The notes under the pieces are model-generated. The model did not search any database. It worked only from the letters and a program-made list of their open reading frames with translations, and was not told the DNA's origin. The position numbers and the translations under genes were made by a program. From Rathayibacter sp. VKM Ac-2879 (GTDB taxonomy: Bacteria; Actinomycetota; Actinomycetes; Actinomycetales; Microbacteriaceae): a DNA stretch of 64,000 nt. Of this stretch, positions 1 through 64,000 are shown piece by piece; position 1 is the stretch's first letter, and each line of letters opens with the position of its first letter. Location: assembly GCF_015351245.1 (NCBI RefSeq), contig NZ_JADKSO010000005.1, positions 124,001 to 188,000 on the forward strand, read 5' to 3'.

Positions 1-1
1 G

Positions 2-532
2 CGGTTCACGGCGATGGCGTTGCACTGGATGGCGGACGATCAGGGGCGCCTGGCGGCGTCCCCGCGGAAGATCTGGGCGGAGCTGTACCTCGAGGACGAG
101 TCGACATCGGAGAGCGACGTGGAGACACATCTGCTGCGCCTGGCCGAGATCGGGTATCTGTGCCTGTTCGAGGTGGCGGGCCGGCCGTACTTGGCGCTGG
201 CGAAGCTGTCGACGATCACGCACCCGAACCGGTCGGAGCTGCCCGACCCGCCCCCGCAACCCTGGGAGGCACCTGCTCATGCGCTGGGCAGAACCTTTCA
301 TGCGGGACGCATGGCTATAGGGGGAGGGGGGGAACAGGGGGAGGGAACCGGGGGAGCCAGTCCGAACACGCTCCCCGACAGCGACCTCGAGAACCTGCCG
401 TCCCCGTTCTGCGACGAGCACCAGCCGAGGGGAGCGGGCAAGGGCGTGAAGTGCCAGGCCTGCGGGGATGCCCGGATGTACCACCGCACGCTCTCCGACG
501 AGAGAGCCGCCCGACTCCACCAGCCCGACTGA
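2..532 (+). CDS. Phage-type winged-helix/zinc-ribbon protein, 5' partial
   Basis: The reading frame is open from base 2, so the true start lies left of the window; the ATG at 14 is internal (the frame reads RFTA-MALHWMADD). The N-terminal ~80 residues resemble the small helix-turn-helix proteins of actinophages, in which a short winged-helix domain follows a phrase like ALHWMADDQGR. A Gly-rich linker of about 20 residues follows, and then a C-terminal zinc-ribbon-like segment with CDEH and CQAC pairs. It heads a run of tightly packed plus-strand genes. The role is probably DNA binding in phage replication or regulation. This is family resemblance only; no specific function can be assigned. 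Confidence 0.55.
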   Translation, partial: RFTAMALHWMADDQGRLAASPRKIWAELYLEDESTSESDVETHLLRLAEIGYLCLFEVAGRPYLALAKLSTITHPNRSELPDPPPQPWEAPAHALGRTFHAGRMAIGGGGEQGEGTGGASPNTLPDSDLENLPSPFCDEHQPRGAGKGVKCQACGDARMYHRTLSDERAARLHQPD

Positions 533-581
533 CAAGGGTCGACCATCAACAGCCCAGCGCCACCCGATCGGAGGACCGACC

Positions 582-833
582 ATGCCGAACCACATCGACA
601 CCGGAGAGCGCTGCGAGCGCCACGTCGGGGAGGCGTTCCCACCCCGCTGCTACGACTGCGCGGCGCTCGCCGCTGGGGCCGCCGCGCCCCCTGCCGTCAA
701 GCCCGCGGCCGCCCCTTTCGTCGGCTGCTACGCCGCCATCGAGTGCGAGCGTCATCCCGGGTACTTCCTGCCGTGTGATCGCTGCTGGCGGGATGCTCAC
801 GCGGTCGATGCGGCGTCGGTCGTCGCCGCGTGA
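582..833 (+). CDS. Small double zinc-ribbon protein (phage-type)
   Basis: An 83-residue protein. The ATG at 582 is preceded by a GGAGG at about 570-574, which decides it over the in-frame upstream ATG at 468. It carries two similar Cys/His modules, CERH...CYDC near residues 10-25 and CERH...CDRC near residues 57-72, so it probably binds two zinc ions and looks like an internal duplication. Its stop overlaps the GTG of the next gene. Small ribbons like this are common in actinophage replication regions. The biochemical role is unknown. Confidence 0.6.
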   Translation: MPNHIDTGERCERHVGEAFPPRCYDCAALAAGAAAPPAVKPAAAPFVGCYAAIECERHPGYFLPCDRCWRDAHAVDAASVVAA

Positions 834-1747
834 CGGGCGGGGCGACCTGTTATCGCGGGTGCGTGCGCCGGGGGACGGAGTCGGACGAGGAGCCGGAGCT
901 GCTGGGCGCCCGTCATGGGGCGTTCTGCGATCGGTGCTTCCTGCGGACGCGCGACGCGCTGCGGACGGTGGCTCAGGTGGCTGCGCACGTGGCGACGATG
1001 GTGGGCATGAAGTCGGGGGACCCGGGGGGCTCGGGCGTGCGCGCGGCGCGGAAGGAGGCGCCGCTGCCCCTGAACGTGCAGGCGTTCGACGATCTGAACC
1101 TGATGTACGAGACGCTGGTGCAGTTCTCGGGCCTCTTCGCCGCGCATCTGCGATTGCGCCGTCCGCCGGCGGCCCTGTTCGCGTGGCGGAACGCGACCGG
1201 CCGGGTGAAGGGCTTCCCTGCTGGGGTGTCGTCGTGGTCGGCGGAGCACGAGACGCAGCTGCAGGCGCAGTGGCTCGGCCACTACCTCGACGCGATCTTC
1301 GTCTCGGCGAGCGCCGACGAGTTCGTCGACGTCCTCGATTTCATGATCGACGAGGTCGCGCACTTCCGGTCGATCGCTGCGCGCTGGCCGCAGACCTGGG
1401 GAGCTCGGTACTCGCGGATGCCCCATCAGCGGATCGGGAATCGCGAGCTGACGGTCGAGGAGACGATCGCGTTTCATCGAGGCGGCGTCATGCCGGACAC
1501 CGCGGAGGGGATCGTCTCGTGCTGGCGGGGACCGAATCGGCAGGCGATTGCCGTCTGTCCGCCGACGCAGGAAGGTGCGCCGATGCGCATTCACTGCGAG
1601 GTGTGCGGGCACGAGTGGTCGGAGAGCGAGTACGAGGCCGATCTGCTGCGGTTCGACGACATGCAGCGCGAGCTGGACAGCTCGAGCGCCGTAACCGATC
1701 ACCTCGTGCGGAAGTACCGCGACCTGCTCGACCTGATCGCCAAGTGA
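830..1747 (+). CDS. Phage-type hypothetical protein with terminal zinc ribbons
   Basis: A 305-residue protein starting at a GTG that overlaps the previous stop (GTGA), which indicates translational coupling. The N-terminus has a Cys-rich cluster (CYRGC and CDRC, residues 7-36). The middle is helical with many Trp and Arg residues. Residues ~250-265 carry another ribbon (CPP...HCEVCGHEW). Proteins of this layout are frequent in actinophage genomes as unnamed conserved proteins. I do not recognise an enzymatic motif. Confidence 0.6.
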   Translation: MTGGATCYRGCVRRGTESDEEPELLGARHGAFCDRCFLRTRDALRTVAQVAAHVATMVGMKSGDPGGSGVRAARKEAPLPLNVQAFDDLNLMYETLVQFSGLFAAHLRLRRPPAALFAWRNATGRVKGFPAGVSSWSAEHETQLQAQWLGHYLDAIFVSASADEFVDVLDFMIDEVAHFRSIAARWPQTWGARYSRMPHQRIGNRELTVEETIAFHRGGVMPDTAEGIVSCWRGPNRQAIAVCPPTQEGAPMRIHCEVCGHEWSESEYEADLLRFDDMQRELDSSSAVTDHLVRKYRDLLDLIAK

Positions 1748-1816
1748 CGGCGCTCGCCGGGGTGCGTGACCGTGACCCGTCGTCGTCGGCCGCGCGGTAC
1801 GCCTTTCGGGCGCGCG

Positions 1817-1847
1817 GGGTGTCGGTACTGCCGACACCCTCAGTACC
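1817..1847 (+). promoter_or_regulatory. Two mutually exclusive hairpins before the winged-helix gene
   Basis: GGGTGTCGG (1817-1825) pairs perfectly with CCGACACCC (1831-1839) across a 5-nt loop. GGTACTG (1824-1830) can instead pair perfectly with CAGTACC (1841-1847). The two stems share bases, so only one can form. They lie in the 151-bp gap between two plus-strand genes. There is no T tract, so a simple terminator is less likely than an operator or an RNA switch. Confidence 0.45.
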
Positions 1848-1898
1848 GCTTAGCCCACCGTCAGGGGTGCGCAGCAGTTCGTACCCTCTGGTGGCCCG

Positions 1899-2177
1899 AT
1901 GAGCGCGGCGGATGAGCGGCGGGCGTGGTCGCTGGCGCTGGGCGCGGATCCGCTGCTGACGCCGACTGCGCGATTCGTGCTGGTGTACCTCGGGCACGTG
2001 GCGGAGTACGGGCGGGCGGTGTCGAGCGTCCCGGCGATCGCGAAGGCGCTCGGCCTGTCATCGTTCGCGATCGAGGGTGGCGTCCGAGAGCTGATCGCCA
2101 AGGGTGTAATCGCTCGCCGGGGGCTCGGCACTCGTGGGCGACGTGAGTATCGGATCCTCGGGAAGGGGGAGGCATGA
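1899..2177 (+). CDS. Small winged-helix DNA-binding protein
   Basis: A 92-residue protein starting at ATG 1899. It has a compact winged-helix pattern: a helix from LLTPTARFVLVYLGHVAEY, a recognition segment VSSVPAIAKALGLSSFAIEGG, and a basic wing ending in RRGLGTRGRREYRIL. This resembles replication-initiator or MarR/GntR-like N-terminal domains in phages. Its stop overlaps the ATG of the next gene. It is preceded by the hairpin pair at 1817-1847, which could be its control site. The specific DNA target is unknown. Confidence 0.6.
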   Translation: MSAADERRAWSLALGADPLLTPTARFVLVYLGHVAEYGRAVSSVPAIAKALGLSSFAIEGGVRELIAKGVIARRGLGTRGRREYRILGKGEA

Positions 2178-2524
2178 GGGCAGGTCACGGTGAGGTGTCT
2201 CTCTCCGAGGAGGCGGCGCGGTGGCGGCGATCGTTCCGGGCGGAGCAGCGGCGCCATGAGGCGACGGCTGACGCTCTGCGCACCGCGAACCGGATGCTGC
2301 TCGGCCTATGGCTGCGGGGGAGGCTCCGCGACCCGTCCGACTTCGACCACAGCATCGGGCTCGACACGGTAACGGACGAACTGGGCCGGATCGACTGGCG
2401 CCTCGTGTCGTCGCGCATCGACCAGCTGATCGACGCGAAGCCGCACTACGCCGCGCCGGCCGGAGATGCCTCGTCGCCGGCGGGGACTCGTGCCATAGAG
2501 TGGTTCTCGATCGATCAGGTGTGA
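2174..2524 (+). CDS. Hypothetical protein, coupled to winged-helix gene
   Basis: A 116-residue protein whose ATG overlaps the upstream stop (ATGA). The N-terminal ~45 residues form a charged amphipathic helix rich in Arg, Glu and Ala (probable coiled coil). The rest is acidic and helical (DELGRIDWRLVSSRIDQLIDA). I recognise no family. Coupling to the winged-helix gene suggests that the two work together or are at least co-expressed. Confidence 0.5.
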   Translation: MRAGHGEVSLSEEAARWRRSFRAEQRRHEATADALRTANRMLLGLWLRGRLRDPSDFDHSIGLDTVTDELGRIDWRLVSSRIDQLIDAKPHYAAPAGDASSPAGTRAIEWFSIDQV

Positions 2525-2588
2525 GCCAGGGGCCGCCGAATCGGTCACGGAGCCCAGGGGGCAGCGCGGAAGAGGCCAGGGGCCGCCG
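2525..2588 (+). repeat. 14-bp direct repeat in a phage-type intergenic gap
   Basis: GCCAGGGGCCGCCG occurs at 2525-2538 and again, identically, at 2575-2588, 50 bp apart, in the 93-bp gap between two genes. Such iterated sites in phage intergenic DNA can be protein-binding sites. Chance is not excluded in DNA this GC-rich. Confidence 0.35.
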
Positions 2589-2617
2589 CGGGACCTTGAT
2601 CCCTCTTGGAGCTCCCA

Positions 2618-2971
2618 GTGACTCGCTCACTCCACTCGATGCACCACGCTGCGGCCGGCCCGCGCGCGTCGGAGCGCATCAACCAGGCATTCATCTCCAC
2701 CCGCCTCCACCCGGCGCCGCGCGCGGCCGCGGCGCCGGTGACGCGCAAGGACTTCACAGACCGGCTCGGACTGCCGGAGACGGCCACGAACGCCGAGGTG
2801 CTCGACGCCGTCGACAAGGCGGCCGCAAAGCGCGGCGCGTCGCGTCCGGCGTCGGAGGAGGATGCGCTCTACGCGCTCGCCTTCGGCGGCAGCGACGCGC
2901 AGACCGCCCGCTCGCAGCCGTCCGGCCAGTCGGCCGATGACGAGCTCTACGCACTTGCGTTCGGCCGATGA
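2618..2971 (+). CDS. Phage-type protein with two LYALAFG motifs
   Basis: The GTG at 2618 is chosen because a GGAG lies 6 nt upstream; the frame stays open to 2606. The product has 117 residues. A short helical domain (TRKDFTDRLGLPETATNAEVLDAVDKAA) resembles the linker helices of Mu-like phage protease/scaffold proteins. Two tandem copies of [DE]-x-LYALAFG follow, one near residue 90 and one at the extreme C-terminus. The C-terminal copy looks like a docking or capsid-addressing peptide, but that is speculative. The ATG of the next gene overlaps its stop. Confidence 0.5.
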   Translation: MTRSLHSMHHAAAGPRASERINQAFISTRLHPAPRAAAAPVTRKDFTDRLGLPETATNAEVLDAVDKAAAKRGASRPASEEDALYALAFGGSDAQTARSQPSGQSADDELYALAFGR

Positions 2972-3165
2972 GCGGCCCGAACGGCTACATCCTCGGCCGC
3001 GCCCGGTTCGAGGTCGTCGCGCCCTGCGTCGTGGTGGCGCTCGCCGATGGCGGGCAGAAGTACGTGTACCGCGGCGTGCCCGTGCCCCTGGACGCGCTGC
3101 CGTCGCATGTGGCTCACCTGCTCGATATCGGCGCGATCCGCTCGGTGAACGGAGCGGCAGCATGA
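2968..3165 (+). CDS. Small phage-type protein (65 aa)
   Basis: Starts at an ATG overlapping the previous stop. It has a short beta-rich body (YILGRARFEVVAPCVVVALADGG) and ends with a helix of the form LPSHVAHLLDIGAI. That ending resembles small actinophage proteins found among structural genes, where a DE-x-AHLLxxGAI phrase recurs. Its stop is itself overlapped by the next ATG, so three genes in a row are coupled. Function unknown. Confidence 0.5.
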   Translation: MSGPNGYILGRARFEVVAPCVVVALADGGQKYVYRGVPVPLDALPSHVAHLLDIGAIRSVNGAAA

Positions 3166-3989
3166 ATTGGACCGACCTGCACCGCTTCGCCCTGAGCTGC
3201 CGCTCCGCGGGGGTTGAGGCGCCGGCCGCTGTCGAACGCGGCCTGGCGCTCGTCGCGGCCATCAACGCCCACGAGCGGGCCGACACCGGCCCGCTGCTCA
3301 GCCTGACGGAGGACGAGGTCAAGGATCGCGTGACGCAGCTGTCGATCCGCGAGCACGACCGCGATGGCCGCGCCTCCCTGCGAGGCATGCAGCCCGGTAT
3401 CGATCACGTGACCAAGCAGCTGGCCGGCGAGGTGCGAGCGGCTGCTCTGCCGGACCTCGAGGAGATCATCGCCACGCTGCGCCCGCGTTTCGATGAGCAC
3501 GCCGCGCACTTGGTGGAGGCCGCGACGGTCTACGGCTTCACCTACGACACCACCTCCGATGAGGTGATCGACCTCGCCGACGAGCGGGCAAGCGCCGCCT
3601 GGCGTGCCGTCCCGAAGGCGTGGGGCGCGCTCGCGCCGATCGTGTCGCTGCGCATCGCCATGTCGACCCTGTTCGATGTCAGCCCCAACAAGGCGGAAGT
3701 GCGCGCGGCCTCGTTCCCGCGCACGCCGCGCAGCGAACCGACCAACTACTCGGTGTGCTTCGCGGCCGGCGACAACTGGTCACTAGACCGCGGCTACTAC
3801 GTCGAAGGAAAGACGGTCGGTCACCTCGACTGGCTCGCGCTCGCCGGGGGAGGGCTGCGACTCAACAGCCCCGACGAGGTCCGGGCCAAGCTCGACGCGC
3901 GCGGAATCGGTGCGCTGCCGGCGCCCGGGCTGCCTCAGGAGCCGGCCGACCCGCTCGACGTCGTCTACCCCTCGTTCCCGCCGTCCTGA
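3162..3989 (+). CDS. Hypothetical protein, last gene of coupled phage-type run
   Basis: A 275-residue protein starting at ATG 3162 (ATGA overlap). It is mostly helical in the first 200 residues. A moderately hydrophobic stretch WGALAPIVSLRIAMSTLF near residue 155 is probably buried rather than membrane-spanning. The Pro-rich C-terminus ends in VVYPSFPPS. No family is recognised. A perfect 17-bp hairpin directly after the stop suggests that the transcription unit ends here. Confidence 0.5.
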   Translation: MNWTDLHRFALSCRSAGVEAPAAVERGLALVAAINAHERADTGPLLSLTEDEVKDRVTQLSIREHDRDGRASLRGMQPGIDHVTKQLAGEVRAAALPDLEEIIATLRPRFDEHAAHLVEAATVYGFTYDTTSDEVIDLADERASAAWRAVPKAWGALAPIVSLRIAMSTLFDVSPNKAEVRAASFPRTPRSEPTNYSVCFAAGDNWSLDRGYYVEGKTVGHLDWLALAGGGLRLNSPDEVRAKLDARGIGALPAPGLPQEPADPLDVVYPSFPPS

Positions 3990-3990
3990 C

Positions 3991-4034
3991 GCAGCACCCC
4001 GATCGCCAGAAGATCCAGGCGATCGGGGTGCTGC
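3991..4034 (+). terminator. Perfect 17-bp hairpin after phage-type operon
   Basis: GCAGCACCCCGATCGCC (3991-4007) is perfectly complementary to 4018-4034 across a 10-nt loop. It starts 2 nt after the stop codon at 3989. There is no T tract downstream, which is common for actinobacterial terminators. It could act from either strand. Confidence 0.7.
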
Positions 4035-4136
4035 CCACCTCCCGCGCCGGTCCTGGCGCTTCTCTCTCCACGCGAATCCGGCCCTCACGCGAATTGATTC
4101 ACGCGAAATCACTCCAATTGAACGGATCAGTCACCG

Positions 4137-4655
4137 ATGTCTCGACGACGCAAGCCCTGCGGCACCTACGCCGCCTACCGCAGGCACCTGCAGGACGGAT
4201 CGCCTGTCGACGCAGCCTGCCAACGCGCGCAGCGCGACCACGACGCAGGCGTCCGAAACAGGCCGTTCGAGCACGCGCAGCGGCGCCAGCTCGGACCGAC
4301 GACAGCGACGCCTCCCACGCCGCCCCCCGCAGCGCCGGCCGCGGGTGGATCAGGGGTGCAAACCTCGCACATCCCCACGCCCGCGCCGGTCTCTGACCTT
4401 GCACTCCTCGCGCGGGGCGGGTGGGACGAGATGAGTCCGCCAGAGCGCTACGCGCGCTGTCTAGTCGATATGAGCATCTTCGTGCACCGCGAAGATCTTT
4501 TCGCTGTCGTCGACCTCGCCTGGGAGCTCGACGACATCCTCGACGACTGGTGCCACGCCGTGGCCGACCAGATGCGAGCGGGCGGGCTTGAGGTGCCGGA
4601 CTGGTTGGTCGAGCGCCTTGGGGAGGCGGACGCACGCGAGCCGCGGTCAGACTGA
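4137..4655 (+). CDS. Protein with N-terminal CGT-x-x-AYxRHL zinc-binding-like motif
   Basis: A 172-residue protein from ATG 4137. The N-terminus (KPCGTYAAYRRHLQDGSPVDAAC...HD) matches a recurring actinobacterial/actinophage motif in which C-G-T, Y-x-R-H and a later Cys probably bind zinc. A Pro/Ala-rich linker (residues 55-75) leads to an acidic helical C-terminal domain (residues 95-165) containing DLAWELDDILDDWCHAVADQM. The motif family is known only from hypothetical mobile-element proteins. It directly precedes the toxin gene. Confidence 0.5.
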   Translation: MSRRRKPCGTYAAYRRHLQDGSPVDAACQRAQRDHDAGVRNRPFEHAQRRQLGPTTATPPTPPPAAPAAGGSGVQTSHIPTPAPVSDLALLARGGWDEMSPPERYARCLVDMSIFVHREDLFAVVDLAWELDDILDDWCHAVADQMRAGGLEVPDWLVERLGEADAREPRSD

Positions 4656-4724
4656 GGCGGCTCGGCAGCGTAATCGTCAGTTCGAGCTCGCGGCTAGAAC
4701 GCGCGCTGTGTCGGAAGTGCTCGC

Positions 4725-4730
4725 TAGCAT
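4725..4730 (+). promoter_or_regulatory. -10 box for leaderless toxin transcript
   Basis: TAGCAT lies exactly 6 nt before the ATG at 4737, the spacing at which transcription would begin on the start codon. The same arrangement recurs before several other genes in this window, which strengthens the reading. Confidence 0.5.
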
Positions 4731-4736
4731 GCGCGG

Positions 4737-5228
4737 ATGGGGAATCAGTGGCGCTCGCCGTTGGAGTCGCGATGCACGACGCCGCGGGCCGAGCCGATGA
4801 CATGGCTCGACTACGTCGACGACGGCGCGCCATCGGTCGCCGCCTTCGCGTCCTGGTTGTCTCAGCTGCACCCCTCCGTTCGGCGCGACCTCGTCGTCAA
4901 GATCGACGCGCTCAGGGCGCTCGCGGCAGCCGGCGACATCGTCATCTCCGGAGACGACGCAGTCGACCAGCTCGCCGCCATCCGTGCCGACCCGGATCTC
5001 TACGAGCTGCGGTGGACGCTGCTGACGAAAGTGGTGAGGCAGTACCACGGCGAACCACCCGAGGACGGCGACCTGCTGGTCGCGCTGCACATGCACATCA
5101 AGGGAGACACGACGCTGCTGCGCCGTGGAGGCCAGCGCCGAATAAGCAACCAGCCGGCCGAAATCGCTCGCGCTGTTCGCCGCTACCGCGACGGCCACGA
5201 GTCAGCATGGACCACTGACAGGGGGTGA
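4737..5228 (+). CDS. HigB/RelE-superfamily (Gp49-like) toxin
   Basis: A 163-residue protein. Residues ~22-155 follow the pattern of phage Gp49-like HigB toxins: an N-terminal WLDYVDDG strand, a helical part, a central LYELRW strand, then ALHMHIKG and NQPAEIARAVRRYRDG. In this family these correspond to the core strands and the C-terminal helix of an mRNA-cutting RelE fold. The start at 4737 is favoured by the leaderless -10 box; ATG 4800 is an alternative. It is followed 45 bp later by an XRE protein, the usual toxin-antitoxin order for HigBA. Toxicity and target are inferred. Confidence 0.7.
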   Translation: MGNQWRSPLESRCTTPRAEPMTWLDYVDDGAPSVAAFASWLSQLHPSVRRDLVVKIDALRALAAAGDIVISGDDAVDQLAAIRADPDLYELRWTLLTKVVRQYHGEPPEDGDLLVALHMHIKGDTTLLRRGGQRRISNQPAEIARAVRRYRDGHESAWTTDRG

Positions 5229-5239
5229 GACAACCCGTA

Positions 5240-5267
5240 CACAACCCCATGGTTGTGCCCCTATCAT
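5240..5267 (+). promoter_or_regulatory. Operator-like palindrome and -10 box before antitoxin
   Basis: CACAACC (5240-5246) and GGTTGTG (5251-5257) form a perfect 7-bp inverted repeat around CCAT. A further ACAACCC half-site sits at 5230-5236. TATCAT at 5262-5267 lies exactly 6 nt before the antitoxin ATG. This predicts a second, leaderless promoter inside the module, with the repeat over its -35 region. The XRE protein itself is the natural candidate to bind it. Confidence 0.55.
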
Positions 5268-5273
5268 CCATAC

Positions 5274-5738
5274 ATGCCTAGCCTCAGCGAGCTTTTTGCC
5301 GACGTCCGACGCTCCGCCGGGTACCGCAGCGCCAGAGAGATGGCAGACGGCGACTACCGCCTGATCTTCGACCTCGTAAAGGTCCGCAAGCGACGAGGCC
5401 TGCGGCAGCGCGACGTCGCCGAGGCGCTCGGCGTCTCCCAGCAGGCCGTCTCGAAGATCGAGCACTACGACTCGGATCCGCGCCTCTCCACCATCCGCAT
5501 GTACGCCACCGCCATCGGCGCCGTCGTCAGCCATGATGTGCGCATGGACGTCGACCAGCCCGTCGCTGTGCCGTCGACGACGGTCGATCACCGCGACCGG
5601 TTCACGTTTGTGGGTTTCGCCTTCGACTCTCATGACCGTTCGACGCCGTTCCTCCCCGGCGTCTACCTCACCAATGGTCTTGATGGCCGTCCCGAGTGGG
5701 CTCGCGAGAGCGACGCCGAACGCGAGCTGGTTGGCTGA
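5274..5738 (+). CDS. XRE-family antitoxin with C-terminal extension
   Basis: A 154-residue protein. The ATG at 5274 is preferred over the ATG at 5253 because of the TATCAT box 6 nt upstream. Residues ~28-83 form a classic XRE helix-turn-helix (RQRDVAEALGVSQQAVSKIEHYD). Residues 90-154 are an extension absent from minimal HigA antitoxins, with exposed aromatic and hydrophobic residues (RFTFVGFAFD, PFLPGVYL, PEWARE). In toxin-antitoxin-chaperone systems such an extension is the chaperone-addiction region. The stop overlaps the next ATG (ATGA/TGATG). It probably neutralises the upstream toxin and represses the operon. Confidence 0.72.
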   Translation: MPSLSELFADVRRSAGYRSAREMADGDYRLIFDLVKVRKRRGLRQRDVAEALGVSQQAVSKIEHYDSDPRLSTIRMYATAIGAVVSHDVRMDVDQPVAVPSTTVDHRDRFTFVGFAFDSHDRSTPFLPGVYLTNGLDGRPEWARESDAERELVG

Positions 5739-6160
5739 TGGATCGTCGCTTCGCTGTCGACAACGTCGACGTAATCCAAGTGCGCGCATCGATTGGCGGC
5801 AGCGAGCCGCACCTGCAGTACAACGTGACCTACGAGCCCAAGTCCCGCCCCTCGGAGCTGGGTAGCTTCTATCCCGTGGTCGCGTCCCTGCACGCTGCCG
5901 ATGAGGACGGCTGGGGAGATGTGAGTATCGGGGCCTTTCTCTTGCCGCTCGGAGAGGTGCCAGACGGCATCCCGCTCAGCGAGGTGCTTGCTGACGACGC
6001 AGCGATCGAGACTCTTTACGACATCGCACGCACGCACTTGCGACACGTCCTTGCCACGGTTGGTTGCCTCACCCAGTTGCCGAAGCAGGCTCCCGAGGCT
6101 GAATTCTCGGAGCAGGACGGCGTCGTACAGGAAACCGAGCCTGACGAACCGACGAGCTGA
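5738..6160 (+). CDS. SecB-like chaperone of a putative TAC module
   Basis: A 140-residue protein, translationally coupled to the antitoxin (TGATG). The pattern fits a SecB-like fold: paired N-terminal strands (VDVIQVRASI, LQYNVTYEP), a further strand pair, and a helix IETLYDIARTHLRHVLATVG followed by LPKQAPEAEF. The last part corresponds in layout to the C-terminal helix and LPxxxP turn of SecB proteins. Position decides the call: toxin, antitoxin with extension, then chaperone is the order of the Mycobacterium tuberculosis higB1-higA1-secB system. Overall identity to SecB looks low, so this rests on pattern and context. The alternative is an unrelated TA-associated protein. Confidence 0.5.
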   Translation: MDRRFAVDNVDVIQVRASIGGSEPHLQYNVTYEPKSRPSELGSFYPVVASLHAADEDGWGDVSIGAFLLPLGEVPDGIPLSEVLADDAAIETLYDIARTHLRHVLATVGCLTQLPKQAPEAEFSEQDGVVQETEPDEPTS

Positions 6161-6249
6161 CAGAACGAGGTCTCGACCGGCGGCGAGCGCATCGAAGAGG
6201 AAGCGCAGAACCTGCCCTCGCGCGTGGCGGCCCGAACGACCTTCCTAGC

Positions 6250-6255
6250 TACGGT
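6250..6255 (+). promoter_or_regulatory. -10 box for leaderless excisionase-like gene
   Basis: TACGGT ends 6 nt before the GTG at 6262. This favours 6262 over the in-frame GTG at 6256, which would leave no spacer after the -10 box. Confidence 0.45.
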
Positions 6256-6261
6256 GTGCCC

Positions 6262-6624
6262 GTGAGCTCGAGCATTGAAGACATCATCCGGAAAGTCGTG
6301 CGCGAGGAAATCCAGCGCACCGTGCCTGCGATCGTCGCGGGCGTGGTGGCGCGCGTGCAAGATCTTCAACCGCCTCCGCCCTCGCCAGTTTCTATCCCGC
6401 TCCATCTCACGGTCAACGACGCGGCCCCGATCGCTCTCCGACACCCGGAGACGATCAGAGGCGCCCTCCGGGACGGCAGCCTGCACGGCGCTCAACCCTC
6501 GAGGAGAGCGCCTTGGCGCATTCGGCGTGACTGCCTCGTTAGCTGGATCGAAGGACGCCCCTGCCAGCATCAGGAGGCGGAGAAGTCAGCACGACGCCGA
6601 CCCGAGAGACGGAGCCGAGCGTGA
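6262..6624 (+). CDS. Excisionase-like helix-turn-helix protein
   Basis: A 120-residue protein. The N-terminal 35 residues form a helix (SSSIEDIIRKVVREEIQRTVPAIVAGVVARV). The C-terminal half reads LTVNDAAPIALRHPETIRGALRDGSLHGAQ...WRIRRDCLVSWIEG, the standard MerR/Xis-type DNA-binding fold of excisionases from integrative elements and phages. It would bend DNA at attachment sites or regulate the element. No integrase is visible within 1 kb, so it may be a control protein rather than a true recombination directionality factor. The next gene overlaps it (GTGATG). Confidence 0.65.
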   Translation: MSSSIEDIIRKVVREEIQRTVPAIVAGVVARVQDLQPPPPSPVSIPLHLTVNDAAPIALRHPETIRGALRDGSLHGAQPSRRAPWRIRRDCLVSWIEGRPCQHQEAEKSARRRPERRSRA

Positions 6625-6821
6625 TGCCGACGCGAGAGGAGTGCATCAAGCGAGCGGCCGGCATCCTCGCGCGCGCGGCGCTGCGGATAGAACAGGAAGC
6701 GTCAGACGCGCGCATAGCCGCTCAGTCCGCAGCCAGTCCGCAAGAAGTCCGCAACGGGGCGATTCCCGGCAACATCAGCCAACAACTGGATCCGCGTAAT
6801 GACGCGGATCTCAGCTGTTGA
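6621..6821 (+). CDS. Small hypothetical protein after excisionase-like gene
   Basis: A 66-residue protein (GTG 6621 overlapping the upstream stop, or ATG 6624). An N-terminal helix (TREECIKRAAGILARAALRIEQEAS) leads into a low-complexity tail whose last 14 codons coincide with a long DNA hairpin (6780-6820). Coupling to the excisionase-like gene is the only clue to its role. The tail may be coding only because the hairpin happens to be open in this frame. Confidence 0.45.
   Translation: MMPTREECIKRAAGILARAALRIEQEASDARIAAQSAASPQEVRNGAIPGNISQQLDPRNDADLSC
6780..6820 (+). terminator. Long two-part inverted repeat at end of accessory block
   Basis: GATCCGCGT (6789-6797) pairs perfectly with ACGCGGATC (6802-6810) over a 4-nt loop. 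The flanking CAACAACTG (6780-6788) pairs with CAGCTGTTG (6812-6820) except for one mismatch, giving a stem of about 18 bp with a 1-nt bulge. It overlaps the end of the last accessory gene and has no T tract. It could be a terminator or part of a recombination site at the edge of the element. Confidence 0.5.
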
Positions 6822-7120
6822 CAGGACAGGTCAACACCAGGGCCAACGTTCCGCTTCAACGTGTAGGTACCGCGCCAAGCACGATGCCTCCGTCGCCGTC
6901 ATCACAGGGTGCCAGTGCCGCGAGACAGAGGCTGTGCGGGCCGCGAGCGATCGTCGGGCAGGGTGAGGTGATCCGGGGTCTCGGCAGCGAGGGTGATCCG
7001 AGCCAGGATTCGGGCGATGGCGGCGAAGAGGACCCCGGCGAAGAGGACCCCGGCGAAGAGGACCCCGGCGAAGAGGACCCGGGCGCAGAGGACCCGGGCT
7101 GGGACCCTGACGAGGAGTGA
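6818..7120 (+). CDS. Doubtful ORF with acidic EEDPG repeat tail
   Basis: An open frame from TTG 6818 overlaps the previous stop. It would encode 100 residues ending in five units of the EEDPG type and DPDEE. Third-position GC is not as high as in neighbouring real genes, and there is no clear ribosome-binding site. An acidic tail protein is possible, but the frame may be open only because of the repeat. Treat as unproven. Confidence 0.22.
   Translation: MTGQVNTRANVPLQRVGTAPSTMPPSPSSQGASAARQRLCGPRAIVGQGEVIRGLGSEGDPSQDSGDGGEEDPGEEDPGEEDPGEEDPGAEDPGWDPDEE
7025..7099 (+). repeat. 15-bp tandem repeat, five units
   Basis: GAAGAGGACCCCGGC is repeated at 7025-7039, 7040-7054 and 7055-7069. Two variants follow at 7070-7084 (one change) and 7085-7099 (two changes). 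The unit length keeps frame. The plus strand would read EEDPG repeats and one minus-strand frame reads AGVLF repeats. Decay increases toward the right end. Confidence 0.85.
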
Positions 7121-7162
7121 GCGGCGGCAGCGAGCATGCACGCTGACCGGGCGGTGCGCGGC

Positions 7163-7408
7163 TTAGAGCGCCGGGTCGGTGCTCGCCGTGTCCTCGGGGG
7201 CGACGGCGGCCTGACGCTCGCCCGCCGCCGCGCCGGCGAAGGGTGCGCGCACCGCACTGCCGCCCGACGTGGCCGCGTCGGGAGCGAGCGCGAGCGCCTC
7301 CTGGAGCAGCCCCCGGACGTGCCTGGCGAGGCCGATGTTGATGGGAGCGGGATCCTCGAGGAGGTCCACCAGGCGGCGGAGCACGGCACAGCTCGTCGGG
7401 CGCGGCAT
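7163..7408 (-). CDS. Small hypothetical protein (81 aa)
   Basis: On the minus strand an ATG at 7408 follows a TAGCGT box by 7 nt, the leaderless pattern of this genome. The product begins MPRPTSCAVLRRLVDLL and has a helical, moderately conserved-looking first half (EDPAPINIGLARHVRGLLQEALALA) and an Ala-rich tail. The longer reading upstream of this ATG is Arg/Ser-rich and looks non-coding. No family recognised. Confidence 0.4.
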   Translation of the reverse strand: MPRPTSCAVLRRLVDLLEDPAPINIGLARHVRGLLQEALALAPDAATSGGSAVRAPFAGAAAGERQAAVAPEDTASTDPAL

Positions 7409-7794
7409 GGCCACCACGCTAGGGCGCAAGCGCCCGGCTGCGGAAGTGCCGATACGCGCCAGCGTGGCGCCTCCGCTCGCCACCTGACTCGACTCGATGG
7501 CGCCCGTCGTCGGAGCCTCGAGAGGGCCGAGACGCTCGCTCACCGACAGCCTGGAGGCTCGAGGCGCGCGGACGGTGCGATCCGGCCGCGATCGGATCGC
7601 CCTCGGCGAGGCTTCGCCCGTCGTCGAGCTGCGGGGCGAGGAGGCACCTCGGCGTCTCGGCGACGGGTTCGGGCATCGCCGGGTCGCCTCGATGGTGTCG
7701 CGGTCGAGGGCGGAGTTGTCGTGTTTGGCTGATGCGAGCCCTCCGGCCATCCGTCGTTCACCACCGCGTCGCCTCGCCGCACTAGCGTCACCGC
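7409..7794. other. Non-coding stretch before ppk2
   Basis: No convincing gene is seen in this 386-bp interval. Several frames are open on both strands, but their translations are Arg/Ser/Pro-rich shadows without recognisable domains. It holds two outward-pointing candidate promoters: the TAGCGT for the minus-strand small gene and TAGCGT at 7783-7788 for ppk2. Confidence 0.5.
7783..7788 (+). promoter_or_regulatory. -10 box for leaderless ppk2 transcript
   Basis: TAGCGT ends exactly 6 nt before the GTG start at 7795, and no ribosome-binding sequence is visible in that spacer. Confidence 0.5.
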
Positions 7795-8733
7795 GTGCCC
7801 GCCACTCCCGACTCCGTCCCCACCTCTGAGCTGCTGCGCACCCTCACGCCCGACGACGCCCGAGATCTGGTCGTCGTCGACGAGGATGACGACGACCCCG
7901 TGCTGCTGCGACCCGACGGCAGCGTGATCGACACGTGGCGCGAGGGCTACCCGTACGACGAGCGCATGTCGCGCGACGAGTACGAGGCGGGCAAGCGCCT
8001 CCTCCAGATCGAGCTGCTCAAGCTGCAGAACTGGATCAAGAAGCACGGTCGACGCTTGGTCGTCGTCTTCGAGGGACGCGACGCCGCGGGCAAAGGCGGC
8101 ACGATCAAGCGCTTCACCGAGCACCTCAACCCGCGCGGGGCGCGCGTCGTCGCCCTTGAGAAGCCGACCGAGCGGGAGGCGGGGCAGTGGTACTTCCAGC
8201 GCTACGTCTCACACCTGCCCGCGGCGGGTGAGATCGTGCTCTTTGACCGCTCGTGGTACAACCGCGCCGGGGTCGAGCAGGTGATGGGGTTCTGCACCCC
8301 GGAGCAATACGACGAGTTCATCCGACAGACGCCGCTGTTCGAGCGGATGCTCGTCGGCGACGGCATCGACCTCGTGAAACTGTGGTTCTCGGTGTCGGCC
8401 GAGGAACAGCGGACCCGCTTCACGATCCGCATGATCGATCCGGTTCGCCAGTGGAAGCTCTCGCCGATGGACCTCGCCTCGCTCGACAAATGGGACGACT
8501 ACACGGCGGCGAAGGAGGCGATGCTCGCGGCGACCGACACCGATGACGCGCCGTGGACCATCGTGAAGAGCAACGACAAGAAGCGCGCCCGGCTCGAGGC
8601 CATGCGTCACGTGCTGAGCCTGTACGCCTACGACGGCCGGGACGACGAGGTGGTCGGGACGACAGGGGCCGACCCGTTGATCGTCGGGTCGGCCGCCGAG
8701 GTCTACGAGCGCGGCGAGCACACGCCACACTGA
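7795..8733 (+). CDS. ppk2: Polyphosphate kinase 2
   Basis: A 312-residue cytosolic enzyme that transfers phosphate between polyphosphate and nucleotides. The core PPK2 domain (from ~residue 60 on) has the Walker A-like GRDAAGKGG at 94-102, the Walker B-like FDRSWYNRAGVE at 150-161, and the lid/arginine region EEQRTRFTIR. The acidic N-terminal 40 residues (VVDEDDDD) are variable in the family. GTG 7795 is chosen for the -10 box 6 nt upstream. Length and motifs fit the one-domain short PPK2 class. The preferred direction (ADP or GDP phosphorylation versus polyphosphate synthesis) cannot be told from the sequence. It marks the start of ordinary chromosomal DNA. Confidence 0.93.
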   Translation: MPATPDSVPTSELLRTLTPDDARDLVVVDEDDDDPVLLRPDGSVIDTWREGYPYDERMSRDEYEAGKRLLQIELLKLQNWIKKHGRRLVVVFEGRDAAGKGGTIKRFTEHLNPRGARVVALEKPTEREAGQWYFQRYVSHLPAAGEIVLFDRSWYNRAGVEQVMGFCTPEQYDEFIRQTPLFERMLVGDGIDLVKLWFSVSAEEQRTRFTIRMIDPVRQWKLSPMDLASLDKWDDYTAAKEAMLAATDTDDAPWTIVKSNDKKRARLEAMRHVLSLYAYDGRDDEVVGTTGADPLIVGSAAEVYERGEHTPH

Positions 8734-8771
8734 CGCGGCAGGCCGACACGGACAGAACGAGGGAGAGCAGC

Positions 8772-9527
8772 ATGGACCGCGATCTGCCGGGAGTGCACTT
8801 GCGCTGGCTGGCGCTCGAGGAGCAGACCCTCGACGCCGTGCGACTCCTGCCGCTGCTCACGCCGCTCGAGCGCACGCGGTTCGCGGCTACCGCCTCCGCC
8901 GCCACGGCCGAGCGCTTCGTCTTCGGCCGCGTGCTGCTGAGGATGCTGGCCGGCGAGCTGACCGGTCGGCCGGCCCGCGAGATCCGGGTCGTCGCCACCT
9001 GCCCGCGGTGCGGCGGAGCGCACGGGCGCCCGCACCTGGAAGGCGACGATGCCCTCGGAGAGCTCTCGGTGAGCATCGCCCACTGCGCAGGCGCCGTGGT
9101 CGCCGCGGTCAGTAGCGCCGGAGCCGTCGGCATCGACATCGAGCCCGTCGACGGGCCGCCCGGACGCGGCGACGACATTACCCGGATCGCGGGCGCCCCC
9201 TTCTCGACCGGGGGGACGCGTCTGGCTGACCCGATCCTGCACTGGACCCGGGTGGAGGCAGCGCTCAAAGCCGACGGTCGCGGGCTCGACGTCGACCCGC
9301 GACGCGTCCACGTGCACGAGTCGCGCCTCGCGGCCGAGGCTCGGATCGACGGCATGCGCTTCCGGCTTGCCGAGCCGCACCTCGACCCCGCCTTCCGCGT
9401 CAGCGTGGCTCTCGGTCCCCTCGAGGGAACGGCCGCTGGGCCCATCATCGGCTGGCGGCGTGAGCACGGCGACGCGTTGACCGACTCCGTGCTCTCGGTG
9501 AGCGGCGCCTCAGCGAGCGGGCGGTAG
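8772..9527 (+). CDS. 4'-phosphopantetheinyl transferase (Sfp-type)
   Basis: A 251-residue protein from ATG 8772, with GGGAGA just upstream. It would attach phosphopantetheine from CoA to the serine of carrier domains. Diagnostic segments are FVFGRVLLR near residue 56, the CPRCGG..HGRPHL phrase at ~77-90, SVSIAHC (P3 histidine region), GIDIEPVDG (magnesium-binding D-x-E), and WTRVEAALKADGRGL (W/KE-type helix, here with A in place of the usual K). Its likely substrate is the thiolation domain of the large synthetase encoded opposite. Its 3' end overlaps that of the aminopeptidase gene by 18 bp. Confidence 0.85.
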   Translation: MDRDLPGVHLRWLALEEQTLDAVRLLPLLTPLERTRFAATASAATAERFVFGRVLLRMLAGELTGRPAREIRVVATCPRCGGAHGRPHLEGDDALGELSVSIAHCAGAVVAAVSSAGAVGIDIEPVDGPPGRGDDITRIAGAPFSTGGTRLADPILHWTRVEAALKADGRGLDVDPRRVHVHESRLAAEARIDGMRFRLAEPHLDPAFRVSVALGPLEGTAAGPIIGWRREHGDALTDSVLSVSGASASGR

Positions 9528-10835
9528 CGGAGGCAGCTCCTCATCGAGCAGCCACGCGTCGAGCAGCTCGTCGACCCGGTCGCCCGCGAGCTCCGTGCAG
9601 AGCTCGCGGAACTCTTCGTCGGTCACGGCGGCGAAGGCGTGGCGCGCTGTCCACGTGCGCAGCAGCCCGAAGAACGGCTCGTCGCCCATGCTGAGCCGCA
9701 GCGCGTGCAGGGTGAGCGCCCCGCGCTTGTAGACGCGGTCGTCGAACAGGGCGACGGGGCCAGGATCGCCGACGACGAGGTCTTGCGGCTGCCGACGCAG
9801 AAGCGCGTAGTGGCGGCGGGCGCACGCGTCTGCGGAGGCCCGGCCCGACTCCTCCGACCACAGCCACTCGGCGTAGCAGGCGAAGCCCTCATTGAGCCAG
9901 ATGTGTCGCCAGTGGGCGATGCCCACGCTGTTGCCGAACCACTGGTGCGCGAGCTCGTGCGCGATGAGCCGCTCCGAACCGCCGGCGCCGTCGGCGTGAT
10001 TGGCGCCGAACACGGCCATGCCCTGTGCCTCGAGCGGAATCTCGAGCGTGTCGGAGGTGACGACGACGCTGTACTGCTCGAAGGGGTACGGGCCGAAGAG
10101 GCGCACGAACAGCGCGATCATCGAGGCGAGCGGGGCGAAGTCGCGGGCGACCCGCGCGGCGAGCTCGGCCGGTCGCGCGAGGGTGACCGAGACTCCCGAG
10201 AGCTGCCGGTGCTCGAGGGCATAGCGGCCGATCTGCACCGAGGCGAGGTACGTCGACGTCGGCTCGCTCTGCTCGTACACCCAGGTGCGACGACCCGATC
10301 GCGCCGCCGACTCGATCAGCACGCCGTTCGCGAGGACGCTATAGCCCTCCTCCGCGGTGATGCGGAAGCGGAACGGCGCCTTGTCGGCGACATCGTCGTT
10401 GCAGGGGAACCAGGTCGATGCTCCCGACGGTTGCGAGGCGACGAGAACGCCGTCGGCAAGCTCCTCCCAGCCCAGCTCACCCCAGTGGCTCGCGCGGGGG
10501 GCGGGATGCCCGCCGTACTCGATCTCGACGACGACCGAGGAGCCGGCAGCGAGCGGCTCGGCCGGGGTGACCCGCAGCTTGTGGGCGGTCTGCTCGACCC
10601 GCGCCCGACGCCCCTCCACTTTCACCCGTGAGACGCGCAGCCGCGACAGGTCGAGCGAGAACCGCCGCAGCGGTTGCAGAGCGGTGATGCGGAGGCTCGC
10701 GTGCGCCGCGAGGCGATTGGTCGCCACGCGGTAGTCGAGGTCGAGGTCGTACGACTCGACCCGATAGCCGGTGTTGCCGATCTCGGGGAGGTAGGGGTCG
10801 CCCGCGGTCTCGAGTCCCGTCTGCGTCGGGCTCAC
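9510..10835 (-). CDS. M1-family zinc aminopeptidase
   Basis: A 441-residue protein beginning at GTG 10835, which overlaps the stop of the upstream synthetase gene (GTGA), so the two are translationally coupled. The N-terminal beta domain (YRVESYDLDLDYRV...) is followed by the exopeptidase signature EAQGMAVFG and the zinc site HELAHQWFG with the second Glu (NEGF) 18 residues on. It lacks the large C-terminal domain of PepN. No signal peptide is visible, so it is probably cytosolic. Coupling to a Pls-like synthetase suggests hydrolysis or trimming of the poly-amino acid, as zinc aminopeptidases do in epsilon-polylysine producers. Confidence 0.88.
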   Translation of the reverse strand: MSPTQTGLETAGDPYLPEIGNTGYRVESYDLDLDYRVATNRLAAHASLRITALQPLRRFSLDLSRLRVSRVKVEGRRARVEQTAHKLRVTPAEPLAAGSSVVVEIEYGGHPAPRASHWGELGWEELADGVLVASQPSGASTWFPCNDDVADKAPFRFRITAEEGYSVLANGVLIESAARSGRRTWVYEQSEPTSTYLASVQIGRYALEHRQLSGVSVTLARPAELAARVARDFAPLASMIALFVRLFGPYPFEQYSVVVTSDTLEIPLEAQGMAVFGANHADGAGGSERLIAHELAHQWFGNSVGIAHWRHIWLNEGFACYAEWLWSEESGRASADACARRHYALLRRQPQDLVVGDPGPVALFDDRVYKRGALTLHALRLSMGDEPFFGLLRTWTARHAFAAVTDEEFRELCTELAGDRVDELLDAWLLDEELPPLPPAR

Positions 10836-13800
10836 GCGACGGGGGCGTGGTAGTCGGCGATCCGCACGTCGCGCCACGGTCCGATCGGGTTGCCGCTCCA
10901 CCGGCTGCCGGCGGGCACGAGCTCGCCGCGCATCACGAGGGAGGCGGGTCCGACGGTGCCGTGCTGCGCGATGCGCGCGGCGGGAAGGATGACGCTGTGC
11001 GGCCCGAGGGTCGCTCCCGCATCGAGGCTCACGAGGTCCATGCTCATGATTCGATCATGGAACAGGTGGGTCTGCACGACGCACCCGCGATTGACCGCCG
11101 CTCCGTCGCCCAGGACCACCAGATCGGCCTCGGGGAGCCAATAGCTCTCGCACCACACGCCTCGGCCGATCCGTGCGCCGAGACTGCGCAGCCACCACAC
11201 GAGTGCGGGAGTGCCGGCGGCCGCATGCGCGAACCAGGGGGCCGCGACCATCTCGGTGAAGGTGTCGGCGAGCTCGCTACGCCACACGAACGACGACCAC
11301 AGCGGCTGCTCGCTGGGCCGCACCCGCTGGATTAGGATCCACTTCGCCGCCGTGGAGGCCGCCGCCGCGACGGCCCCGGCCACGAGGAGGACGACCCCAC
11401 CCAGAAGCACGGCGACGAGGGCGCCGAACGTCTCCTCGAGCGCGAGCAGGCTCACCGCGACGCCCAGGCCGAGTGCGACCGAGACCACGACAGGCACGAA
11501 GCGACCGAGCTCCCAGGCGATGCGGGCGGCGCGCAGGCGGGTGGGTGGGCGGAAAGTGAGCGACGCCTCCGACTCGATCACGGTCCGCCGCAGGCGGACG
11601 GGCGGCGACCCGAGCCACGACGACCCCGGCTTCGACGTGCGCGGGGCCGAGGAGAGCACCGCCACGAGGCCGCCGCTCGGCACGGTATGGCCCGGCGCTG
11701 CCATGCCCGAATTGCCGAGGAACGCGCGCTCGCCGATCTCCGCGCGGGCGAGCCGCATCCAGCCGCCGCCGAGGGCGTAGGAGGCGACGAGGGTGTCGTC
11801 GGCGAGGAACGCTCCGTCGCGGATCGTGGTCATCGCCGGGAGCAGCAGCACCGTTGAGGCTTCGACATCGCGTCCGACGCGCGCGCCGAGCATCCGCAGC
11901 CAGACGGGAGTGAACAGGCCGGAGTAGAGGGGGAAGAGCAGAGTGCGCGCCTGATCGAGCAGACGCTCGGTCGACCAGACCTGCCAGCCGATCCGCCCCC
12001 GCACCGGGTGGGTGCCGGGTTCGACGCCGAGCCCGAGGAGGCGTACCAGCGCGACGACCATCGCCGCGAGCACGATCCCCGTGACGGCCACGGCCGGCAC
12101 GAGAGCCGCGAACGCGCGTGGGACGGCCTCGCCGAGGTCGACCGAGCCTTGCGTCGCGATGGCGACGACTCCCGTCCCCGCGCCGAAGGCGAGTACGGGC
12201 ACGGCGGCCAGCCCCACCGCCGAGAGGCCGTATGCCCACACCCATGCCGTGCGCCGGGGAGGACGCTCGGACGGGAACCCGAAACTCGCCTTGCCGAGGC
12301 GCTGTGCGGGTGAGCCTCCCCAGCGCTGCCCCGCGGGGACTCGGCCGAACACCGCGGAGCCCGGCTCGATCTGGGCGTTCTTGCCGATGCGCGTGCCGGG
12401 CAACAGCGTGCTCCGTGCGCCGACCGTGCTGCCGGCCCCGACGCGGACGGCGCCGACCCGCACGATGTCTCCGTCGATCCAGTAGCCGGAGAGGTCGACC
12501 TCGGGCTCGATCGCCGCGCCGCGCCCGAGCGTGAGCATGCCGGTGAGCGGAGGGAGCGAGTGCAGGTCGACGTCGTCGGCGATGCGAGCGCCGAGAGCGC
12601 GGGCGTAGTAGGCGACCCACGGTGCACCGGCCAGGCTGACCGCTCCGAGCTGGAACGCGATCTGCTCGGCGAGCCAGAGCCGCAGGTGCACCCCGCCGCC
12701 GCGGGGATGGTCGCCCGCGCGCACACCCCGGAGCAACGAGCGCGCGGCGAGAACGGTGAAGCCCATCCTCCCGAACGGCGTGCAGAACAGGGCGAAGGCG
12801 GGTATGAGCGCGAGCAGTGGCGCGGTCGGCAGCCAGTCGAAGCCGGGCAGGAGGTCGAGGAGGGCCGTCACAGTGAGGAGGGCCGTGAGCCAGCGAGCGC
12901 TGCCGAGCACGAGCAGGGGGGCGCCGAGGAGCGTCTGCAGCACCTGCATGCGGCGTGGGACGGGCGGGATCACGTGCCCGGACGCCTCCACGGTGCTCGT
13001 CGCCCGGCTCGCGATCTCGGCCGAGAGGGAGGCGAGCCGCGGGTGCGCGTAAACGTCGGCGACCGTGAACTCGGGGTCGCGCTCACGGATGCGGGCGACG
13101 AGCTGCGCCGCGGCGAGCGAGCCTCCACCGAGGTCGAAGAAGTTGGCGCGCTCGTCGACAGGGACGCCGAGAACCTCGCGCCAGAGCCCGGCCAGCCACG
13201 CGGTCTCGGGGTCGAGCGTCGGATCCTCCGCTGCCGTCTCGGCCAGAGGCCAGGGCAGCGCGGCCCGGTCGACCTTGCCGGAGGTGCGGGTGGGCAGCTC
13301 GTCGACGACGGCGAGCAGGGGGACGAGCGCGGCCGGCAGCTCCTCGCGCAGGCGCGCCAGAGCGGCGTCGCGGTCGAGCTCGCGACCGTCGGCGAGCGCG
13401 AGATAGCCGACGAGGACCTGGTTGCCGGCGCCCGTGGTGCGCACGGCGGCGGCGGCCCCAGAGACTCCCGGGAGCCCCTGGAGGGCTGCCTCGACCTCGC
13501 CGAGCTCGATCCGCCGGCCGCCGAGCTTCACCTGGTCGTCGGCACGGCCCTGGAACACCAGGCCGGCACTCTCGAAGCGCACCAGGTCGCCCGAGCGGTA
13601 GGCCCGCTCCCAGCCCAGCTGCGGAGCCGGCGCGTACTTCTCGGCGTCCTTCGCCGCGTCGAGATACCGCGCGAGTCCGACGCCGCCGATCACCAGCTCG
13701 CCCACCTCGCCCTCTGCGACGCGCTGCCCCTCGGCGTCGACCACGGCGAGACGCCAACCGTCGAGCGGCAGCCCGATACGGACGGGAGGCGGTCCGCCGA

Positions 13801-14785
13801 GGGGAGCGGCGCACGCGACGACGGTGGCCTCGGTGGGGCCGTAGGTGTTCCACACCTCGCGGCCCTCGACCGCGAGTCGTTCACCGAGCTCGGGCGGGCA
13901 CGCCTCGCCGCCGAAGATGAGCAGGCGCACGTTCTCGAGCGACTCCGCGGGCCAGAGCGCAGCGAGCGTGGGCACCGTCGAGACGACGGTGATGCCGTGC
14001 GTGATCAGCCACGGCCCGAGGTCCATGCCGCTACGCACGAGCGAGCGGGGGGCCGGCACGAGGCAGGCGCCGTGCCGCCACGCGAGCCACATCTCCTCGC
14101 AGGAGGCGTCAAACGCGACCGAGAGCCCGGCGAGCACGCGGTCGCCCGGCCCGAGCGGCTCGTCCTGGAGGAACAGTCGCGCTTCCGCGTCGACGAACGC
14201 GGCCGCCGAGCGGTGGCTGACGGCGACGCCCTTCGGGGTGCCGGTCGAGCCGGAGGTGAAGATGATCCAGGCGTCGTCCTCGAGCGACGGCGGCTGCACG
14301 AGCGGGATCGACGCGGTACTGGGGTGCGGCGCCGAGCCCGAGAAGAGACGGGCGGGAGCGGCGTCGCCGTCACTGCGCTCGAAGCGGCCGGACCCGGTGA
14401 TCACTCCCCGCACGGCCGCCTCCCCGAACACCAGCTGCGCGCGCTCCTCGGGATCGTCGGCGTCGACGGGCACGTAGGCGGCGCCGGCGGCGAGGATGGC
14501 GAGGATCGCGATGTAGAGCTCGCGCGAGCCGCTCGCCATCCGCACGCCCACCCGGTCGCCGCGAGAGACTCCCGCCGCGGTGAGCTCGCCCGCGGCGCCG
14601 ACGACGCGTGCGAGGAGCTCCCGATAGCTGAGGGCGCCGGCCGGATCCTCGAGTGCGGAGGCGTCGGGATGCTGCGCGGCGCTCGCGCGGAGGACGTCGA
14701 TGAGGGTCCGAGGAGGCGTCGCGAGCGCGCCCGCATCGAGGACGTCCTGCGGATGCGTGCTCTTGCCGGGGGCCGTCGCCGTCAC
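10832..14785 (-). CDS. Pls/PosA-like NRPS: adenylation-thiolation-membrane protein
   Basis: A 1317-residue protein, almost exactly the size of the epsilon-poly-L-lysine synthetase Pls. GTG 14785 has GGAG 7 nt upstream. Residues ~25-510 form an adenylation domain (FTSGSTGTPKG at 176-186, NTYGPTE, YRSGDL, GRADDQVKLGGRR, catalytic Lys504 in TSGK). A thiolation domain follows with DLGGGS (Ser556). Residues ~610-1317 contain about six membrane segments and three soluble segments with acyltransferase/left-handed-helix character. In Pls these tandem C-terminal domains make the isopeptide polymer iteratively. The pocket has Asp225-Ala226 and Glu229, the Glu being compatible with a basic amino acid; this is inference. 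Product: probably a homo-poly(amino acid). Confidence 0.88.
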   Translation of the reverse strand: MTATAPGKSTHPQDVLDAGALATPPRTLIDVLRASAAQHPDASALEDPAGALSYRELLARVVGAAGELTAAGVSRGDRVGVRMASGSRELYIAILAILAAGAAYVPVDADDPEERAQLVFGEAAVRGVITGSGRFERSDGDAAPARLFSGSAPHPSTASIPLVQPPSLEDDAWIIFTSGSTGTPKGVAVSHRSAAAFVDAEARLFLQDEPLGPGDRVLAGLSVAFDASCEEMWLAWRHGACLVPAPRSLVRSGMDLGPWLITHGITVVSTVPTLAALWPAESLENVRLLIFGGEACPPELGERLAVEGREVWNTYGPTEATVVACAAPLGGPPPVRIGLPLDGWRLAVVDAEGQRVAEGEVGELVIGGVGLARYLDAAKDAEKYAPAPQLGWERAYRSGDLVRFESAGLVFQGRADDQVKLGGRRIELGEVEAALQGLPGVSGAAAAVRTTGAGNQVLVGYLALADGRELDRDAALARLREELPAALVPLLAVVDELPTRTSGKVDRAALPWPLAETAAEDPTLDPETAWLAGLWREVLGVPVDERANFFDLGGGSLAAAQLVARIRERDPEFTVADVYAHPRLASLSAEIASRATSTVEASGHVIPPVPRRMQVLQTLLGAPLLVLGSARWLTALLTVTALLDLLPGFDWLPTAPLLALIPAFALFCTPFGRMGFTVLAARSLLRGVRAGDHPRGGGVHLRLWLAEQIAFQLGAVSLAGAPWVAYYARALGARIADDVDLHSLPPLTGMLTLGRGAAIEPEVDLSGYWIDGDIVRVGAVRVGAGSTVGARSTLLPGTRIGKNAQIEPGSAVFGRVPAGQRWGGSPAQRLGKASFGFPSERPPRRTAWVWAYGLSAVGLAAVPVLAFGAGTGVVAIATQGSVDLGEAVPRAFAALVPAVAVTGIVLAAMVVALVRLLGLGVEPGTHPVRGRIGWQVWSTERLLDQARTLLFPLYSGLFTPVWLRMLGARVGRDVEASTVLLLPAMTTIRDGAFLADDTLVASYALGGGWMRLARAEIGERAFLGNSGMAAPGHTVPSGGLVAVLSSAPRTSKPGSSWLGSPPVRLRRTVIESEASLTFRPPTRLRAARIAWELGRFVPVVVSVALGLGVAVSLLALEETFGALVAVLLGGVVLLVAGAVAAAASTAAKWILIQRVRPSEQPLWSSFVWRSELADTFTEMVAAPWFAHAAAGTPALVWWLRSLGARIGRGVWCESYWLPEADLVVLGDGAAVNRGCVVQTHLFHDRIMSMDLVSLDAGATLGPHSVILPAARIAQHGTVGPASLVMRGELVPAGSRWSGNPIGPWRDVRIADYHAPVA

Positions 14786-14885
14786 GTCTCGTCTCCGTCC
14801 CGATCGCGCGAGGGGGAGTGCCGCGACCGGGGCGACACCGTAGGGCGCTGCGGTGACGCGGAGGTGAACAGCGGGTGCCGAGCGC

Positions 14886-16361
14886 TCAGTGCCCTGCGGG
14901 CACGGGCGCATCGGATTCCGCGGGCCGCCGGACGAAGAAGCCCGCGACGATGGCGGCCGTCGCGATGACCGCACCGCAGAGGAACGCCGCGTGGATGCCT
15001 CCGGCCGCCGCGGTGATCTGGTCGGCGCCCTCGCCCGCGAGCGATGCCGAGCGGAGGGAGAGGACCGTGACGAACAGGGCCGTGCCGGCGGCGCCTCCGA
15101 GCTGCTGCACCGTGCCGATCACGGCGCTGCCATGCGAGTAGAGAGCGGGGCGGACCGAGCCGAGCCCCGCGGTGAACAGCGGGGTGAACATGAACGCGAG
15201 GCCCAGGCTCAGCACCACGTGCAGCGCGAGCACGAACCACGAGGAGGAGGACCCGTCGAGCGTCGTGAGTCCCCACAGTGCCGCGGCGACGACGACCGAG
15301 CCCGGCACGAGCAACACTCGCGGACCGAAGCGGTCGTAGGCGCGGCCGACGAACGGCGCGAGCAGACCCATCAGCAGGCCTCCGGGGAGGAGTAGCAGGC
15401 CCGTCTGCAACGGCGTGAGCCCGAGCACGGTCTGCGTGTACAGCGGCAGGAGGATGAGCGTGCCGAAGAGCGCGGCCATGCTGACCGCCATCATCACGAT
15501 GACGACGGTGAAGTTGGCTGAGGCGAAGGTGCGCAGATCGAGCAGGGCGCGATCGGTTCGCTGCAGCACGAGCTGGCGCGTGATGAAGCCGCCGAGACCG
15601 AGCGCCGCGACGACGAACGGCACCCACGGCGCCACGACTGCCGCGCCGCCCTCGCCGAGGCTGCTGAGACCGTAGACGAGGCCGCCGAAGCCGAACACCG
15701 AGAGGACGACCGAGAGGGAGTCGATCGGGATCGACCGCGGCTCGGTCACGTTCTCGACCCGTCGAAGGCCGAGGGCGAGCGCGGCGAGGGCGATGGGCAG
15801 CACGATCCAGAACATCCAGCGCCAGCCGAGCACGTCGAGGATCACGCCCGAGATCGTCGGGCCGACTGCCGGGGCCACCGAGATGACGATCGAGATGTTG
15901 CCCATCATCCGCCCGCGGATGGCCGGGGGAACGAGGGTCATCACCGTCGTCATGAGCAGCGGCATCATGATCGCGGTGCCGCCCGCCTGCACGACGCGCG
16001 CGGCGAGGAGCACGGGGAAGGTGGGTGCGAGCGCCGCCGTGAGGGTTCCCACGCTGAAGAGCGTCATCGCGGCGGCGAAGAGCGTGCGGGTGTGCAGGCG
16101 TTGGATCAGGTAGCCCGTGATCGGGATCACCACCGCCATCGTCAGCATGAACGCCGTCGAGAGCCACTGGCCGACGTGCGCCTCGACCCCGAAGTCGCGC
16201 ATGAGATCGGGCAACGCCACGCTCATGATCGTCTCGTTGAGGATCACGACGAACGCCGACACCAGCAGAAGGCTGATGACGAGGCGGCTGCGCGGCTCGA
16301 GGCTCTCGGCGCTCTCTGCGGCGCGGGCCGGGCGGGTCTCGGGAAGGGTGCGCTCGGTCAC
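14886..16361 (-). CDS. MFS exporter, DHA2 (14-TM) family
   Basis: A 491-residue membrane protein with about 14 hydrophobic segments. Family motifs present: the early segment VVILNETIMSVALPDLMRDFG, the loop-2/3 region GYLIQRLHTRTLF, and the antiporter motif C-like GPTISGVILDVLGWRWMFWI. GTG 16361 has GGAG 7 nt upstream, immediately behind the stop of a 41-codon leader ORF. It lies 100 bp ahead of the Pls-like gene on the same strand, so it may export the product or protect against it. A general drug efflux role is the alternative. The leader ORF points to antibiotic- or translation-responsive control. Confidence 0.85.
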   Translation of the reverse strand: MTERTLPETRPARAAESAESLEPRSRLVISLLLVSAFVVILNETIMSVALPDLMRDFGVEAHVGQWLSTAFMLTMAVVIPITGYLIQRLHTRTLFAAAMTLFSVGTLTAALAPTFPVLLAARVVQAGGTAIMMPLLMTTVMTLVPPAIRGRMMGNISIVISVAPAVGPTISGVILDVLGWRWMFWIVLPIALAALALGLRRVENVTEPRSIPIDSLSVVLSVFGFGGLVYGLSSLGEGGAAVVAPWVPFVVAALGLGGFITRQLVLQRTDRALLDLRTFASANFTVVIVMMAVSMAALFGTLILLPLYTQTVLGLTPLQTGLLLLPGGLLMGLLAPFVGRAYDRFGPRVLLVPGSVVVAAALWGLTTLDGSSSSWFVLALHVVLSLGLAFMFTPLFTAGLGSVRPALYSHGSAVIGTVQQLGGAAGTALFVTVLSLRSASLAGEGADQITAAAGGIHAAFLCGAVIATAAIVAGFFVRRPAESDAPVPAGH

Positions 16362-16374
16362 AGGTCGTCTCCGG

Positions 16375-16500
16375 TCAGGGCGAGGGCGGGCAAGGCCGCG
16401 GGCAGGAACAGCGGGGGCTGGCGGGAACCAGGGTGAGCGGCTGGGACAGCCGAGTGCACAGCAGCGGACGAATCACGAACGCTTCGGACATCAGAACCAT
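16375..16500 (-). CDS. 41-codon leader peptide upstream of MFS exporter
   Basis: On the minus strand a GGAGGT stands about 7 nt before ATG 16500, one of the strongest Shine-Dalgarno matches in the window. The peptide contains VIRPLLCTRLSQPLTLVPA and a Cys/Pro-rich end. It stops 13 nt before the exporter's GTG, with the exporter's own GGAG in that gap. A 6-bp hairpin (CGGCTG/CAGCCG, 3-nt loop) lies inside the ORF. Short coding leaders in this position usually sense ribosome stalling. Not recognised in any named leader family. Confidence 0.6.
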   Translation of the reverse strand: MVLMSEAFVIRPLLCTRLSQPLTLVPASPRCSCPRPCPPSP

Positions 16501-16550
16501 GCCACCCACCTCCGACATTCCCGATCGGCGAGGATCGGCTGCGCGGATCT

Positions 16551-17657
16551 TCAGGCCAGGACGGCTGCGAACGCCTCGGCGGCGGCGCGCGCCTCCTCGA
16601 GGGTGGACCCCTCGCCGAAGCTGAAGCGCACGGCCGTCTGCGCCAGCTCCGGCGCCAGACCCAGCGCGAGGAGGGTCGGCGACGGTTCGTCGCGCCCCGC
16701 CGCGCACGCCGAGCCGCTCGACACCACGATCCCGCGCTCCTCCAGGGCGAGCAGCACCGACTCCCCGCTGCGCCCCGGCACCACGAAGGCGGCGATCGAG
16801 GGAAGGCGGTGCTCGAGGGACCCCACAGCCATCGCTCGAGGCGTCAGCGCGGCCACTCGCGCGCAGAACTCGTCGCGCACGGCTCCCACTCGTGCGGCGC
16901 GCGCCGGCTCGACGAGCCCGACCGCCACCCCCAGCGCTACCGCGAACGCCACGTTCTCGGTGCCCGAGCGCCTCTCTCGCTCCTGCCCGCCGCCGTGCAC
17001 GAGCGGCTCGAAGGGCAGGCGCCGTCGCAGGAGCAGCGCTCCGACCCCCTTGGGCGCCCCGAGCTTGTGACCCGAGATCGAGACTGCGTCGGCCGCGAAC
17101 GCGCTCGCGTCGATCCAGCCCGCCGCCTGGACCGCGTCGACATGCAGGGGCACGCCGCGCTCACGGCAGAGCACGGCGATCGCCGGGATGTCTTGCACTG
17201 TGCCGATCTCGTTGTTCGCTGCCATCACCGAGACGAGCGTCGTGTCTGCCCGCACGAGCGCAGAGAGCTCCTCTGCATCGACTCGCCCGTGTGCGTCGAC
17301 GGGCGCGACCGAGACGGTGAAGCCGTGCAGTCGTCGCAAGTGGTCGGCCGACTCCACCGTCGCCTCGTGCTCGATCGCCGAGATCACGAGATGGCGCCCG
17401 CGCGGCGCGCCCAGCGCGAGGCCCTTCACCGCCGTGTTGATCGACTCCGTGCCGCCCGAGGTGAAGAGGGTCTCGGAGGCACGCCCGCCGAGAAAGCGCG
17501 CCACTCGCTCGCGCGCCTGGTCGAGAGCGCGAGACGCGGAGCCTCCCAGCGCATGGCTGCTCGACGGGTTGCCGTACTCCTGCGTGAGGAACGGCCACAT
17601 CGCCTCCAGCACCTCGCGGCGCACCGGAGACGTCGCTGCGTGGTCGAGGTAGATCAC
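16551..17657 (-). CDS. Cysteine desulfurase (NifS/IscS-like)
   Basis: A 368-residue PLP enzyme of aminotransferase class V that takes sulfur from cysteine. The PLP lysine is Lys198 in SISGHKLGAPKG. The catalytic cysteine is Cys318 in SSGSACAAG, on the loop typical of NifS/IscS. The N-terminus MIYLDHAATSPVR is characteristic. It is the last gene of the nadABC operon and overlaps nadC by 4 bp. The natural role is to supply sulfur for the [4Fe-4S] cluster of NadA, as in other bacteria where a nifS-like gene sits with nad genes. Confidence 0.93.
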   Translation of the reverse strand: MIYLDHAATSPVRREVLEAMWPFLTQEYGNPSSSHALGGSASRALDQARERVARFLGGRASETLFTSGGTESINTAVKGLALGAPRGRHLVISAIEHEATVESADHLRRLHGFTVSVAPVDAHGRVDAEELSALVRADTTLVSVMAANNEIGTVQDIPAIAVLCRERGVPLHVDAVQAAGWIDASAFAADAVSISGHKLGAPKGVGALLLRRRLPFEPLVHGGGQERERRSGTENVAFAVALGVAVGLVEPARAARVGAVRDEFCARVAALTPRAMAVGSLEHRLPSIAAFVVPGRSGESVLLALEERGIVVSSGSACAAGRDEPSPTLLALGLAPELAQTAVRFSFGEGSTLEEARAAAEAFAAVLA

Positions 17658-18505
17658 GCGACCGCGATGTCCAGGCCCAGGTCGAGCGAGCGCACGCTGT
17701 GGGTGAGCGCACCGACCGAGATCACGTCGACCCCCGCTTCGGCGATCGCGCGGACCGTGTCGAGGTTCACGCCTCCGCTCGCCTCGACGACGGCGCGCCC
17801 GCCGATCAGAGCGACGCCGTGCGCGAGCTGCTCGGGCGTGAAATTGTCGAGCATGATCGTGTCGGCGCCGCCCGCGAGCGCCTGCTCGATCTGTTCCAGC
17901 CGATCCACCTCGACCTCGATGTGGGTGGTGTGCGGCACGGAGGCGCGAGCGGCCAGGAGGGCGGCCGTCAGGTCGACCCCGCGCTGGGCGAGGATGGCGA
18001 GGTGGTTGTCCTTGGCGAGGATCGCGTCCGAGAGCGAGAAACGGTGGTTGTGCCCGCCGCCGCTGCGCACCGCGTGTCGTTCGAGTGCGCGCAGGCCCGG
18101 CGTGGTCTTACGGGTGTCGACGATGCGGGCCCGCGTGCCCGCTACCGCGGCGACGTAGCGCGAGGTGAGGGTGGCGATGCCGCTCATCCGCTGCACGAGG
18201 TTGAGGGCGACGCGTTCGCCGCGCAGCACGCCTCCGGCCGGCCCGTCGATGCGGGCGAGGGTGGCTCCCGCCTCGAAGCCGGTGCCGTCCTCGACGAGGA
18301 CGGTGCAGCGGATGCGGGAGTCGGCCTGGAGCATCGTGCCGACCAGGACCGCTCCTCCGCTGAAGACTCCCGGCTCGCGGGCGACGAGGGCCGCTGAGGC
18401 GGTGGCGTCGGCGGGGATCAAAGTGTCCGAGGTGACGTCGCCCCAGGGCGCGTCTTCCTCCAGCGCGAGGGTGACGATGCGTTCGATGGTCTGGCGGGTC
18501 AGCAC
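17654..18505 (-). CDS. nadC: Nicotinate-nucleotide pyrophosphorylase (carboxylating)
   Basis: About 283 residues from GTG 18505, which lies inside the 3' end of nadB (7-bp overlap). The enzyme converts quinolinate and PRPP to nicotinate mononucleotide. Recognisable segments: EEDAPWGDVTSDTLIP at the start, NLVQRMSGIAT, DTRKTTPGLRALERHAVRSGGGHNHR (the substrate-binding basic cluster), IEVEVD, and EASGGVNLDTV. The larger open frame upstream of this GTG is an antisense shadow of nadB and is not used. Confidence 0.93.
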   Translation of the reverse strand: MLTRQTIERIVTLALEEDAPWGDVTSDTLIPADATASAALVAREPGVFSGGAVLVGTMLQADSRIRCTVLVEDGTGFEAGATLARIDGPAGGVLRGERVALNLVQRMSGIATLTSRYVAAVAGTRARIVDTRKTTPGLRALERHAVRSGGGHNHRFSLSDAILAKDNHLAILAQRGVDLTAALLAARASVPHTTHIEVEVDRLEQIEQALAGGADTIMLDNFTPEQLAHGVALIGGRAVVEASGGVNLDTVRAIAEAGVDVISVGALTHSVRSLDLGLDIAVA

Positions 18506-20046
18506 TGCAGGGCTGCCTTTCTGCTGTCGGTGGCGCGGGCGGCGCTCGCCGAGGGGTGGTCGGAGGCATCGCTGCGGTAGTGGGCGCCGCGTGAGGAGGT
18601 GCGGGCGAGGGCGGCGTCGACGAGGGCGAGGCCGCAGGCGAGCAGATTCGCATCCTCGAGCGTCCGCAGATCCAGCGGCGCGGGAGTCGCGGAGGCGGTC
18701 AGCGCGTCCCGCAGGCCCACGAGCCCCGCTGCGTCCCGCGAGAGCCCTGCACCCGCCCACATCTGCTCCTGCAGTTCTCGGCGGTCGAGCGCGACCGGCG
18801 CGACCCGGTGCCGACTCCCGCCCCGGATGCCACCGCGACGTGCCTCCTTAGGCGTGGCGCGTGCCAGGGCGGCCTCGCGCGTCAGCATGTCCAGGGCGGT
18901 GGCGGCTCGCCGAGCGAAGACGACGCCCTCGAGGAGGCTGTTCGAGGCCAGGCGGTTCGCGCCGTGCACTCCCGTCCGCGCGACCTCGCCGACGGCGAGA
19001 AGGCCGGGGAGGCTCGTACGGCCGTCGAGGTCGGTCGCGATCCCGCCCATCCAGTAGTGCGCCGCAGGGGTCACCGGCAGCAGATCGTCGGCGAGCGAGA
19101 GTCCGTTGGCCCGGCACACCGCCGAGATCGTCGGGAAACGGCGCGCAAGCACGTCGGGTGCGAGGGCGCGCGCGTCGAGGTGCACCGGCAGTCCGCCCTG
19201 GAGGCGCATCCGATCGGCGATCGCCCGCGCGACCACATCCCGTGGGGCGAGCTCGGCATCGGGGTGCAGCCCGAGCAGGAACCGTTCGCCCGCGGCGTCC
19301 CGCAGCACCGCGCCCTCGCCGCGCACCGCCTCGGACACGAGGAAGCCGCCGGGCAGAGCCAGCGTCGTCGGATGGAACTGGTAGAACTCCAGATCGGCCA
19401 CCTCGGCACCGGCGCGGAGCGCCGCGGCGAGCCCGTCTCCCGTGGAGACCGTGGGATTCGTGGTGTGCCGGTAGAGCTGCCCCGCACCTCCCGTCGCGAG
19501 GACGACCGCGTCGGCCGTCAGCCGTTCGACACGCCCGGCGTGGAGCACCTCCGCTCCCGTGACGATGTCGCCCGAGAGTACGAGGTCGACGAGCGCGGTC
19601 TGCTCGCGCACCTCCACCGAGCCGGAGGCGTCGCGCACCGCCGCCACGAGCGCCTCCTCGATCGCGGCTCCCGTCGCGTCACCGCCCGCGTGCAGGATGC
19701 GGGGTCGCGAGTGCGCGCCCTCGAGTCCGCGCGCGAGCTCCTCGCCCTCGCGGTCGAACGCGACGCCCCACTCCTGCAGGGCGGCGACTGCGGTCGGCCC
19801 CTCGGCGCACAGCACCTCGACCGCCTCCCGCACGGCGAGTCCGGCGCCGGCGGTCAGCGTGTCCTCGACGTGCAGAGCCACGGAGTCGGACGGCGCGGTC
19901 ACCGCCGCGATCCCGCCCTGGGCCGCGCGGGTGGACGATTCGGCGAGCATGCCCTTGGTCACGAGCACCACCTCGTGCCGGCGCGAGGCGACGAGTGCGG
20001 TCACGAGGCCGGCGATCCCGCTGCCGACGACGACGATGCGCGCCAT
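18499..20046 (-). CDS. nadB: L-aspartate oxidase
   Basis: A 515-residue FAD enzyme that oxidises L-aspartate to iminoaspartate, the first step of de novo NAD synthesis. The N-terminal dinucleotide motif is VVVGSGIAGLVTAL (residues 4-17). SSTRAAQGGIAAV is the family signature. HAGGDATG, FYQFHPTTL and the C-terminal ASNSLLEGVVFARR follow in the expected order. ATG 20046 lies 1 bp after the nadA stop. The C-terminal helical domain is somewhat short, but no break is seen. Confidence 0.94.
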   Translation of the reverse strand: MARIVVVGSGIAGLVTALVASRRHEVVLVTKGMLAESSTRAAQGGIAAVTAPSDSVALHVEDTLTAGAGLAVREAVEVLCAEGPTAVAALQEWGVAFDREGEELARGLEGAHSRPRILHAGGDATGAAIEEALVAAVRDASGSVEVREQTALVDLVLSGDIVTGAEVLHAGRVERLTADAVVLATGGAGQLYRHTTNPTVSTGDGLAAALRAGAEVADLEFYQFHPTTLALPGGFLVSEAVRGEGAVLRDAAGERFLLGLHPDAELAPRDVVARAIADRMRLQGGLPVHLDARALAPDVLARRFPTISAVCRANGLSLADDLLPVTPAAHYWMGGIATDLDGRTSLPGLLAVGEVARTGVHGANRLASNSLLEGVVFARRAATALDMLTREAALARATPKEARRGGIRGGSRHRVAPVALDRRELQEQMWAGAGLSRDAAGLVGLRDALTASATPAPLDLRTLEDANLLACGLALVDAALARTSSRGAHYRSDASDHPSASAARATDSRKAALQC

Positions 20047-20047
20047 C

Positions 20048-21349
20048 TCAGCCGGCCGCCGGAGCGACGGGTCCGGCGGGCGGCACCGCGGCGAGCATCC
20101 GTTCGAGGGCGATGCGCGCCTCGGCCTGCACCGACTCGTCGACGGCGATGCGGTTGAGCACGGTGCCCTCGAGGAGCCCCTCGAGCACCCACGCGAGGTA
20201 TCCCGGGTGGATGCGGTACATGGTCGAGCAGGGGCACACCACGTCGTCGAGGCAGAAGATCGTGTGCTGCGGGTACTGCGCCGCGAGGCGCTGCACCAGG
20301 TTGATCTCCGTGCCGATCGCGAACGTCGACCCCGCGGGCGCCGCCTGGATCGCCTTGACGATGTAGTCGGTGGAGCCGTACTCATCGGCCGCGTCGACGA
20401 CCGCCATCGGGCACTCCGGGTGGACGATCACGCGCACGTCGGGGTGCTCTGCCCGCGCGCGTTCGATCTGCGCGACCGTGAAGCGCTTGTGCACCGAGCA
20501 GAAGCCGTGCCAGAGGATCACCTGCGCATCGAGCAGCGTCGCGGTGTCGGAGCCGCCCCGGGGCTTCCGCGGATTCCACATCGGCATGCGCTCCAGCGGC
20601 ACCCCCATCGCTTTCGCGGTGTTGCGGCCGAGATGCTGATCGGGGAAGAAGAGCACCCGCTGGCCGCGCGCGAACGCGTCTTCGAGCACGGTCGCGGCGT
20701 TCGAGGAGGTGCACACGACTCCGCCGTTGCGCCCGCAGAACGCCTTCAGCGCGGCGGAGGAGTTCATGTAGGTGACCGGGACCAGCGGCACCCGGCCGTC
20801 GGCGTCCGGCTCGGTGCCGTACAACTCGGTGAGCTCGGCCCAGGCGTCCTCGACCGAGTCGATGTCGGCCATGTCGGCCATCGAGCAGCCGGCGGCCAGG
20901 TTCGGGAGGATCACGGCCTGCTCCGGCGCCGAGAGGATGTCGGCGGTCTCGGCCATGAAGTGCACGCCACAGAAGACGATGGCCTCGGCGTCGGGGCGGC
21001 TCGTCGCCGCCTTGGCCAGTTGGAAGGAGTCGCCCACGTAGTCGGCGTATTGCACGACCTCGTCGCGCTGGTAGAAGTGGCCGAGCACGACGACTCGCTC
21101 GCCGAGGGTCTCCTTCGCCCGCAGGATGCGCTCGTGCAGCTCCTCGGCGCTCGCCGTCGTGTACTCCTCGGGCAGGCGGCCCTGCACGGGTGCCTCCGCG
21201 GGGATGGGGTCGGCCTGGGAGGCGCCCGGGCCGTAGGCGGGGAACCCGAGGTCGAACGCCCACGGCGCTTCGGCGAGCTCGGGGGCGCAGGTGGCGCCGG
21301 GTGCGGATCCGCTTTCGATGAGTCGGATGGTGCTGTCGACGGATGTCAC
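20048..21349 (-). CDS. nadA: Quinolinate synthase
   Basis: A 433-residue [4Fe-4S] enzyme that condenses iminoaspartate with dihydroxyacetone phosphate to quinolinate. GTG 21349 has GGAG 7 nt upstream. Key pieces: LGHFYQRDEVVQYADYVGDS, FCGVHFMAETADIL, VCTSSNAAT, EINLVQRLA, and DDVVCPCSTMYRIHPGYLAW. The cysteines in the second, third and last of these are the cluster ligands. It lies 37 bp after nrtR on the same strand, so it is probably read from the nrtR promoter. Confidence 0.95.
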   Translation of the reverse strand: MTSVDSTIRLIESGSAPGATCAPELAEAPWAFDLGFPAYGPGASQADPIPAEAPVQGRLPEEYTTASAEELHERILRAKETLGERVVVLGHFYQRDEVVQYADYVGDSFQLAKAATSRPDAEAIVFCGVHFMAETADILSAPEQAVILPNLAAGCSMADMADIDSVEDAWAELTELYGTEPDADGRVPLVPVTYMNSSAALKAFCGRNGGVVCTSSNAATVLEDAFARGQRVLFFPDQHLGRNTAKAMGVPLERMPMWNPRKPRGGSDTATLLDAQVILWHGFCSVHKRFTVAQIERARAEHPDVRVIVHPECPMAVVDAADEYGSTDYIVKAIQAAPAGSTFAIGTEINLVQRLAAQYPQHTIFCLDDVVCPCSTMYRIHPGYLAWVLEGLLEGTVLNRIAVDESVQAEARIALERMLAAVPPAGPVAPAAG

Positions 21350-21386
21350 GGTGTCTCCTCGTGAAGGTGTCAGAAGGTCGGGACGC

Positions 21387-22082
21387 TCAGACGGGGAGCG
21401 GGCCGTTGTCGACGAGGGCGGTGGACTCGTCGTAGCGATAGAGCCGGGGCGGCCGGTGGCGGGTGCCGGTTAGGCGCTCTCCGGTGGGGACCACGGCGCG
21501 CGAGCCCTCGATCATCCGGCGGAAGTTCGCGGGGTCGAGCGGCTTTTGCAGCACCGCTTCGTGCACCTCGCGCAGCTGGGCGAGGGTGAAGGTCTCGCCG
21601 AGGAACGCTTGCGCGATGCGGGAGTACTCCATCTTGTTGCGCAGACGCCAGAGGGCGTAGTCGACGATCAGCCCGTGGTCGAAGGCCAGATCGAGGGGCA
21701 GGTCGGTGCAGAGCCAGGTCACGTTCTCGCCGACGATCGCCTCGTCGGCTTCGGAGGTGCGCACGAGGGCCCAGTAGACGATCGAGACGACGCGGCGGGC
21801 GCCGGGGGAGCGGTCGATGCCTCCTACCGCGTAGAGCTGCTCGAGGTAGCGGGGTGCGAGGCCGGTCGTCTCGCGGAGTGTGCGCCTGGCGGCCTCCGCG
21901 AGGTCTTCGTCGGCGCGCAGCGGGCCGCCCGGGAGTGCCCACAGTCCGTAGAACGGCTCGCGGATGCGACGGACGACGGGGATCCACACCGTGCTCGCGC
22001 CGGTCTGGGGGTGTGGGCGCAGCGCGAAGATGACCGTCGAGACCGCGAGCTGCGGCTGGTCGTCTCTCTCCACGTGGTGCAT
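21387..22082 (-). CDS. nrtR: NrtR-type Nudix-related regulator of NAD synthesis
   Basis: A 231-residue protein from ATG 22082. The N-terminal Nudix domain has a degenerate Nudix box: GPLRADEDLAEAAR followed by RTLRETTGL, where two of the glutamates of REUxEExGU are Thr. Hydrolysis is therefore doubtful and ligand sensing likely. The C-terminal winged helix (IAQAFLGETFTLAQLREVHEAVLQKPLDPANFRRM) is typical of NrtR. The family represses NAD genes and is released by ADP-ribose or related ligands. Position at the head of nadA-nadB-nadC-nifS supports the call. A palindrome 20 bp upstream is its probable operator. Confidence 0.88.
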   Translation of the reverse strand: MHHVERDDQPQLAVSTVIFALRPHPQTGASTVWIPVVRRIREPFYGLWALPGGPLRADEDLAEAARRTLRETTGLAPRYLEQLYAVGGIDRSPGARRVVSIVYWALVRTSEADEAIVGENVTWLCTDLPLDLAFDHGLIVDYALWRLRNKMEYSRIAQAFLGETFTLAQLREVHEAVLQKPLDPANFRRMIEGSRAVVPTGERLTGTRHRPPRLYRYDESTALVDNGPLPV

Positions 22083-22102
22083 CCCTACTAAAAGTCGCGC
22101 TG

Positions 22103-22130
22103 ACTCTAAGCGCTGCGCCGAGCTTAGTGT
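22103..22130 (-). promoter_or_regulatory. Probable NrtR operator palindrome
   Basis: ACTCTAAGC (22103-22111) and GCTTAGTGT (22122-22130) form a 28-bp imperfect palindrome with one mismatch. It sits 20-50 bp upstream of the nrtR start, where a repressor would block its promoter. The length is near that of known NrtR sites. The assignment is by position and not by a matched consensus. Confidence 0.5.
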
Positions 22131-22170
22131 CACCCTGACCCTCACACCAAACCCACCCGTGCTCCGCCCC

Positions 22171-22237
22171 CCCCGCGAGATGCCACCTCTGCGCACGACA
22201 CGCCGAGGGAGGCGCACACAACTGGCATCTCGCGGGG
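22171..22237. repeat. Perfect 15-bp inverted repeat between nrtR and gcv operon
   Basis: CCCCGCGAGATGCCA (22171-22185) is perfectly complementary to 22223-22237. The 37-nt interior also has weak self-complementarity (TGCGC / GCGCA, CCTC / GAGG). It lies between divergent promoters and far from any gene end, so termination is not its obvious job. It looks like a REP-type or other dispersed palindromic element. Confidence 0.6.
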
Positions 22238-22296
22238 CCGCCCGCCTCGCCGGGTAGGGTGGGCGCACAACCGAACACCGGGCCGCAATACGCGAC

Positions 22297-22461
22297 GCGG
22301 GAGAGCCGACTCCGGTCGGCACCGAAGGAGCAAGCCTCCCCGCCAATCTCTCAGGTCTTGTACCGCGTCGAACTGGCCACTCTGGAAAGCGATCGGTTCC
22401 GATCCGCCCATGGTGAAAGCGCTCGAGCGCGAATCTCTCAGGCTCCACGACAGAGGGGGAG
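22297..22461 (+). ncRNA. Tandem glycine riboswitch
   Basis: Two glycine aptamers in series lie upstream of gcvT. The first has GGGAGAG at ~22299, the conserved CCGAAGGAGCAA at 22322-22333, and AATCTCTCAGG at 22345-22355. The second has GGTGAAAGC at ~22412 and a second AATCTCTCAGG at 22432-22442, ending near AGAGGGGGA. In actinobacteria and bacilli this RNA turns on glycine cleavage genes when glycine is bound. A TAGGGT at 22255-22260 could be the -10 box of the promoter. Confidence 0.92.
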
Positions 22462-22532
22462 TTCCCACGGCACTGCTGTGCGGTGCCGCCGTGTGCGGCG
22501 CGCCACGAGCACTGCGACGATCTGGAGAACTC

Positions 22533-23720
22533 ATGTCCGAAACCCCGTCGATCCCGGCGACCAGTCCCGAGCCCCGCTATTCGCCCCTGCACGAGGTGCA
22601 CGTGGCGGCCGGCGCCTCCTTCACCGACTTCGCCGGCTGGCAGATGCCGGTGCGCTACTCCGGCGACCTCGCCGAGCATCACGCCGTGCGGACCGCCGCC
22701 GGCCTCTTCGACCTCTCGCACATGGCCGAGATCCTCGTGGTGGGCCCGGAGGCGGTGGACGCCCTCGACTACGCGCTCGCCGGCAACATCTCGGCTGTGG
22801 CCGTCGGCCGCGCCAAATACAGCCTTCTGCTCGAGCGCACGGGAGGAGTCATCGACGACCTCGTCGTGTACCGCACGGGCGAGGACCGCTTCCTCATCGT
22901 CGCGAACGCCTCCAACCGACACGTCGTCGCCGAGCAGCTGCGGGACCGCACCGCGATGTTCGACTGCGAGCTGTTCGACGAGAGCGACGACCTCGCGCTG
23001 ATCGCCCTCCAGGGTCCGCGAGCACTCGAGATCCTGCAGAACGTGCAAGGGCTCGCGGTCGAGACCGAGCGCGGAGAGGAGTCGGTGCTCGACACCGACG
23101 ACGCCGCGCGCTTGCTCGCCGAACTGCGCTACTACCGTGCGGTCCCTGGCACCTTCGAGGCGCACCCCATCCTTCTCGCGCGCACGGGCTACACCGGCGA
23201 GGACGGCTTCGAGATCTACGTCTCGCCCGAGGCCGCCCCCTCGCTGTGGGAGGCGCTCGCCGAGACCGGCGCGGGAGCGGGCCTCGTCCCCGCGGGCCTC
23301 GCCGCGCGCGACACTCTCCGCCTCGAAGCCGGCATGCCGCTCTACGGCCACGAGCTCTCGCGCGCGGTGTTCCCCGCCCAGGCGGGACTGGGACGCGTCG
23401 TCGCCTTCGACAAGCCGATCGACTTCGTCGGTCGCGCGGCGAGCGAGGAGGGTCCGGCCGGCGACGCTCCTGTCCTCGTGGGCCTGCTCGGAGAGGGGCG
23501 CCGCGCCGCGCGCGCCGACTACCGCGTCTTCGCCGGCGACGAGCCGGTCGGAGTCGTCACGAGCGGCGTCCTGTCGCCCACCCTCGGCGTCCCCATCGCG
23601 ATGGCCTACGTCGCGCCCGCCTCCGCGCAGCCCGGCACGACGCTCTCCGTCGACGTCCGCGGCAGTCGCCTCCCGATGACCGTCACCGAGCTCCCCTTCT
23701 ACTCGAGAAAGAAGAACTGA
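22533..23720 (+). CDS. gcvT: Aminomethyltransferase, glycine cleavage T protein
   Basis: A 395-residue protein from ATG 22533, with GGAGA 6 nt upstream. The longer open frame to 22410 runs into the riboswitch and is rejected. It transfers the aminomethyl carbon from the H protein to tetrahydrofolate. Signatures: [26 protein letters not shown] at the start, [45 protein letters not shown], and the C-terminal PIAMAYV. First gene of gcvT-gcvH-gcvP, 1 bp before gcvH. Confidence 0.95.
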
Positions 23721-23721
23721 C

Positions 23722-24096
23722 ATGGCCCTTCCGAGCGAGCTGCAGTACACCTCCGACCACGAGTGGATCCTCGTCGAGGGCGACACGGCGACGGTGGGCA
23801 TCACCGCGTACGCCGCCGACAAGCTGGGCGACGTCGTCTTCGTCGAGCTCCCCGACGCGGGCGCCCGCGTCGAGGGCGGCACCGTCGTCGGCGAGATCGA
23901 GTCGACCAAGTCGGTCGGCGAGCTCTTCGCGCCGGTCGACGGTGAGGTCCTCGAGACCAACTCCGCCGTGGTCGACGCCCCCGAGCTGGTCAACTCCGAC
24001 CCGTTCGGCGAGGGCTGGCTCATCAAGGTGCGCTTCGAGACGCTCCCTGACGGCCTCCTCGACGCCGCCGCCTATTCCGAGCTGGTCGGCGAGTAG
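23722..24096 (+). CDS. gcvH: Glycine cleavage system H protein
   Basis: A 124-residue lipoyl carrier. The lipoylated lysine is Lys63 in [17 protein letters not shown]. The N-terminus [21 protein letters not shown] and the C-terminus [10 protein letters not shown] are typical. It begins one base after the gcvT stop and abuts gcvP directly, so the three are one transcription unit under the riboswitch. Confidence 0.96.
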
Positions 24097-26979
24097 ATGG
24101 CGGCCCCCAGGATCCCTGGCGAGTTCGAGTCCCGCCACATCGGCACCGACGCCGGCGCCCAGCGCACCATGCTGGCGACCCTCGGCTACGACTCCGTCGA
24201 GGAACTCGTCACCGCGGCTGTGCCCGAGTCGATCCGCATGGCCGAGCTCGAGCCGGTGCTTCCGGCGCCCGCGAGCGAGACGGAGGCGCTCGCCGAGCTG
24301 CGCGCGCTCGCTGCGCGCAACACGGTGCGGCGCCCACTGATCGGCCTCGGCTACTACGGCACGCACACGCCGGCCATCATCACGCGCAACGTCCTCGAGA
24401 ACCCCAGCTGGTACACGGCGTACACGCCGTATCAGCCCGAGATCTCGCAGGGGCGTCTGGAGGCGCTCCTCAACTTCCAGACGATGGTCGCCGATCTGAC
24501 CGGGCTCGAGACCGCTGGAGCGTCGATGCTCGACGAGGGCACCGCCGTCGTCGAGGCGATGTTGCTCGCCCGCCGCGCCTCGAAGGTGCGCAGCGACGCC
24601 TTCATCGTCGACTCCGATGCCTTCCCGCAGACGCTCGCGCTGCTGCGGGGCCGAGCGGATGCGGTGGGCATCCGGCTCGTCGAACTCCCGCTCTCGCGCA
24701 CCGAGCCGGAGGCGTTGCCGGAGGCGTTCGGCGTCCTCGTGCAATACCCCGGCACCTCCGGACACCTGTGGGACCCGTCGGCCGTCCTCGGCGCCGTCAC
24801 TGGACGCGGCGGCCTCGCGGTCGTCGCCGCCGACCTGCTCGCCCTCACCCTCGTGCGCTCGCCGGGCGAGCTCGGTGCCGACGTCGCCGTCGGCACGACG
24901 CAGCGCTTCGGCGTGCCGCTCGGCTTCGGCGGACCGCATGCCGGCTACCTCGCCGTGCGCCGCGGCCTCGAGCGCCAGTTGCCGGGTCGCCTCGTCGGTG
25001 TCAGCCAGGATGCGGCGGGCCACCCCGCGTACCGTCTCTCGCTGCAGGCCCGGGAGCAGCACATCCGTCGCGAGAAGGCGACCTCCAACATCTGTACAGC
25101 GCAGGTCCTTCTCGCTGTCATGGCGGCGATGTACGCCGTGTACCACGGGCCGGACGGCCTCGCGGCGATCGCCGAGCGCGTGCACGCGCGGGCGGCGCTC
25201 CTGGCCCGCCTCCTGCTCGATCGCGGCCACTCCCTCCGTCACGCCGACTTCTTCGACACCCTCGCCGTCGTCGTGCCCCAGGGCGCGGAGGCGGCCGTCG
25301 CTCGGGCGCGCGACGCCGGCTTCGACCTGCGGCTCATCGACGCCGACACCGTGGGCGTCTCGATCGACGAGACGGTCACCGACCTCGAGGTCGTCGCCGT
25401 CGCGATCGCGATCGGCGACCTCGACCACTCCTTCGGCTTCGTCGGGGGAGCCGCGCGCAGCATCCCCGCGGCACTCGAGCGCACGACGCCGTTCCTCGGG
25501 CATCCCGTCTTCACCACCCACCGCAGCGAGACGTCGATGATGCGCTATCTCAAGCGCCTCGCCGACGCGGACTACGCGCTCGACCGGGGCATGATCCCGC
25601 TCGGGTCTTGCACGATGAAGCTCAACGCCGCGAGCGAGATGGAGGCGGTCAGCTGGCCGGAGTTCGCTGGCCTGCACCCGTTCGCCCCCGAGGCCGACGT
25701 CGAGGGCTCGCTCGAGCTGATCGATCAGCTCGAGCAGTGGCTCGCCCACCTGACCGGCTACGACTCCGTCTCCCTCCAGCCCAACGCGGGATCGCAGGGC
25801 GAGCTCGCGGGCCTGCTGGCGATCCGTGGCTACCACCGCTCCCGTGGCGAGGAGGCGCGTACGGTCTGCCTCATCCCCTCCAGCGCCCACGGCACCAACG
25901 CCGCGAGCGCCGTGCTCGCCGGGATGCGGGTCGTGGTCGTCGCGTGCGACGAGCTCGGCAACGTCGATCTGGACGACCTGCGCACGAAGATCGCCGAGCA
26001 TGCCTCTGCCCTCGCCGCGCTGATGATCACGTATCCGTCGACGCACGGCGTGTACGAGCACGAGGTCGCCGAGATCTGTCGGCTGGTGCACGAGGCGGGC
26101 GGCCAGGTCTACGTCGACGGCGCGAACCTCAACGCCCTGCTCGGTTTCGCGCGCTTCGGCGACTTCGGCGGCGACGTCTCGCACCTCAACCTGCACAAGA
26201 CGTTCTGCATCCCGCACGGCGGAGGCGGCCCGGGGGTCGGCCCCGTCGCCGCGAAGGCGCACCTCGCGCCGTTCCTGCCGGGGCACCCGCTCGCGCAACG
26301 CCTCGAGCACGCCGTCGGCGGCGAGCGTGTGGTGCACGGAGGCGCTCCTGTCTCGGCCGCGCCCTACGGCAGCCCCGGCATCCTCCCGATCTCCTGGGCG
26401 TACGCGCGCATGATGGGCGAGGAGGGGCTGCGGGCGGCGACCGGCGCGGCCGTCCTCGCCGCGAACTACGTGGCCGCGCGCCTGAACGAGCACTTCCCGG
26501 TGCTGTATGCGGGCGACAACGGACTGGTCGCGCACGAGTGCATCCTCGACATCCGTCCGCTCACGGCGTCGACGGGAGTCACGGTCGATGATGTCGCGAA
26601 GCGCCTCGTCGACTACGGGTTCCATGCGCCGACCATGAGCTTCCCCGTCGCGGGAACGCTGATGGTCGAGCCGACCGAGAGCGAGGACCTCGCCGAGATC
26701 GATCGCTTCATCGAGGCGATGATCGGGATCAAGGCGGAGGCCGATCGCGTGGGTGCGGGGGAGTGGCCGGTGGACGACAACCCGCTGCGCGGCGCCCCGC
26801 ACACCGCCGAGTGCCTGGTGGCGGAGGAATGGACGCACCCGTACACCCGCGAGGAGGCCGTGTACCCGGTCCGCTCACTCGTGCGCGGCAAGTATTGGCC
26901 TCCGGTCCGCCGCGTCGACCAGGCCTACGGCGACCGCAACCTCGTGTGCGCGTGCCCGCCGATCGAGGCGTTCGCCTGA
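24097..26979 (+). CDS. gcvP: Glycine dehydrogenase (decarboxylating), P protein
   Basis: A 960-residue, fused (homodimer-type) P protein. It decarboxylates glycine with PLP and passes the aminomethyl group to lipoyl-GcvH. The N-terminal half starts with FESRHIGTD and contains [23 protein letters not shown]. The C-terminal half carries the PLP lysine Lys701 in [20 protein letters not shown] 24097 follows the gcvH stop without a gap. Full length for the family. Confidence 0.96.
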
Positions 26980-27018
26980 GCTGCACCTGACCGCACGGGA
27001 TCGGTCGGGCTCGCTCAG
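26976..27018 (+). terminator. Weak bidirectional terminator after gcvP
   Basis: CTGAGC (26976-26981) and GCTCAG (27013-27018) can pair, with an inner TGACCG/CGGTCG pairing between them. It lies between the convergent ends of gcvP and the CPBP protease gene. Short stem, no T tract. Confidence 0.35.
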
Positions 27019-27920
27019 CGCGTCGGTGTCGGTGTCGGCGTGGCCACCGAGGTCGGTGCGCTGAAGAGTTCCGGCCACAGGGCGACCGCGAGCGGATATC
27101 CGACGAACGAGACGATGTCGATGATCGAGTGCGCGATCACGAGCGGCAGCGTGCGTCCGAATCGCTGGTAGAACAGCCCGAAGACCAGTCCCATCACGAC
27201 GTTCCCGAGGAACGGGCCGATCCCCTGGTACAGGTGGTAGCTGCCGCGCAGTAGCGCGCTGGCCGCCAGGATCCGCCAGCGTCCCCAGCCCAGGTCGCCG
27301 AGCCGCGCGAAGAGGTAGCCGACGACGATGACCTCCTCTTGGATCCCCGCGCGGATCGCGGAGAGCACGAGGACGGGGATCGTCCACCACAGGTAGTCCT
27401 GAGGGGAGGCGTTGACGGCCACGGTGATGCCGAGGAGGCGTCCCAGCGCGTAGAACGCGATCCCCGGAGCGCCGATCAGGACCGCGAGCGCGGCGCCCGA
27501 CCGGAGGTCGGCCCAGGGGCGCCGGAGGTCGAGGCCGAGACGTCCGAGCGGGCGTCCCGTGCTCTGCCACAGCAGGAACGCGCAGAGCGCTACGGGAACG
27601 ACGTCGAAGAAGAGGGCGAGCAGTTGGTAGATCAGGTCGAAGGTCGGCCTGTCGCTCAGCGAGCCGTTGATCGTCGCCGTCTGGTCGCCGAGCGCGATCG
27701 GCTGGGTGAGCTTGTTCGCGAGGGAGACGATCGAATACACCGCGGAGGCGCCGAGCGAGAGCCCCAGAACCAGGAGGATCTCCACGCGGAGGCGTCCTCG
27801 CGGCTCCACGCGTCCTGTCAACTCGGTGGGCACTCGTCGAGACTTCTCTGTAGGGGGGCTTTGTATCGATGTGTTGCGTCGAAGGGAGGTGCGGCGCAGC
27901 ATCCGTGCGAAACGACGCAA
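27015..27920 (-). CDS. CPBP-family intramembrane metalloprotease
   Basis: About 301 residues with 7-8 hydrophobic segments. The CPBP (Abi/CAAX protease) motifs are present: EE in IQEEVIVVGYLFARL (an R three residues after the usual position is missing), SYHLYQG..GNVVMGLVFG, and HSIIDIV near the C-terminus. The start is set at TTG 27920 because AGGAGG lies 8 nt upstream. An in-frame ATG exists at 27962, and the residues between are not conserved-looking. The tail is a short Thr-Pro repeat. Substrate unknown; it is divergent from the peptide transporter operon. Confidence 0.8.
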   Translation of the reverse strand: MRRFARMLRRTSLRRNTSIQSPPTEKSRRVPTELTGRVEPRGRLRVEILLVLGLSLGASAVYSIVSLANKLTQPIALGDQTATINGSLSDRPTFDLIYQLLALFFDVVPVALCAFLLWQSTGRPLGRLGLDLRRPWADLRSGAALAVLIGAPGIAFYALGRLLGITVAVNASPQDYLWWTIPVLVLSAIRAGIQEEVIVVGYLFARLGDLGWGRWRILAASALLRGSYHLYQGIGPFLGNVVMGLVFGLFYQRFGRTLPLVIAHSIIDIVSFVGYPLAVALWPELFSAPTSVATPTPTPTR

Positions 27921-27966
27921 AGATTCCACCTCCTGGTTACCGCTATGTAACGGTTCCCTCATGCTT

Positions 27967-27994
27967 TTGTGCAGATAGCGAGTCGATACATAGT
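27967..27994 (+). promoter_or_regulatory. Candidate promoter of peptide transporter operon
   Basis: TTGTGC (27967-27972) and CATAGT (27989-27994) are spaced by 16 bp. The transcript would have a leader of about 115 nt, with GGAGG just before the GTG at 28117. Confidence 0.35.
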
Positions 27995-28116
27995 CTCGTG
28001 ACAGGCATCAGCGCGATGGCCACCAGTCTCGCGCGCCGACCCCGTCGCCACGCGCACGGCACACCACCGCGTCAGGGAGAAAGCTCCTCGCGCGCCCCCA
28101 CACCACTGGAGGAATA

Positions 28117-29733
28117 GTGAACATCAGACGATTCGGCCTCGGAGCTCTGGCGCTCGTCGCTGCGAGCACGCTGGCTCTCGCGGGCTGCAGCAGCTCGGGC
28201 CCGTCGGGCGGGGGTGGGTCGGGCAACAGCTCGGCGATCATCACCACCAACGGCTCCGAGCCCCAGAACCCGCTGATCCCGACGAACACCAACGAGGTCG
28301 GCGGCGGCAAGATCCTGGACGAGATCTTCGCCGGCCTGGTCTACTACGACGCCAAGGGGGCGCCGCAGAACGACGTCGCCGACTCGATCGAGACCACCGA
28401 CGCGCAGAACTACACGATCAAGATCAAGCCGGACCTGAAGTTCACGAACGGCGACCCGGTCACCTCCAGCTCGTTCGTCGATGCCTGGAACTACGGCGCG
28501 AAGCTCTCGAACAAGCAGCTCAACAGCTACTTCTTCGAGGACATCCAGGGCTTCAGCTACGACGAGGACAGCGAGCTCACCGGGCTGAAGGTCGTCGACG
28601 ACACGACCTTCACCGTCGCGCTCAAGGACAAGAAGTCGGACTTCCCGCTGCGACTGGGCTACTCGGCCTACTACCCGCTGCCGGCCGCCGCGTTCAAGGA
28701 CATGGACGCCTTCGGCCAGAACCCGATCGGCAACGGTCCGTACATGCTCTCCGGCAACGACGCGTGGAAGCACAACGTGCAGATCGACCTGGTCACGAAC
28801 CCCGACTACGCCGGCGGACGCAAGCCCGTCAACGGTGGCGTCACGATCACGTTCTACGCGACGCAGGACGCGGCGTACTCCGATCTCCAGGGTGGCAACC
28901 TCGACGTCCTCGACGCGATCCCGGACTCGGCGTACGGCACGTACCAGACCGATCTCGGTGACCGCGCCGTGAACCAGCCCGCCGCGGTGTTCCAGTCGTT
29001 CACCATCCCGTCGCGCCTCGCGCACTTCAGCGGCGAAGAGGGCCAGCTGCGTCGCCAGGCCCTCTCGATGGCAATCGACCGCGACCAGATCACCAAGGTG
29101 ATCTTCGAGGGAACCCGCACCCCGGCCTCCGACTTCACCTCTCCGGTGATCAACGGCTGGAGCGACTCGCTCACGGGCGCCGACGTGCTCAAGTTCGACG
29201 CCGACAAGGCCAAGCAGCTCTGGGCCCAGGCCGATGCCATCAGCCCCTGGAGCGGCACCTTCAAGATCGCCTACAACGCCGACGGCGGCCACCAGGGCTG
29301 GGTCGACGCCGTGTCGAACTCGATCAAGAACACGCTCGGGATCGACGCCGAAGGCGACGCCTATCCGACGTTCGCCGAGGCGCGCACCAAGATCACCAAC
29401 CGTTCGATCGAGACCGCGTTCCGCACCGGTTGGCAGGCCGACTACCCGGGTCTGTACAACTTCCTCGGACCGCTGTACGCGACCAACGCCTCGTCGAACG
29501 ACGGCGACTACTCCAACCCCGACTTCGACGCGCTCCTCGCCGAGGGTGCCGCCGACACCGACCTCAGTGCCGCGAACCAGAAGTTCCAGCAGGCGCAGGA
29601 GGTCCTCCTGAAGGACCTCCCGGCGATCCCGCTGTGGTACGCCAACGTGACCGGTGGATACGGGACGGACGTCTCGAACGTTCAGTTCGGCTGGAACTCG
29701 GTGCCGCTCTACTACGCGATCACCAAGAACTAA
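28117..29733 (+). CDS. Peptide/oligopeptide ABC transporter substrate-binding lipoprotein
   Basis: A 538-residue SBP of family 5. GTG 28117 has GGAGG 6 nt upstream. It has a signal peptide with the lipobox LALAGC (lipidated Cys24), then a Ser/Gly linker and the domain starting AIITTNGSEPQNPLIPTNTNEVGGGKILDEIF. The core NGSEPQNPL and DLKFTNGDPVTSSSFVDAWNYG phrases resemble OppA/DppA of actinobacteria. It would hang on the outer face of the membrane and feed the two permeases downstream. A strong hairpin separates it from them. Confidence 0.92.
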   Translation: MNIRRFGLGALALVAASTLALAGCSSSGPSGGGGSGNSSAIITTNGSEPQNPLIPTNTNEVGGGKILDEIFAGLVYYDAKGAPQNDVADSIETTDAQNYTIKIKPDLKFTNGDPVTSSSFVDAWNYGAKLSNKQLNSYFFEDIQGFSYDEDSELTGLKVVDDTTFTVALKDKKSDFPLRLGYSAYYPLPAAAFKDMDAFGQNPIGNGPYMLSGNDAWKHNVQIDLVTNPDYAGGRKPVNGGVTITFYATQDAAYSDLQGGNLDVLDAIPDSAYGTYQTDLGDRAVNQPAAVFQSFTIPSRLAHFSGEEGQLRRQALSMAIDRDQITKVIFEGTRTPASDFTSPVINGWSDSLTGADVLKFDADKAKQLWAQADAISPWSGTFKIAYNADGGHQGWVDAVSNSIKNTLGIDAEGDAYPTFAEARTKITNRSIETAFRTGWQADYPGLYNFLGPLYATNASSNDGDYSNPDFDALLAEGAADTDLSAANQKFQQAQEVLLKDLPAIPLWYANVTGGYGTDVSNVQFGWNSVPLYYAITKN

Positions 29734-29742
29734 GCTGCCAGA

Positions 29743-29803
29743 AACAGGGGCGCTTCGCCCGTGTGGTCGACTGCGGTCGACGGCACGGGCGAAGCGCCCT
29801 GTT
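29743..29803 (+). terminator. Long intercistronic hairpin between binding protein and permease
   Basis: The arms 29743-29763 and 29784-29803 pair over about 20 bp with one bulged G. The loop contains two GTCGAC palindromes. It starts 10 nt after the binding-protein stop and is 58 bp before the permease start. This is a typical place for partial termination or 3'-end protection that keeps the binding protein in excess over the membrane parts. Confidence 0.75.
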
Positions 29804-29860
29804 CAGGTCCGAATCGAATGAGGTCACCCACCATGCGACACCGGAATCGGCAGGGCTGAC

Positions 29861-30790
29861 GTGCTCGCCTACATCGTCCGACGCATTCTTCAAGCCGTCC
29901 CCGTGCTCATCGGCACCACGTTCCTCATCTACTTCATGGTCTTCGCCATGCCGGGGAACCCCCTCCTCTCTCTCTTCGGCGACAAGACGCCGAACGCCGC
30001 GCTCCTGGCGCGGCTAGAGGAGCAGTACCACCTCAACCAGCCCTTCGTCGTCCAGTACCTCTACTACCTGGGAGGCGTGGTCCGCGGCGACTTCGGCGTC
30101 TCGTTCTCGGGGCAGTCGGTGAACGACATCCTCGCCCGCACGTTCCCCGTGACGCTCACGCTCGCCATGATGGCGATCGTCATCGAGATCGTCGTGGCGC
30201 TGACCGTCGGCCTCATCAGCGGGCTGCGCAAGGGCTCGTTCTTCGACGCGAGTGCCCTCGTGGTCAGCCTCCTGCTGGTCTCTGTGCCGATCTTCGTGCT
30301 GTGCTTCATCGCTCAGACGTTCTTCGCGGTGCAGTTGGGCTGGTTCCCGCCGACGGTGGGAGGTGATGCCTCCTTCCAGCGCCTGCTGCTTCCGGCCATC
30401 GTCCTCGCGCTCTTCGTGATCGCCTCGGCCATCCGCCTTACTCGCGGCTCGGTCATCGAGACGGCCGGCTCCGACTTCGTGCGCACGGCCTACGGCAAGG
30501 GACTCTCGCGACGCCGCGTGATCCCCGTGCACATCCTGCGCAACTCGCTCATCCCGGTCACGACGCAGTTCGGAGCCGACTTCGGTCTGCTCATCGTCGG
30601 CGCGACCGTCACCGAGGGCATCTTCAACGTTCCCGGAGTCGGGAACACCCTCTACCAGGCGATCATCCGCGGAGAGCGACCCACGGTCGTCTCCTTCGTC
30701 ACGGTCATGGTGCTGTTCTACCTCGTGGTGAACATCCTCGTCGACCTGCTCTACGCCGTACTCGACCCGAGGATCCGCTATGCCAAATGA
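29861..30790 (+). CDS. Peptide ABC transporter permease (DppB/OppB-type)
   Basis: A 309-residue inner-membrane protein from GTG 29861 with six hydrophobic segments. The start MLAYIVRRILQAVPVLIGTTFLIYFM and the phrases MPGNPL and RGDFGVSF are typical of DppB. The coupling loop is ETAGSDFVRTAYGKGLSRRRVIPVHILRNSLIPV (EAA motif). The next gene starts 11 bp before its stop. It forms the translocation channel with the DppC-type permease. Confidence 0.93.
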   Translation: MLAYIVRRILQAVPVLIGTTFLIYFMVFAMPGNPLLSLFGDKTPNAALLARLEEQYHLNQPFVVQYLYYLGGVVRGDFGVSFSGQSVNDILARTFPVTLTLAMMAIVIEIVVALTVGLISGLRKGSFFDASALVVSLLLVSVPIFVLCFIAQTFFAVQLGWFPPTVGGDASFQRLLLPAIVLALFVIASAIRLTRGSVIETAGSDFVRTAYGKGLSRRRVIPVHILRNSLIPVTTQFGADFGLLIVGATVTEGIFNVPGVGNTLYQAIIRGERPTVVSFVTVMVLFYLVVNILVDLLYAVLDPRIRYAK

Positions 30791-31748
30791 GACTCCCGGC
30801 GGCGCGCACGAGGCCCGCCGCATCGACCACTTCGTCGCCCCGCTCGACGAGACGCCGATCGCCTCGATCGATGCCGTCTCCCTCGACGAGAAGCCCAGCA
30901 ACCTCTGGACCGACGCCTGGCAGGATCTGCGCAAGCGTCCGATGTTCTGGATCTCGAGCGTCCTGATCCTGCTGATCATCCTGGTGGCGCTCATCCCCAG
31001 CCTGTTCACCTCGGTCGATCCCCGCGCGTGCGACCTCGGTCTGAGCAATCAGGGACCGGGCGACGGCAGCGTGCTGGGCTACACCAAGCAGGGTTGCGAC
31101 GTGTACTCGCGGATCGTCTACGGCACGTCGACCTCCCTCTCGGTGGGTCTCATCGTGGTCTTGATCACATCGGTCACCGGAGTCATCGGCGGCGCGCTCG
31201 CCGGCTTCTTCGGCGGCTGGGTCGACACCGTCATCATGCGTGCGGGCGACATCTTCTTCTCGATCCCCTACATCCTCGCCGCGGTCGTCATCATGTCGGT
31301 CTTCTCGGAGCACCGGAACGTGTTCGTCATCGCCCTCGCGATCGGCGCGTTCGCCTGGCCGACGACGGCCCGAGTGCTGCGCTCGGAGGTCTTGCGCGTC
31401 AAGCAGTCCGACTTCGTCGGCGCCGCGACCGCGACCGGACTCTCGCGCATGGCGATCCTGTTCCGTCACGTCATGCCCAACTCGATCGCTCCGGTCATCG
31501 TGGTCACGACCATCTCGCTCGGTGCGGCCATCACCGCGGAGGCGACTCTGTCGTTCCTCGGAGTCGGCCTGCCCGGCTCGGTGATGTCGTGGGGCAACGA
31601 CATCAGTCAGGCCCAGCGCGACTTGCGGACCAACCCGCAGACCCTGATCTACCCGTCCGCCGCGCTGACCATCACCGTGCTGAGCTTCATCCTCCTGGGT
31701 GAGGCGCTGCGCGACGCGCTCGACCCGAAGGCGAGGGCTCTCCGATGA
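30780..31748 (+). CDS. Peptide ABC transporter permease (DppC/OppC-type)
   Basis: A 322-residue permease with a long soluble N-terminus (about 50 residues) before the first helix. It has six hydrophobic segments. The EAA loop is EVLRVKQSDFVGAATATGLSRMAILFRHVMPNSIAPV. The tail LGEALRDALDPKAR is typical of the family. An extracytoplasmic loop containing two cysteines (RACDLG and KQGCD) follows the first helix. ATG 30780 overlaps the DppB gene; the ATPase gene overlaps its end by 4 bp. Confidence 0.93.
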   Translation: MPNETPGGAHEARRIDHFVAPLDETPIASIDAVSLDEKPSNLWTDAWQDLRKRPMFWISSVLILLIILVALIPSLFTSVDPRACDLGLSNQGPGDGSVLGYTKQGCDVYSRIVYGTSTSLSVGLIVVLITSVTGVIGGALAGFFGGWVDTVIMRAGDIFFSIPYILAAVVIMSVFSEHRNVFVIALAIGAFAWPTTARVLRSEVLRVKQSDFVGAATATGLSRMAILFRHVMPNSIAPVIVVTTISLGAAITAEATLSFLGVGLPGSVMSWGNDISQAQRDLRTNPQTLIYPSAALTITVLSFILLGEALRDALDPKARALR

Positions 31749-33478
31749 GCGCCACGACGAACACCCCGAGGGGCCCGCTGCTCGAGGTCACCGACCTCGA
31801 GGTCGGCTTCCAGACCGGAAGCGGCCTCGTCCCGGCCCTCCGGGGCGTGAGCCTCACCATCGAGCACGGCCAGACGGTCGCGATCGTGGGGGAGTCGGGC
31901 TCGGGCAAGTCGACGACCGCCGCGGCGATCATCGGCCTGCTGCCCGGCAGCGGCAAGGTGACCGGAGGCTCCGTGCTCTTCGATGGCAAGGACCTCGCGA
32001 AGGCGAGCCGGGCCGAGCTCGAGGACCTCCGCGGGCGTCGTATCGGCTATGTGCCGCAGGACCCGATGTCGAACCTGAACCCGGTCTGGTCGGTCGGTTT
32101 CCAGGTCGAGGAGACGATCAAGGCGAACGGCCTCGCGACCGGACGCAAAGAGATCCGCGCAAAGGCGATCGAGGTTCTGCAGAATGCCGGTCTCGCCGAC
32201 GCCGAGAAGCGGCTCAAGCAGTTTCCGCACCAGTTCTCGGGAGGTATGCGCCAGCGCGTGCTCATCGGCATCGGCCTCGCGGCCGCGCCTCAGCTCCTGA
32301 TCGCCGACGAGCCCACGTCGGCGCTCGACGTGACGGTGCAGCGGCGCATCCTCGACCACCTCGAGACCTTGACGAAGACCGACGGGACTGCCCTGCTCTT
32401 CATCACGCACGATCTGGGTCTCGCCGCGGAGCGCGCCGAGAAGCTCATCGTGATGTACAAGGGTCGCATCGTCGAGTCCGGCGCCTCCGTGGAGGTGCTG
32501 CAGAATCCGCAGCACCCCTACACTCAGCGCCTCATCGCTGCGGCGCCGAGCCTCGCCTCCCGTCGCATCCAGTCGACGGCGGGGCTGTCCGCGGAGGCCC
32601 TTCCTGGCGAGTCGGCGGCGGTCCGTGAGGTCGACCTGGTCGGTGCCGCGAGCCTCCACCAGAGTGCCGCGCCCGTCGCGGCGAAACCGATGATCGAGGT
32701 CGACGGACTCACGAAGGTCTTCAAGATCCGTCGCGGCGGGCTCAGGGCCGAGGACTTCACGGCGGTCGACGCCGTGTCGTTCTCGATCCCGAAGGGCACG
32801 ACCACGGCGCTCGTCGGGGAGTCGGGCTCGGGCAAGTCGACGATCGCGCGCCTCGTCCTGGGTCTCGAGACGGCGACGAGCGGAGCCATCTCGATCGACG
32901 GTCGTCGCACCGAGAAGCTCAAGGGCAAGGAGATGCTCGCGCTGCGCCGCTCGATGCAGCCGGTGTTTCAAGATCCGTACGGCTCGCTCGACCCGCTCTA
33001 CAACATCGGCAACACCATCTCGGAGCCGTTGCGCGTGCATGGAGTGGGCGACCGCACCTCGCAGCGCGAGCGGGTTCTCGAGCTGCTCGACCAGGTGTCG
33101 CTGCCGCGGGTGATCGCGAGCCGCTACCCCAACGAGCTCTCGGGCGGTCAGCGTCAGCGGGTCGCCATCGCCCGCGCGCTCGCGCTCAAGCCCGAGATCG
33201 TGGTCCTCGACGAGGCGGTGTCGGCGCTCGACGTGCTCGTGCAGGCGCAGATCCTCCGCCTCCTCGCCGACCTCCAGGCGGAACTCGGGCTCACCTATCT
33301 GTTCATCACGCACGACCTCGCGGTCGTCCGGGTGATCGCGGACGACGTCTGCGTGATGCAGAAGGGGCAGATCGTCGAGCACGCGTCGACCGACACCGTG
33401 TTCGACTCGCCGAAGCAGGAGTACACCCGGGAGTTGCTCGCCGCCATCCCGGGCGCGGGCATCGAGTTCGCGGTCTGA
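31745..33478 (+). CDS. Fused two-domain peptide transporter ATPase (DppD-DppF type)
   Basis: A 577-residue protein with two complete ABC ATPase domains. Each has Walker A GESGSGKST. The first domain has signature FSGGMRQRV and Walker B LLIADEPT. The second has LSGGQRQRV and IVVLDEAVSALD. A linker of about 60 residues joins them. It replaces the separate D and F subunits of Dpp/Opp systems, so one polypeptide would energise the transporter. The Glu-Ala (rather than Glu-Pro) after Walker B in the second domain is a common variant. Confidence 0.95.
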   Translation: MSATTNTPRGPLLEVTDLEVGFQTGSGLVPALRGVSLTIEHGQTVAIVGESGSGKSTTAAAIIGLLPGSGKVTGGSVLFDGKDLAKASRAELEDLRGRRIGYVPQDPMSNLNPVWSVGFQVEETIKANGLATGRKEIRAKAIEVLQNAGLADAEKRLKQFPHQFSGGMRQRVLIGIGLAAAPQLLIADEPTSALDVTVQRRILDHLETLTKTDGTALLFITHDLGLAAERAEKLIVMYKGRIVESGASVEVLQNPQHPYTQRLIAAAPSLASRRIQSTAGLSAEALPGESAAVREVDLVGAASLHQSAAPVAAKPMIEVDGLTKVFKIRRGGLRAEDFTAVDAVSFSIPKGTTTALVGESGSGKSTIARLVLGLETATSGAISIDGRRTEKLKGKEMLALRRSMQPVFQDPYGSLDPLYNIGNTISEPLRVHGVGDRTSQRERVLELLDQVSLPRVIASRYPNELSGGQRQRVAIARALALKPEIVVLDEAVSALDVLVQAQILRLLADLQAELGLTYLFITHDLAVVRVIADDVCVMQKGQIVEHASTDTVFDSPKQEYTRELLAAIPGAGIEFAV

Positions 33479-33494
33479 CTCGGCTCGTCCCGCG

Positions 33495-33556
33495 AGGCCC
33501 CGGATCCCCGGGCGGACGTCCCTCCCCAGGGTGCTCCGCTCGAGAATCCGGGGCCT
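33495..33556 (+). terminator. Terminator-like hairpin after peptide transporter operon
   Basis: AGGCCCCGGAT (33495-33505) is perfectly complementary to 33546-33556, with a 40-nt GC-rich interior, shortly after the ATPase stop at 33478. No T tract. Confidence 0.5.
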
Positions 33557-33633
33557 TCCTCGATCGCGCCACGTCCCTGCGGTACGATGGATGGTCCCCC
33601 TTTTGCACGAGAACACGAGACGAGTCCGTTCAC

Positions 33634-35538
<1,905 letters not shown>

Positions 35539-35560
35539 TCGACCTCTTCCGATCGTGCGC

Positions 35561-35625
35561 GCCGCACGGCGGCCGTCCCGAGCGCTGCACGATGTGCAGA
35601 CCCGCTCGGACGGACGCCGTGCGGC
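35561..35625. terminator. Bidirectional terminator between typA and DsbA-like gene
   Basis: GCCGCACGGCG (35561-35571) pairs perfectly with CGCCGTGCGGC (35615-35625). An inner CGAGCG/CGCTCG continues the stem, and CTGCAC/GTGCAG closes the tip. It lies between convergent genes and is followed by GTCGTCGTTT on the plus strand. Confidence 0.75.
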
Positions 35626-35633
35626 GTCGTCGT

Positions 35634-36557
35634 TTAGCCCCCGGGAGTCGTCGTGGGGGGAGGAGCCGGAGCGTCGCCGGGCGGGGTGGCCGCGACGGTC
35701 GAGGTGATGAACGACTCGAAGGCGGATGCGTCGTCGGGCTTGCCCGTGTACTCCTGGCCGTCGACGAGAACCGTCGGAGTCGACTTCAGCTTCGCGAGCG
35801 AGGAGTTCGCGAGGGGCTGGGTGGTGGCGCGCTGGGTCGCCGCAGCGACCCAGGGTCTGAACTCGCCGCTCGTGATGCACGCCAGCACTTGATCGTCGGT
35901 CACGCCCGCGTCCGTGACGAGCGAGCGCAGCGAGTCGTCGTCGAGCCCGGTGGTCCCCTCCGCCGGTTGTTTCGCGAACAGGGCGGTGTTGACGGCGAGG
36001 AAGTGGTTGGGATCGTCGGCCGCGACGCATGCCGCAGCGTTCGCGGCACGACTGGAGTAGTCGGACCCGGCCGAGGAGGCGTCCAGGATCGCGATCGGGT
36101 GGATCTCGAGCGTGATCATGCCCTGCTTCAGCCACGATTGCAGCTGATCGCCGTTGGTCTTCTCGAACTGGCCGCAGTAGGGGCAGAGATAGTCGACGTA
36201 GAGATCGATCGTCGCGACCCCGTTCGCCCGGGGCGCCGACTCGTCGGTGGCGATCGGTTGGGCGTCGGGTTGCAGTGCCGGAGTCGTCAGTGCGGTGATC
36301 GCCGAGTCGCTTCCGGTGAAGACGATGCCGTCGCTCAGCATGTTCGCCGGGCCGATGCTCCCGACCTCCTGCTGTGACCACACGTTCCACGCGACCAGGG
36401 CGACGACGGCGAGGAGGCCGACCGCCGCGCCCGATTGCGCGAGGATCCGGTTGCGCCGGCGCCGTCTCCGTGCCTGTTCGCGTTGTTCGCGCGCCTGCGC
36501 CCGAGCGAGCTCTCGCCGCTCGCGCTTGGTCATCGTGCTCTTGCTGGTCCCGGACAT
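35634..36557 (-). CDS. Membrane-anchored DsbA-family thioredoxin-fold protein
   Basis: A 307-residue protein. A basic cytosolic N-terminus (about 38 residues, Arg-rich) leads into one membrane helix (residues ~39-59). An extracytoplasmic DsbA-like domain carries the active site CPYC at 125-128 (YVDYLCPYCGQF), and the cis-Pro region reads STPTVLVDG. It ends in a Pro/Thr tail. Family members (thioredoxin_4) oxidise or isomerise disulfides outside the membrane. An extra pair of cysteines (AACVAADD, LACITSG) may form a structural bridge. Confidence 0.88.
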   Translation of the reverse strand: MSGTSKSTMTKRERRELARAQAREQREQARRRRRRNRILAQSGAAVGLLAVVALVAWNVWSQQEVGSIGPANMLSDGIVFTGSDSAITALTTPALQPDAQPIATDESAPRANGVATIDLYVDYLCPYCGQFEKTNGDQLQSWLKQGMITLEIHPIAILDASSAGSDYSSRAANAAACVAADDPNHFLAVNTALFAKQPAEGTTGLDDDSLRSLVTDAGVTDDQVLACITSGEFRPWVAAATQRATTQPLANSSLAKLKSTPTVLVDGQEYTGKPDDASAFESFITSTVAATPPGDAPAPPPTTTPGG

Positions 36558-36653
36558 TGTCGCGAGGCTAGTGAGAGGCCCTCGGGGCGGACCAGGAGGG
36601 CGCCAGGGAGGCGCTGGGAGCGGATGCGGATGCTCTCAGGCTCCGCGAGGGCA

Positions 36654-37985
36654 TCAGGCGAACAGGCCCGATCCGACGAAGTCGTTCTCGTCGCGCACCC
36701 CCGGCGGCACGGCGAAGATCGCCGAGCCCACGTGCTTGATGTACTCGTTGAGCGCATCGTTCGCGAGTGAGCGCTGCACCGTGACGAACTGGTCGGGCGA
36801 ACGCTGGAACGAGAGGAAGAACAGCCCCGCGTTCAGGCGTCCCAGCTCATCGTTGCCGTCGACGAAGTTGTAGCCGCGGCGCAGGAGGCGCGCGCCCTTG
36901 TTGACCGTCGGGTGCGCGAGTCGGACATGCGCCTCCTTGTCGATCAGCGGCGCGCCCGAGACTCCGGTCGCCGCGAGATCGGGCTCGGTGAACTCCGTTC
37001 CCCCCGACATCGGCGCTCCCGAGCCTTTGCTGCGTCCGATGACGCGCTCCTGCTCGCCGAGCTGGCTCCGATCCCAGGTCTCGACGATCATGCGGATCTT
37101 CCGCGCCACGAGAAAGCTGCCGCCCGTGAGCCACGCCGGACCGTCGGCCTCCTGCACCCAGACGAACTCGTCGACCGCGTCTGCCTCCTCCGACTTGATG
37201 TTGGCGGTGCCGTCCTTGAAGCCGAAGAGGTTGCGCGGAGTGACCTGGGCCGTCGAGGTCGAGGAGGTCCGCCCGAAGCCGAGCTGCGACCAGCGCAGCG
37301 AGGCGCGCCCGAAGGCGATGCGGCTGAGGTTGCGGATCGCGTGCACGGCGACCTGCGGATCGTCGGCGCACGCCTGGATGCAGAGGTCGCCTCCGCCGGC
37401 TGCCGGCACGAGGGCGTCGCCGCGGAAGCGGGGCAGCGTCTGGAGGGCGTCGGGGCGTCGGGAGGCGAGCCCGAACCGGTCGGTGCCGGACTCGTCGGTG
37501 AAGAGGCTGGGGCCGAATCCGAAGGTGAGCGTGAGCGAGGAGGCGTCGAGCCCGAGCGCCTCGCCCGTGTCGGCGGGAGGCGCCGTGTCGGGGCCGCCCA
37601 CCGCGCCCTCCTCGGTCACCTCGAGGCCCTGGGTGAGGCGCGAGGCCGCGAGGGTCCAGTCCTGCAGCAGCTCGACGAGCTCGTCCCGGGTCGTGCCTGC
37701 GGCGACGTCGAAGGCAGCGAAGTGCAGGCGATCCTGGGCGGCTGTGGTCACGCCGGCCTGGTTCGCGCCGAAGAACGGGACCGTGGTGGACGCGCGGGTG
37801 CCGGTGGTCGTCGTCGCGGCGCCGACGGCGACGGTGCCCCCGACGCCGACCGCGAGACCCGCCGTCCCCGCCGAGACGAGGCCGAGCAGCCCGCGCCGCG
37901 AAAGGCGGCGGGGCTGCTCGGTGGCTGTCGCCGGCGGCTCGACGGGATCCGTGGCGACGGTCGTACCGTCGTGTCCCTGCTCCAT
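36654..37985 (-). CDS. efeB: Dye-decolorizing peroxidase, EfeB
   Basis: A 443-residue Tat-exported haem peroxidase. The twin-arginine signal is RRLSRRGLLGLVSAG (Arg30-Arg31). The DyP signature is GFKDGTANI (GxxDG type). The proximal haem region is VRLAHPTVNKGARLLRRGYNF, and the C-terminal FLSFQRSPDQFVTVQRSLA is typical of the EfeB branch. ATG 37985 overlaps the efeO stop (ATGA). With EfeU and EfeO it completes the EfeUOB ferrous/ferric iron importer. Confidence 0.95.
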   Translation of the reverse strand: MEQGHDGTTVATDPVEPPATATEQPRRLSRRGLLGLVSAGTAGLAVGVGGTVAVGAATTTTGTRASTTVPFFGANQAGVTTAAQDRLHFAAFDVAAGTTRDELVELLQDWTLAASRLTQGLEVTEEGAVGGPDTAPPADTGEALGLDASSLTLTFGFGPSLFTDESGTDRFGLASRRPDALQTLPRFRGDALVPAAGGGDLCIQACADDPQVAVHAIRNLSRIAFGRASLRWSQLGFGRTSSTSTAQVTPRNLFGFKDGTANIKSEEADAVDEFVWVQEADGPAWLTGGSFLVARKIRMIVETWDRSQLGEQERVIGRSKGSGAPMSGGTEFTEPDLAATGVSGAPLIDKEAHVRLAHPTVNKGARLLRRGYNFVDGNDELGRLNAGLFFLSFQRSPDQFVTVQRSLANDALNEYIKHVGSAIFAVPPGVRDENDFVGSGLFA

Positions 37986-39235
37986 CAGGCCGCCGGCTCT
38001 GCAACGCCCAGCACGGTGTGGGTGAGCTGCGAGAGCGGCTCCGAGAGGGCGTTCACCTGGTCCGAGAGCTCCTTCTTCTGCGCGTCCGTCAGCGTCGAGA
38101 ACGCGACGAAGCCGGAGTCGATCGAGCCGTACTTGGCGAGCAGCGCGTCGAGCTCGGAGAAGCGCTGAGTGATCTGCGCGGTGAGCTGGGCGCCATCGCC
38201 GCCGGTCGCGGTCGCGAGGGGCTCGACGTTGCCGAACGCCACTTCCGCGCCCTGCACGTTCGCGGCGAAGTCGCTGAGGTCGGTGCTCGACCACCAGTCC
38301 TCCTCGCCGGTGATCTTGCCGGCGGCCACCTCGTCGAGCAGGCCGATCGCACCGTTCGAGATGTCCGCGACCGACACGGTGAAGGAGGGGGCGTTCACGA
38401 GATCGGACAGGCTCTTCACGTCATCGACGAGCTTCTGGCCGAACGTCGCGCGCTGTTCCGGCGTGGAGGGGGACCAGTCGAGCGTCGCGCTCGTGCCATC
38501 CGAGTTGAGGGCGCCCGGCGCCGGAGCCCACAGGTCCTTCTCGATGCGGTGGAAGCCCGTCCAGTCGAGGCCCTCGGCCACGGCGTCGACCTCGCGGTAG
38601 TCGATCTTCGGATCGAGGTCGCCGAAGGCTTCGGCGGTCGGCTCGATCCGCTCGTAGAAGACACGGGTCGAGGCGAACAGGCTGCGCGCCTTCTCGTCGT
38701 CGCCTGCCTCGTAGGCCTGGACGAACGCGGCGACCGCGGGAACGAGTTCGCCGACCTGGGACGTGATGTACGCGACGTAGTTCGTGACCGCTGCGTCGGT
38801 GGCCGCCTTCTCGTCAGAGGACTGCGCAGTGGCCTCACCGGTGACGGTGAACTCGCTCATCCCGACCGGAGCGCCGACCTGCTGGAACTTGCACGCCGTG
38901 TAGTACGTGCCCGGCTCGAGCTGCGCGACGTACGAGACGTTCTGCCCGGGGGCCACGTTCTCCTTCTCGCCGACGATCCGCAGCTTGTCCTCGGCCAGGA
39001 TCTCGAACTCGTTCACGTCGGTGCCCGTGTTCTGCAGCGCGAAGCTGACGGCTCCGGCCTGGGCCGTCGAGGCAGAGACGTCGCAGGAGTCGTCCTTGAT
39101 GGCCACCGACAGCGCCCCCGTCGAGGAGGCAGCCGTGTTGGGTACGCAGCCGGCGAGGATCATCGCGAGCACGCCGGCGCCGGCGAGGCTGACGGCACAG
39201 CGGGGGAGGCGGGCGAGACGAGCGCGCGAGGACAT
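37985..39235 (-). CDS. efeO: Iron uptake lipoprotein EfeO (cupredoxin plus M75 domain)
   Basis: A 416-residue lipoprotein from ATG 39235 with lipobox ILAGC (Cys30). The cupredoxin domain (residues ~40-132) is followed by an imelysin-like M75 domain with the metal site HRIEK (His229-x-x-Glu232). It is thought to capture iron outside the membrane and hand it to EfeU. The longer open frame upstream is an antisense shadow of efeU and is not used. The gap to efeU is 44 bp. Confidence 0.94.
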   Translation of the reverse strand: MSSRARLARLPRCAVSLAGAGVLAMILAGCVPNTAASSTGALSVAIKDDSCDVSASTAQAGAVSFALQNTGTDVNEFEILAEDKLRIVGEKENVAPGQNVSYVAQLEPGTYYTACKFQQVGAPVGMSEFTVTGEATAQSSDEKAATDAAVTNYVAYITSQVGELVPAVAAFVQAYEAGDDEKARSLFASTRVFYERIEPTAEAFGDLDPKIDYREVDAVAEGLDWTGFHRIEKDLWAPAPGALNSDGTSATLDWSPSTPEQRATFGQKLVDDVKSLSDLVNAPSFTVSVADISNGAIGLLDEVAAGKITGEEDWWSSTDLSDFAANVQGAEVAFGNVEPLATATGGDGAQLTAQITQRFSELDALLAKYGSIDSGFVAFSTLTDAQKKELSDQVNALSEPLSQLTHTVLGVAEPAA

Positions 39236-39279
39236 GGATCTCCTGTGGTTCGAGGCGGGACCGAGCGAGTCGGCGGCAG

Positions 39280-40146
39280 TCAGACGGTGGTGGTGGCGGG
39301 AGCTGTCGTCGGGGCGGCGCTGCCCCGTCGCGGCCGGCGGAGGCGGACCTGGCGGACGAAGAGGGCTCCCACGACGATCAGGTACAGCAGCCACGCGAGG
39401 AACTGCAGGGCGGTCGGCTCGGGCGTGTAGTTGAAGAGACCGCCGAGCAGGGCCGTCAGGGGAGCCGGGAGGATCGCGCCGAGGCTGAACAGCGGCGTGC
39501 CCGCGCCGGGGATCAGCGACGCCTCCTGGAGGTCGTGCACGCCGTAGCCGAGGACGCCGGCGGCCACGAGGATGAGGAACGCTCCCGTCCAGGTGAAGAA
39601 GCGGCGGAGGTCGATCCGCACGAATCCACGGAAGATCAGATACGAGACCACGACGGCGCTGAGGATGCCCAGGAGCGCGCCGAGGGTGCCGACCCACGCG
39701 CCGTCTCCGGAGGCGGCGCTGCTCGAGGAGACGCTGGCCCAGACGAAGAGGGCCGTCTCGATGCCTTCGCGGCCCACGCTGATGAAGCCAAGGATGACGA
39801 TGCCGATGGCCGAGCCGGCGACGGCGCCGTCGAGCTTGGACTCGAGTTCGCCCTTCAGGCTCCGCGCGTTCGCGCCCATCCAGAAGATCATCCAGGTGAC
39901 GAGCCCGACGGCGACGACCGACAGTCCCCCTCCGATGAGCTCTTGCGCCTGGAACGAGAGGGTCGAGGGGCCCCACGTGAGGATCGCGCCCGTGGTGAGC
40001 GAGATCGCGATCGCCGCCGCGATGCCGATCCAGAGGCGCGGCAGCACGTCGCGTCGTTCGAGCTTCGTCAGGTAGGCGACGAGGATGCCGACGACCAGTC
40101 CGGCTTCGAGGCCTTCGCGGAGGCCGATGAGGTAGTTTGCGAGCAC
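39280..40146 (-). CDS. efeU: Iron permease EfeU (FTR1 family)
   Basis: A 288-residue membrane protein with seven hydrophobic segments. Both iron-binding REGLE-type motifs are present: LREGLEA at residues 9-15 and GREGIETA near residue 127. First gene of efeU-efeO-efeB. An iron box lies 90 bp upstream of the ATG. Confidence 0.95.
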   Translation of the reverse strand: MLANYLIGLREGLEAGLVVGILVAYLTKLERRDVLPRLWIGIAAAIAISLTTGAILTWGPSTLSFQAQELIGGGLSVVAVGLVTWMIFWMGANARSLKGELESKLDGAVAGSAIGIVILGFISVGREGIETALFVWASVSSSSAASGDGAWVGTLGALLGILSAVVVSYLIFRGFVRIDLRRFFTWTGAFLILVAAGVLGYGVHDLQEASLIPGAGTPLFSLGAILPAPLTALLGGLFNYTPEPTALQFLAWLLYLIVVGALFVRQVRLRRPRRGSAAPTTAPATTTV

Positions 40147-40235
40147 GCGTGTTCTCTTTGTCGATTCGTGGACGAGGAGGGCGGCTCCGCCCTGATGCGT
40201 TCGGTCGAGTGCGTTCGGCGACGAGCCGAATTGTT

Positions 40236-40255
40236 CGGTAAGCCTTGCCTTACCG
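40236..40255 (-). promoter_or_regulatory. DtxR/IdeR-type iron box of efeUOB
   Basis: CGGTAAG (40236-40242) and CTTACCG (40249-40255) are perfect 7-bp arms around a 6-bp centre. The whole resembles the 19-bp DtxR/IdeR consensus (TTAGGTNAGGCTNACCTAA-like). It is upstream of the efe operon, where the repressor with ferrous iron would shut transcription. It could also reach the divergent deacetylase gene. Confidence 0.75.
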
Positions 40256-40370
40256 CAGTCGACAGTAGTGCGCGACTCCGGTCGTGTCCAGATGAGTTGC
40301 GGAACGAGACACGGGACATCCGTCTCCGGACGTGATGCGCGGCGGGCCGACCAGGCAGGAGAGGCGAAGA

Positions 40371-41567
40371 GTGGACGCGAGCCGGAGTGCAGCGGGGGAG
40401 CGGGTCGTCGCGGTGCACGCGCACCCCGACGACGAGACGATCACGATGGGCGGCACGCTCGCGCAGCTCGTGACGAACGGTGTCGCGGTGACTGTCGTCA
40501 CTGCGACGCGCGGCGAGTGCGGAGAGGTGATACCGGACGATCTGGCCGGGCTCGAGGGCTCGGAGGAACTCGCCGCGCATCGCACCGCCGAACTTGTCGT
40601 CGCACTCACCGCCCTCGGCGTCGGCGATCACCGCTTCCTCGGCGAGGCCGGCGCACGCGCGCCGGGCCTGCCTCCGCGGGTCTACCGCGACTCCGGAATG
40701 CAGTGGGGCCCGGGGCGGGTGCCTGTCCCGCTCGAGCCGGTGCACCCCGCCGCCCTCACCGCCGCCGACGAGGACGAGGAGGTCGCCGACCTCGTCGCCG
40801 TCCTCCGCCAGGTGGACGCGGGAGTCGTGCTCTCGTACGACGCGGGAGGCGGATACGGCCATCCCGACCACGTGCGCACCGCGCGCGTCGCTCTGCTGGC
40901 CGCCGAGCAGCTCGGACTGCGCTATCTCGCCGTGCTGCCCGAGTCCTCGGCGCCCGCCCCGGGCGACGTCGTCGTCGAGCTGACTCCCGACGACCTCGCC
41001 CGCAAGCGTGCCGCCTTAGAGGCGCACGCGACCCAACTGGTCGTCGAGGGCGACCGGGCACGGCTCTCGAGTGGGCCGTCCTTCGCGATCGCAGCCGTCG
41101 AACGCTTTCGCCCGGCGGTCGCAGGCTCCCTGCCCGACCCCGTGGTCGTCGACCGACCGGGGCTCGGCTCCCGCCTCGTCTCGGGAGTCGTCTCGATCGC
41201 GATCGGCGCCGTCGTCGGCACGATCACGACCATCGCCCACCAGAGTGTCGTCACCGTGGGAGGCGTCGACCTGCCCGTCGGGCTCGTCGCCTCCCTCCTG
41301 GCCGTCCTCCTGGTGCTGCTCGGCCTCCGGATCGTGATGGCCGACCGCTTCGTCGCGCTCTGCGTCGCGATGGGTCTCCTCGGCGTCAACGGTCTGCTGG
41401 CGCTGCGCAGCGTCGGAGGCTCCGTGCTCGTCCCGGCGAACGGTCTCGGCGTCGCCTGGACGTTCTTGCCCGCGCTGATCGCGCTCGTCGTGATCGCCTG
41501 GCCCCGGGTCACGCGCCGGGAGGCGCGTCCGGCGGCCACGGGCGCGCCGCCCGCCCCCGTACGATAG
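40371..41567 (+). CDS. PIG-L/MshB-type deacetylase with C-terminal membrane domain
   Basis: About 398 residues from GTG 40371 (GGAGAGG upstream). The N-terminal 270 residues are a LmbE/PIG-L zinc deacetylase: HAHPDDET, TRGECGE, and GGGYGHPDHVRTA. MshB of mycothiol synthesis has this size and layout, so N-acetyl-glucosaminyl-inositol deacetylation is a fair guess. Unusually, residues ~275-380 add about four membrane segments (LVSGVVSIAIGAVVGTI, LVASLLAVLLVLLGLRIVM and two more). The fdxA promoter overlaps its stop. Confidence 0.82.
   Translation: MDASRSAAGERVVAVHAHPDDETITMGGTLAQLVTNGVAVTVVTATRGECGEVIPDDLAGLEGSEELAAHRTAELVVALTALGVGDHRFLGEAGARAPGLPPRVYRDSGMQWGPGRVPVPLEPVHPAALTAADEDEEVADLVAVLRQVDAGVVLSYDAGGGYGHPDHVRTARVALLAAEQLGLRYLAVLPESSAPAPGDVVVELTPDDLARKRAALEAHATQLVVEGDRARLSSGPSFAIAAVERFRPAVAGSLPDPVVVDRPGLGSRLVSGVVSIAIGAVVGTITTIAHQSVVTVGGVDLPVGLVASLLAVLLVLLGLRIVMADRFVALCVAMGLLGVNGLLALRSVGGSVLVPANGLGVAWTFLPALIALVVIAWPRVTRREARPAATGAPPAPVR
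41560..41565 (+). promoter_or_regulatory. Candidate -10 box of fdxA
   Basis: TACGAT overlaps the last codons and stop of the deacetylase gene. It would give a ~25-nt leader with GGAG before the fdxA GTG. Confidence 0.4.
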
Positions 41568-41597
41568 AGACCACTGTTCGAAGGGATCTGGAGCGCC

Positions 41598-41918
41598 GTG
41601 ACCTACGTGATCGCACTTCCGTGTGTCGATGTGAAGGATCGTGCTTGCATCGATGAGTGTCCGGTGGATTGCATTTATGAGGGGGAGCGTTCCCTCTATA
41701 TCCATCCTGATGAGTGTGTCGATTGTGGGGCGTGCGAGCCGGTGTGTCCGGTGGAGGCGATCTATTACGAGGATGATCTGCCGGAGCAGTGGGCTGATTA
41801 TTACAAGGCTAATGTCGAGTTCTTCGACGAGATCGGTTCTCCGGGAGGCGCCGCCAAGGTCGGCGTGATCGCCGCAGACCACCCCGTCATCGCCGCCCTG
41901 CCCCCGCAGAGCCACTGA
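41598..41918 (+). CDS. fdxA: Seven-iron ferredoxin
   Basis: A 106-residue [3Fe-4S][4Fe-4S] ferredoxin. The cluster ligands are in CVDVKDRACIDECPVDC and CVDCGACEPVCPVEAIY. It carries electrons for cytosolic redox enzymes. GTG 41598 has GGAG upstream. The codons from about 41640 to 41820 are unlike the rest of the window: many end in T (GAT, TGT, TAT, CCT), while the last 25 codons return to C/G endings. dapC follows 12 bp later. Confidence 0.95.
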   Translation: MTYVIALPCVDVKDRACIDECPVDCIYEGERSLYIHPDECVDCGACEPVCPVEAIYYEDDLPEQWADYYKANVEFFDEIGSPGGAAKVGVIAADHPVIAALPPQSH

Positions 41919-41929
41919 GCGGCTCCGCC

Positions 41930-43039
41930 GTGGCCCTCGGAGCGCTGCCCGACTACCCGTGGGACCTCATGGTCCCTTTTTCGCGGCTGGCCGCCGAGCA
42001 TCCCGACGGCCTGGTCGACCTCTCGATCGGTTCGCCCGTCGACCCCACTCCCGCGCCGATCCGCGAGGCTCTCGCCCGCGCGACCGACGCCCACGCCTAC
42101 CCCACCACCGTCGGCACTCCGGCGCTACGGGAGGCGATCGCCGGCTGGTTCGCCCGTCGGCGGGCCGTCCACGGGCTCGGCCTCGACGAGATCCTGCCGA
42201 CGATCGGCTCCAAGGAGCTCGTGGCCTGGCTGCCGTTCCTCCTCGGCCTCGGCGAAGGCGACGTAGTCGTCCACCCCACAGCGGCGTATCCCACCTATGC
42301 GATGGGCGCCGCGATCGCAGGCGCCCGGGTGCTCGCCTCCGATGACCCCGACGAGTGGCCAGAGTCGACGCGACTCGTCTGGCTCAACTCGCCGGGCAAC
42401 CCTGACGGGGCCGTGCTCGATGTGCCCGCTCTGCGACGTGCGGTGGCACGAGCTCGTGAGCTGGGTGCCGTGATCGCGGGCGACGAGTGCTACGCCGAGC
42501 TCGGCTGGGACGGCCGCTGGGCGGAAGAGGCGATCCCGAGCATCCTCGACCCGCGGGTCGTCGGCCCCGATCGGCGGGGTGTGCTCGGTGTCTACTCGCT
42601 GAGCAAGCAGTCCAATCTCGCCGGGTATCGCGCCGCCTTCGTGGCAGGAGACCCGGCCCTCATTGCGCGGCTCGTCACGGTACGCAAGCACGCCGGAATG
42701 ATCCTCCCGGCGCCGCTACAGGAGGCGATGGTGGTCGCGCTCGGCGACGACCTCCACGTGGTCGAGCAGAAGGAGCGCTACCGTGCGCGTCGTGACCGCC
42801 TCCGCCCGGCGCTCGAGGCCGCGGGCTTCCGGATCGACAGGAGCGAGGCCGGCCTCTACCTCTGGGCGACCGAGGGTCGGGCGGCGTGGGAGTCGATCGA
42901 GCGCCTTGCTCAGCACGGGATCCTCGCCGGCCCGGGGGTCTTCTACGGCGAGCATTTCCCGGAGCACGTCCGTCTCTCGCTGACCGCGACGGATGAGCGG
43001 ATCGAGGCCGCCGCGCGCCGGCTCGAGGGTTGGGCCTGA
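41930..43039 (+). CDS. dapC: Succinyldiaminopimelate transaminase
   Basis: A 369-residue PLP aminotransferase, fold type I, of the actinobacterial DapC branch. It starts GALPDYPWD and has SIGSPVDPTP, the tyrosine loop GDECYAELGWDG, and the PLP lysine in VYSLSKQSNLAGYRAAF. In the succinylase pathway it makes N-succinyl-diaminopimelate. Location next to fdxA, with dapD and dapE further on, matches other actinobacteria. GTG 41930. Confidence 0.92.
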   Translation: MALGALPDYPWDLMVPFSRLAAEHPDGLVDLSIGSPVDPTPAPIREALARATDAHAYPTTVGTPALREAIAGWFARRRAVHGLGLDEILPTIGSKELVAWLPFLLGLGEGDVVVHPTAAYPTYAMGAAIAGARVLASDDPDEWPESTRLVWLNSPGNPDGAVLDVPALRRAVARARELGAVIAGDECYAELGWDGRWAEEAIPSILDPRVVGPDRRGVLGVYSLSKQSNLAGYRAAFVAGDPALIARLVTVRKHAGMILPAPLQEAMVVALGDDLHVVEQKERYRARRDRLRPALEAAGFRIDRSEAGLYLWATEGRAAWESIERLAQHGILAGPGVFYGEHFPEHVRLSLTATDERIEAAARRLEGWA

Positions 43040-43256
43040 TCGAACCGGTCGGCACGGAGGGCTGCATCTGGAGGGAAGCGACAACGCTCGGCGCCCAGAG
43101 CTGGTCGGTGACGTACTGCCTCCGCTTTGCCCATAGGCTGTAGGAGGTTCGGTCGACGTCGCCACACACGGCCCCGGCCCAGCCACCATCCAGACCCGGC
43201 GCCGCCCGCTCCGTGCGAGCGCTTCCGGGTGCGACCGCGACGACCTGGGAGGCGTT

Positions 43257-44624
43257 GTGACCGAATCCGGCACACAGAGCGAGGGAACCGCGACGGTGGA
43301 GACACCCGAGGCGGTCGCGGCCCCGATCGACGCCGAGCCGTCGCTGCCCGAGAAGGTCACCCTCACCTTCGGCGACCGCACCGCGGAGTTCCCCGTGCTG
43401 CGCAGCGTCGACGGCTCCTCGAGCATCGACTTCTCGACGCTGTCGAAGCAGACCGGCTTCATGTCGCTCGACTATGGCTTTGTGAATACCGCCGCGACGA
43501 AGTCGCAGATCACCTACATCGACGGGGACAAGGGCGTCCTGCGCTACCGCGGCTACCCGATCGAGGAGGTCGCGACGAACTCGACCTACCTCGAGGCGGC
43601 CTGGCTCCTGATCTACGGCGAGTTGCCTACGGCGGACGAGCTCGCCGAGTTCGACGACCGCATCCGGCACCACACCCTGCTGCACGAAGACCTCAAGCGC
43701 TTCTTCGACGCCCTCCCGCACAGCGCGCACCCGATGTCGGTTCTCTCGGCGGGGGTCTCGGCGCTGTCCACCTACTACGAGGACAGCTCGAACCCGAAGG
43801 ACCAGGAGGCGGTCGAGCTGACCACCATCCGCCTCCTCGCGAAGTTGCCCGTGATGGCCGCATACGCACACAAGAAGAGCATCGGCCAGGCGTTCCTCTA
43901 CCCGGACAACTCGCTGAGCTTCGTCGACAACTTCCTCCGGCTCAACTTCGGCACGATGGCCGAGCCGTACGAGATCGACCCCGTCCTCTCGAAGGCGCTC
44001 GATCGCCTCCTGATCCTGCACGAGGACCACGAGCAGAACGCCTCCACCTCGACCGTTCGTCTCGTCGGCTCCACCGAGGCCAACCTCTACGCCTCCGTCT
44101 CGGCGGGCATCAATGCCCTCTTCGGCCCGCTGCACGGTGGCGCCAACGAGGCGGTGCTGACGATGCTCGGGCGCATTCGGGAGTCGGGCGAGAGCGTGTC
44201 GACCTTCGTCGAGCGGGTGAAGAACAAAGAGGAGGGCGTGCGCCTGATGGGCTTCGGTCATCGGGTGTACAAGAACTACGACCCGCGCGCGAAGCTCGTC
44301 AAGGAGAGCGCGTCCGAGGTGCTCCAGGCGCTCGGCGTCAAGGATCCGCTGCTCGACATCGCGATGGAGCTCGAGGCGCTCGCGCTCGAGGACGACTACT
44401 TCAAGGAGCGTCGCCTTTACCCCAACGTCGACTTCTACACGGGAGTCATCTACAAGGCGATGGGCTTCCCGAGCCGGATGTTCACGGTGCTGTTCGCCAT
44501 CGGTCGCCTCCCGGGCTGGATCGCCCACTGGCGCGAGATGAACACGGACAAGCAGACCAAGATCGGCCGCCCGCAACAGCTCTACATCGGTTCGCCCGAG
44601 CGCCACTGGCCCGCCGGCCGCTGA
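43257..44624 (+). CDS. gltA: Citrate synthase
   Basis: A 455-residue TCA-cycle enzyme from GTG 43257 with GGGAGG 5 nt upstream. The catalytic histidines are in LFGPLHGGANEAV and GFGHRVYKNYDPRAK. The C-terminal RLPGWIAHWREM is typical of the hexameric type. The N-terminal 35 residues are variable and acidic. A 217-bp gap precedes it, with a plausible promoter around TAGGCT near 43135 but no strong element. Confidence 0.95.
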   Translation: MTESGTQSEGTATVETPEAVAAPIDAEPSLPEKVTLTFGDRTAEFPVLRSVDGSSSIDFSTLSKQTGFMSLDYGFVNTAATKSQITYIDGDKGVLRYRGYPIEEVATNSTYLEAAWLLIYGELPTADELAEFDDRIRHHTLLHEDLKRFFDALPHSAHPMSVLSAGVSALSTYYEDSSNPKDQEAVELTTIRLLAKLPVMAAYAHKKSIGQAFLYPDNSLSFVDNFLRLNFGTMAEPYEIDPVLSKALDRLLILHEDHEQNASTSTVRLVGSTEANLYASVSAGINALFGPLHGGANEAVLTMLGRIRESGESVSTFVERVKNKEEGVRLMGFGHRVYKNYDPRAKLVKESASEVLQALGVKDPLLDIAMELEALALEDDYFKERRLYPNVDFYTGVIYKAMGFPSRMFTVLFAIGRLPGWIAHWREMNTDKQTKIGRPQQLYIGSPERHWPAGR

Positions 44625-44634
44625 CACCGTTCAC

Positions 44635-44677
44635 CGCCGGTCGGACGGCCGTCGTGCGGTGCCGCTCGACCGGCGGA
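44635..44677. terminator. Bidirectional terminator between gltA and dapD
   Basis: CCGCCGGTCG (44635-44644) is perfectly complementary to 44668-44677. It lies directly between the two convergent stop codons. Confidence 0.65.
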
Positions 44678-44681
44678 GCGC

Positions 44682-45662
44682 TCAGGCGTGCAGAGCGGCG
44701 TTGAGCTCGATCCCGGCGCCGGCGCGGGCGAGCACCTCCACCGCTCCCGTCAACGAATTGCGGCGGAAGAGCAGGCGGGGCACTCCTGAGAGCTCGACGG
44801 CCTTGACGGTGTGCGGTCTCCCGTCGGGGAGCGGCGCGGCCCCGACGACGACGACCTTGGTGCCTGCGGTCACATAGAGGCCCGCTTCGACGACCGAGTC
44901 GTCTCCGATCGAGATCCCGATTCCGGAGTTGGCGCCCAGGAGCGCCCGGGCGCCGATCGACACCCGCTGGACGCCGCCACCCGAGAGCGTGCCCATGATC
45001 GAGGCTCCGCCGCCGATGTCGGAGCCGTCGCCGACGACGACGCCCTGCGAGACACGCCCCTCTACCATCGAGCTGCCGAGGGTGCCCGCGTTGAAGTTGA
45101 CGAAGCCCTCGTGCATGACGGTGGTGCCCGGTGCGAGATGCGCGCCGAGGCGCACGCGGGAGGTGTCGGCGATGCGCACCTTCTCGGGGGTGACGTAGTC
45201 GGTGAGGCGCGGGAACTTGTCGATCCCGGTCGCCTGGATCCCGTGCCGGCGCAGTGAAGGACGCAGCCGGGTGAACGATTCTGGCGAGACGGGGCCGGCG
45301 TTCGTCCACACGACGTTCGGAAGGTGCGCGAAGATCCCGTCGAGGTTCACCGTGTTGGGCGCGGCCAGCAGGTGCGAGAGCAGGTGCAGGCGCAGGTAGG
45401 CGTCCGACGTCGAGGCGGGAGGCGCCTGCGTGTCGATCTGCAGCGTCACGACGTCGATGCGCACCTCGCGGCGCGGGTCTTCGCTCGCGAGCTCCTCGAA
45501 CTCGGCGGGCACGATCCACGGATCGCGGCCGGCGGGGATCGCACCGAGCCGCGGCTCCGGGAACCAGGTGTCGAGGACCGTCCCGTCGGAGGCGATCGTG
45601 GCGAGGCCGTATCCCCAGGCGGAGGCGGGCGCGGCGGAGTCTGCGGGGTGCTCGGGGGTCAT
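44682..45662 (-). CDS. dapD: Tetrahydrodipicolinate N-succinyltransferase
   Basis: A 326-residue protein from ATG 45662, chosen because TACCCT lies 7 nt upstream; a longer frame to 45683 would cross that promoter. The C-terminal half is a left-handed beta helix of hexapeptide repeats ([21 protein letters not shown] and onwards). The family signature is [20 protein letters not shown]. It belongs to the actinobacterial DapD branch. It diverges from dapE. Confidence 0.92.
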
Positions 45663-45706
45663 GCCGATCAGGGTAGCGCGCACGAACGGCCCAGTACCCT
45701 GGTCGC
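45663..45706. promoter_or_regulatory. 44-bp divergent dapD/dapE promoter with mirrored -10 boxes
   Basis: TACCCT on the plus strand (45695-45700) is 6 nt before dapE. The same hexamer on the minus strand (plus-strand 45670-45675) is 7 nt before dapD. Each -10 box falls where the other promoter's -35 region should be. Both transcripts would start on the initiation codon. Confidence 0.6.
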
Positions 45707-46804
45707 ATGCTCGCTCCGACCGACGTCACCGCTCTCGATCTCCGCTCCGATCCGGTGGCCCTGACCCGGGTCCTCTGCGACATTCCTTCGGTCTCGGGCG
45801 ACGAGCGCGCTCTCGCCGACGCCGTCGAGTTCGCCCTCTCGTCATACCCGCACCTCGAGGTCCTCCGCGACGGCGACACGGTCGTCGCGCGCACGAACCT
45901 GGGCCGAGCGAAGCGTGTCGTGATCGCGGGGCACCTGGACACGGTCCCGATCAACGACAACCTGCCGGTGCGCAGCACCGTCGTGGAGGGCGTCGAGTAC
46001 CTCGTCGGTCGCGGAACGGTCGACATGAAGGCGGGCGTCGCGGTCCAGCTGGTCCTCGCGGCCGAGCTCTCCACGCCGGCCGTCGACATCACCTGGATGT
46101 GGTACGACAACGAAGAGGTGGCCTCCGAGCTCAACGGCCTCGCCCGCCTCGCCCGTCACCGTCCGGAGCTGTTCTCCGCCGACTTCGCCGTGCTGGGCGA
46201 GCCCACGGGCGGCGCGGTCGAGGGAGGATGCAACGGCACCCTGCGCGTCGACGTCATCACCCACGGGGTGCGCGCCCACTCCGCGCGGAGCTGGGTGGGC
46301 GAGAACGCGATCCATGCCGCCGCGCCGATCCTCCAGCGTCTCGCCGCCTACGAGCCACGCGAGGTCGAGGTGGAGGGCCTGGTCTACCGCGAGGGCGTCA
46401 ACGCGGTCCGCATCTCGGGGGGAGTCGCAGGCAACGTGATCCCCGATCTCTGCACGGTGCACGTCAACTACCGGTTCGCTCCGAGCCGCAGCGGCGAGGA
46501 GGCTGTCGGGCACCTCCGCGAGCTCTTCGCCGGCTTCGAGGTCGAGGTCGTCGATCTCGCGGAGGGCGCGCGACCCGGTCTCGATGCGCCGCTCGCCCTC
46601 GACTTCCTCGACGCGCTCGGGGTGGAGGCGAAGCCTAAGTACGGCTGGACCGATGTCGCGCGCTTCTCGGCACTGGGCGTTCCCGCGGTCAACTATGGGC
46701 CGGGCGATCCCCTCCGCGCCCATGCCGACGACGAGCGCGTCGCCATCGACGAGATCACCGCATGTGCCGAGCGCCTGCGCCGGTGGCTGAACGGGTCCTC
46801 GTGA
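45707..46804 (+). CDS. dapE: Succinyl-diaminopimelate desuccinylase
   Basis: A 365-residue M20-family zinc hydrolase releasing LL-diaminopimelate. Metal and catalytic residues lie in [25 protein letters not shown] and [10 protein letters not shown]. The lid domain starts [15 protein letters not shown] 45707, leaderless. Its stop is overlapped by the GTG of the first membrane glycosyltransferase gene. Confidence 0.94.
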
Positions 46805-48024
46805 CGACTCCGACGGTGCGGCTCTCCTCGCCGATGCGCGTGTGGCTGCGGCTGATCCCATGGTGGGCCCGGGTCCTCGTGATCTTCGTGCTGACCCGCG
46901 TGGTGACGACGATCATCCTGCTGCGGTTCGCCGCAGAGCAGGAGGCGAACTTCTGGACCGGGCCCGCGCCCTCGTACGTCGACTTCGCGACCATCTGGGA
47001 CGGCCGCTGGTACCAGATCATTGCGATGGGAGGCTATCCGTCGGAGCTTCCGCTCACCGCGACGGGCAACGTCGGCGAGAACGCGTGGGCGTTCATGCCG
47101 CTCTATCCCGGGGTGGTGCGCCTCGTCATGATCGTGACCGGGCTGGGCTGGGCGACCGCCGCCGTCGCCATCTCTGTGCTCTGCGCCGCCGCCGCCTGCC
47201 TTGTGCTCTACCGGCTGTTCCGGCACTCGCTCACGGAGTCGCAGTCGCTCGTCGCGATCCTGTTCTTCTGCGTCGCGCCCACGTCGCCGTTGCTGCAGCT
47301 CGCCTACGCCGAGTCGATGGCGATGCTGCTCACGGCGATCGTGCTCCTGCTGCTCGTGCGACGCCGATGGCTCGCGGTGGCGCCGGTGGTTCTGCTGCTC
47401 GGGTTGACCCGCCCGAGCGGGCTCGCCTTCGCGGCCGCGATGGGGCTCTACGTCGTCTACCGCTTCCTCCGCCGCTCGCGCGAGCCGTTCCCTCGTGCCG
47501 ACTGGCTCCCCGTCGTCGCACTGACCGCGTGGGGCCTCGTCGTCGGTCTGCTCTGGCCCGCGATCGCGTGGGCGGCGACCGGATCGGCCACGGCCTACAC
47601 CGACACCGAGCTGGCGTGGCGGTCCGCCTACATCGGCTACCAGGAGCTGCTGCCCTTCACCTCGTGGTTCCAGGGCGGAGCCTGGTGGGGCACGTGGTGG
47701 TTCGGCACCCCTTCGCTGGGGATCACGATCGTGATCGCGCTCGTGCTGGCCTTCCTCGGCATCCTCGCGGCGCCCTGGACGCGTCGCCTCGACCTCTTCA
47801 GTCGTGCGTGGGTCGCCGGCTACGCCGTCTACCTCTTCGCTTTCTTCTTCCCGCAGTCGAGCACGTTCCGCCTCCTCAGCCCGATGTTCCCGCTGGCCGG
47901 AGCGCTCGCCGTCCCGCGCTCGCTGCTGTTCCGGATCGTGATGGTCGCGCTCGGGATCGCCGGCCAGGTCGTGTGGATCTCGATCTGCTGGGCCGTGGTC
48001 GGCTCCGACTGGACACCCCCGTGA
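46801..48024 (+). CDS. PIG-V-like membrane mannosyltransferase, copy 1
   Basis: A 407-residue protein from GTG 46801 (GTGA overlap with dapE) with about 10 hydrophobic segments. The first loop carries FATIWDGRWYQIIAMGGYP, the acidic motif of GT-C/PIG-V-type polyprenol-phosphate-mannose transferases. APTSPLLQLAYAESM and LTRPSGLAF follow in the family order. It would glycosylate a lipid or protein at the outer face of the membrane. A paralogue follows directly. Substrate unknown. Confidence 0.78.
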   Translation: MTTPTVRLSSPMRVWLRLIPWWARVLVIFVLTRVVTTIILLRFAAEQEANFWTGPAPSYVDFATIWDGRWYQIIAMGGYPSELPLTATGNVGENAWAFMPLYPGVVRLVMIVTGLGWATAAVAISVLCAAAACLVLYRLFRHSLTESQSLVAILFFCVAPTSPLLQLAYAESMAMLLTAIVLLLLVRRRWLAVAPVVLLLGLTRPSGLAFAAAMGLYVVYRFLRRSREPFPRADWLPVVALTAWGLVVGLLWPAIAWAATGSATAYTDTELAWRSAYIGYQELLPFTSWFQGGAWWGTWWFGTPSLGITIVIALVLAFLGILAAPWTRRLDLFSRAWVAGYAVYLFAFFFPQSSTFRLLSPMFPLAGALAVPRSLLFRIVMVALGIAGQVVWISICWAVVGSDWTPP

Positions 48025-48098
48025 TCGGGCCAGAGATGCCGCGCGAATCCCGCGCGGCGGGTCAGATGTGCCTCCGCCTCGCCGCTATGCTCATCGGA

Positions 48099-48224
48099 AT
48101 GTCTCTCCTCGCTGTAGCCGGTGAGCCGCGACGTCTTCCGTCGCACCTCGCGTGGCCTTCCCGACCACACAGATCGACGATCGATTCCGGATCTCCCGCG
48201 CTCCATGCCGGATCCGCGTCATGA
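48099..48224 (+). CDS. 41-codon upstream ORF coupled to second PIG-V-like gene
   Basis: ATG 48099 lies exactly 7 nt after TATGCT (48086-48091), the leaderless spacing of this genome. The ORF (MSLLAVAGEPRRLPS...) ends with TGA overlapping the ATG at 48221 of the next gene. There is no similarity to known leaders. It is either a regulatory uORF or an accident of an upstream promoter. Confidence 0.4.
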   Translation: MSLLAVAGEPRRLPSHLAWPSRPHRSTIDSGSPALHAGSAS

Positions 48225-49468
48225 CCGCCGAGATGACGATGCCCGCGACCGCGGAGGCCTCCGCGCCCTCGCGATCGAGCTGGCGCCGACTCTTCCCCTG
48301 GTGGCTCCAAGTCCTCGCCGTGTTCGTGGTAACGCGAGTCGTGACGACGGCGATCATGCTGCGCCTGGCCGTGGTCCACCAGGGAGTGCCGTGGACCGGT
48401 CTGCGGGACACCTACGTCCACTTCGCGACGACCTGGGACGGTGGCTGGTACCAGACGATCGGCATGACCGGCTACCCGTCGGTGCTGCCGCTCTCACCCA
48501 CCGGGCTCGTCGAGCAGAACCCGTGGGCGTTCATGCCTGTGTATCCCTTCACGGTCCGCGCGCTGATGACCGTGACGGGCCTCGACTGGGCGAACGCCGC
48601 CGTGCTCGTCGCTCTGCTGTGCAGTGCCGCAGCCTGCCTCGTGCTCTATCGCCTTTTCCGGGTGTCGCTGAGCGAAGGTCAGTCGCTCATGGCGGTCGTG
48701 TTCTTCTGCGTCGCACCCACGTCGCCCATCCTGCAGATCGGCTACGCCGAATCCGCGGCAATCCTCCTCACCGCGACGATGCTCCTCCTCCTCGTGCGGA
48801 AGCGTTGGGGCTGGGTCTTCCCCATCATCCTGGTGCTCGGTCTCCTCCGCCCCAGCGGCCTCGCGATCGCCGCCATGATGGGGTTGTACTTCCTCTTCCG
48901 GATCTGGCAGAGGGTTCGCTCCGGCGTCGCCTTCCCGCGGTCAGAGGTGATCCTCACGATCGCCCTCGGGGCGTGGGGCCTGTTCGTCGGATTCGCCTGG
49001 CTCCTCATCGCGTGGGCGGTCACGGGCTCGTTCTCGGCCTACACCGACACCGAGCTCGCGTGGAGGTCCGTGTTCATCGGCGAGCACGAGCTCGTCCCGT
49101 TCACCTCGTGGTTCGCGGGCGGGGGGTGGTGGGGCCAGCTGTGGTTCTCCTCGCCGATGGTCGGCATGGGCATCGTCGTGGTGATCGTCCTCGGGTTCCT
49201 TGCGCTGTTCTTCTCGGCGTCGGCCCGTCGGCTCGATGTCTTCAGCCGCACGTGGATCGGCGGCTACGCCATCTACCTCTTCGCCTTCTTCTACCCGCAG
49301 TCCAGCACCTTCCGCATTCTGATGCCCATGTTCCCGCTCTTCGGCGCGCTCGCGGTACCCCGGTCGCCGCTGTTCCGCGTCTTCCTGGTGGCGGCGTCGT
49401 TGATGGGTCAGGTCGTCTGGCTGCTGCTGTGCTGGGTCTTCACTCCGGGCGACTGGTCGCCGCCGTGA
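48221..49468 (+). CDS. PIG-V-like membrane mannosyltransferase, copy 2
   Basis: About 415 residues from ATG 48221; the open frame extends back to 48152. It is closely similar to copy 1 over its whole length: WDGGWYQTIGMTGYP, CVAPTSPILQIGYAES, AYTDTELAWRS, PQSSTFR. Even the bases around the stop are shared (CCGTGATCGGGCC in both). This is a tandem duplication with divergence. The same catalytic Asp is kept, so both copies are probably active. Confidence 0.78.
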   Translation: MTAEMTMPATAEASAPSRSSWRRLFPWWLQVLAVFVVTRVVTTAIMLRLAVVHQGVPWTGLRDTYVHFATTWDGGWYQTIGMTGYPSVLPLSPTGLVEQNPWAFMPVYPFTVRALMTVTGLDWANAAVLVALLCSAAACLVLYRLFRVSLSEGQSLMAVVFFCVAPTSPILQIGYAESAAILLTATMLLLLVRKRWGWVFPIILVLGLLRPSGLAIAAMMGLYFLFRIWQRVRSGVAFPRSEVILTIALGAWGLFVGFAWLLIAWAVTGSFSAYTDTELAWRSVFIGEHELVPFTSWFAGGGWWGQLWFSSPMVGMGIVVVIVLGFLALFFSASARRLDVFSRTWIGGYAIYLFAFFYPQSSTFRILMPMFPLFGALAVPRSPLFRVFLVAASLMGQVVWLLLCWVFTPGDWSPP

Positions 49469-49498
49469 TCGGGCCGCACCCGAGTTGGGGGCGCGCGG

Positions 49499-49527
49499 TT
49501 ATCCGAGGCTCCGCGGATGCGCGATAA
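49499..49527 (+). promoter_or_regulatory. Sigma-A-like promoter of DUF3117 gene
   Basis: TTATCC (49499-49504) and GATAAT (49522-49527) are spaced by 17 bp. The start codon is 30 bp further on behind AAGGGG, so this gene, unlike many here, has a leader with a ribosome-binding site. Confidence 0.5.
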
Positions 49528-49557
49528 TAGAGGGATACGTCACGAAAGGGGAACTCT

Positions 49558-49731
49558 ATGGCGGCCATGAAGCCGAGGACCGGAGACGGACCGATGGAGG
49601 CTGTTAAGGAGGGGCGACTCATCGTCGTGCGTGTTCCGCTCGAAGGAGGCGGACGCCTCGTCGTCTCGGTCAACGATGCAGAGGCGAAAGAGCTGCACGA
49701 CGCGCTTGCGTCGGTGGTGGCTCCGGCCTGA
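49558..49731 (+). CDS. DUF3117 microprotein
   Basis: A 57-residue protein, MAAMKPRTGDGPMEAVKEG...VVAPA, matching the small actinobacterial DUF3117 family nearly end to end (KPRTGDGPxE, RVPLEGGGRLVV, DALASVV). The family is highly conserved and of unknown function. It is transcribed alone: a promoter upstream and a strong terminator 17 bp after the stop. Confidence 0.92.
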   Translation: MAAMKPRTGDGPMEAVKEGRLIVVRVPLEGGGRLVVSVNDAEAKELHDALASVVAPA

Positions 49732-49747
49732 CACCTACACGACCGAG

Positions 49748-49778
49748 AACGCCCGTCGCACCTGGTGCGGCGGGCGTT
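49748..49778 (+). terminator. Terminator after DUF3117 gene
   Basis: AACGCCCGTCGCAC and its complement (to 49778) form a 13-14-bp stem with one mismatch and a tiny loop, followed by CCCTCGTT. Confidence 0.75.
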
Positions 49779-49817
49779 CCCTCGTTGAGGTCGACGTCTC
49801 GGCGGGGGCGCGGCGGG

Positions 49818-50450
49818 CTACGCCCGGCGCTTGTTGGCCTGCAGCAGGCCGTCGCCGATGGGCGAGAGCACGCTGACGACGGCGGGGGAGGCGCAGACCT
49901 CGGCGACCAACAGACGGAACGTCGACGCGATCTCGTCGCGCTGGGCCGGATTCGAGACCCGGCCGCGCCAGAGCGCGTGCGGGACCAACACGGTGCCGCC
50001 GGGTCGCACCAGGCGGAGGGCGTGCTCGACGTTCTCGATGACCTGGAGCGGATCGCCGTCGACGAAGACGATGTCGTAGGAGTTCTCGTTCATCCTCGGC
50101 AACACCTCCAGCGCGCGACCCGGGATGAGCCGGAGCCTGTTGGGCGAGATGCCCGCCTCGTGGAACTGCGCACGTGCATGTTGCTGATGCACCGCCTCCG
50201 AGTCGATGGAGGTGAGCATCGCCTCGGGCGCACCGTCGAGCAGCCAGAGGCCGCTCACGCCGGTGCCCGTGCCGATCTCGATGATCGACGTGGCGCGCGC
50301 CGCCGCCGCGACCAGGGCGGACTGCGCTCCGATCGAGGGGGAGACGGCGTCGATGCCCAGCTCGACCGAGAGCCGGCGGGCGGAGGCGATGGCCTCCGAC
50401 TCGACGATCGCGTCCTCGGCGTACTTCCAGTTGGCATCCTTGTCGGACAC
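49818..50450 (-). CDS. Class I SAM-dependent O-methyltransferase
   Basis: A 210-residue protein with the SAM-binding motif IIEIGTGTGVSGLWLL (residues ~61-76), SIDSE, and the metal/substrate-side motif YDIVFVDGDP. It belongs to the catechol/caffeoyl-CoA O-methyltransferase-like family that is found beside tatB and mrp in many actinobacteria. GTG start at 50450 with GAGGAG about 7 nt upstream. Substrate unknown. Confidence 0.88.
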   Translation of the reverse strand: MSDKDANWKYAEDAIVESEAIASARRLSVELGIDAVSPSIGAQSALVAAAARATSIIEIGTGTGVSGLWLLDGAPEAMLTSIDSEAVHQQHARAQFHEAGISPNRLRLIPGRALEVLPRMNENSYDIVFVDGDPLQVIENVEHALRLVRPGGTVLVPHALWRGRVSNPAQRDEIASTFRLLVAEVCASPAVVSVLSPIGDGLLQANKRRA

Positions 50451-50559
50451 GGGCGAGCTCCTCTAGTCGATGCGGTGGGCGGATCGCGCTCCCCGCACGG
50501 TCAGGCTACGGTGGCGCGAGCGTGCGGCCGGGGAGGCGCGGCGGGTTAGGGTTGTCCTC

Positions 50560-50979
50560 GTGTTCGGTTTGACGTTCGACAAGCTCCTCATCATCGGAGT
50601 CATCGCCGTCTTCGTGCTGGGTCCCGACCGCCTTCCCCACTACGCCGCGCAGCTGGGACAGCTCGTGCGCAAGGTGCGCGGGTTCGCGACGCAGGCGCGC
50701 GAACGCGTCAAGGACGAGATGGGCGAGGAGTTCAACGAGGTCGATTGGCGCAAGCTCGATCCGCGCCAGTACGACCCGCGGCGCATCATCCGCGACGCCC
50801 TCCTCGAAGACGACACCTCGGCTCCTACCGTGAAGCCCCCGTCGGCGGTCGCCGCCCCCGTCGTCACGGGCGGCTCGACGTCGTCGCAGGACAGCTATTA
50901 CACGACCATGCAGCGCTCGGTGAGCGCGGGCATGCTCTCGAGCATCGCACCGCCCCCGATCGATTCAGAGGCCACCTGA
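50560..50979 (+). CDS. tatB: Sec-independent translocase protein TatB
   Basis: A 139-residue protein from GTG 50560; TAGGGT is 7 nt upstream. It starts FGLTFDKLLIIGVIAVFVLGPDRLPHYA: a single N-terminal membrane helix and the Gly-Pro hinge. An amphipathic helix follows (QLGQLVRKVRGFATQARERVKDEMG), then DWRKLDPRQYDPRRIIRDAL, typical of actinobacterial TatB. It would serve, among others, the Tat-exported EfeB in this window. Open sequence upstream to 50470 is not conserved. Confidence 0.9.
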   Translation: MFGLTFDKLLIIGVIAVFVLGPDRLPHYAAQLGQLVRKVRGFATQARERVKDEMGEEFNEVDWRKLDPRQYDPRRIIRDALLEDDTSAPTVKPPSAVAAPVVTGGSTSSQDSYYTTMQRSVSAGMLSSIAPPPIDSEAT

Positions 50980-50990
50980 GCCGATCGCGC

Positions 50991-52127
50991 TCAGTCGATC
51001 GCGAGGGGCAGCCGACGACCGGTCAGGCCCCTCGGACGATCCGAGAGCCTTCGCGCGAGGGCGATGATGGCCTGGGCCGCGGAGTCGTCTGGTGCGCCGA
51101 CGACGACCGGGACACCGTCATCGCCGCCCGAGCGGAGGGCGACACTGATCGGCAAGGACGCCAGCAGGAGCACCGGCTCGCCGTCCGCGCCAAGGCGACG
51201 CGCGACTTCGGCGCCCCCTCCGCTCCCGAAGAGCTCGAGCACCGAACCGTCGGGCTGGGGCAGCCCCGCCATGTTCTCGACCACCCCCACGATCCGTTGA
51301 CCGGACTGACGGGCGAGGGCGCCGCTGCGCTCGGCGACGTCGGCCGCAGCCGGCTGCGGCGTCGTCACGATCAGTACCTCCGCATGCGGGAGGAGCTGAC
51401 CGATCGAGATCGCCACGTCGCCCGTGCCCGGCGGAAGATCGAGCAACAGCACGTCGAGGTCGCCGAAGTAGACGTCGGTGAGGAACTGCGAGATCGTGCG
51501 GTGCAGCATCGGTCCGCGCCACGACACGGCGGCGCCGCGCGTGTCGCCCTCGAGGAACATGCCGATCGAGATGACCTTCACGCCGTAGGCGACCGGAGGC
51601 AGCATCAGCTCGCCGACTCGGGTCGGCCCGGCGACACGTCCCTCGTGCATCAGGCCCAGGAGCCCGGGGATCGAGAATCCGTGCACGTCCGCATCGACGA
51701 GCCCCACCGCGAGGCCCTGCTGCGCGAGAGCCACCGCGAGGTTCGCCGTCACGGTCGACTTGCCCACCCCTCCCTTGCCGCTCGTCACCGCGTAGACGCG
51801 GGTGAGTGAATCAGGGCCGAACGGCATGGCGCGCTTCGAGCCGCGGAGGCGCTCGGTGAGCGCGGTGCGCTGTGCGGGGGTCATCACGCCGACGGTGATC
51901 GCGACCGAGGCGACACCGGGCACGGCGGAGGCGGCCGCGACGACGTCGCGCTCGATCGCGGACGCGGCCGGGCAGCCGACGATCGTGAGGCGGATCGCCA
52001 CGTGCACCGCTCCGTCGGGATCGGCCTGGACCGACTCCACCATGTCGAGCTCGGTGATCGGGCGGCGGATCTCGGGATCGAGGACGCCGGCCAGCGCCGC
52101 GAGGACGGCGCGATCGAGGTCAGGCAT
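50991..52127 (-). CDS. mrp: Mrp/ApbC-family P-loop ATPase
   Basis: A 378-residue Fe-S carrier-type ATPase. An N-terminal MIP18-like (DUF59) domain (residues ~1-90, with TIVGCPAAS) precedes the deviant Walker A VTSGKGGVGKST (115-125). DADVHGFSIPGLLG, LLDLPPGTGD and VENMAGL follow. The C-terminal CxxC that bridges the cluster in Mrp/ApbC proteins is absent: the expected site reads PQPDGSVLELFGSGGG. This form is common in actinobacteria. It overlaps the DUF1003 gene by 8 bp. Confidence 0.9.
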   Translation of the reverse strand: MPDLDRAVLAALAGVLDPEIRRPITELDMVESVQADPDGAVHVAIRLTIVGCPAASAIERDVVAAASAVPGVASVAITVGVMTPAQRTALTERLRGSKRAMPFGPDSLTRVYAVTSGKGGVGKSTVTANLAVALAQQGLAVGLVDADVHGFSIPGLLGLMHEGRVAGPTRVGELMLPPVAYGVKVISIGMFLEGDTRGAAVSWRGPMLHRTISQFLTDVYFGDLDVLLLDLPPGTGDVAISIGQLLPHAEVLIVTTPQPAAADVAERSGALARQSGQRIVGVVENMAGLPQPDGSVLELFGSGGGAEVARRLGADGEPVLLLASLPISVALRSGGDDGVPVVVGAPDDSAAQAIIALARRLSDRPRGLTGRRLPLAID

Positions 52128-52650
52128 CGCGGCGCTCGGCGGAGGCGGGCTCCGCCCTGTCCTTCTCGAGCTCCTCCACGAGACTGCGGAGTTCCGAGCG
52201 GATGAAGTCCTTGCTCGCCATGTCGCGGATGGCGAGCCGCAGGGCGACGACCTCGCGAGCGAGGTACTCGGTGTCGGCGAGAGTGCGCTCGGCGCGCTGA
52301 CGGTCCTGTTCGATCTGCACCCGGTCGCGGTCGTCCTGGCGGTTCTGGGCGAGCAGGAGGAGGGGAGCGGCGTAAGAGGCCTGCAGCGACAGGATGAGCG
52401 TCAGCACCGTGAAGCCGAGCGCCTGCGAGTCGAAGCGCGCATCCTCCGGTCCGTAGGTGTTGAACCCGAGCCAGAACACGCAGAAGACGGTCATGCCCAC
52501 GAGGAACCACGGGGTGCCCATGGCCCGGGCGAACGACTCCGTCAGGCGGCCGAAGCGGTCGCTGCTCTGGCGATTGCGGCGGGGCAGCACACGGCTGCGG
52601 AGCCCCTTGGGGTTCTCGAGCCGTTGATCCTGCTTGACGTCTCTAGCCAC
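52120..52650 (-). CDS. DUF1003 membrane protein
   Basis: A 176-residue protein with two membrane helices in the middle (TPWFLVGMTVFCVFWLGFN and FTVLTLILSLQASYAAPLLLLAQNRQ) and a long C-terminal coiled coil (residues ~105-170). The QASYAAPLLLLAQNRQDDRDR phrase is diagnostic of DUF1003. It lies between the MgtE-like protein and mrp, overlapping both by 8 bp. This fixed trio occurs widely in actinobacteria; function unknown. Confidence 0.9.
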   Translation of the reverse strand: MARDVKQDQRLENPKGLRSRVLPRRNRQSSDRFGRLTESFARAMGTPWFLVGMTVFCVFWLGFNTYGPEDARFDSQALGFTVLTLILSLQASYAAPLLLLAQNRQDDRDRVQIEQDRQRAERTLADTEYLAREVVALRLAIRDMASKDFIRSELRSLVEELEKDRAEPASAERRDA

Positions 52651-53980
52651 GTGAGCCCCTCCGTCCCCGTCGTCCCGTCTTCGCCCGGCTCGCCGGCGCC
52701 ACGACCGGCACGCTACGCGTCGCCGACGTCACCGGCGCCCTCGGTTCGTCGTCGCCGTGGCTGCGCCAGTCGTCCGGGAGGAGGTAGTCGAGCACGTCGT
52801 CGATCGTCACCACCCCGACGAGCCGGTGCGACTCGTCGACCACGGGCACCGAGACGAGGTTGTAGCTCGCCAGGATCCTGGCCACCTCGGCCGCGGAGGT
52901 GTCGGGGGTGATCGGATCCATTCCCTGGTCGAGGAGGGTGCCGAGACGCTCGTGCGGCGGGTAGCGAAGCATCCGCTGGAAGTGGACCATGCCGAGGAAC
53001 CGCCCCGTCGGCGGCTCGTAGGGCGGAAGTGTCACGCAGACCGCGGCTCCGAGCGCCGGAGCGAGCTCGTGACGGCGGATGAGCGCGAGCCCCTCGGCGA
53101 CGGTCGCCTCCGCCGACACGATGATCGGCTCGGTCGTCATGAGGCCGCCGGCGGACTCGGGAGCGTAGCTGAGGAGCATGCGGACGTCGTCCGCCTCCTC
53201 CGGCTCCATCAGCTCGAGCAGGGCCTCGCCGCGCTCATCCGAGAGCTGCGCGATGAGATCGGCCGCGTCGTCGGGCTGCATCTGGTCGAGGACGTCGGCG
53301 GCGCGGTCGTCGTCGAGCTGGCCGAGGATCTCGACCTGTTCGCTCTCGGGCATCTCTTCGAGGACGTCGGCGAGGCGGTCGTCCGAGAGCTCGCCCGCGA
53401 CCTCGAGCATCCGCTGCTGTGGCAGGTCGAGCAGTGTGCTCGCGAGGTCGGCCGGCTTGAGCTCGGACAGGCTTGCCACGTACTGCTCGGCGGATTGCGC
53501 CTCCGTCGAGACGCTCTCGCGTACTTCGCGCCAGCCGGCGAAGGCAGTCGCGCCCTTGGCGAAGGGGGAGGGGCTCGTCTTGGGCCGGCGGACGAAGAGC
53601 TGGGCGAGCTGCCACTCGCCGGGCCCGACCTCCTCGATCGCCACATCCTCGACGGTGGCGTCCCCCGATCCGTCGACGAAGCTGACGCGGCGGCCAAGCA
53701 GCTCCGCGATCACGCGCACCTCGCCTCCGCGCTGCTCGAAGCGGCGCACGTTGATGAGCCCGGTAGTGATGATCTGCCCGCTGCCGATGCTCGTGACCCT
53801 GCCGATCGAGACGAAGACGCGGCGGCGGCCGGGGATCTCGACGACCAGCCCGACGACACGGGGCGCATCGAGTCGGCGATAGACCAGAAGCACGTCCCGG
53901 ACCTTGCCGACGCGATCGCCGGCCGGGTCGAAGACGCTGCATCCGGCCAAGCGCGCGACGAAGACTCTGGCGGAACTCAC
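52643..53980 (-). CDS. PRC-barrel/MgtE-N/CBS protein without channel domain
   Basis: About 445 residues from GTG 53980, chosen for TAGGTT 7 nt upstream (a TTG at 53989 is also in frame). The N-terminal ~150 residues resemble two PRC-barrel-like units. MgtE N-terminal helical repeats follow (LAGELSDDRLADVLEEMP, DDRAADVLDQMQPDDAADLIAQL), then two CBS domains (GGLMTTEPIIVSAEATVAEGL, LVGVVTIDDVLDYLLPDDW). The five-helix magnesium channel of MgtE is missing. It is therefore a sensor or regulator rather than a transporter, perhaps working with the neighbouring DUF1003 membrane protein. Confidence 0.9.
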   Translation of the reverse strand: MSSARVFVARLAGCSVFDPAGDRVGKVRDVLLVYRRLDAPRVVGLVVEIPGRRRVFVSIGRVTSIGSGQIITTGLINVRRFEQRGGEVRVIAELLGRRVSFVDGSGDATVEDVAIEEVGPGEWQLAQLFVRRPKTSPSPFAKGATAFAGWREVRESVSTEAQSAEQYVASLSELKPADLASTLLDLPQQRMLEVAGELSDDRLADVLEEMPESEQVEILGQLDDDRAADVLDQMQPDDAADLIAQLSDERGEALLELMEPEEADDVRMLLSYAPESAGGLMTTEPIIVSAEATVAEGLALIRRHELAPALGAAVCVTLPPYEPPTGRFLGMVHFQRMLRYPPHERLGTLLDQGMDPITPDTSAAEVARILASYNLVSVPVVDESHRLVGVVTIDDVLDYLLPDDWRSHGDDEPRAPVTSATRSVPVVAPASRAKTGRRGRRGSRG

Positions 53981-54095
53981 GGCTACCAACCTAGACCCGC
54001 GCGACTCGACGGACGCCGAGCGTTCATGGCGGGCTTTCGGGGTGCTCTCTCTCCGCGCCCAGAAGCCTCCAAGAGTGCTGTGCGAGGCTGAGAGG

Positions 54096-54668
54096 GTGAC
54101 TCAGCAGACGCCGTTCACCGGCCGCGGGCCGGCGTTCCCCACCATCCCCCGGGGCGAGATCCTCGCCACCTTCGAGAGCTACGAGGAGGCGCAGGCTGCG
54201 GTCGACGTCCTCGCTCGCGCCGACTTCCCCGTGCGCCAGCTCGCGATCATCGGCACCGAGCTCAAGAGCGTCGAACGCGTCACCGGCAAACTGACCTGGG
54301 GTCGCGTCGCGATCGCGGGAGCCGCCTCCGGCGCGTGGCTGGGTGTGTTCCTCGGGCTATTGCTCATCATCTTCTCGCCGTCGACGAATGTCTCGTTCCT
54401 GGTGGCGGCCGTGCTGCTCGGAGCCGGGTTCGGGATGCTCTTCGGCCTCGCCTCCTACGCCGTCAACCGTCGCCGCCGCGACTTCACCTCGACGATGCAG
54501 GTCGTCGCGACGAGCTACTCCGTGCTCGTCGATCCCGAGGTGCTCAACCGGGCCCGCACGCTGCTCGACGGGCGCGGCGGAGTCGCCGAAGCGCCCGCCA
54601 CCGCCTGGGCGCCGCCTCCCGCAGGCGCCGAGCCGCAGCCCGTGCGGCCCGAGGACGAGCAGCGCTGA
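54096..54668 (+). CDS. General stress protein 17M-like membrane protein
   Basis: A 190-residue protein from GTG 54096. An N-terminal domain of the GSP17M type (GEILATFESYEEAQAAVDVLARADFPVRQLAIIGTELKSVERVTGKLTW) is followed by two membrane helices (residues ~75-120). A second soluble domain (STMQVVATSYSVLVDPEVLNRARTLL) and a Pro-rich tail follow. Function unknown, widespread in actinobacteria next to the MgtE-like gene. Confidence 0.85.
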   Translation: MTQQTPFTGRGPAFPTIPRGEILATFESYEEAQAAVDVLARADFPVRQLAIIGTELKSVERVTGKLTWGRVAIAGAASGAWLGVFLGLLLIIFSPSTNVSFLVAAVLLGAGFGMLFGLASYAVNRRRRDFTSTMQVVATSYSVLVDPEVLNRARTLLDGRGGVAEAPATAWAPPPAGAEPQPVRPEDEQR

Positions 54669-54722
54669 GGCCGCGCACAGACGAGCGGGGTCGGTCGACC
54701 GCTCCGAGATCTCAGGGTGAGT

Positions 54723-56141
54723 TCAGGCGGACCCCACGGGCGGCAGCACGATCTCGACCACGAGTCCGTGCGGCGCACGATTCGACAGAGTGACCGTTCC
54801 GCCCGCCGAGAGCACCGTCGTGTGGACGAGCGCGAGACCCAGCCCGCTGCCCCCCGACGCGAGCGCACGCGAGTCGTCGGGGCGCGAGAAGCGGTCGAAC
54901 GCCACGGGGATGAACTCCGGCGGCATGCCCGGTCCGTCGTCGGAGACGCTGAGCAGCAGCAGACCGTCCTGCTGGCCCAGCGAGGCGACCACCATCCCGC
55001 CGCCGTGTAGCGCCTGGATGGCGTTGCGGAGGAGGTTGTCGACGACGCGGCCGAGATCCTGGGCGGCGACGGCATAGAGGCGGGCGGGCTCGCGCTCGTC
55101 GATCTCGTAGTCGATCTCCACTCCCGACTGCGCTGCGAGGAGTCGGGTGCGGTCGACGGCTCCGACCAGCTCGTCGACGAGCTCGCCGAAGGGCGCGGTC
55201 GGACGGATCGTCTGGCTCTCGATGCGGGAGATGTCGAGGAGGGCGGAGGCGAGACGTACGAGGCGGTCGACGCTCTTCTGCGCGTCGAGGATCACGCGGT
55301 CGACTGCCGCGGCGTCGTCGACGCGGTGGTGCGCGATCTCGAGCTGGGCCGAGAGTGCGGCGAGGGGAGTCCGCAGCTCGTGGCTCGCATCCGACACCAT
55401 CTGCTTCTCGCGCGCCAGGGAGGCCGTCTGCTTGGTCAGGAAGGCGTTGAGCGTCGTCGCCAGCTCGTCGATCTCGTCGCGTGTGCCCACCACGGGGAGC
55501 TGGTCGCCCTGGCCTGGGTCGGCGGCGATCTGGTCGGCCCGTGCCCGCATCCGGCGCACGGGGGCGAGCGCGGCGCCCGTGAGGATCCAGGAGGCGAGGC
55601 CGAAGGTCACGACGAGGAAGATCGCGGCGTAGACGAGCACGTGCGCGAAGTCGTCCAGGACGAGCTGCGACGCCGCCTGGTCGCGCGCCGACGCGATCTC
55701 CCAGGTGCCCGCGTCTGTCTCGACCGCGGTGATGCGCACGAGGTAGCTGCTGGTCCCCGTGGTGACCTTGACGTAGCGCGGTGTGGTGTCGGCGCCGGAT
55801 TCGTCGAGGTCGTCGAGGACGGCGGCGCGAAGAGCCGAGGGCATCGTCGTCGCGCTGTGGTCGCCTGTCGGCGTGACGGCCAGATAGAGCTGACCCGTTG
55901 AGGAGCCCTGGGGGCGAGGCACGTTGCCCGCCGAGATGTCGCGGCGCACCTCGTCGTCGATCGACATGAGGATGGTGCGCTCGCTCCGGTCGACGATGCC
56001 GGTGACGACCTGGTAGAAGAGCAGCGCCGAGAGCGCGAACAGCACGGAGGCGACCGCGACCGTGCCGATCGTGATCCGAGCGCGGATCGAGAGCGCGTTC
56101 GTGCGTCGCCGCGTCGTACGTCCTGTTTGCGTAGCGCGCAC
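54723..56141 (-). CDS. Sensor histidine kinase, HAMP type
   Basis: A 472-residue membrane kinase. Helix 1 (~22-44) and helix 2 (~167-189) enclose an extracytoplasmic sensor of ~120 residues. HAMP follows (APVRRMRARADQIAADP). The H box is SDASHELRTPL with His254. ATPase motifs are DNLLRNAIQA (N), SDDGPGM (G1) and GGSGLGLALV (G2). It lies 3 bp after the response regulator gene. Signal unknown. Confidence 0.94.
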   Translation of the reverse strand: MRATQTGRTTRRRTNALSIRARITIGTVAVASVLFALSALLFYQVVTGIVDRSERTILMSIDDEVRRDISAGNVPRPQGSSTGQLYLAVTPTGDHSATTMPSALRAAVLDDLDESGADTTPRYVKVTTGTSSYLVRITAVETDAGTWEIASARDQAASQLVLDDFAHVLVYAAIFLVVTFGLASWILTGAALAPVRRMRARADQIAADPGQGDQLPVVGTRDEIDELATTLNAFLTKQTASLAREKQMVSDASHELRTPLAALSAQLEIAHHRVDDAAAVDRVILDAQKSVDRLVRLASALLDISRIESQTIRPTAPFGELVDELVGAVDRTRLLAAQSGVEIDYEIDEREPARLYAVAAQDLGRVVDNLLRNAIQALHGGGMVVASLGQQDGLLLLSVSDDGPGMPPEFIPVAFDRFSRPDDSRALASGGSGLGLALVHTTVLSAGGTVTLSNRAPHGLVVEIVLPPVGSA

Positions 56142-56144
56142 GGC

Positions 56145-56819
56145 CTACTCGACCGGGCGGAGGAAGTAGCCCTTGCCGCGGACGGTGACGATGCTCACGC
56201 CCGTCTCCTCGGTCGGAAGCTTCTTGCGCAGGTAGCTGACGTACTGGTCGACGATGTTGTTGTCGACGACCTCGCCGCCTCCCCAGATCTCGGCGAGGAT
56301 CCGCTGTCGGGTCACGACGGACCCGACCGGGGTGATGAGGAGCTTGAGCAGTTCGAGCTCCTTGGGGCTGACGTGGATGCGCGTGCCGTCGGCGGTGCGG
56401 CGGATGCTCGACCCGTCGACCGTGATCGTGCCCACCTCGATCGAGGTCGACATGAGGGAGGGGCTGCGTCGGAGCAGTGCCCGCAGTCGCGCGTTGAGCT
56501 CGGTGAAGGCGAAGGGCTTGGTGAGGTAGTCGTCGGCACCGGCGTCGAGGCCGAACACGCGATCCTCGACGGAGTCGCGTGCGGTCAGCAGCATGATCGG
56601 CGTCGACCGGCCGAGCTCGCGGATGCGTCGGCAGATCTCGAAGCCCGACATCGCGGGCAGCATGACGTCGACGATGGCCGCCGAGAAGTCGGAGGTGGTG
56701 AACGCCACCAGGGCATCGACGCCGTTGGTGGTCAGCTCGGCCTCGTAGCCGGCGTCTTCGAGGCCGCCCACGAGCGCTTCGCCCATGGCTGGATCGTCTT
56801 CCACGACAAGGATTTTCAC
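56145..56819 (-). CDS. OmpR/PhoB-family response regulator
   Basis: A 224-residue DNA-binding regulator. The receiver has the acidic pair VVEDD, phospho-acceptor Asp51 in VDVMLP, and KPF at the end. The winged-helix domain ends with IVDQYVSYLRKKL...IVTVRGKGYFLRPVE. Partner of the kinase gene just downstream. Confidence 0.95.
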   Translation of the reverse strand: MKILVVEDDPAMGEALVGGLEDAGYEAELTTNGVDALVAFTTSDFSAAIVDVMLPAMSGFEICRRIRELGRSTPIMLLTARDSVEDRVFGLDAGADDYLTKPFAFTELNARLRALLRRSPSLMSTSIEVGTITVDGSSIRRTADGTRIHVSPKELELLKLLITPVGSVVTRQRILAEIWGGGEVVDNNIVDQYVSYLRKKLPTEETGVSIVTVRGKGYFLRPVE

Positions 56820-56954
56820 GCGCTCACCCTACGGCGCGGCTCTCAGGAAAGCGGGATTTCTGAGAGCGTTTCGAGCGAGGTCGAGGGGTCTCGCACGGGC
56901 CGGAGGCGCGGCGGCACGCCCTTCAGCCCTACTCGGGTGACGTCGCGCGGTGGA

Positions 56955-57104
56955 TCACTCGTAGTAGAGGAAGGTCTCGGCGCATCCCTGGGAGCAGAAA
57001 GGCGAGTGGCGTCGCGCGCGCCGACGTCCGCAGGCCTCGCACAGGCGTGTGCCGAGGTGGAGAAGCTGGGCGCCTCGCGGGTGAGGCATGTGTTCAGGGA
57101 GCAT
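56955..57104 (-). CDS. Zinc-ribbon microprotein A
   Basis: About 49 residues from ATG 57104 (or 44 from ATG 57089). Four cysteines stand in the order CEAC...SPFCSQGC, followed by an aromatic end FLYYE. The spacing C-x2-C and C-x3-C with PFCS resembles YacG-type treble-clef ribbons. It is clearly paralogous to the microprotein on the other strand at 57357. Its candidate promoter is TGTCAT-17 bp-TAGTAT read leftward from 57216. Function unknown. Confidence 0.6.
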   Translation of the reverse strand: MLPEHMPHPRGAQLLHLGTRLCEACGRRRARRHSPFCSQGCAETFLYYE

Positions 57105-57187
57105 CGTCGATCCAGGGTGCGTGTCCGCCGTGGGTCCATCGGGGGCGAGCGAGGTGTCGGGTCTGCGCTCGGGAGGCGGATGTCGGG

Positions 57188-57259
57188 ATACTACGTCTCC
57201 TTGACATGAAATGACACTCATTCGGGTGCCATTGACAGGACGACGCTGAGGGAGATAAG
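57188..57259. promoter_or_regulatory. Divergent promoters with Zur-like palindrome
   Basis: Leftward: TGTCAT (complement of 57211-57216) and TAGTAT (complement of 57188-57193), 17 bp apart. Rightward: TTGACA (57232-57237) and GATAAG (57254-57259), 16 bp apart. AATGACACTCATT (57210-57222), a perfect AATGA/TCATT palindrome, overlaps the leftward -35. It resembles the core of actinobacterial Zur boxes. Binding is inferred, not shown. Confidence 0.5.
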
Positions 57260-57356
57260 TGCCGACTGGTAGCTATTCCGTGCCACACCCCTCACGCGGC
57301 TTCTCACCTTCCTAGGGTCGATGCAGTGCTGTCGACGATCTGAGGAAGGACGGCCG

Positions 57357-57482
57357 ATGCTCCTTCGCCTGTGGACCACGGTCACCCGACCCCGCCGCTG
57401 CGAGGCCTGCGGCCTCCCCGCGCAGAAGCGCTCCCCGTTCTGCTCCGACTCCTGCGCACGCACCAACTACCTGTACGCCTGA
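57357..57482 (+). CDS. Zinc-ribbon microprotein B
   Basis: A 41-residue protein from ATG 57357 with GAGGAAGGA upstream. It reads MLLRLWTTVTRPRR and then CEACGLPAQKRSPFCSDSC with the aromatic end NYLYA. The CEACG, SPFCS and C-terminal aromatic parts align with microprotein A encoded divergently 250 bp away. Four-cysteine zinc binding is likely. Too short for most gene finders. Function unknown. Confidence 0.65.
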   Translation: MLLRLWTTVTRPRRCEACGLPAQKRSPFCSDSCARTNYLYA

Positions 57483-57791
57483 TCGCTCGCTCGAGCGCCC
57501 CGATCCCCACCTGCTGACCCAGCGGTACCTCCCCGACGGGGGGATCCTGCCCGACCGGGTTGTGTTCCGCCCGCGCCGCCAGCAGTCATATCCTTCTGGC
57601 GACCAGCGCCGCACGAGCGACTCCGTCGCGGCGGCGCGGCTCCGCCGAGAGTGCCGGGGGTCGTCCACGACTCCCGTCGTCCTCTGCGGCCGCGACTGTC
57701 AGAGGGAGAAGCGTTTCGTGGAGGCTGTGCGCAGCGAGGTGGTCCGGCCCGCTCGGGCCGCCGACCGGTCCGAGGCCGAGAGACGCCTCCC
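57483..57791. other. Non-coding stretch before acyltransferase gene
   Basis: This 309-bp interval shows no convincing gene. Open frames run through it on both strands but give Arg/Ser/Gly-rich shadows. It contains small GC palindromes (CCCCGACGGGG near 57532) but no terminator or promoter that I can defend. Confidence 0.5.
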
Positions 57792-58781
57792 ATGACGCCG
57801 CCGCGGAGCAGATCGGCGGCGCTCGACGCCGTTCGTGTCCTGGGCCTCATCGCCGTCGTCGCCTGCCATGTCTGGTCGGCGCCGCTGTGGGCGCGTGAGC
57901 TGTTCTTCACGTGGAACGTGCCGGTGTTCTTCTTCCTGAGCGGCTACCTGTGGACCGAGCGTCGTCCCTTCCGGGTGGAGCTGGGCAAGCGCACCTCCAC
58001 GCTCGCCGTGCCTCTGCTCGCGTGGTTGGCGATCCTGTTCCCGATCTGGCTCGTGCAACAGGGAATCGTCGGGGGGCTGACGCTTTCGAGCGCCTGGCGT
58101 CCCCTCGCCGGCGGCAACTACATCGGGCGGCCGTTCTCGACGTTCTGGTTCGTCTCGGCACTCTTCTTCGTCGCGCTCGCCTACCGGCTGCTGCAACGAT
58201 TCCCCCTGATCGTCCATGTGGTTGTCGCTCTCGTCCTGCTCGCACTGGTCGCCGTGTCACCCGAGGCGTTCGCGCTCCTGCCGCTGGGGATCGGCACCGG
58301 GCTGGCCAGCCTCGTCTTCGTGGTCGCGGGAGTCCTCGCCCAGCGGTACCGCTCGCGGGTGAGGCGCGACGTGCTCGTCGCGGTCGTGCTGCTCGTCGTG
58401 TCGACCGTCCTGGTCGTGACGCGAGTGTCGGCTCCGCTCGACCTCAAGCGCGCCGACGCGGGCACCCCGTTCCTCAGCGCCTTCGTCGCGATCGCGATCT
58501 CGTTCGCCCTCGTGCTTCTCGCGGAGCGCTACGTTCCGCTCCTGGGCGAGCGCGTCGGACGGAGCATCGTCTTCCTGTCGAGCGGAGGACTGTTCGTCGT
58601 CTTCGCGCACCCGATCATGCTCTGGATCCTCAACAGCCGGGAGGACGGCACGTTGCTCGACTTCGCGTTCGCACTTCTCGTGCCGTGGATCGTCGCGAGC
58701 CTCGTGCGTTTCACACCACTGTCTGCCGCTCTGACCGGAGTGCCGCGAGCGACGCGCGAACCAGCCCTGGTCGGGCGCTGA
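57792..58781 (+). CDS. Acyltransferase-3 family membrane protein
   Basis: A 329-residue protein from ATG 57792 with about 10 hydrophobic segments. It has the acyltransferase-3 start RSAALDAVRVLGLIAVVACHVWSAP (catalytic-type His in the first helix) and FFTWNVPVFFFLSGYLWTERR. Members acylate sugars or cell-surface polymers in the membrane. Frames open further upstream give unconvincing residues, so 57792 is preferred. Substrate unknown. Confidence 0.85.
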   Translation: MTPPRSRSAALDAVRVLGLIAVVACHVWSAPLWARELFFTWNVPVFFFLSGYLWTERRPFRVELGKRTSTLAVPLLAWLAILFPIWLVQQGIVGGLTLSSAWRPLAGGNYIGRPFSTFWFVSALFFVALAYRLLQRFPLIVHVVVALVLLALVAVSPEAFALLPLGIGTGLASLVFVVAGVLAQRYRSRVRRDVLVAVVLLVVSTVLVVTRVSAPLDLKRADAGTPFLSAFVAIAISFALVLLAERYVPLLGERVGRSIVFLSSGGLFVVFAHPIMLWILNSREDGTLLDFAFALLVPWIVASLVRFTPLSAALTGVPRATREPALVGR

Positions 58782-58812
58782 CCATCGGCGGTCGGAAGAA
58801 GCCCGGAAGAAG

Positions 58813-58884
58813 TGCCCCCAGTAGGATTCGAACCTACGCCCCTGCCTCCGGAGGGCAGTGCTCTATCCCCTGAGCTATGGGGGC
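58813..58884 (-). tRNA. tRNA-Arg (anticodon CCG)
   Basis: The minus strand folds as a full cloverleaf: acceptor GCCCCCA/TGGGGGC, D arm GCTC...GAGC, and anticodon stem CTGCC/GGCAG with loop CTCCGGA (anticodon CCG). The T arm is GTAGG-TTCGAAT-CCTAC, with discriminator A. The CCA end is not encoded. It reads CGG codons, frequent in this GC-rich genome. Confidence 0.97.
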
Positions 58885-58964
58885 CAGGAGTGCCTGACAA
58901 CACTAGCACCAGGCCTGTGCGGCACTCGCGCGGGAGCGCGCGCGAGGCGTGCCACGATGGGGGC

Positions 58965-59759
58965 ATGCTGCGCACCGTCTCCGCCTCGATGGACCTGCGT
59001 CTGACCGGGCCGACCGACATGATCTTCCTGGTCGCCGCGACCCCCACGGGGGACCGTTTCGACGACTCCTTCACAGTGCACCTCGAGGGGGAGCCGGTGC
59101 CCGTCCGGGAGTTCCCGGCACGTCACGGCGCTCGCATCCACCGCGTCGCCGGCACTGCGGGGGAGATGCGCGTCGAATACCGGGCACGGATCGAAGGACA
59201 CGGGGCCCCTGACGAGCCGAGCGAGCTCGAACTCGTCGAATACCTGCGCCCGAGCCGGTACGCCGAGGCGGACATCCTCGGCGGGATCGCCCGCCGCGAG
59301 TTCGGGCGGGCGCGCGGCTTCGAGGCGCTCGCCGCGGTCGAGGAGTGGGTTCACGGCCACCTCTCGTACGTCTACGGGTCGACCGTCGGCACCGGAGGTG
59401 CGGCGCAGGTCATCGAGAGCGGCCAGGGTGTGTGCCGCGATTTCGCGCACACCGTCGCCGGACTGCTCCGCGCGCTGGACATCCCGGCGCGTGTGACCGC
59501 GGTGTATGCGCCGGGGCTCGTGCCCCCCGACTTCCACGCCGTGACGGAGGCGTGGGTCGGCGGCGCGTGGCACGTCGTCGACGCGACGCGCTTGGCTCCG
59601 CGCGGCACGATGCTGCGCATCTCCTCCGGCCGCGACACGGCCGACACCGCCTTCCTCAGCAACTACCTCAGCGACCTGCATCTGACGGCGATGAACGTCG
59701 AGACCACCGCCGACCCCATCGAGGCCGACGACCACAGTGCTCCGGTGCGTCTGGGCTGA
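58965..59759 (+). CDS. Transglutaminase-like cysteine protease-fold protein
   Basis: A 264-residue protein from ATG 58965; the open frame upstream overlaps the tRNA gene and is rejected. A CACGAT stands 6 nt before the ATG. The catalytic triad is visible: Cys in SGQGVCRDFAHT, His in DFHAVTEAWV and Asp in HVVDATRLAP. The N-terminal part is a beta domain typical of bacterial transglutaminase-like proteins. Substrate unknown, probably cytosolic since no signal peptide is seen. Confidence 0.88.
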   Translation: MLRTVSASMDLRLTGPTDMIFLVAATPTGDRFDDSFTVHLEGEPVPVREFPARHGARIHRVAGTAGEMRVEYRARIEGHGAPDEPSELELVEYLRPSRYAEADILGGIARREFGRARGFEALAAVEEWVHGHLSYVYGSTVGTGGAAQVIESGQGVCRDFAHTVAGLLRALDIPARVTAVYAPGLVPPDFHAVTEAWVGGAWHVVDATRLAPRGTMLRISSGRDTADTAFLSNYLSDLHLTAMNVETTADPIEADDHSAPVRLG

Positions 59760-59763
59760 CGGC

Positions 59764-60291
59764 TCAGCCCGCGAGCGCGGTGAGCGCCGAGCGCATCAGG
59801 GGCTCCGGGTCGCCGGGCTCGACGAACGCGACGCTCGACGCCTCTATCCAGTACTCGCCGACGAAGGCGTCGGCGACGCCGCGGCCGTCGGCCACCCGGT
59901 AGTAGCCCTCGATCGTCGGCGGCTTGCCGTAGCTCGGGACGGCCTTACTCGTCGTGTAGAACTCGTTCTTCAGCGCCTCGATCACCGCCGGCTCGAGATG
60001 CGCCACCGCGAGCTGCACATCGGCCCCCGATGCGGTGCTCCAGCCGCAGACGGTGCCGTTGTAGCCCGCGATCTCGCGCGAGACCGCGGTCGGCTCGACC
60101 TCCGTGGACGGGGAGTACCCGGCCCACATGCCGCTCAAGACCGACGACGGCACCAGCTGCTCGCACGACAGCGGAAGAGGGGTCCCGGAGACCGCGTCGC
60201 TAGCGCTGGGAGCAGGCTCGGCGCTCGTCGCGCAAGCGGTGAGGGAAGCGACGGCCAAGGCGGCGAGAAGGAGCACGGCAGGACGACGCAT
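59764..60291 (-). CDS. Secreted lipoprotein, unknown function
   Basis: A 175-residue protein from ATG 60291, preferred over 60300 because TAGGGT lies 7 nt upstream. The signal peptide ends in the lipobox SLTAC (Cys20). The mature domain has two further cysteines (LSCEQLVP and TVCGWS), probably bridged, a layout common in actinobacterial DUF3558-like lipoproteins. Convergent with the transglutaminase gene (4 bp apart). Function unknown. Confidence 0.7.
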   Translation of the reverse strand: MRRPAVLLLAALAVASLTACATSAEPAPSASDAVSGTPLPLSCEQLVPSSVLSGMWAGYSPSTEVEPTAVSREIAGYNGTVCGWSTASGADVQLAVAHLEPAVIEALKNEFYTTSKAVPSYGKPPTIEGYYRVADGRGVADAFVGEYWIEASSVAFVEPGDPEPLMRSALTALAG

Positions 60292-60344
60292 GCGAGGCAC
60301 CCTAGCAACGGCGCGCCGCGACCCGGCCGGTAGAATCGCTCCCC
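60292..60344. promoter_or_regulatory. Divergent leaderless promoters of lipoprotein gene and argS
   Basis: TAGGGT on the minus strand (plus 60299-60304) is 7 nt before the lipoprotein ATG. TAGAAT on the plus strand (60331-60336) is 8 nt before the argS GTG. Only 26 bp separate the two boxes, so the promoters must share or contest their upstream elements. Confidence 0.5.
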
Positions 60345-62003
60345 GTGACTCCCGAACAGCTCGCCGCCTCGCTGCACGCCCTCGTCCTCGACGCCGTGGA
60401 GCGACGAGGGAGCGACGCGGAGGTGGCGCTCGCCGAGGTGGTGCTCGAGCGGCCGAAGAACCGCGATCACGGCGACTGGGCCTCGAACATCGCGATGAAG
60501 CTCGCGAAGAGGCTCGGAATGAACCCGCGCGAGTTCGCGACCGAGCTCGCGACGGGGCTCGGCGCCGTCGACGGAGTCGCCTCCGTCGAGGTCGCAGGGC
60601 CCGGATTTCTCAACGTGCGCCTCGAGGCGGCCGCGGCTGGGGCGCTCGCGGGCGCGATCGTCGAGGCGGGCGACTCCTTCGGCACCGGCACCGTCTACGC
60701 CGGGGTGCGGATGAACCTCGAGTTCGTCTCGGCGAACCCCACCGGCCCCATCCACATCGGAGGCACCCGCTGGGCGGCCGTCGGTGACAGCCTCGCGCGC
60801 ATCCTGATCTCGCAGGGCGCCGACGTCACCCGCGAGTACTACTTCAACGACCACGGCGCGCAGATCGACCGCTTCACCCGGAGCCTGCTCGCGGCGCACC
60901 GCGGCGAGCCCACCCCGGAGGACGGCTACGGCGGCGCCTACATCGGCGACATCGCCGAACGGGTCGCCGCCGCCTACCCCGGTGACCTCTCGGTGCTGCC
61001 CGAGGAGGAGCTCGCCGAGACCTTCCGTTCGATCGGAGTCGAGCTGATGTTCGGCGAGATCAAGCAGAGCCTCCACGAGTTCGGAGTCGACTTCGACGTC
61101 TACTTCCATGAGAACTCGCTGCACGAGTCTCGCGCCGTCGACCGGGCGATCGAACGACTGCGCGAGCTCGGCCACATCTTCGAGGCCGACGGCGCCACCT
61201 GGCTGCGCACCACCGACTTCGGCGACGACCGCGACCGCGTCATCGTCAAGAGCGACGGGGAGGCCGCCTACATCGCCGGCGATCTCGCCTACTACCTCGA
61301 CAAGCGTGAGCGCGGCTTCGACCGCGCGATCATCATGCTCGGCGCCGATCACCACGGCTACATCGGCCGGATGATGGCCATGTGCGCGGCCTTCGGCGAC
61401 ACCCCCGGGGTCAACCTCGAGATCCTGATCGGCCAGCTCGTCAACCTGCTCCGCGACGGCGAAGCCGTGCGCATGTCGAAGCGGGCCGGCACCGTCGTGA
61501 CGATGGAGGACCTCGTGGAGGCCGTGGGAGTGGACGCGGCGAGGTACTCGCTCGTGCGCTCCTCCGCCGACTCGACTCTCGACATCGACCTCGATCTGCT
61601 CACGAAGCGGAGCAACGACAATCCCGTCTACTACGTGCAGTATGCGCACGCGCGCACCCGACAGGTCGCGGCGAGGGCGGAGGCGTCCGGTGTCCCGCGC
61701 GAGCCCTTCGCTCCCGAGACGCTTGTGCATCCGACCGAGTCGGCGCTGCTCGGCGGTCTGCAGGAGTTCCCGCGCATCGCCGCGTTCGCCGCCGAGCTGC
61801 GTGAGCCGCACCGCGTCGCCCGCTACCTCGAGGAGATCGCCGGCCTCTACCACCGCTGGTACGACAGCTGCCGTGTGGTGCCGCAGGGCGAGGACCCGAT
61901 CGAGGCGGTGCACTCGACGCGGCTCCGGCTCAACGCGGCGACCGGGCAGGTGCTCCGCAACGGGCTCGAGCTGCTGGGCGTGACGGCCCCGGATCGGATG
62001 TGA
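60345..62003 (+). CDS. argS: Arginyl-tRNA synthetase
   Basis: A 552-residue class I synthetase. The ATP site motif is [19 protein letters not shown] (HIGH-type, HIGG). The KMSKS-type loop is [10 protein letters not shown]. The N-terminal Add-1 domain (to ~110) and the C-terminal anticodon domain ending in [11 protein letters not shown] are complete. GTG 60345. Its stop is overlapped by the next gene, and lysA follows further on, the order known in corynebacteria. Confidence 0.96.
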
Positions 62004-62761
62004 CGGTGGCCCGGCGGGGGCGACAGCTCGCGATCGTCACAGCGGTCGTGCTGGTGCTGCTCGTGGCGGCGGCCGTCGTGGGAGACTCGCTCGCCCGTCG
62101 CGCCGTCGCGGACCGGGCAGCGGCGAGTCTCCGGGAGGCACTCGCGCTGCCCGCCGACCACGCCGTCGATGTCCGGGTCGGAGGCTGGGCTGTGCTCCCA
62201 CAGTTACTCGCCGGCCGGCTCGACAGCCTCGAGCTCCGTAGCGACGACATCGCCTTCGGGCAGCTGACGGGCGACCTGGCCGCGACCCTCAGCGGTGTGC
62301 CGGCCAGCGGCTCCGGTCCGATCGACTCCGGCATCGCGACGGTGGCACTCGACCCCGCGTCGGTCAGCACGCTCGTCGCTCAGCGCAGTCCTGTGCCCGT
62401 CGACGGCGTGACGCTCGACGCGCCGCGGGTGCGCTTCGGCACGTCGATCGAGGTTCTCGGCCGCACGCTCTCGGCCGGAGTCGCCGTCGAACCCGCCGCC
62501 GTAGACGGCGCCCTGCAGCTCACCCCCGCAGACGTGACGGTGGGAGGCGCCACCTTTACCGCGGCGCAGATCAAGGACCGTTTCGGCGCCGTCGCCGACG
62601 ACCTGCTCGGCCCGCGCTCGGTCTGCATCGCCGACTCCGTCCCGCGTGGGCTGACGCTCTCGGGCGTGACGGTCGCGCAGCAGTCGCTGGACGCCTCCTT
62701 CGCGCTCGCCCCGACCTTCCTCAGTGACCCGGAGGAGCAGCAGACCGGCACCTGTCCGTGA
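62000..62761 (+). CDS. DUF2993 (LmeA-type) lipid-binding protein
   Basis: A 253-residue protein from GTG 62000 (GTGA overlap with argS). One N-terminal membrane helix ([22 protein letters not shown]) anchors an extracytoplasmic domain of alternating strands: the DUF2993 pattern with [29 protein letters not shown] and two cysteines near the end. The mycobacterial relative LmeA binds phosphoinositides. Function here unknown. The position between argS and lysA is recurrent in actinobacteria. Confidence 0.82.
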
Positions 62762-62790
62762 TCCGGCTCGGGCGACGGGCGCTCGACCGG

Positions 62791-62796
62791 TAAGAT
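62791..62796 (+). promoter_or_regulatory. Candidate -10 box of lysA
   Basis: TAAGAT just after the DUF2993 gene. It would give a leader of about 110 nt before the lysA GTG, which contains a 25-codon ORF. Confidence 0.45.
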
Positions 62797-62805
62797 CGGA
62801 GCCCT

Positions 62806-62883
62806 GTGCCGGCGTCTCCCGCGGGCCGAACACTGAAATCGCTGGCTTCAGGGGTCAATCCGGACTCGCTCGCCACGCAGTGA
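62806..62883 (+). CDS. 25-codon ORF in lysA leader
   Basis: GTG 62806 to TGA 62883 encodes MPASPAGRTLKSLASGVNP and six more residues. It starts 9 nt after the TAAGAT box and ends 31 nt before lysA. Only one lysine codon, so classical lysine attenuation is not supported. Could be a uORF or chance. Confidence 0.25.
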   Translation: MPASPAGRTLKSLASGVNPDSLATQ

Positions 62884-62914
62884 CACTCCCACTCTCTCCC
62901 GTGAGGTCTCACCC

Positions 62915-64000
62915 GTGGACGACGACGACGCACGCGCCGCTGCCCCCCGCCACCCGCTCGCGCCCTCCTGGCTGCCGACGCCCGACGAGGCCGACTCGCT
63001 CGTCGACGGTGTGTGGCCGAGCGGCACACGACGCTCCTCCGACGGCGTGGTCACGGTCGCCGGAGTCGCCGCGACCGAGCTCGCCGAACGCTTCGGCACC
63101 CCGCTCTACGTCGTCGACGAGGCCGCGGTGCGATCTCGCGCCGTCGAGGTGCGCGAGGTCTTCGAGCGCGAACTCGCTCGCATCGGCACGGGCGTCACCG
63201 TCTACTACGCCGGCAAGGCGTTCCTCTCGACCGAGGTCGCGCGGTGGATGCGCGACGAGGGCCTGAACATCGACCTCTCGAGTGGAGGCGAGCTCGCCGT
63301 CGCCCTCGCGGCCGGCATCGATCCCTCCCGGCTCGGCCTGCACGGCAACAACAAGTCGCCGGCCGAGATCGAGCGCGCCGTCGAGGTCGGGGTCGGCACC
63401 ATCGTGCTCGACAGCCTGGTCGAGATCGAGCGCGTCGCCGATGCCGCTCATCGGCGGGGCGTGGTGCAGGCGGTGCGGCTGCGGGTCAACAGCGGGGTGC
63501 ACGCGCACACCCACGAGTTCCTCGCGACCGCGCACGAAGACCAGAAGTTCGGGCTCGCGCTCGCCGACTGCCCCGCGGCGATCGCCCGCATCCGTTCGCA
63601 CGGGAGCCTGCGCCTGCTCGGCCTGCACTGCCACATCGGCTCACAGATCTTCGGCGCGGCGGGGTTCGCGGAGTCGGCCTCGCGCCTGCTCGACGTGCAC
63701 GCGGCGCTGCTCGCGGACGGCCCGGTCCCCGAGCTCAACCTCGGCGGCGGCTTCGGCATCGCGTACACGAGCGTCGACGACCCCACCCCGATCGGCGAGA
63801 TCGCCGCAGCGATCGCCGACGCGGTCGCCGAGCAGTGCGCGAGCAGGGGCATCCCGGTGCCCCATATCGCGATCGAGCCGGGTCGATGGGTGGTGGGGCC
63901 CGCGGGCATCACCCTCTACGAGGTCGGCACCATCAAGGACGTCGTGGTCGGGGGCGCGCAGTCGACGTCCGTCCGTAGATACGTGAGCGTCGACGGCGGG
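62915..64000 (+). CDS. lysA: Diaminopimelate decarboxylase, 3' partial
   Basis: The first 362 residues are present; the gene runs off the window. GTG 62915 has GAGG 8 nt upstream. It makes L-lysine from meso-diaminopimelate with PLP. The PLP lysine is Lys101 in YYAGKAFLS. HCHIGSQI, the glycine loop LNLGGGFGIAY and EPGRWVVGPAG are in the expected order. About 100 residues of the C-terminal domain, including the CxxxD active-site Cys, lie outside. It completes a set with dapC, dapD and dapE in this window. Confidence 0.95.
   Translation, partial: MDDDDARAAAPRHPLAPSWLPTPDEADSLVDGVWPSGTRRSSDGVVTVAGVAATELAERFGTPLYVVDEAAVRSRAVEVREVFERELARIGTGVTVYYAGKAFLSTEVARWMRDEGLNIDLSSGGELAVALAAGIDPSRLGLHGNNKSPAEIERAVEVGVGTIVLDSLVEIERVADAAHRRGVVQAVRLRVNSGVHAHTHEFLATAHEDQKFGLALADCPAAIARIRSHGSLRLLGLHCHIGSQIFGAAGFAESASRLLDVHAALLADGPVPELNLGGGFGIAYTSVDDPTPIGEIAAAIADAVAEQCASRGIPVPHIAIEPGRWVVGPAGITLYEVGTIKDVVVGGAQSTSVRRYVSVDGG

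Follow-up and report, generated by a model that had tools for sequence, protein, structure and literature searches.

Three genes lie in tandem on the forward strand of the window, the 64-kb stretch of DNA that was analysed, and encode a toxin, an antitoxin of the XRE/HTH type and a third protein, a putative partner of the antitoxin (Table 1). All three open reading frames were found at the places and in the order given by the original prediction, which had likewise noted an XRE protein with a C-terminal extension and a third gene coupled to it. The gap between the toxin and antitoxin genes is 45 nt long, and the antitoxin and third genes share 1 nt, the stop codon of the one and the start codon of the other overlapping in TGATG. 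Judged by this spacing, the three genes are one tight operon. Third-codon-position GC is 0.84 in the toxin gene, 0.82 in the antitoxin gene and 0.76 in the third gene, and the frame of P0003 was open in only 43 of 2000 dinucleotide shuffles.

Table 1. Features of the three-gene module and its neighbourhood (positions in the window).
Feature	Position	Strand	Remarks
Phage replication-initiation-like gene	14-532	+	phrog_2149, E 1.8e-8
-10-like hexamer TAGCAT	4725-4730	+	6 nt before toxin ATG; possible leaderless promoter; read from the sequence, missed by the consensus scan
Toxin gene	4737-5228	+	163 aa (P0001); open reading frame as originally predicted
Internal promoter-like site TACACA-18-TATCAT	5238-5267	+	-10 end 6 nt before antitoxin ATG
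Operator-like perfect palindrome ACAACC-CCAT-GGTTGT	5241-5256	.	in toxin-antitoxin gap
Antitoxin gene, XRE/HTH	5274-5738	+	ATG at 5274; 154 aa (P0002)
Antitoxin C-terminal tail, candidate chaperone-addiction region	5520-5735	+	72 residues past the HTH
WARESDAER in antitoxin tail	5697-5723	+	compared with the ChAD motifs of PMC6377645 (available portion)
Third gene	5738-6160	+	140 aa (P0003); putative antitoxin partner
Excisionase-like HTH_17 gene adjoining the module	6259-6624	+	E 1.9e-5; 25.3 bits, below the cut-off of 27

As had been proposed, the module sits within a phage-like block, with phage-like genes on its left and the excisionase-like gene on its right. Besides the replication-initiation-like gene, the left side carries a gene of a DNA-binding family (phrog_1568, E 2.4e-10) and a weak match to a head-scaffold family (phrog_4708, E 6.6e-4). 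Past about 7.8 kb, the sampled genes are of ordinary chromosomal kinds: the ten proteins scanned there include an aminotransferase, a QRPTase, a glycine dehydrogenase and an arginyl-tRNA synthetase, and the product of 7795-8733 is presumably a PPK2-type kinase. The arginyl-tRNA synthetase has its best match, at 64%, in a genome drawn from the phylum of a Microbacterium genome, which makes an actinobacterial host probable. A phage-like setting of this kind would fit a role of the module in defence or in the stability of the element.

The operator-like palindrome is the sole site of its kind in the 64-kb window when up to one mismatch is allowed (shuffle mean 0.07). It overlaps the promoter-like TACACA-18-TATCAT, itself the only sigma70-like site listed within 4500-6400 (1 found, shuffle mean 0.2). 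Among the loci of relatives, numbered L001 onwards, four (L001, L004, L032 and L049) have the palindrome between their toxin and antitoxin genes; one arm is altered (ACAACT) in L002, L007 and L014, and the site is degenerate in L003. It is common to seven of the eight other rows of the clade to which the window's toxin belongs, and was not found in L015, which has the nearest toxin, nor in the more distant loci examined. The hexamer ahead of the toxin gene has a counterpart with matching spacing in L001 and L002 (TACGAT-6-ATG). The module may thus have two leaderless promoters, of which the inner one, controlled by the antitoxin, would yield antitoxin and third protein without toxin.

No match to P0001 was obtained in Pfam, PADLOC or NCBIfam, and the best one in PHROGs was at E 0.038. 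Relatives were recovered from 16 plasmid records of Curtobacterium and Clavibacter (36-38% identity, E 4e-17 to 3e-18), from contigs of Microbacterium, Clavibacter and Glutamicibacter, and from virus contigs, one of these loci (L032) being found through its third gene. Searches with P0001 alone or P0002 alone gave no relatives in virus contigs, nor did P0001 give any in phages. Toxin relatives were present in at least 11 of 299 genomes of one family, 4 of 345 genomes of a class and 4 of 186 genomes of an order, and a search with the toxin alignment returned 1 of 396 genomes across the phylum, one already known, and 0 of 293 in one order; these counts are lower bounds, because the genome draws partly overlap and only some candidates were scored per genome. 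The order toxin, antitoxin, third gene is also that of relatives' loci in actinobacteria, both on plasmids and on chromosomes, and in virus contigs.

Five residues of the toxin, E90, R101, Y103, E106 and K122, are invariant in 22/22 aligned sequences, and R92 is kept in 18 of the 22. The residues E90, R92, R101 and K122 match in order E66, R68, R77 and K95 of the M. tuberculosis HigB-TAC toxin, which are among its proposed catalytic residues (PMC9098466, available portion), and the two arginines are nine residues apart in both toxins (R92/R101 vs R68/R77). The column of T97, at the place of HigB-TAC N73, is variable across the alignment. When a profile of 14 toxins was run against 177,635 PDB sequences, four matches were obtained, two of which were HigB1 at non-significant E values of 0.58 and 0.66, ranked below two proteasome chains (E 0.32 and 0.34); the alignment with HigB1 places E66, R68 and R77 in register. 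An earlier profile of 11 toxins had not retrieved HigB1 from the PDB, its sole match being a designed protein (E 0.0077). On the basis of the conserved residues and of the register of the HigB1 alignment, the toxin is described as HigB/RelE-like, and we infer that it works like a toxin of this type.

The toxin had been announced as Gp49/HigB-like. P0001 was not matched by the Gp49 model of Pfam (PF05973), to which 1 of 14 family members aligned at E 0.084, and comparison of the family with a small Gp49 set gave P 0.0078 with a probability of 5%. As the Pfam cut-off for PF05973 is missed, we kept the family outside Gp49. The further claim that a Gp49 toxin sets the module apart from that of M. 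tuberculosis has to be given up, since HigB1 is itself classed under gp49 (PMC11980606, available portion).

The antitoxin matches HTH_3 (E 5e-11, residues 36-82) and is 30-41% identical to 10 of 11 aligned relatives and 23% identical to that of L022; its C-terminal tail terminates in WARESDAERELVG. Tails are 41-72 residues long in 20/20 loci with a third gene, the window standing at the top of this range, and 11-30 residues long in the 4/4 loci without one (L006, L017, L018 and L021). Tail length therefore divides the two groups without overlap (20 v 4, Mann-Whitney p 0.002, ignoring kinship). The p value overstates independence, since the rows share ancestry, very recently so in the case of L002 and L003, and the toxin of L006 is split. 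Left out of this test were L005, a near copy of L002, and L034 and the Rhodococcus loci, which have other toxins; HTH matches at L035 and L036 had been set aside as generic HTH genes by eye. Absence of a third gene was assessed from the longest same-strand frame starting between 60 nt before and 150 nt after the antitoxin stop, and these frames measured 60 codons in L006, 164 in L017, 41 in L018 and 28 in L021, the frame of L017 being judged spurious by eye. The association of tail length with the third gene agrees with the proposal that the extension is a candidate chaperone-addiction region.

In M. tuberculosis, the chaperone-addiction region (ChAD) comprises 108WHRLSSYR115 and 137WARHISVR144, in which W and R are the key contacts (PMC6377645, available portion). 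The W-A-R stretch of the second motif is comparable with that in the window's tail. Of the 15 other loci with a third gene from which a tail was extracted, 13 have a tryptophan followed by an arginine within 13 residues, the exceptions being L015 and L046, compared with 0/4 loci without a third gene; chance may contribute to this difference, as long tails match so short a motif more often. The tail of L022 has the tryptophan and no arginine after it. Since ChAD sequences differ in both length and sequence (PMC5105189, available portion), the W...R likeness of the window's tail to the M. tuberculosis ChAD is suggestive only.

Among the 20 tripartite loci of the toxin family, the third protein appeared SecB-like by eye in 15, and the five odd ones belong to the window, L022, L045, L046 and L047. 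These calls were made from alignments and lists of open reading frames and were tested as a group only, L045 being assigned to the odd group by exclusion; L019, with a 36-residue frame, and L008-L013, which repeat known places or plasmids and include two flagged with an internal stop, had been dropped before counting. For a profile, SecB-like proteins of 15 toxin-family loci, among them L005 although a near copy of L002, were combined with those of three other TAC-like loci, L034 and two of Rhodococcus. In all 18 sequences an F, a P and an R are invariant within a stretch of the type V-x-M-x-x-[FY]-P-[YF]-L-R-E. As a profile they had a single match in the PDB, chain C of 5MTW, which is Rv1957, the SecB-like chaperone of the M. 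tuberculosis TAC (toxin-antitoxin-chaperone) module (E 5.1e-8); an earlier profile of 12 SecB-like proteins had reached Rv1957 at E 3.3e-7. By this match, the modules of the sister loci resemble TAC systems. Taken individually, the sister proteins fall below the cut-off of the Pfam SecB model (PF02556), which 5 of the 10 scanned matched at E 0.013-0.15, and a review reports 33 TAC chaperones outside PF02556 (PMC4257090, available portion).

The third protein of the window had been credited with a SecB-like pattern, and here the original prediction was not borne out, tests against SecB by family, PDB, HMM, hhalign and helix comparison being negative or weak. P0003 had no family match in Pfam, including SecB (PF02556), nor in PADLOC, PHROGs or NCBIfam, and no meaningful match in the PDB (best E 1.2). 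Searched alone against genome contigs, viral contigs, plasmids and phages it gave no relative (best E 3), and searches with P0010, with the third protein of L046 and with P0003 and L046 as a pair gave nothing beyond their own genomes. The check put forward with the prediction, a profile comparison of the 5738-6160 product with SecB, yielded an hhalign probability of 0.3% against 12 SecB-like proteins. An HMM of 13 SecB-like proteins left P0003 unscored, yet reported 753 of 1000 shuffles.

Some comparisons nevertheless lean towards SecB. A 32-residue SecB helix profile found its best offset on P0003 at residues 81-112, the expected place of the SecB helix, but with p 0.22; over the five odd proteins the combined p was 0.053, and only L046 scored (p 0.009). 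Profiles of the odd proteins were also set against the SecB-like ones, giving P 0.01 (probability 4%) with five rows and P 0.067 (0.8%) with the four rows that include P0003, compared with P 0.5 for an HTH control and P 0.68 for a toxin control. Both odd profiles align one and the same helix, and the four-protein profile with P0003 had no match in the PDB. These values are a hint of a remote kinship between P0003 and SecB.

The position of the window's toxin in the family is at odds with this odd third protein. A toxin tree was built from 22 rows, leaving out L003 (a near copy), L005, L006 (toxin split over two frames), L034 and the Rhodococcus loci. The window's toxin pairs with that of L015, a SecB carrier, with support of 99/95, and the clade of nine formed around the two (85/84, unstarred) consists, for its eight other rows, entirely of SecB carriers. 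The toxins of L022, L046 and L047 lie elsewhere, on long and weakly supported branches, and the tree program warned of a possible false joining of L022 with L047; with 3 of 19 inner branches starred, the placement of distant rows is not to be pressed. Since the toxin stands among SecB carriers but P0003 is odd, either P0003 has drifted far or the third gene has been exchanged, and extreme divergence or exchange could lie behind its appearance.

An exchange would mean that the toxin-antitoxin pair came from a SecB-carrying lineage and that its chaperone was replaced by a member of an unrelated family with a tail-binding mode of its own, to which the third proteins of the window and of L022, L046 and L047 would belong. 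The nesting of the window's toxin within SecB carriers speaks for it, and so do the pairwise comparisons. P0003 exceeds shuffles with the third proteins of L022 (z 4.7, p 0.001; BLASTP pair E 0.002), L046 (z 4.6, p 0.002; E 0.004) and L047 (z 3.0, p 0.005), compared with a mean z of 0.94 in global alignments with 14 SecB-like proteins, 5 of which reached p<0.05. Three SecB-like proteins aligned with the remaining ones gave mean z of 8.5, 12.8 and 14.4, so that plain divergence within the clade would have been unusually fast. However, two SecB-like proteins, L001 (z 4.5) and L044 (z 3.4), match P0003 equally well singly, and the odd family amounts to just four proteins, of which L022 and L047 do not resemble each other (z -0.08); L045 is unlike P0003 (z 0.75). 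The SecB helix found at its expected place on P0003, and the score of L046 with it, also count against an unrelated family. We consider an exchange rather unlikely, and equally doubtful its corollary of a TAC chaperone switch, in which the same pair with the same operator was re-addicted to a second, non-SecB family through a rewritten tail.

It is quite improbable that toxin and antitoxin form an ordinary two-gene pair and that the gene behind them is unrelated cargo of the phage-like element. The searches of Pfam, PADLOC, PHROGs, NCBIfam and the PDB gave no match pointing to a role for P0003, but the overlap of stop and start codons, the long tails of loci that have a third gene, missing from the four that lack one, and the third gene kept at the same place in the eight other rows of the toxin clade argue against it. 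A phage immunity or regulation cassette, in which the HTH protein would repress the element and its two neighbours would be regulators, would suit the phage-like neighbours and the operator-promoter ahead of the HTH gene, but is most improbable given the conserved RelE-type residues and the plasmid relatives, which show no annotated phage structural or repressor genes in the stretches shown, L001 adjoining a tyrosine recombinase.

Taken together, these observations favour, with a probability of about 0.6, a three-gene toxin-antitoxin system operating in the manner of a TAC module, with the third protein in the position of the chaperone. Of the original prediction of a divergent TAC system on an actinobacterial mobile element, the tripartite operon, the tail, the phage-like block and a TAC-type third gene as the usual one in the family stand, and the SecB-like nature of P0003 is not borne out by the sequence tests. 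In such a TAC-like system, the toxin would be a ribosome-dependent mRNA-cleaving enzyme of the RelE/HigB type, as its residues suggest. The HTH protein would neutralise it and repress its own promoter through ACAACC-N4-GGTTGT, and the promoter overlapped by this palindrome would provide a toxin-free transcript of the antitoxin and third genes. As long tails accompany a third gene, the 72-residue tail probably makes the antitoxin rely on the third protein both to fold and to escape proteolysis. By analogy with the TAC systems of E. coli, the third protein might be titrated under stress or by a phage structural protein, whereupon the antitoxin would be lost and the toxin would halt translation.

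The closest known counterpart is the M. tuberculosis HigB1-HigA1-SecB-TA system (Rv1955-Rv1956-Rv1957), in which toxin, tailed HTH antitoxin and third gene follow each other in the same order as in the window, a likeness correctly noted in the prediction. A profile of the third proteins from the sister loci matches Rv1957, and the residues of the window's toxin line up with those of HigB-TAC. In contrast to the M. tuberculosis module, the window's toxin is unmatched by the Gp49 model and its third protein is unrecognisable as SecB. The promoter-operator-like site in the toxin-antitoxin gap is recorded for the window's side of this comparison. The anti-phage TAC systems CmdTAC and HigBAC of E. 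coli likewise consist of three genes, with a chaperone guarding the antitoxin and phage structural proteins as triggers, the T4 capsid protein for CmdTAC (PMC11618068, available portion) and the lambda tail protein for HigBAC (PMC11980606, available portion). Their chaperones are described as a SecB homologue or SecB-like, and CmdT is an ADP-ribosyltransferase, unlike the putative RelE/HigB-type toxin of the window. The antitoxin families named for TAC modules are HigA, MqsA and HicB (PMC5105189, available portion), to which CmdTAC is to be added.

Among the open-access literature matches listed, judged by title and the start of the abstract, no description of this toxin family or of its link to a chaperone was found. 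This toxin family, which goes unrecognised by Pfam and is often coupled to a TAC-type chaperone on plasmids and chromosomes of actinobacteria and in virus contigs, would widen the known range of chaperone-addicted toxins. The third protein of the window has a fair chance of representing a second kind of TAC partner. If P0003 is not a SecB protein, chaperone addiction would be broader than one fold; if it is, it would indicate how far the fold can drift with its partner retained.

The classical two-gene HigBA systems (gp49/HTH) resemble the window in having the toxin before the HTH antitoxin and in their RelE-type residues. Within the toxin family itself, the two-gene relatives L006, L017, L018 and L021 have a short tail and no convincing third gene, unlike the window, and two- and three-gene versions of one toxin would offer a natural comparison for the origin of addiction. 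A further counterpart is the TAC module L034, on the virus contig IMGVR_UViG_3300031132_000234, which has a gp49 toxin, a tailed HTH protein and a SecB-like third gene. Unlike that of the window, the L034 toxin matches Pfam gp49 (E 3.7e-7); it matches HigB1 sequences at E 0.019-0.025 and belongs to a different toxin branch.

The two-gene locus L006, from a Glutamicibacter relative in which two frames share a split toxin, encodes an antitoxin of 93 amino acids without the long tail and is devoid of a third gene. The gap of this locus nevertheless holds the palindrome GCAACTTATAAGTTGC.

A three-protein set differing from the window module was observed in five loci of Rhodococcus plasmids (L023-L027). 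The first protein, of 88 amino acids, is annotated in four of them and absent from the annotation of L027; judged by eye, it looks like HicA, and a Pfam scan of this protein returned no match. The second (190–215 amino acids) carries an HTH in central position, and the last is SecB-like. Downstream of the set, TniQ and TniB genes were found in L023 and L024 (2/5 loci).

On a virus contig (L034), a toxin-antitoxin-chaperone (TAC) module of the gp49 type with a SecB-like chaperone is flanked by an integrase-like and a transposase-like gene, both judged by eye. The Clavibacter plasmids L002 and L003 each carry a Fic family gene 3' of their own TAC module.

Within the window, the 1380-amino-acid ORF resembles a poly-amino-acid synthetase in its layout as judged by eye, with membrane regions and hexapeptide repeats located after an adenylation domain and a carrier domain.

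Coordinates of the features, within the window or the locus named
Feature	Location	Strand	Remark
Two-gene locus with split toxin	L006:4001-4774		
Fic family gene	L002:5722-6558		
Fic family gene	L003:5710-6291		
Three-protein set (example)	L025:2063-3426		
TAC, virus contig	L034:2303-3596		
ORF upstream of toxin gene	window 4137-4655		N-terminus: weak match to WhiB-like phage regulator (phrog_12112, E 4e-4)
Small acidic ORF	window 6818-7120		tandem EEDPG repeats; right edge of phage-like block
1380-aa ORF	window 10832-14974	-
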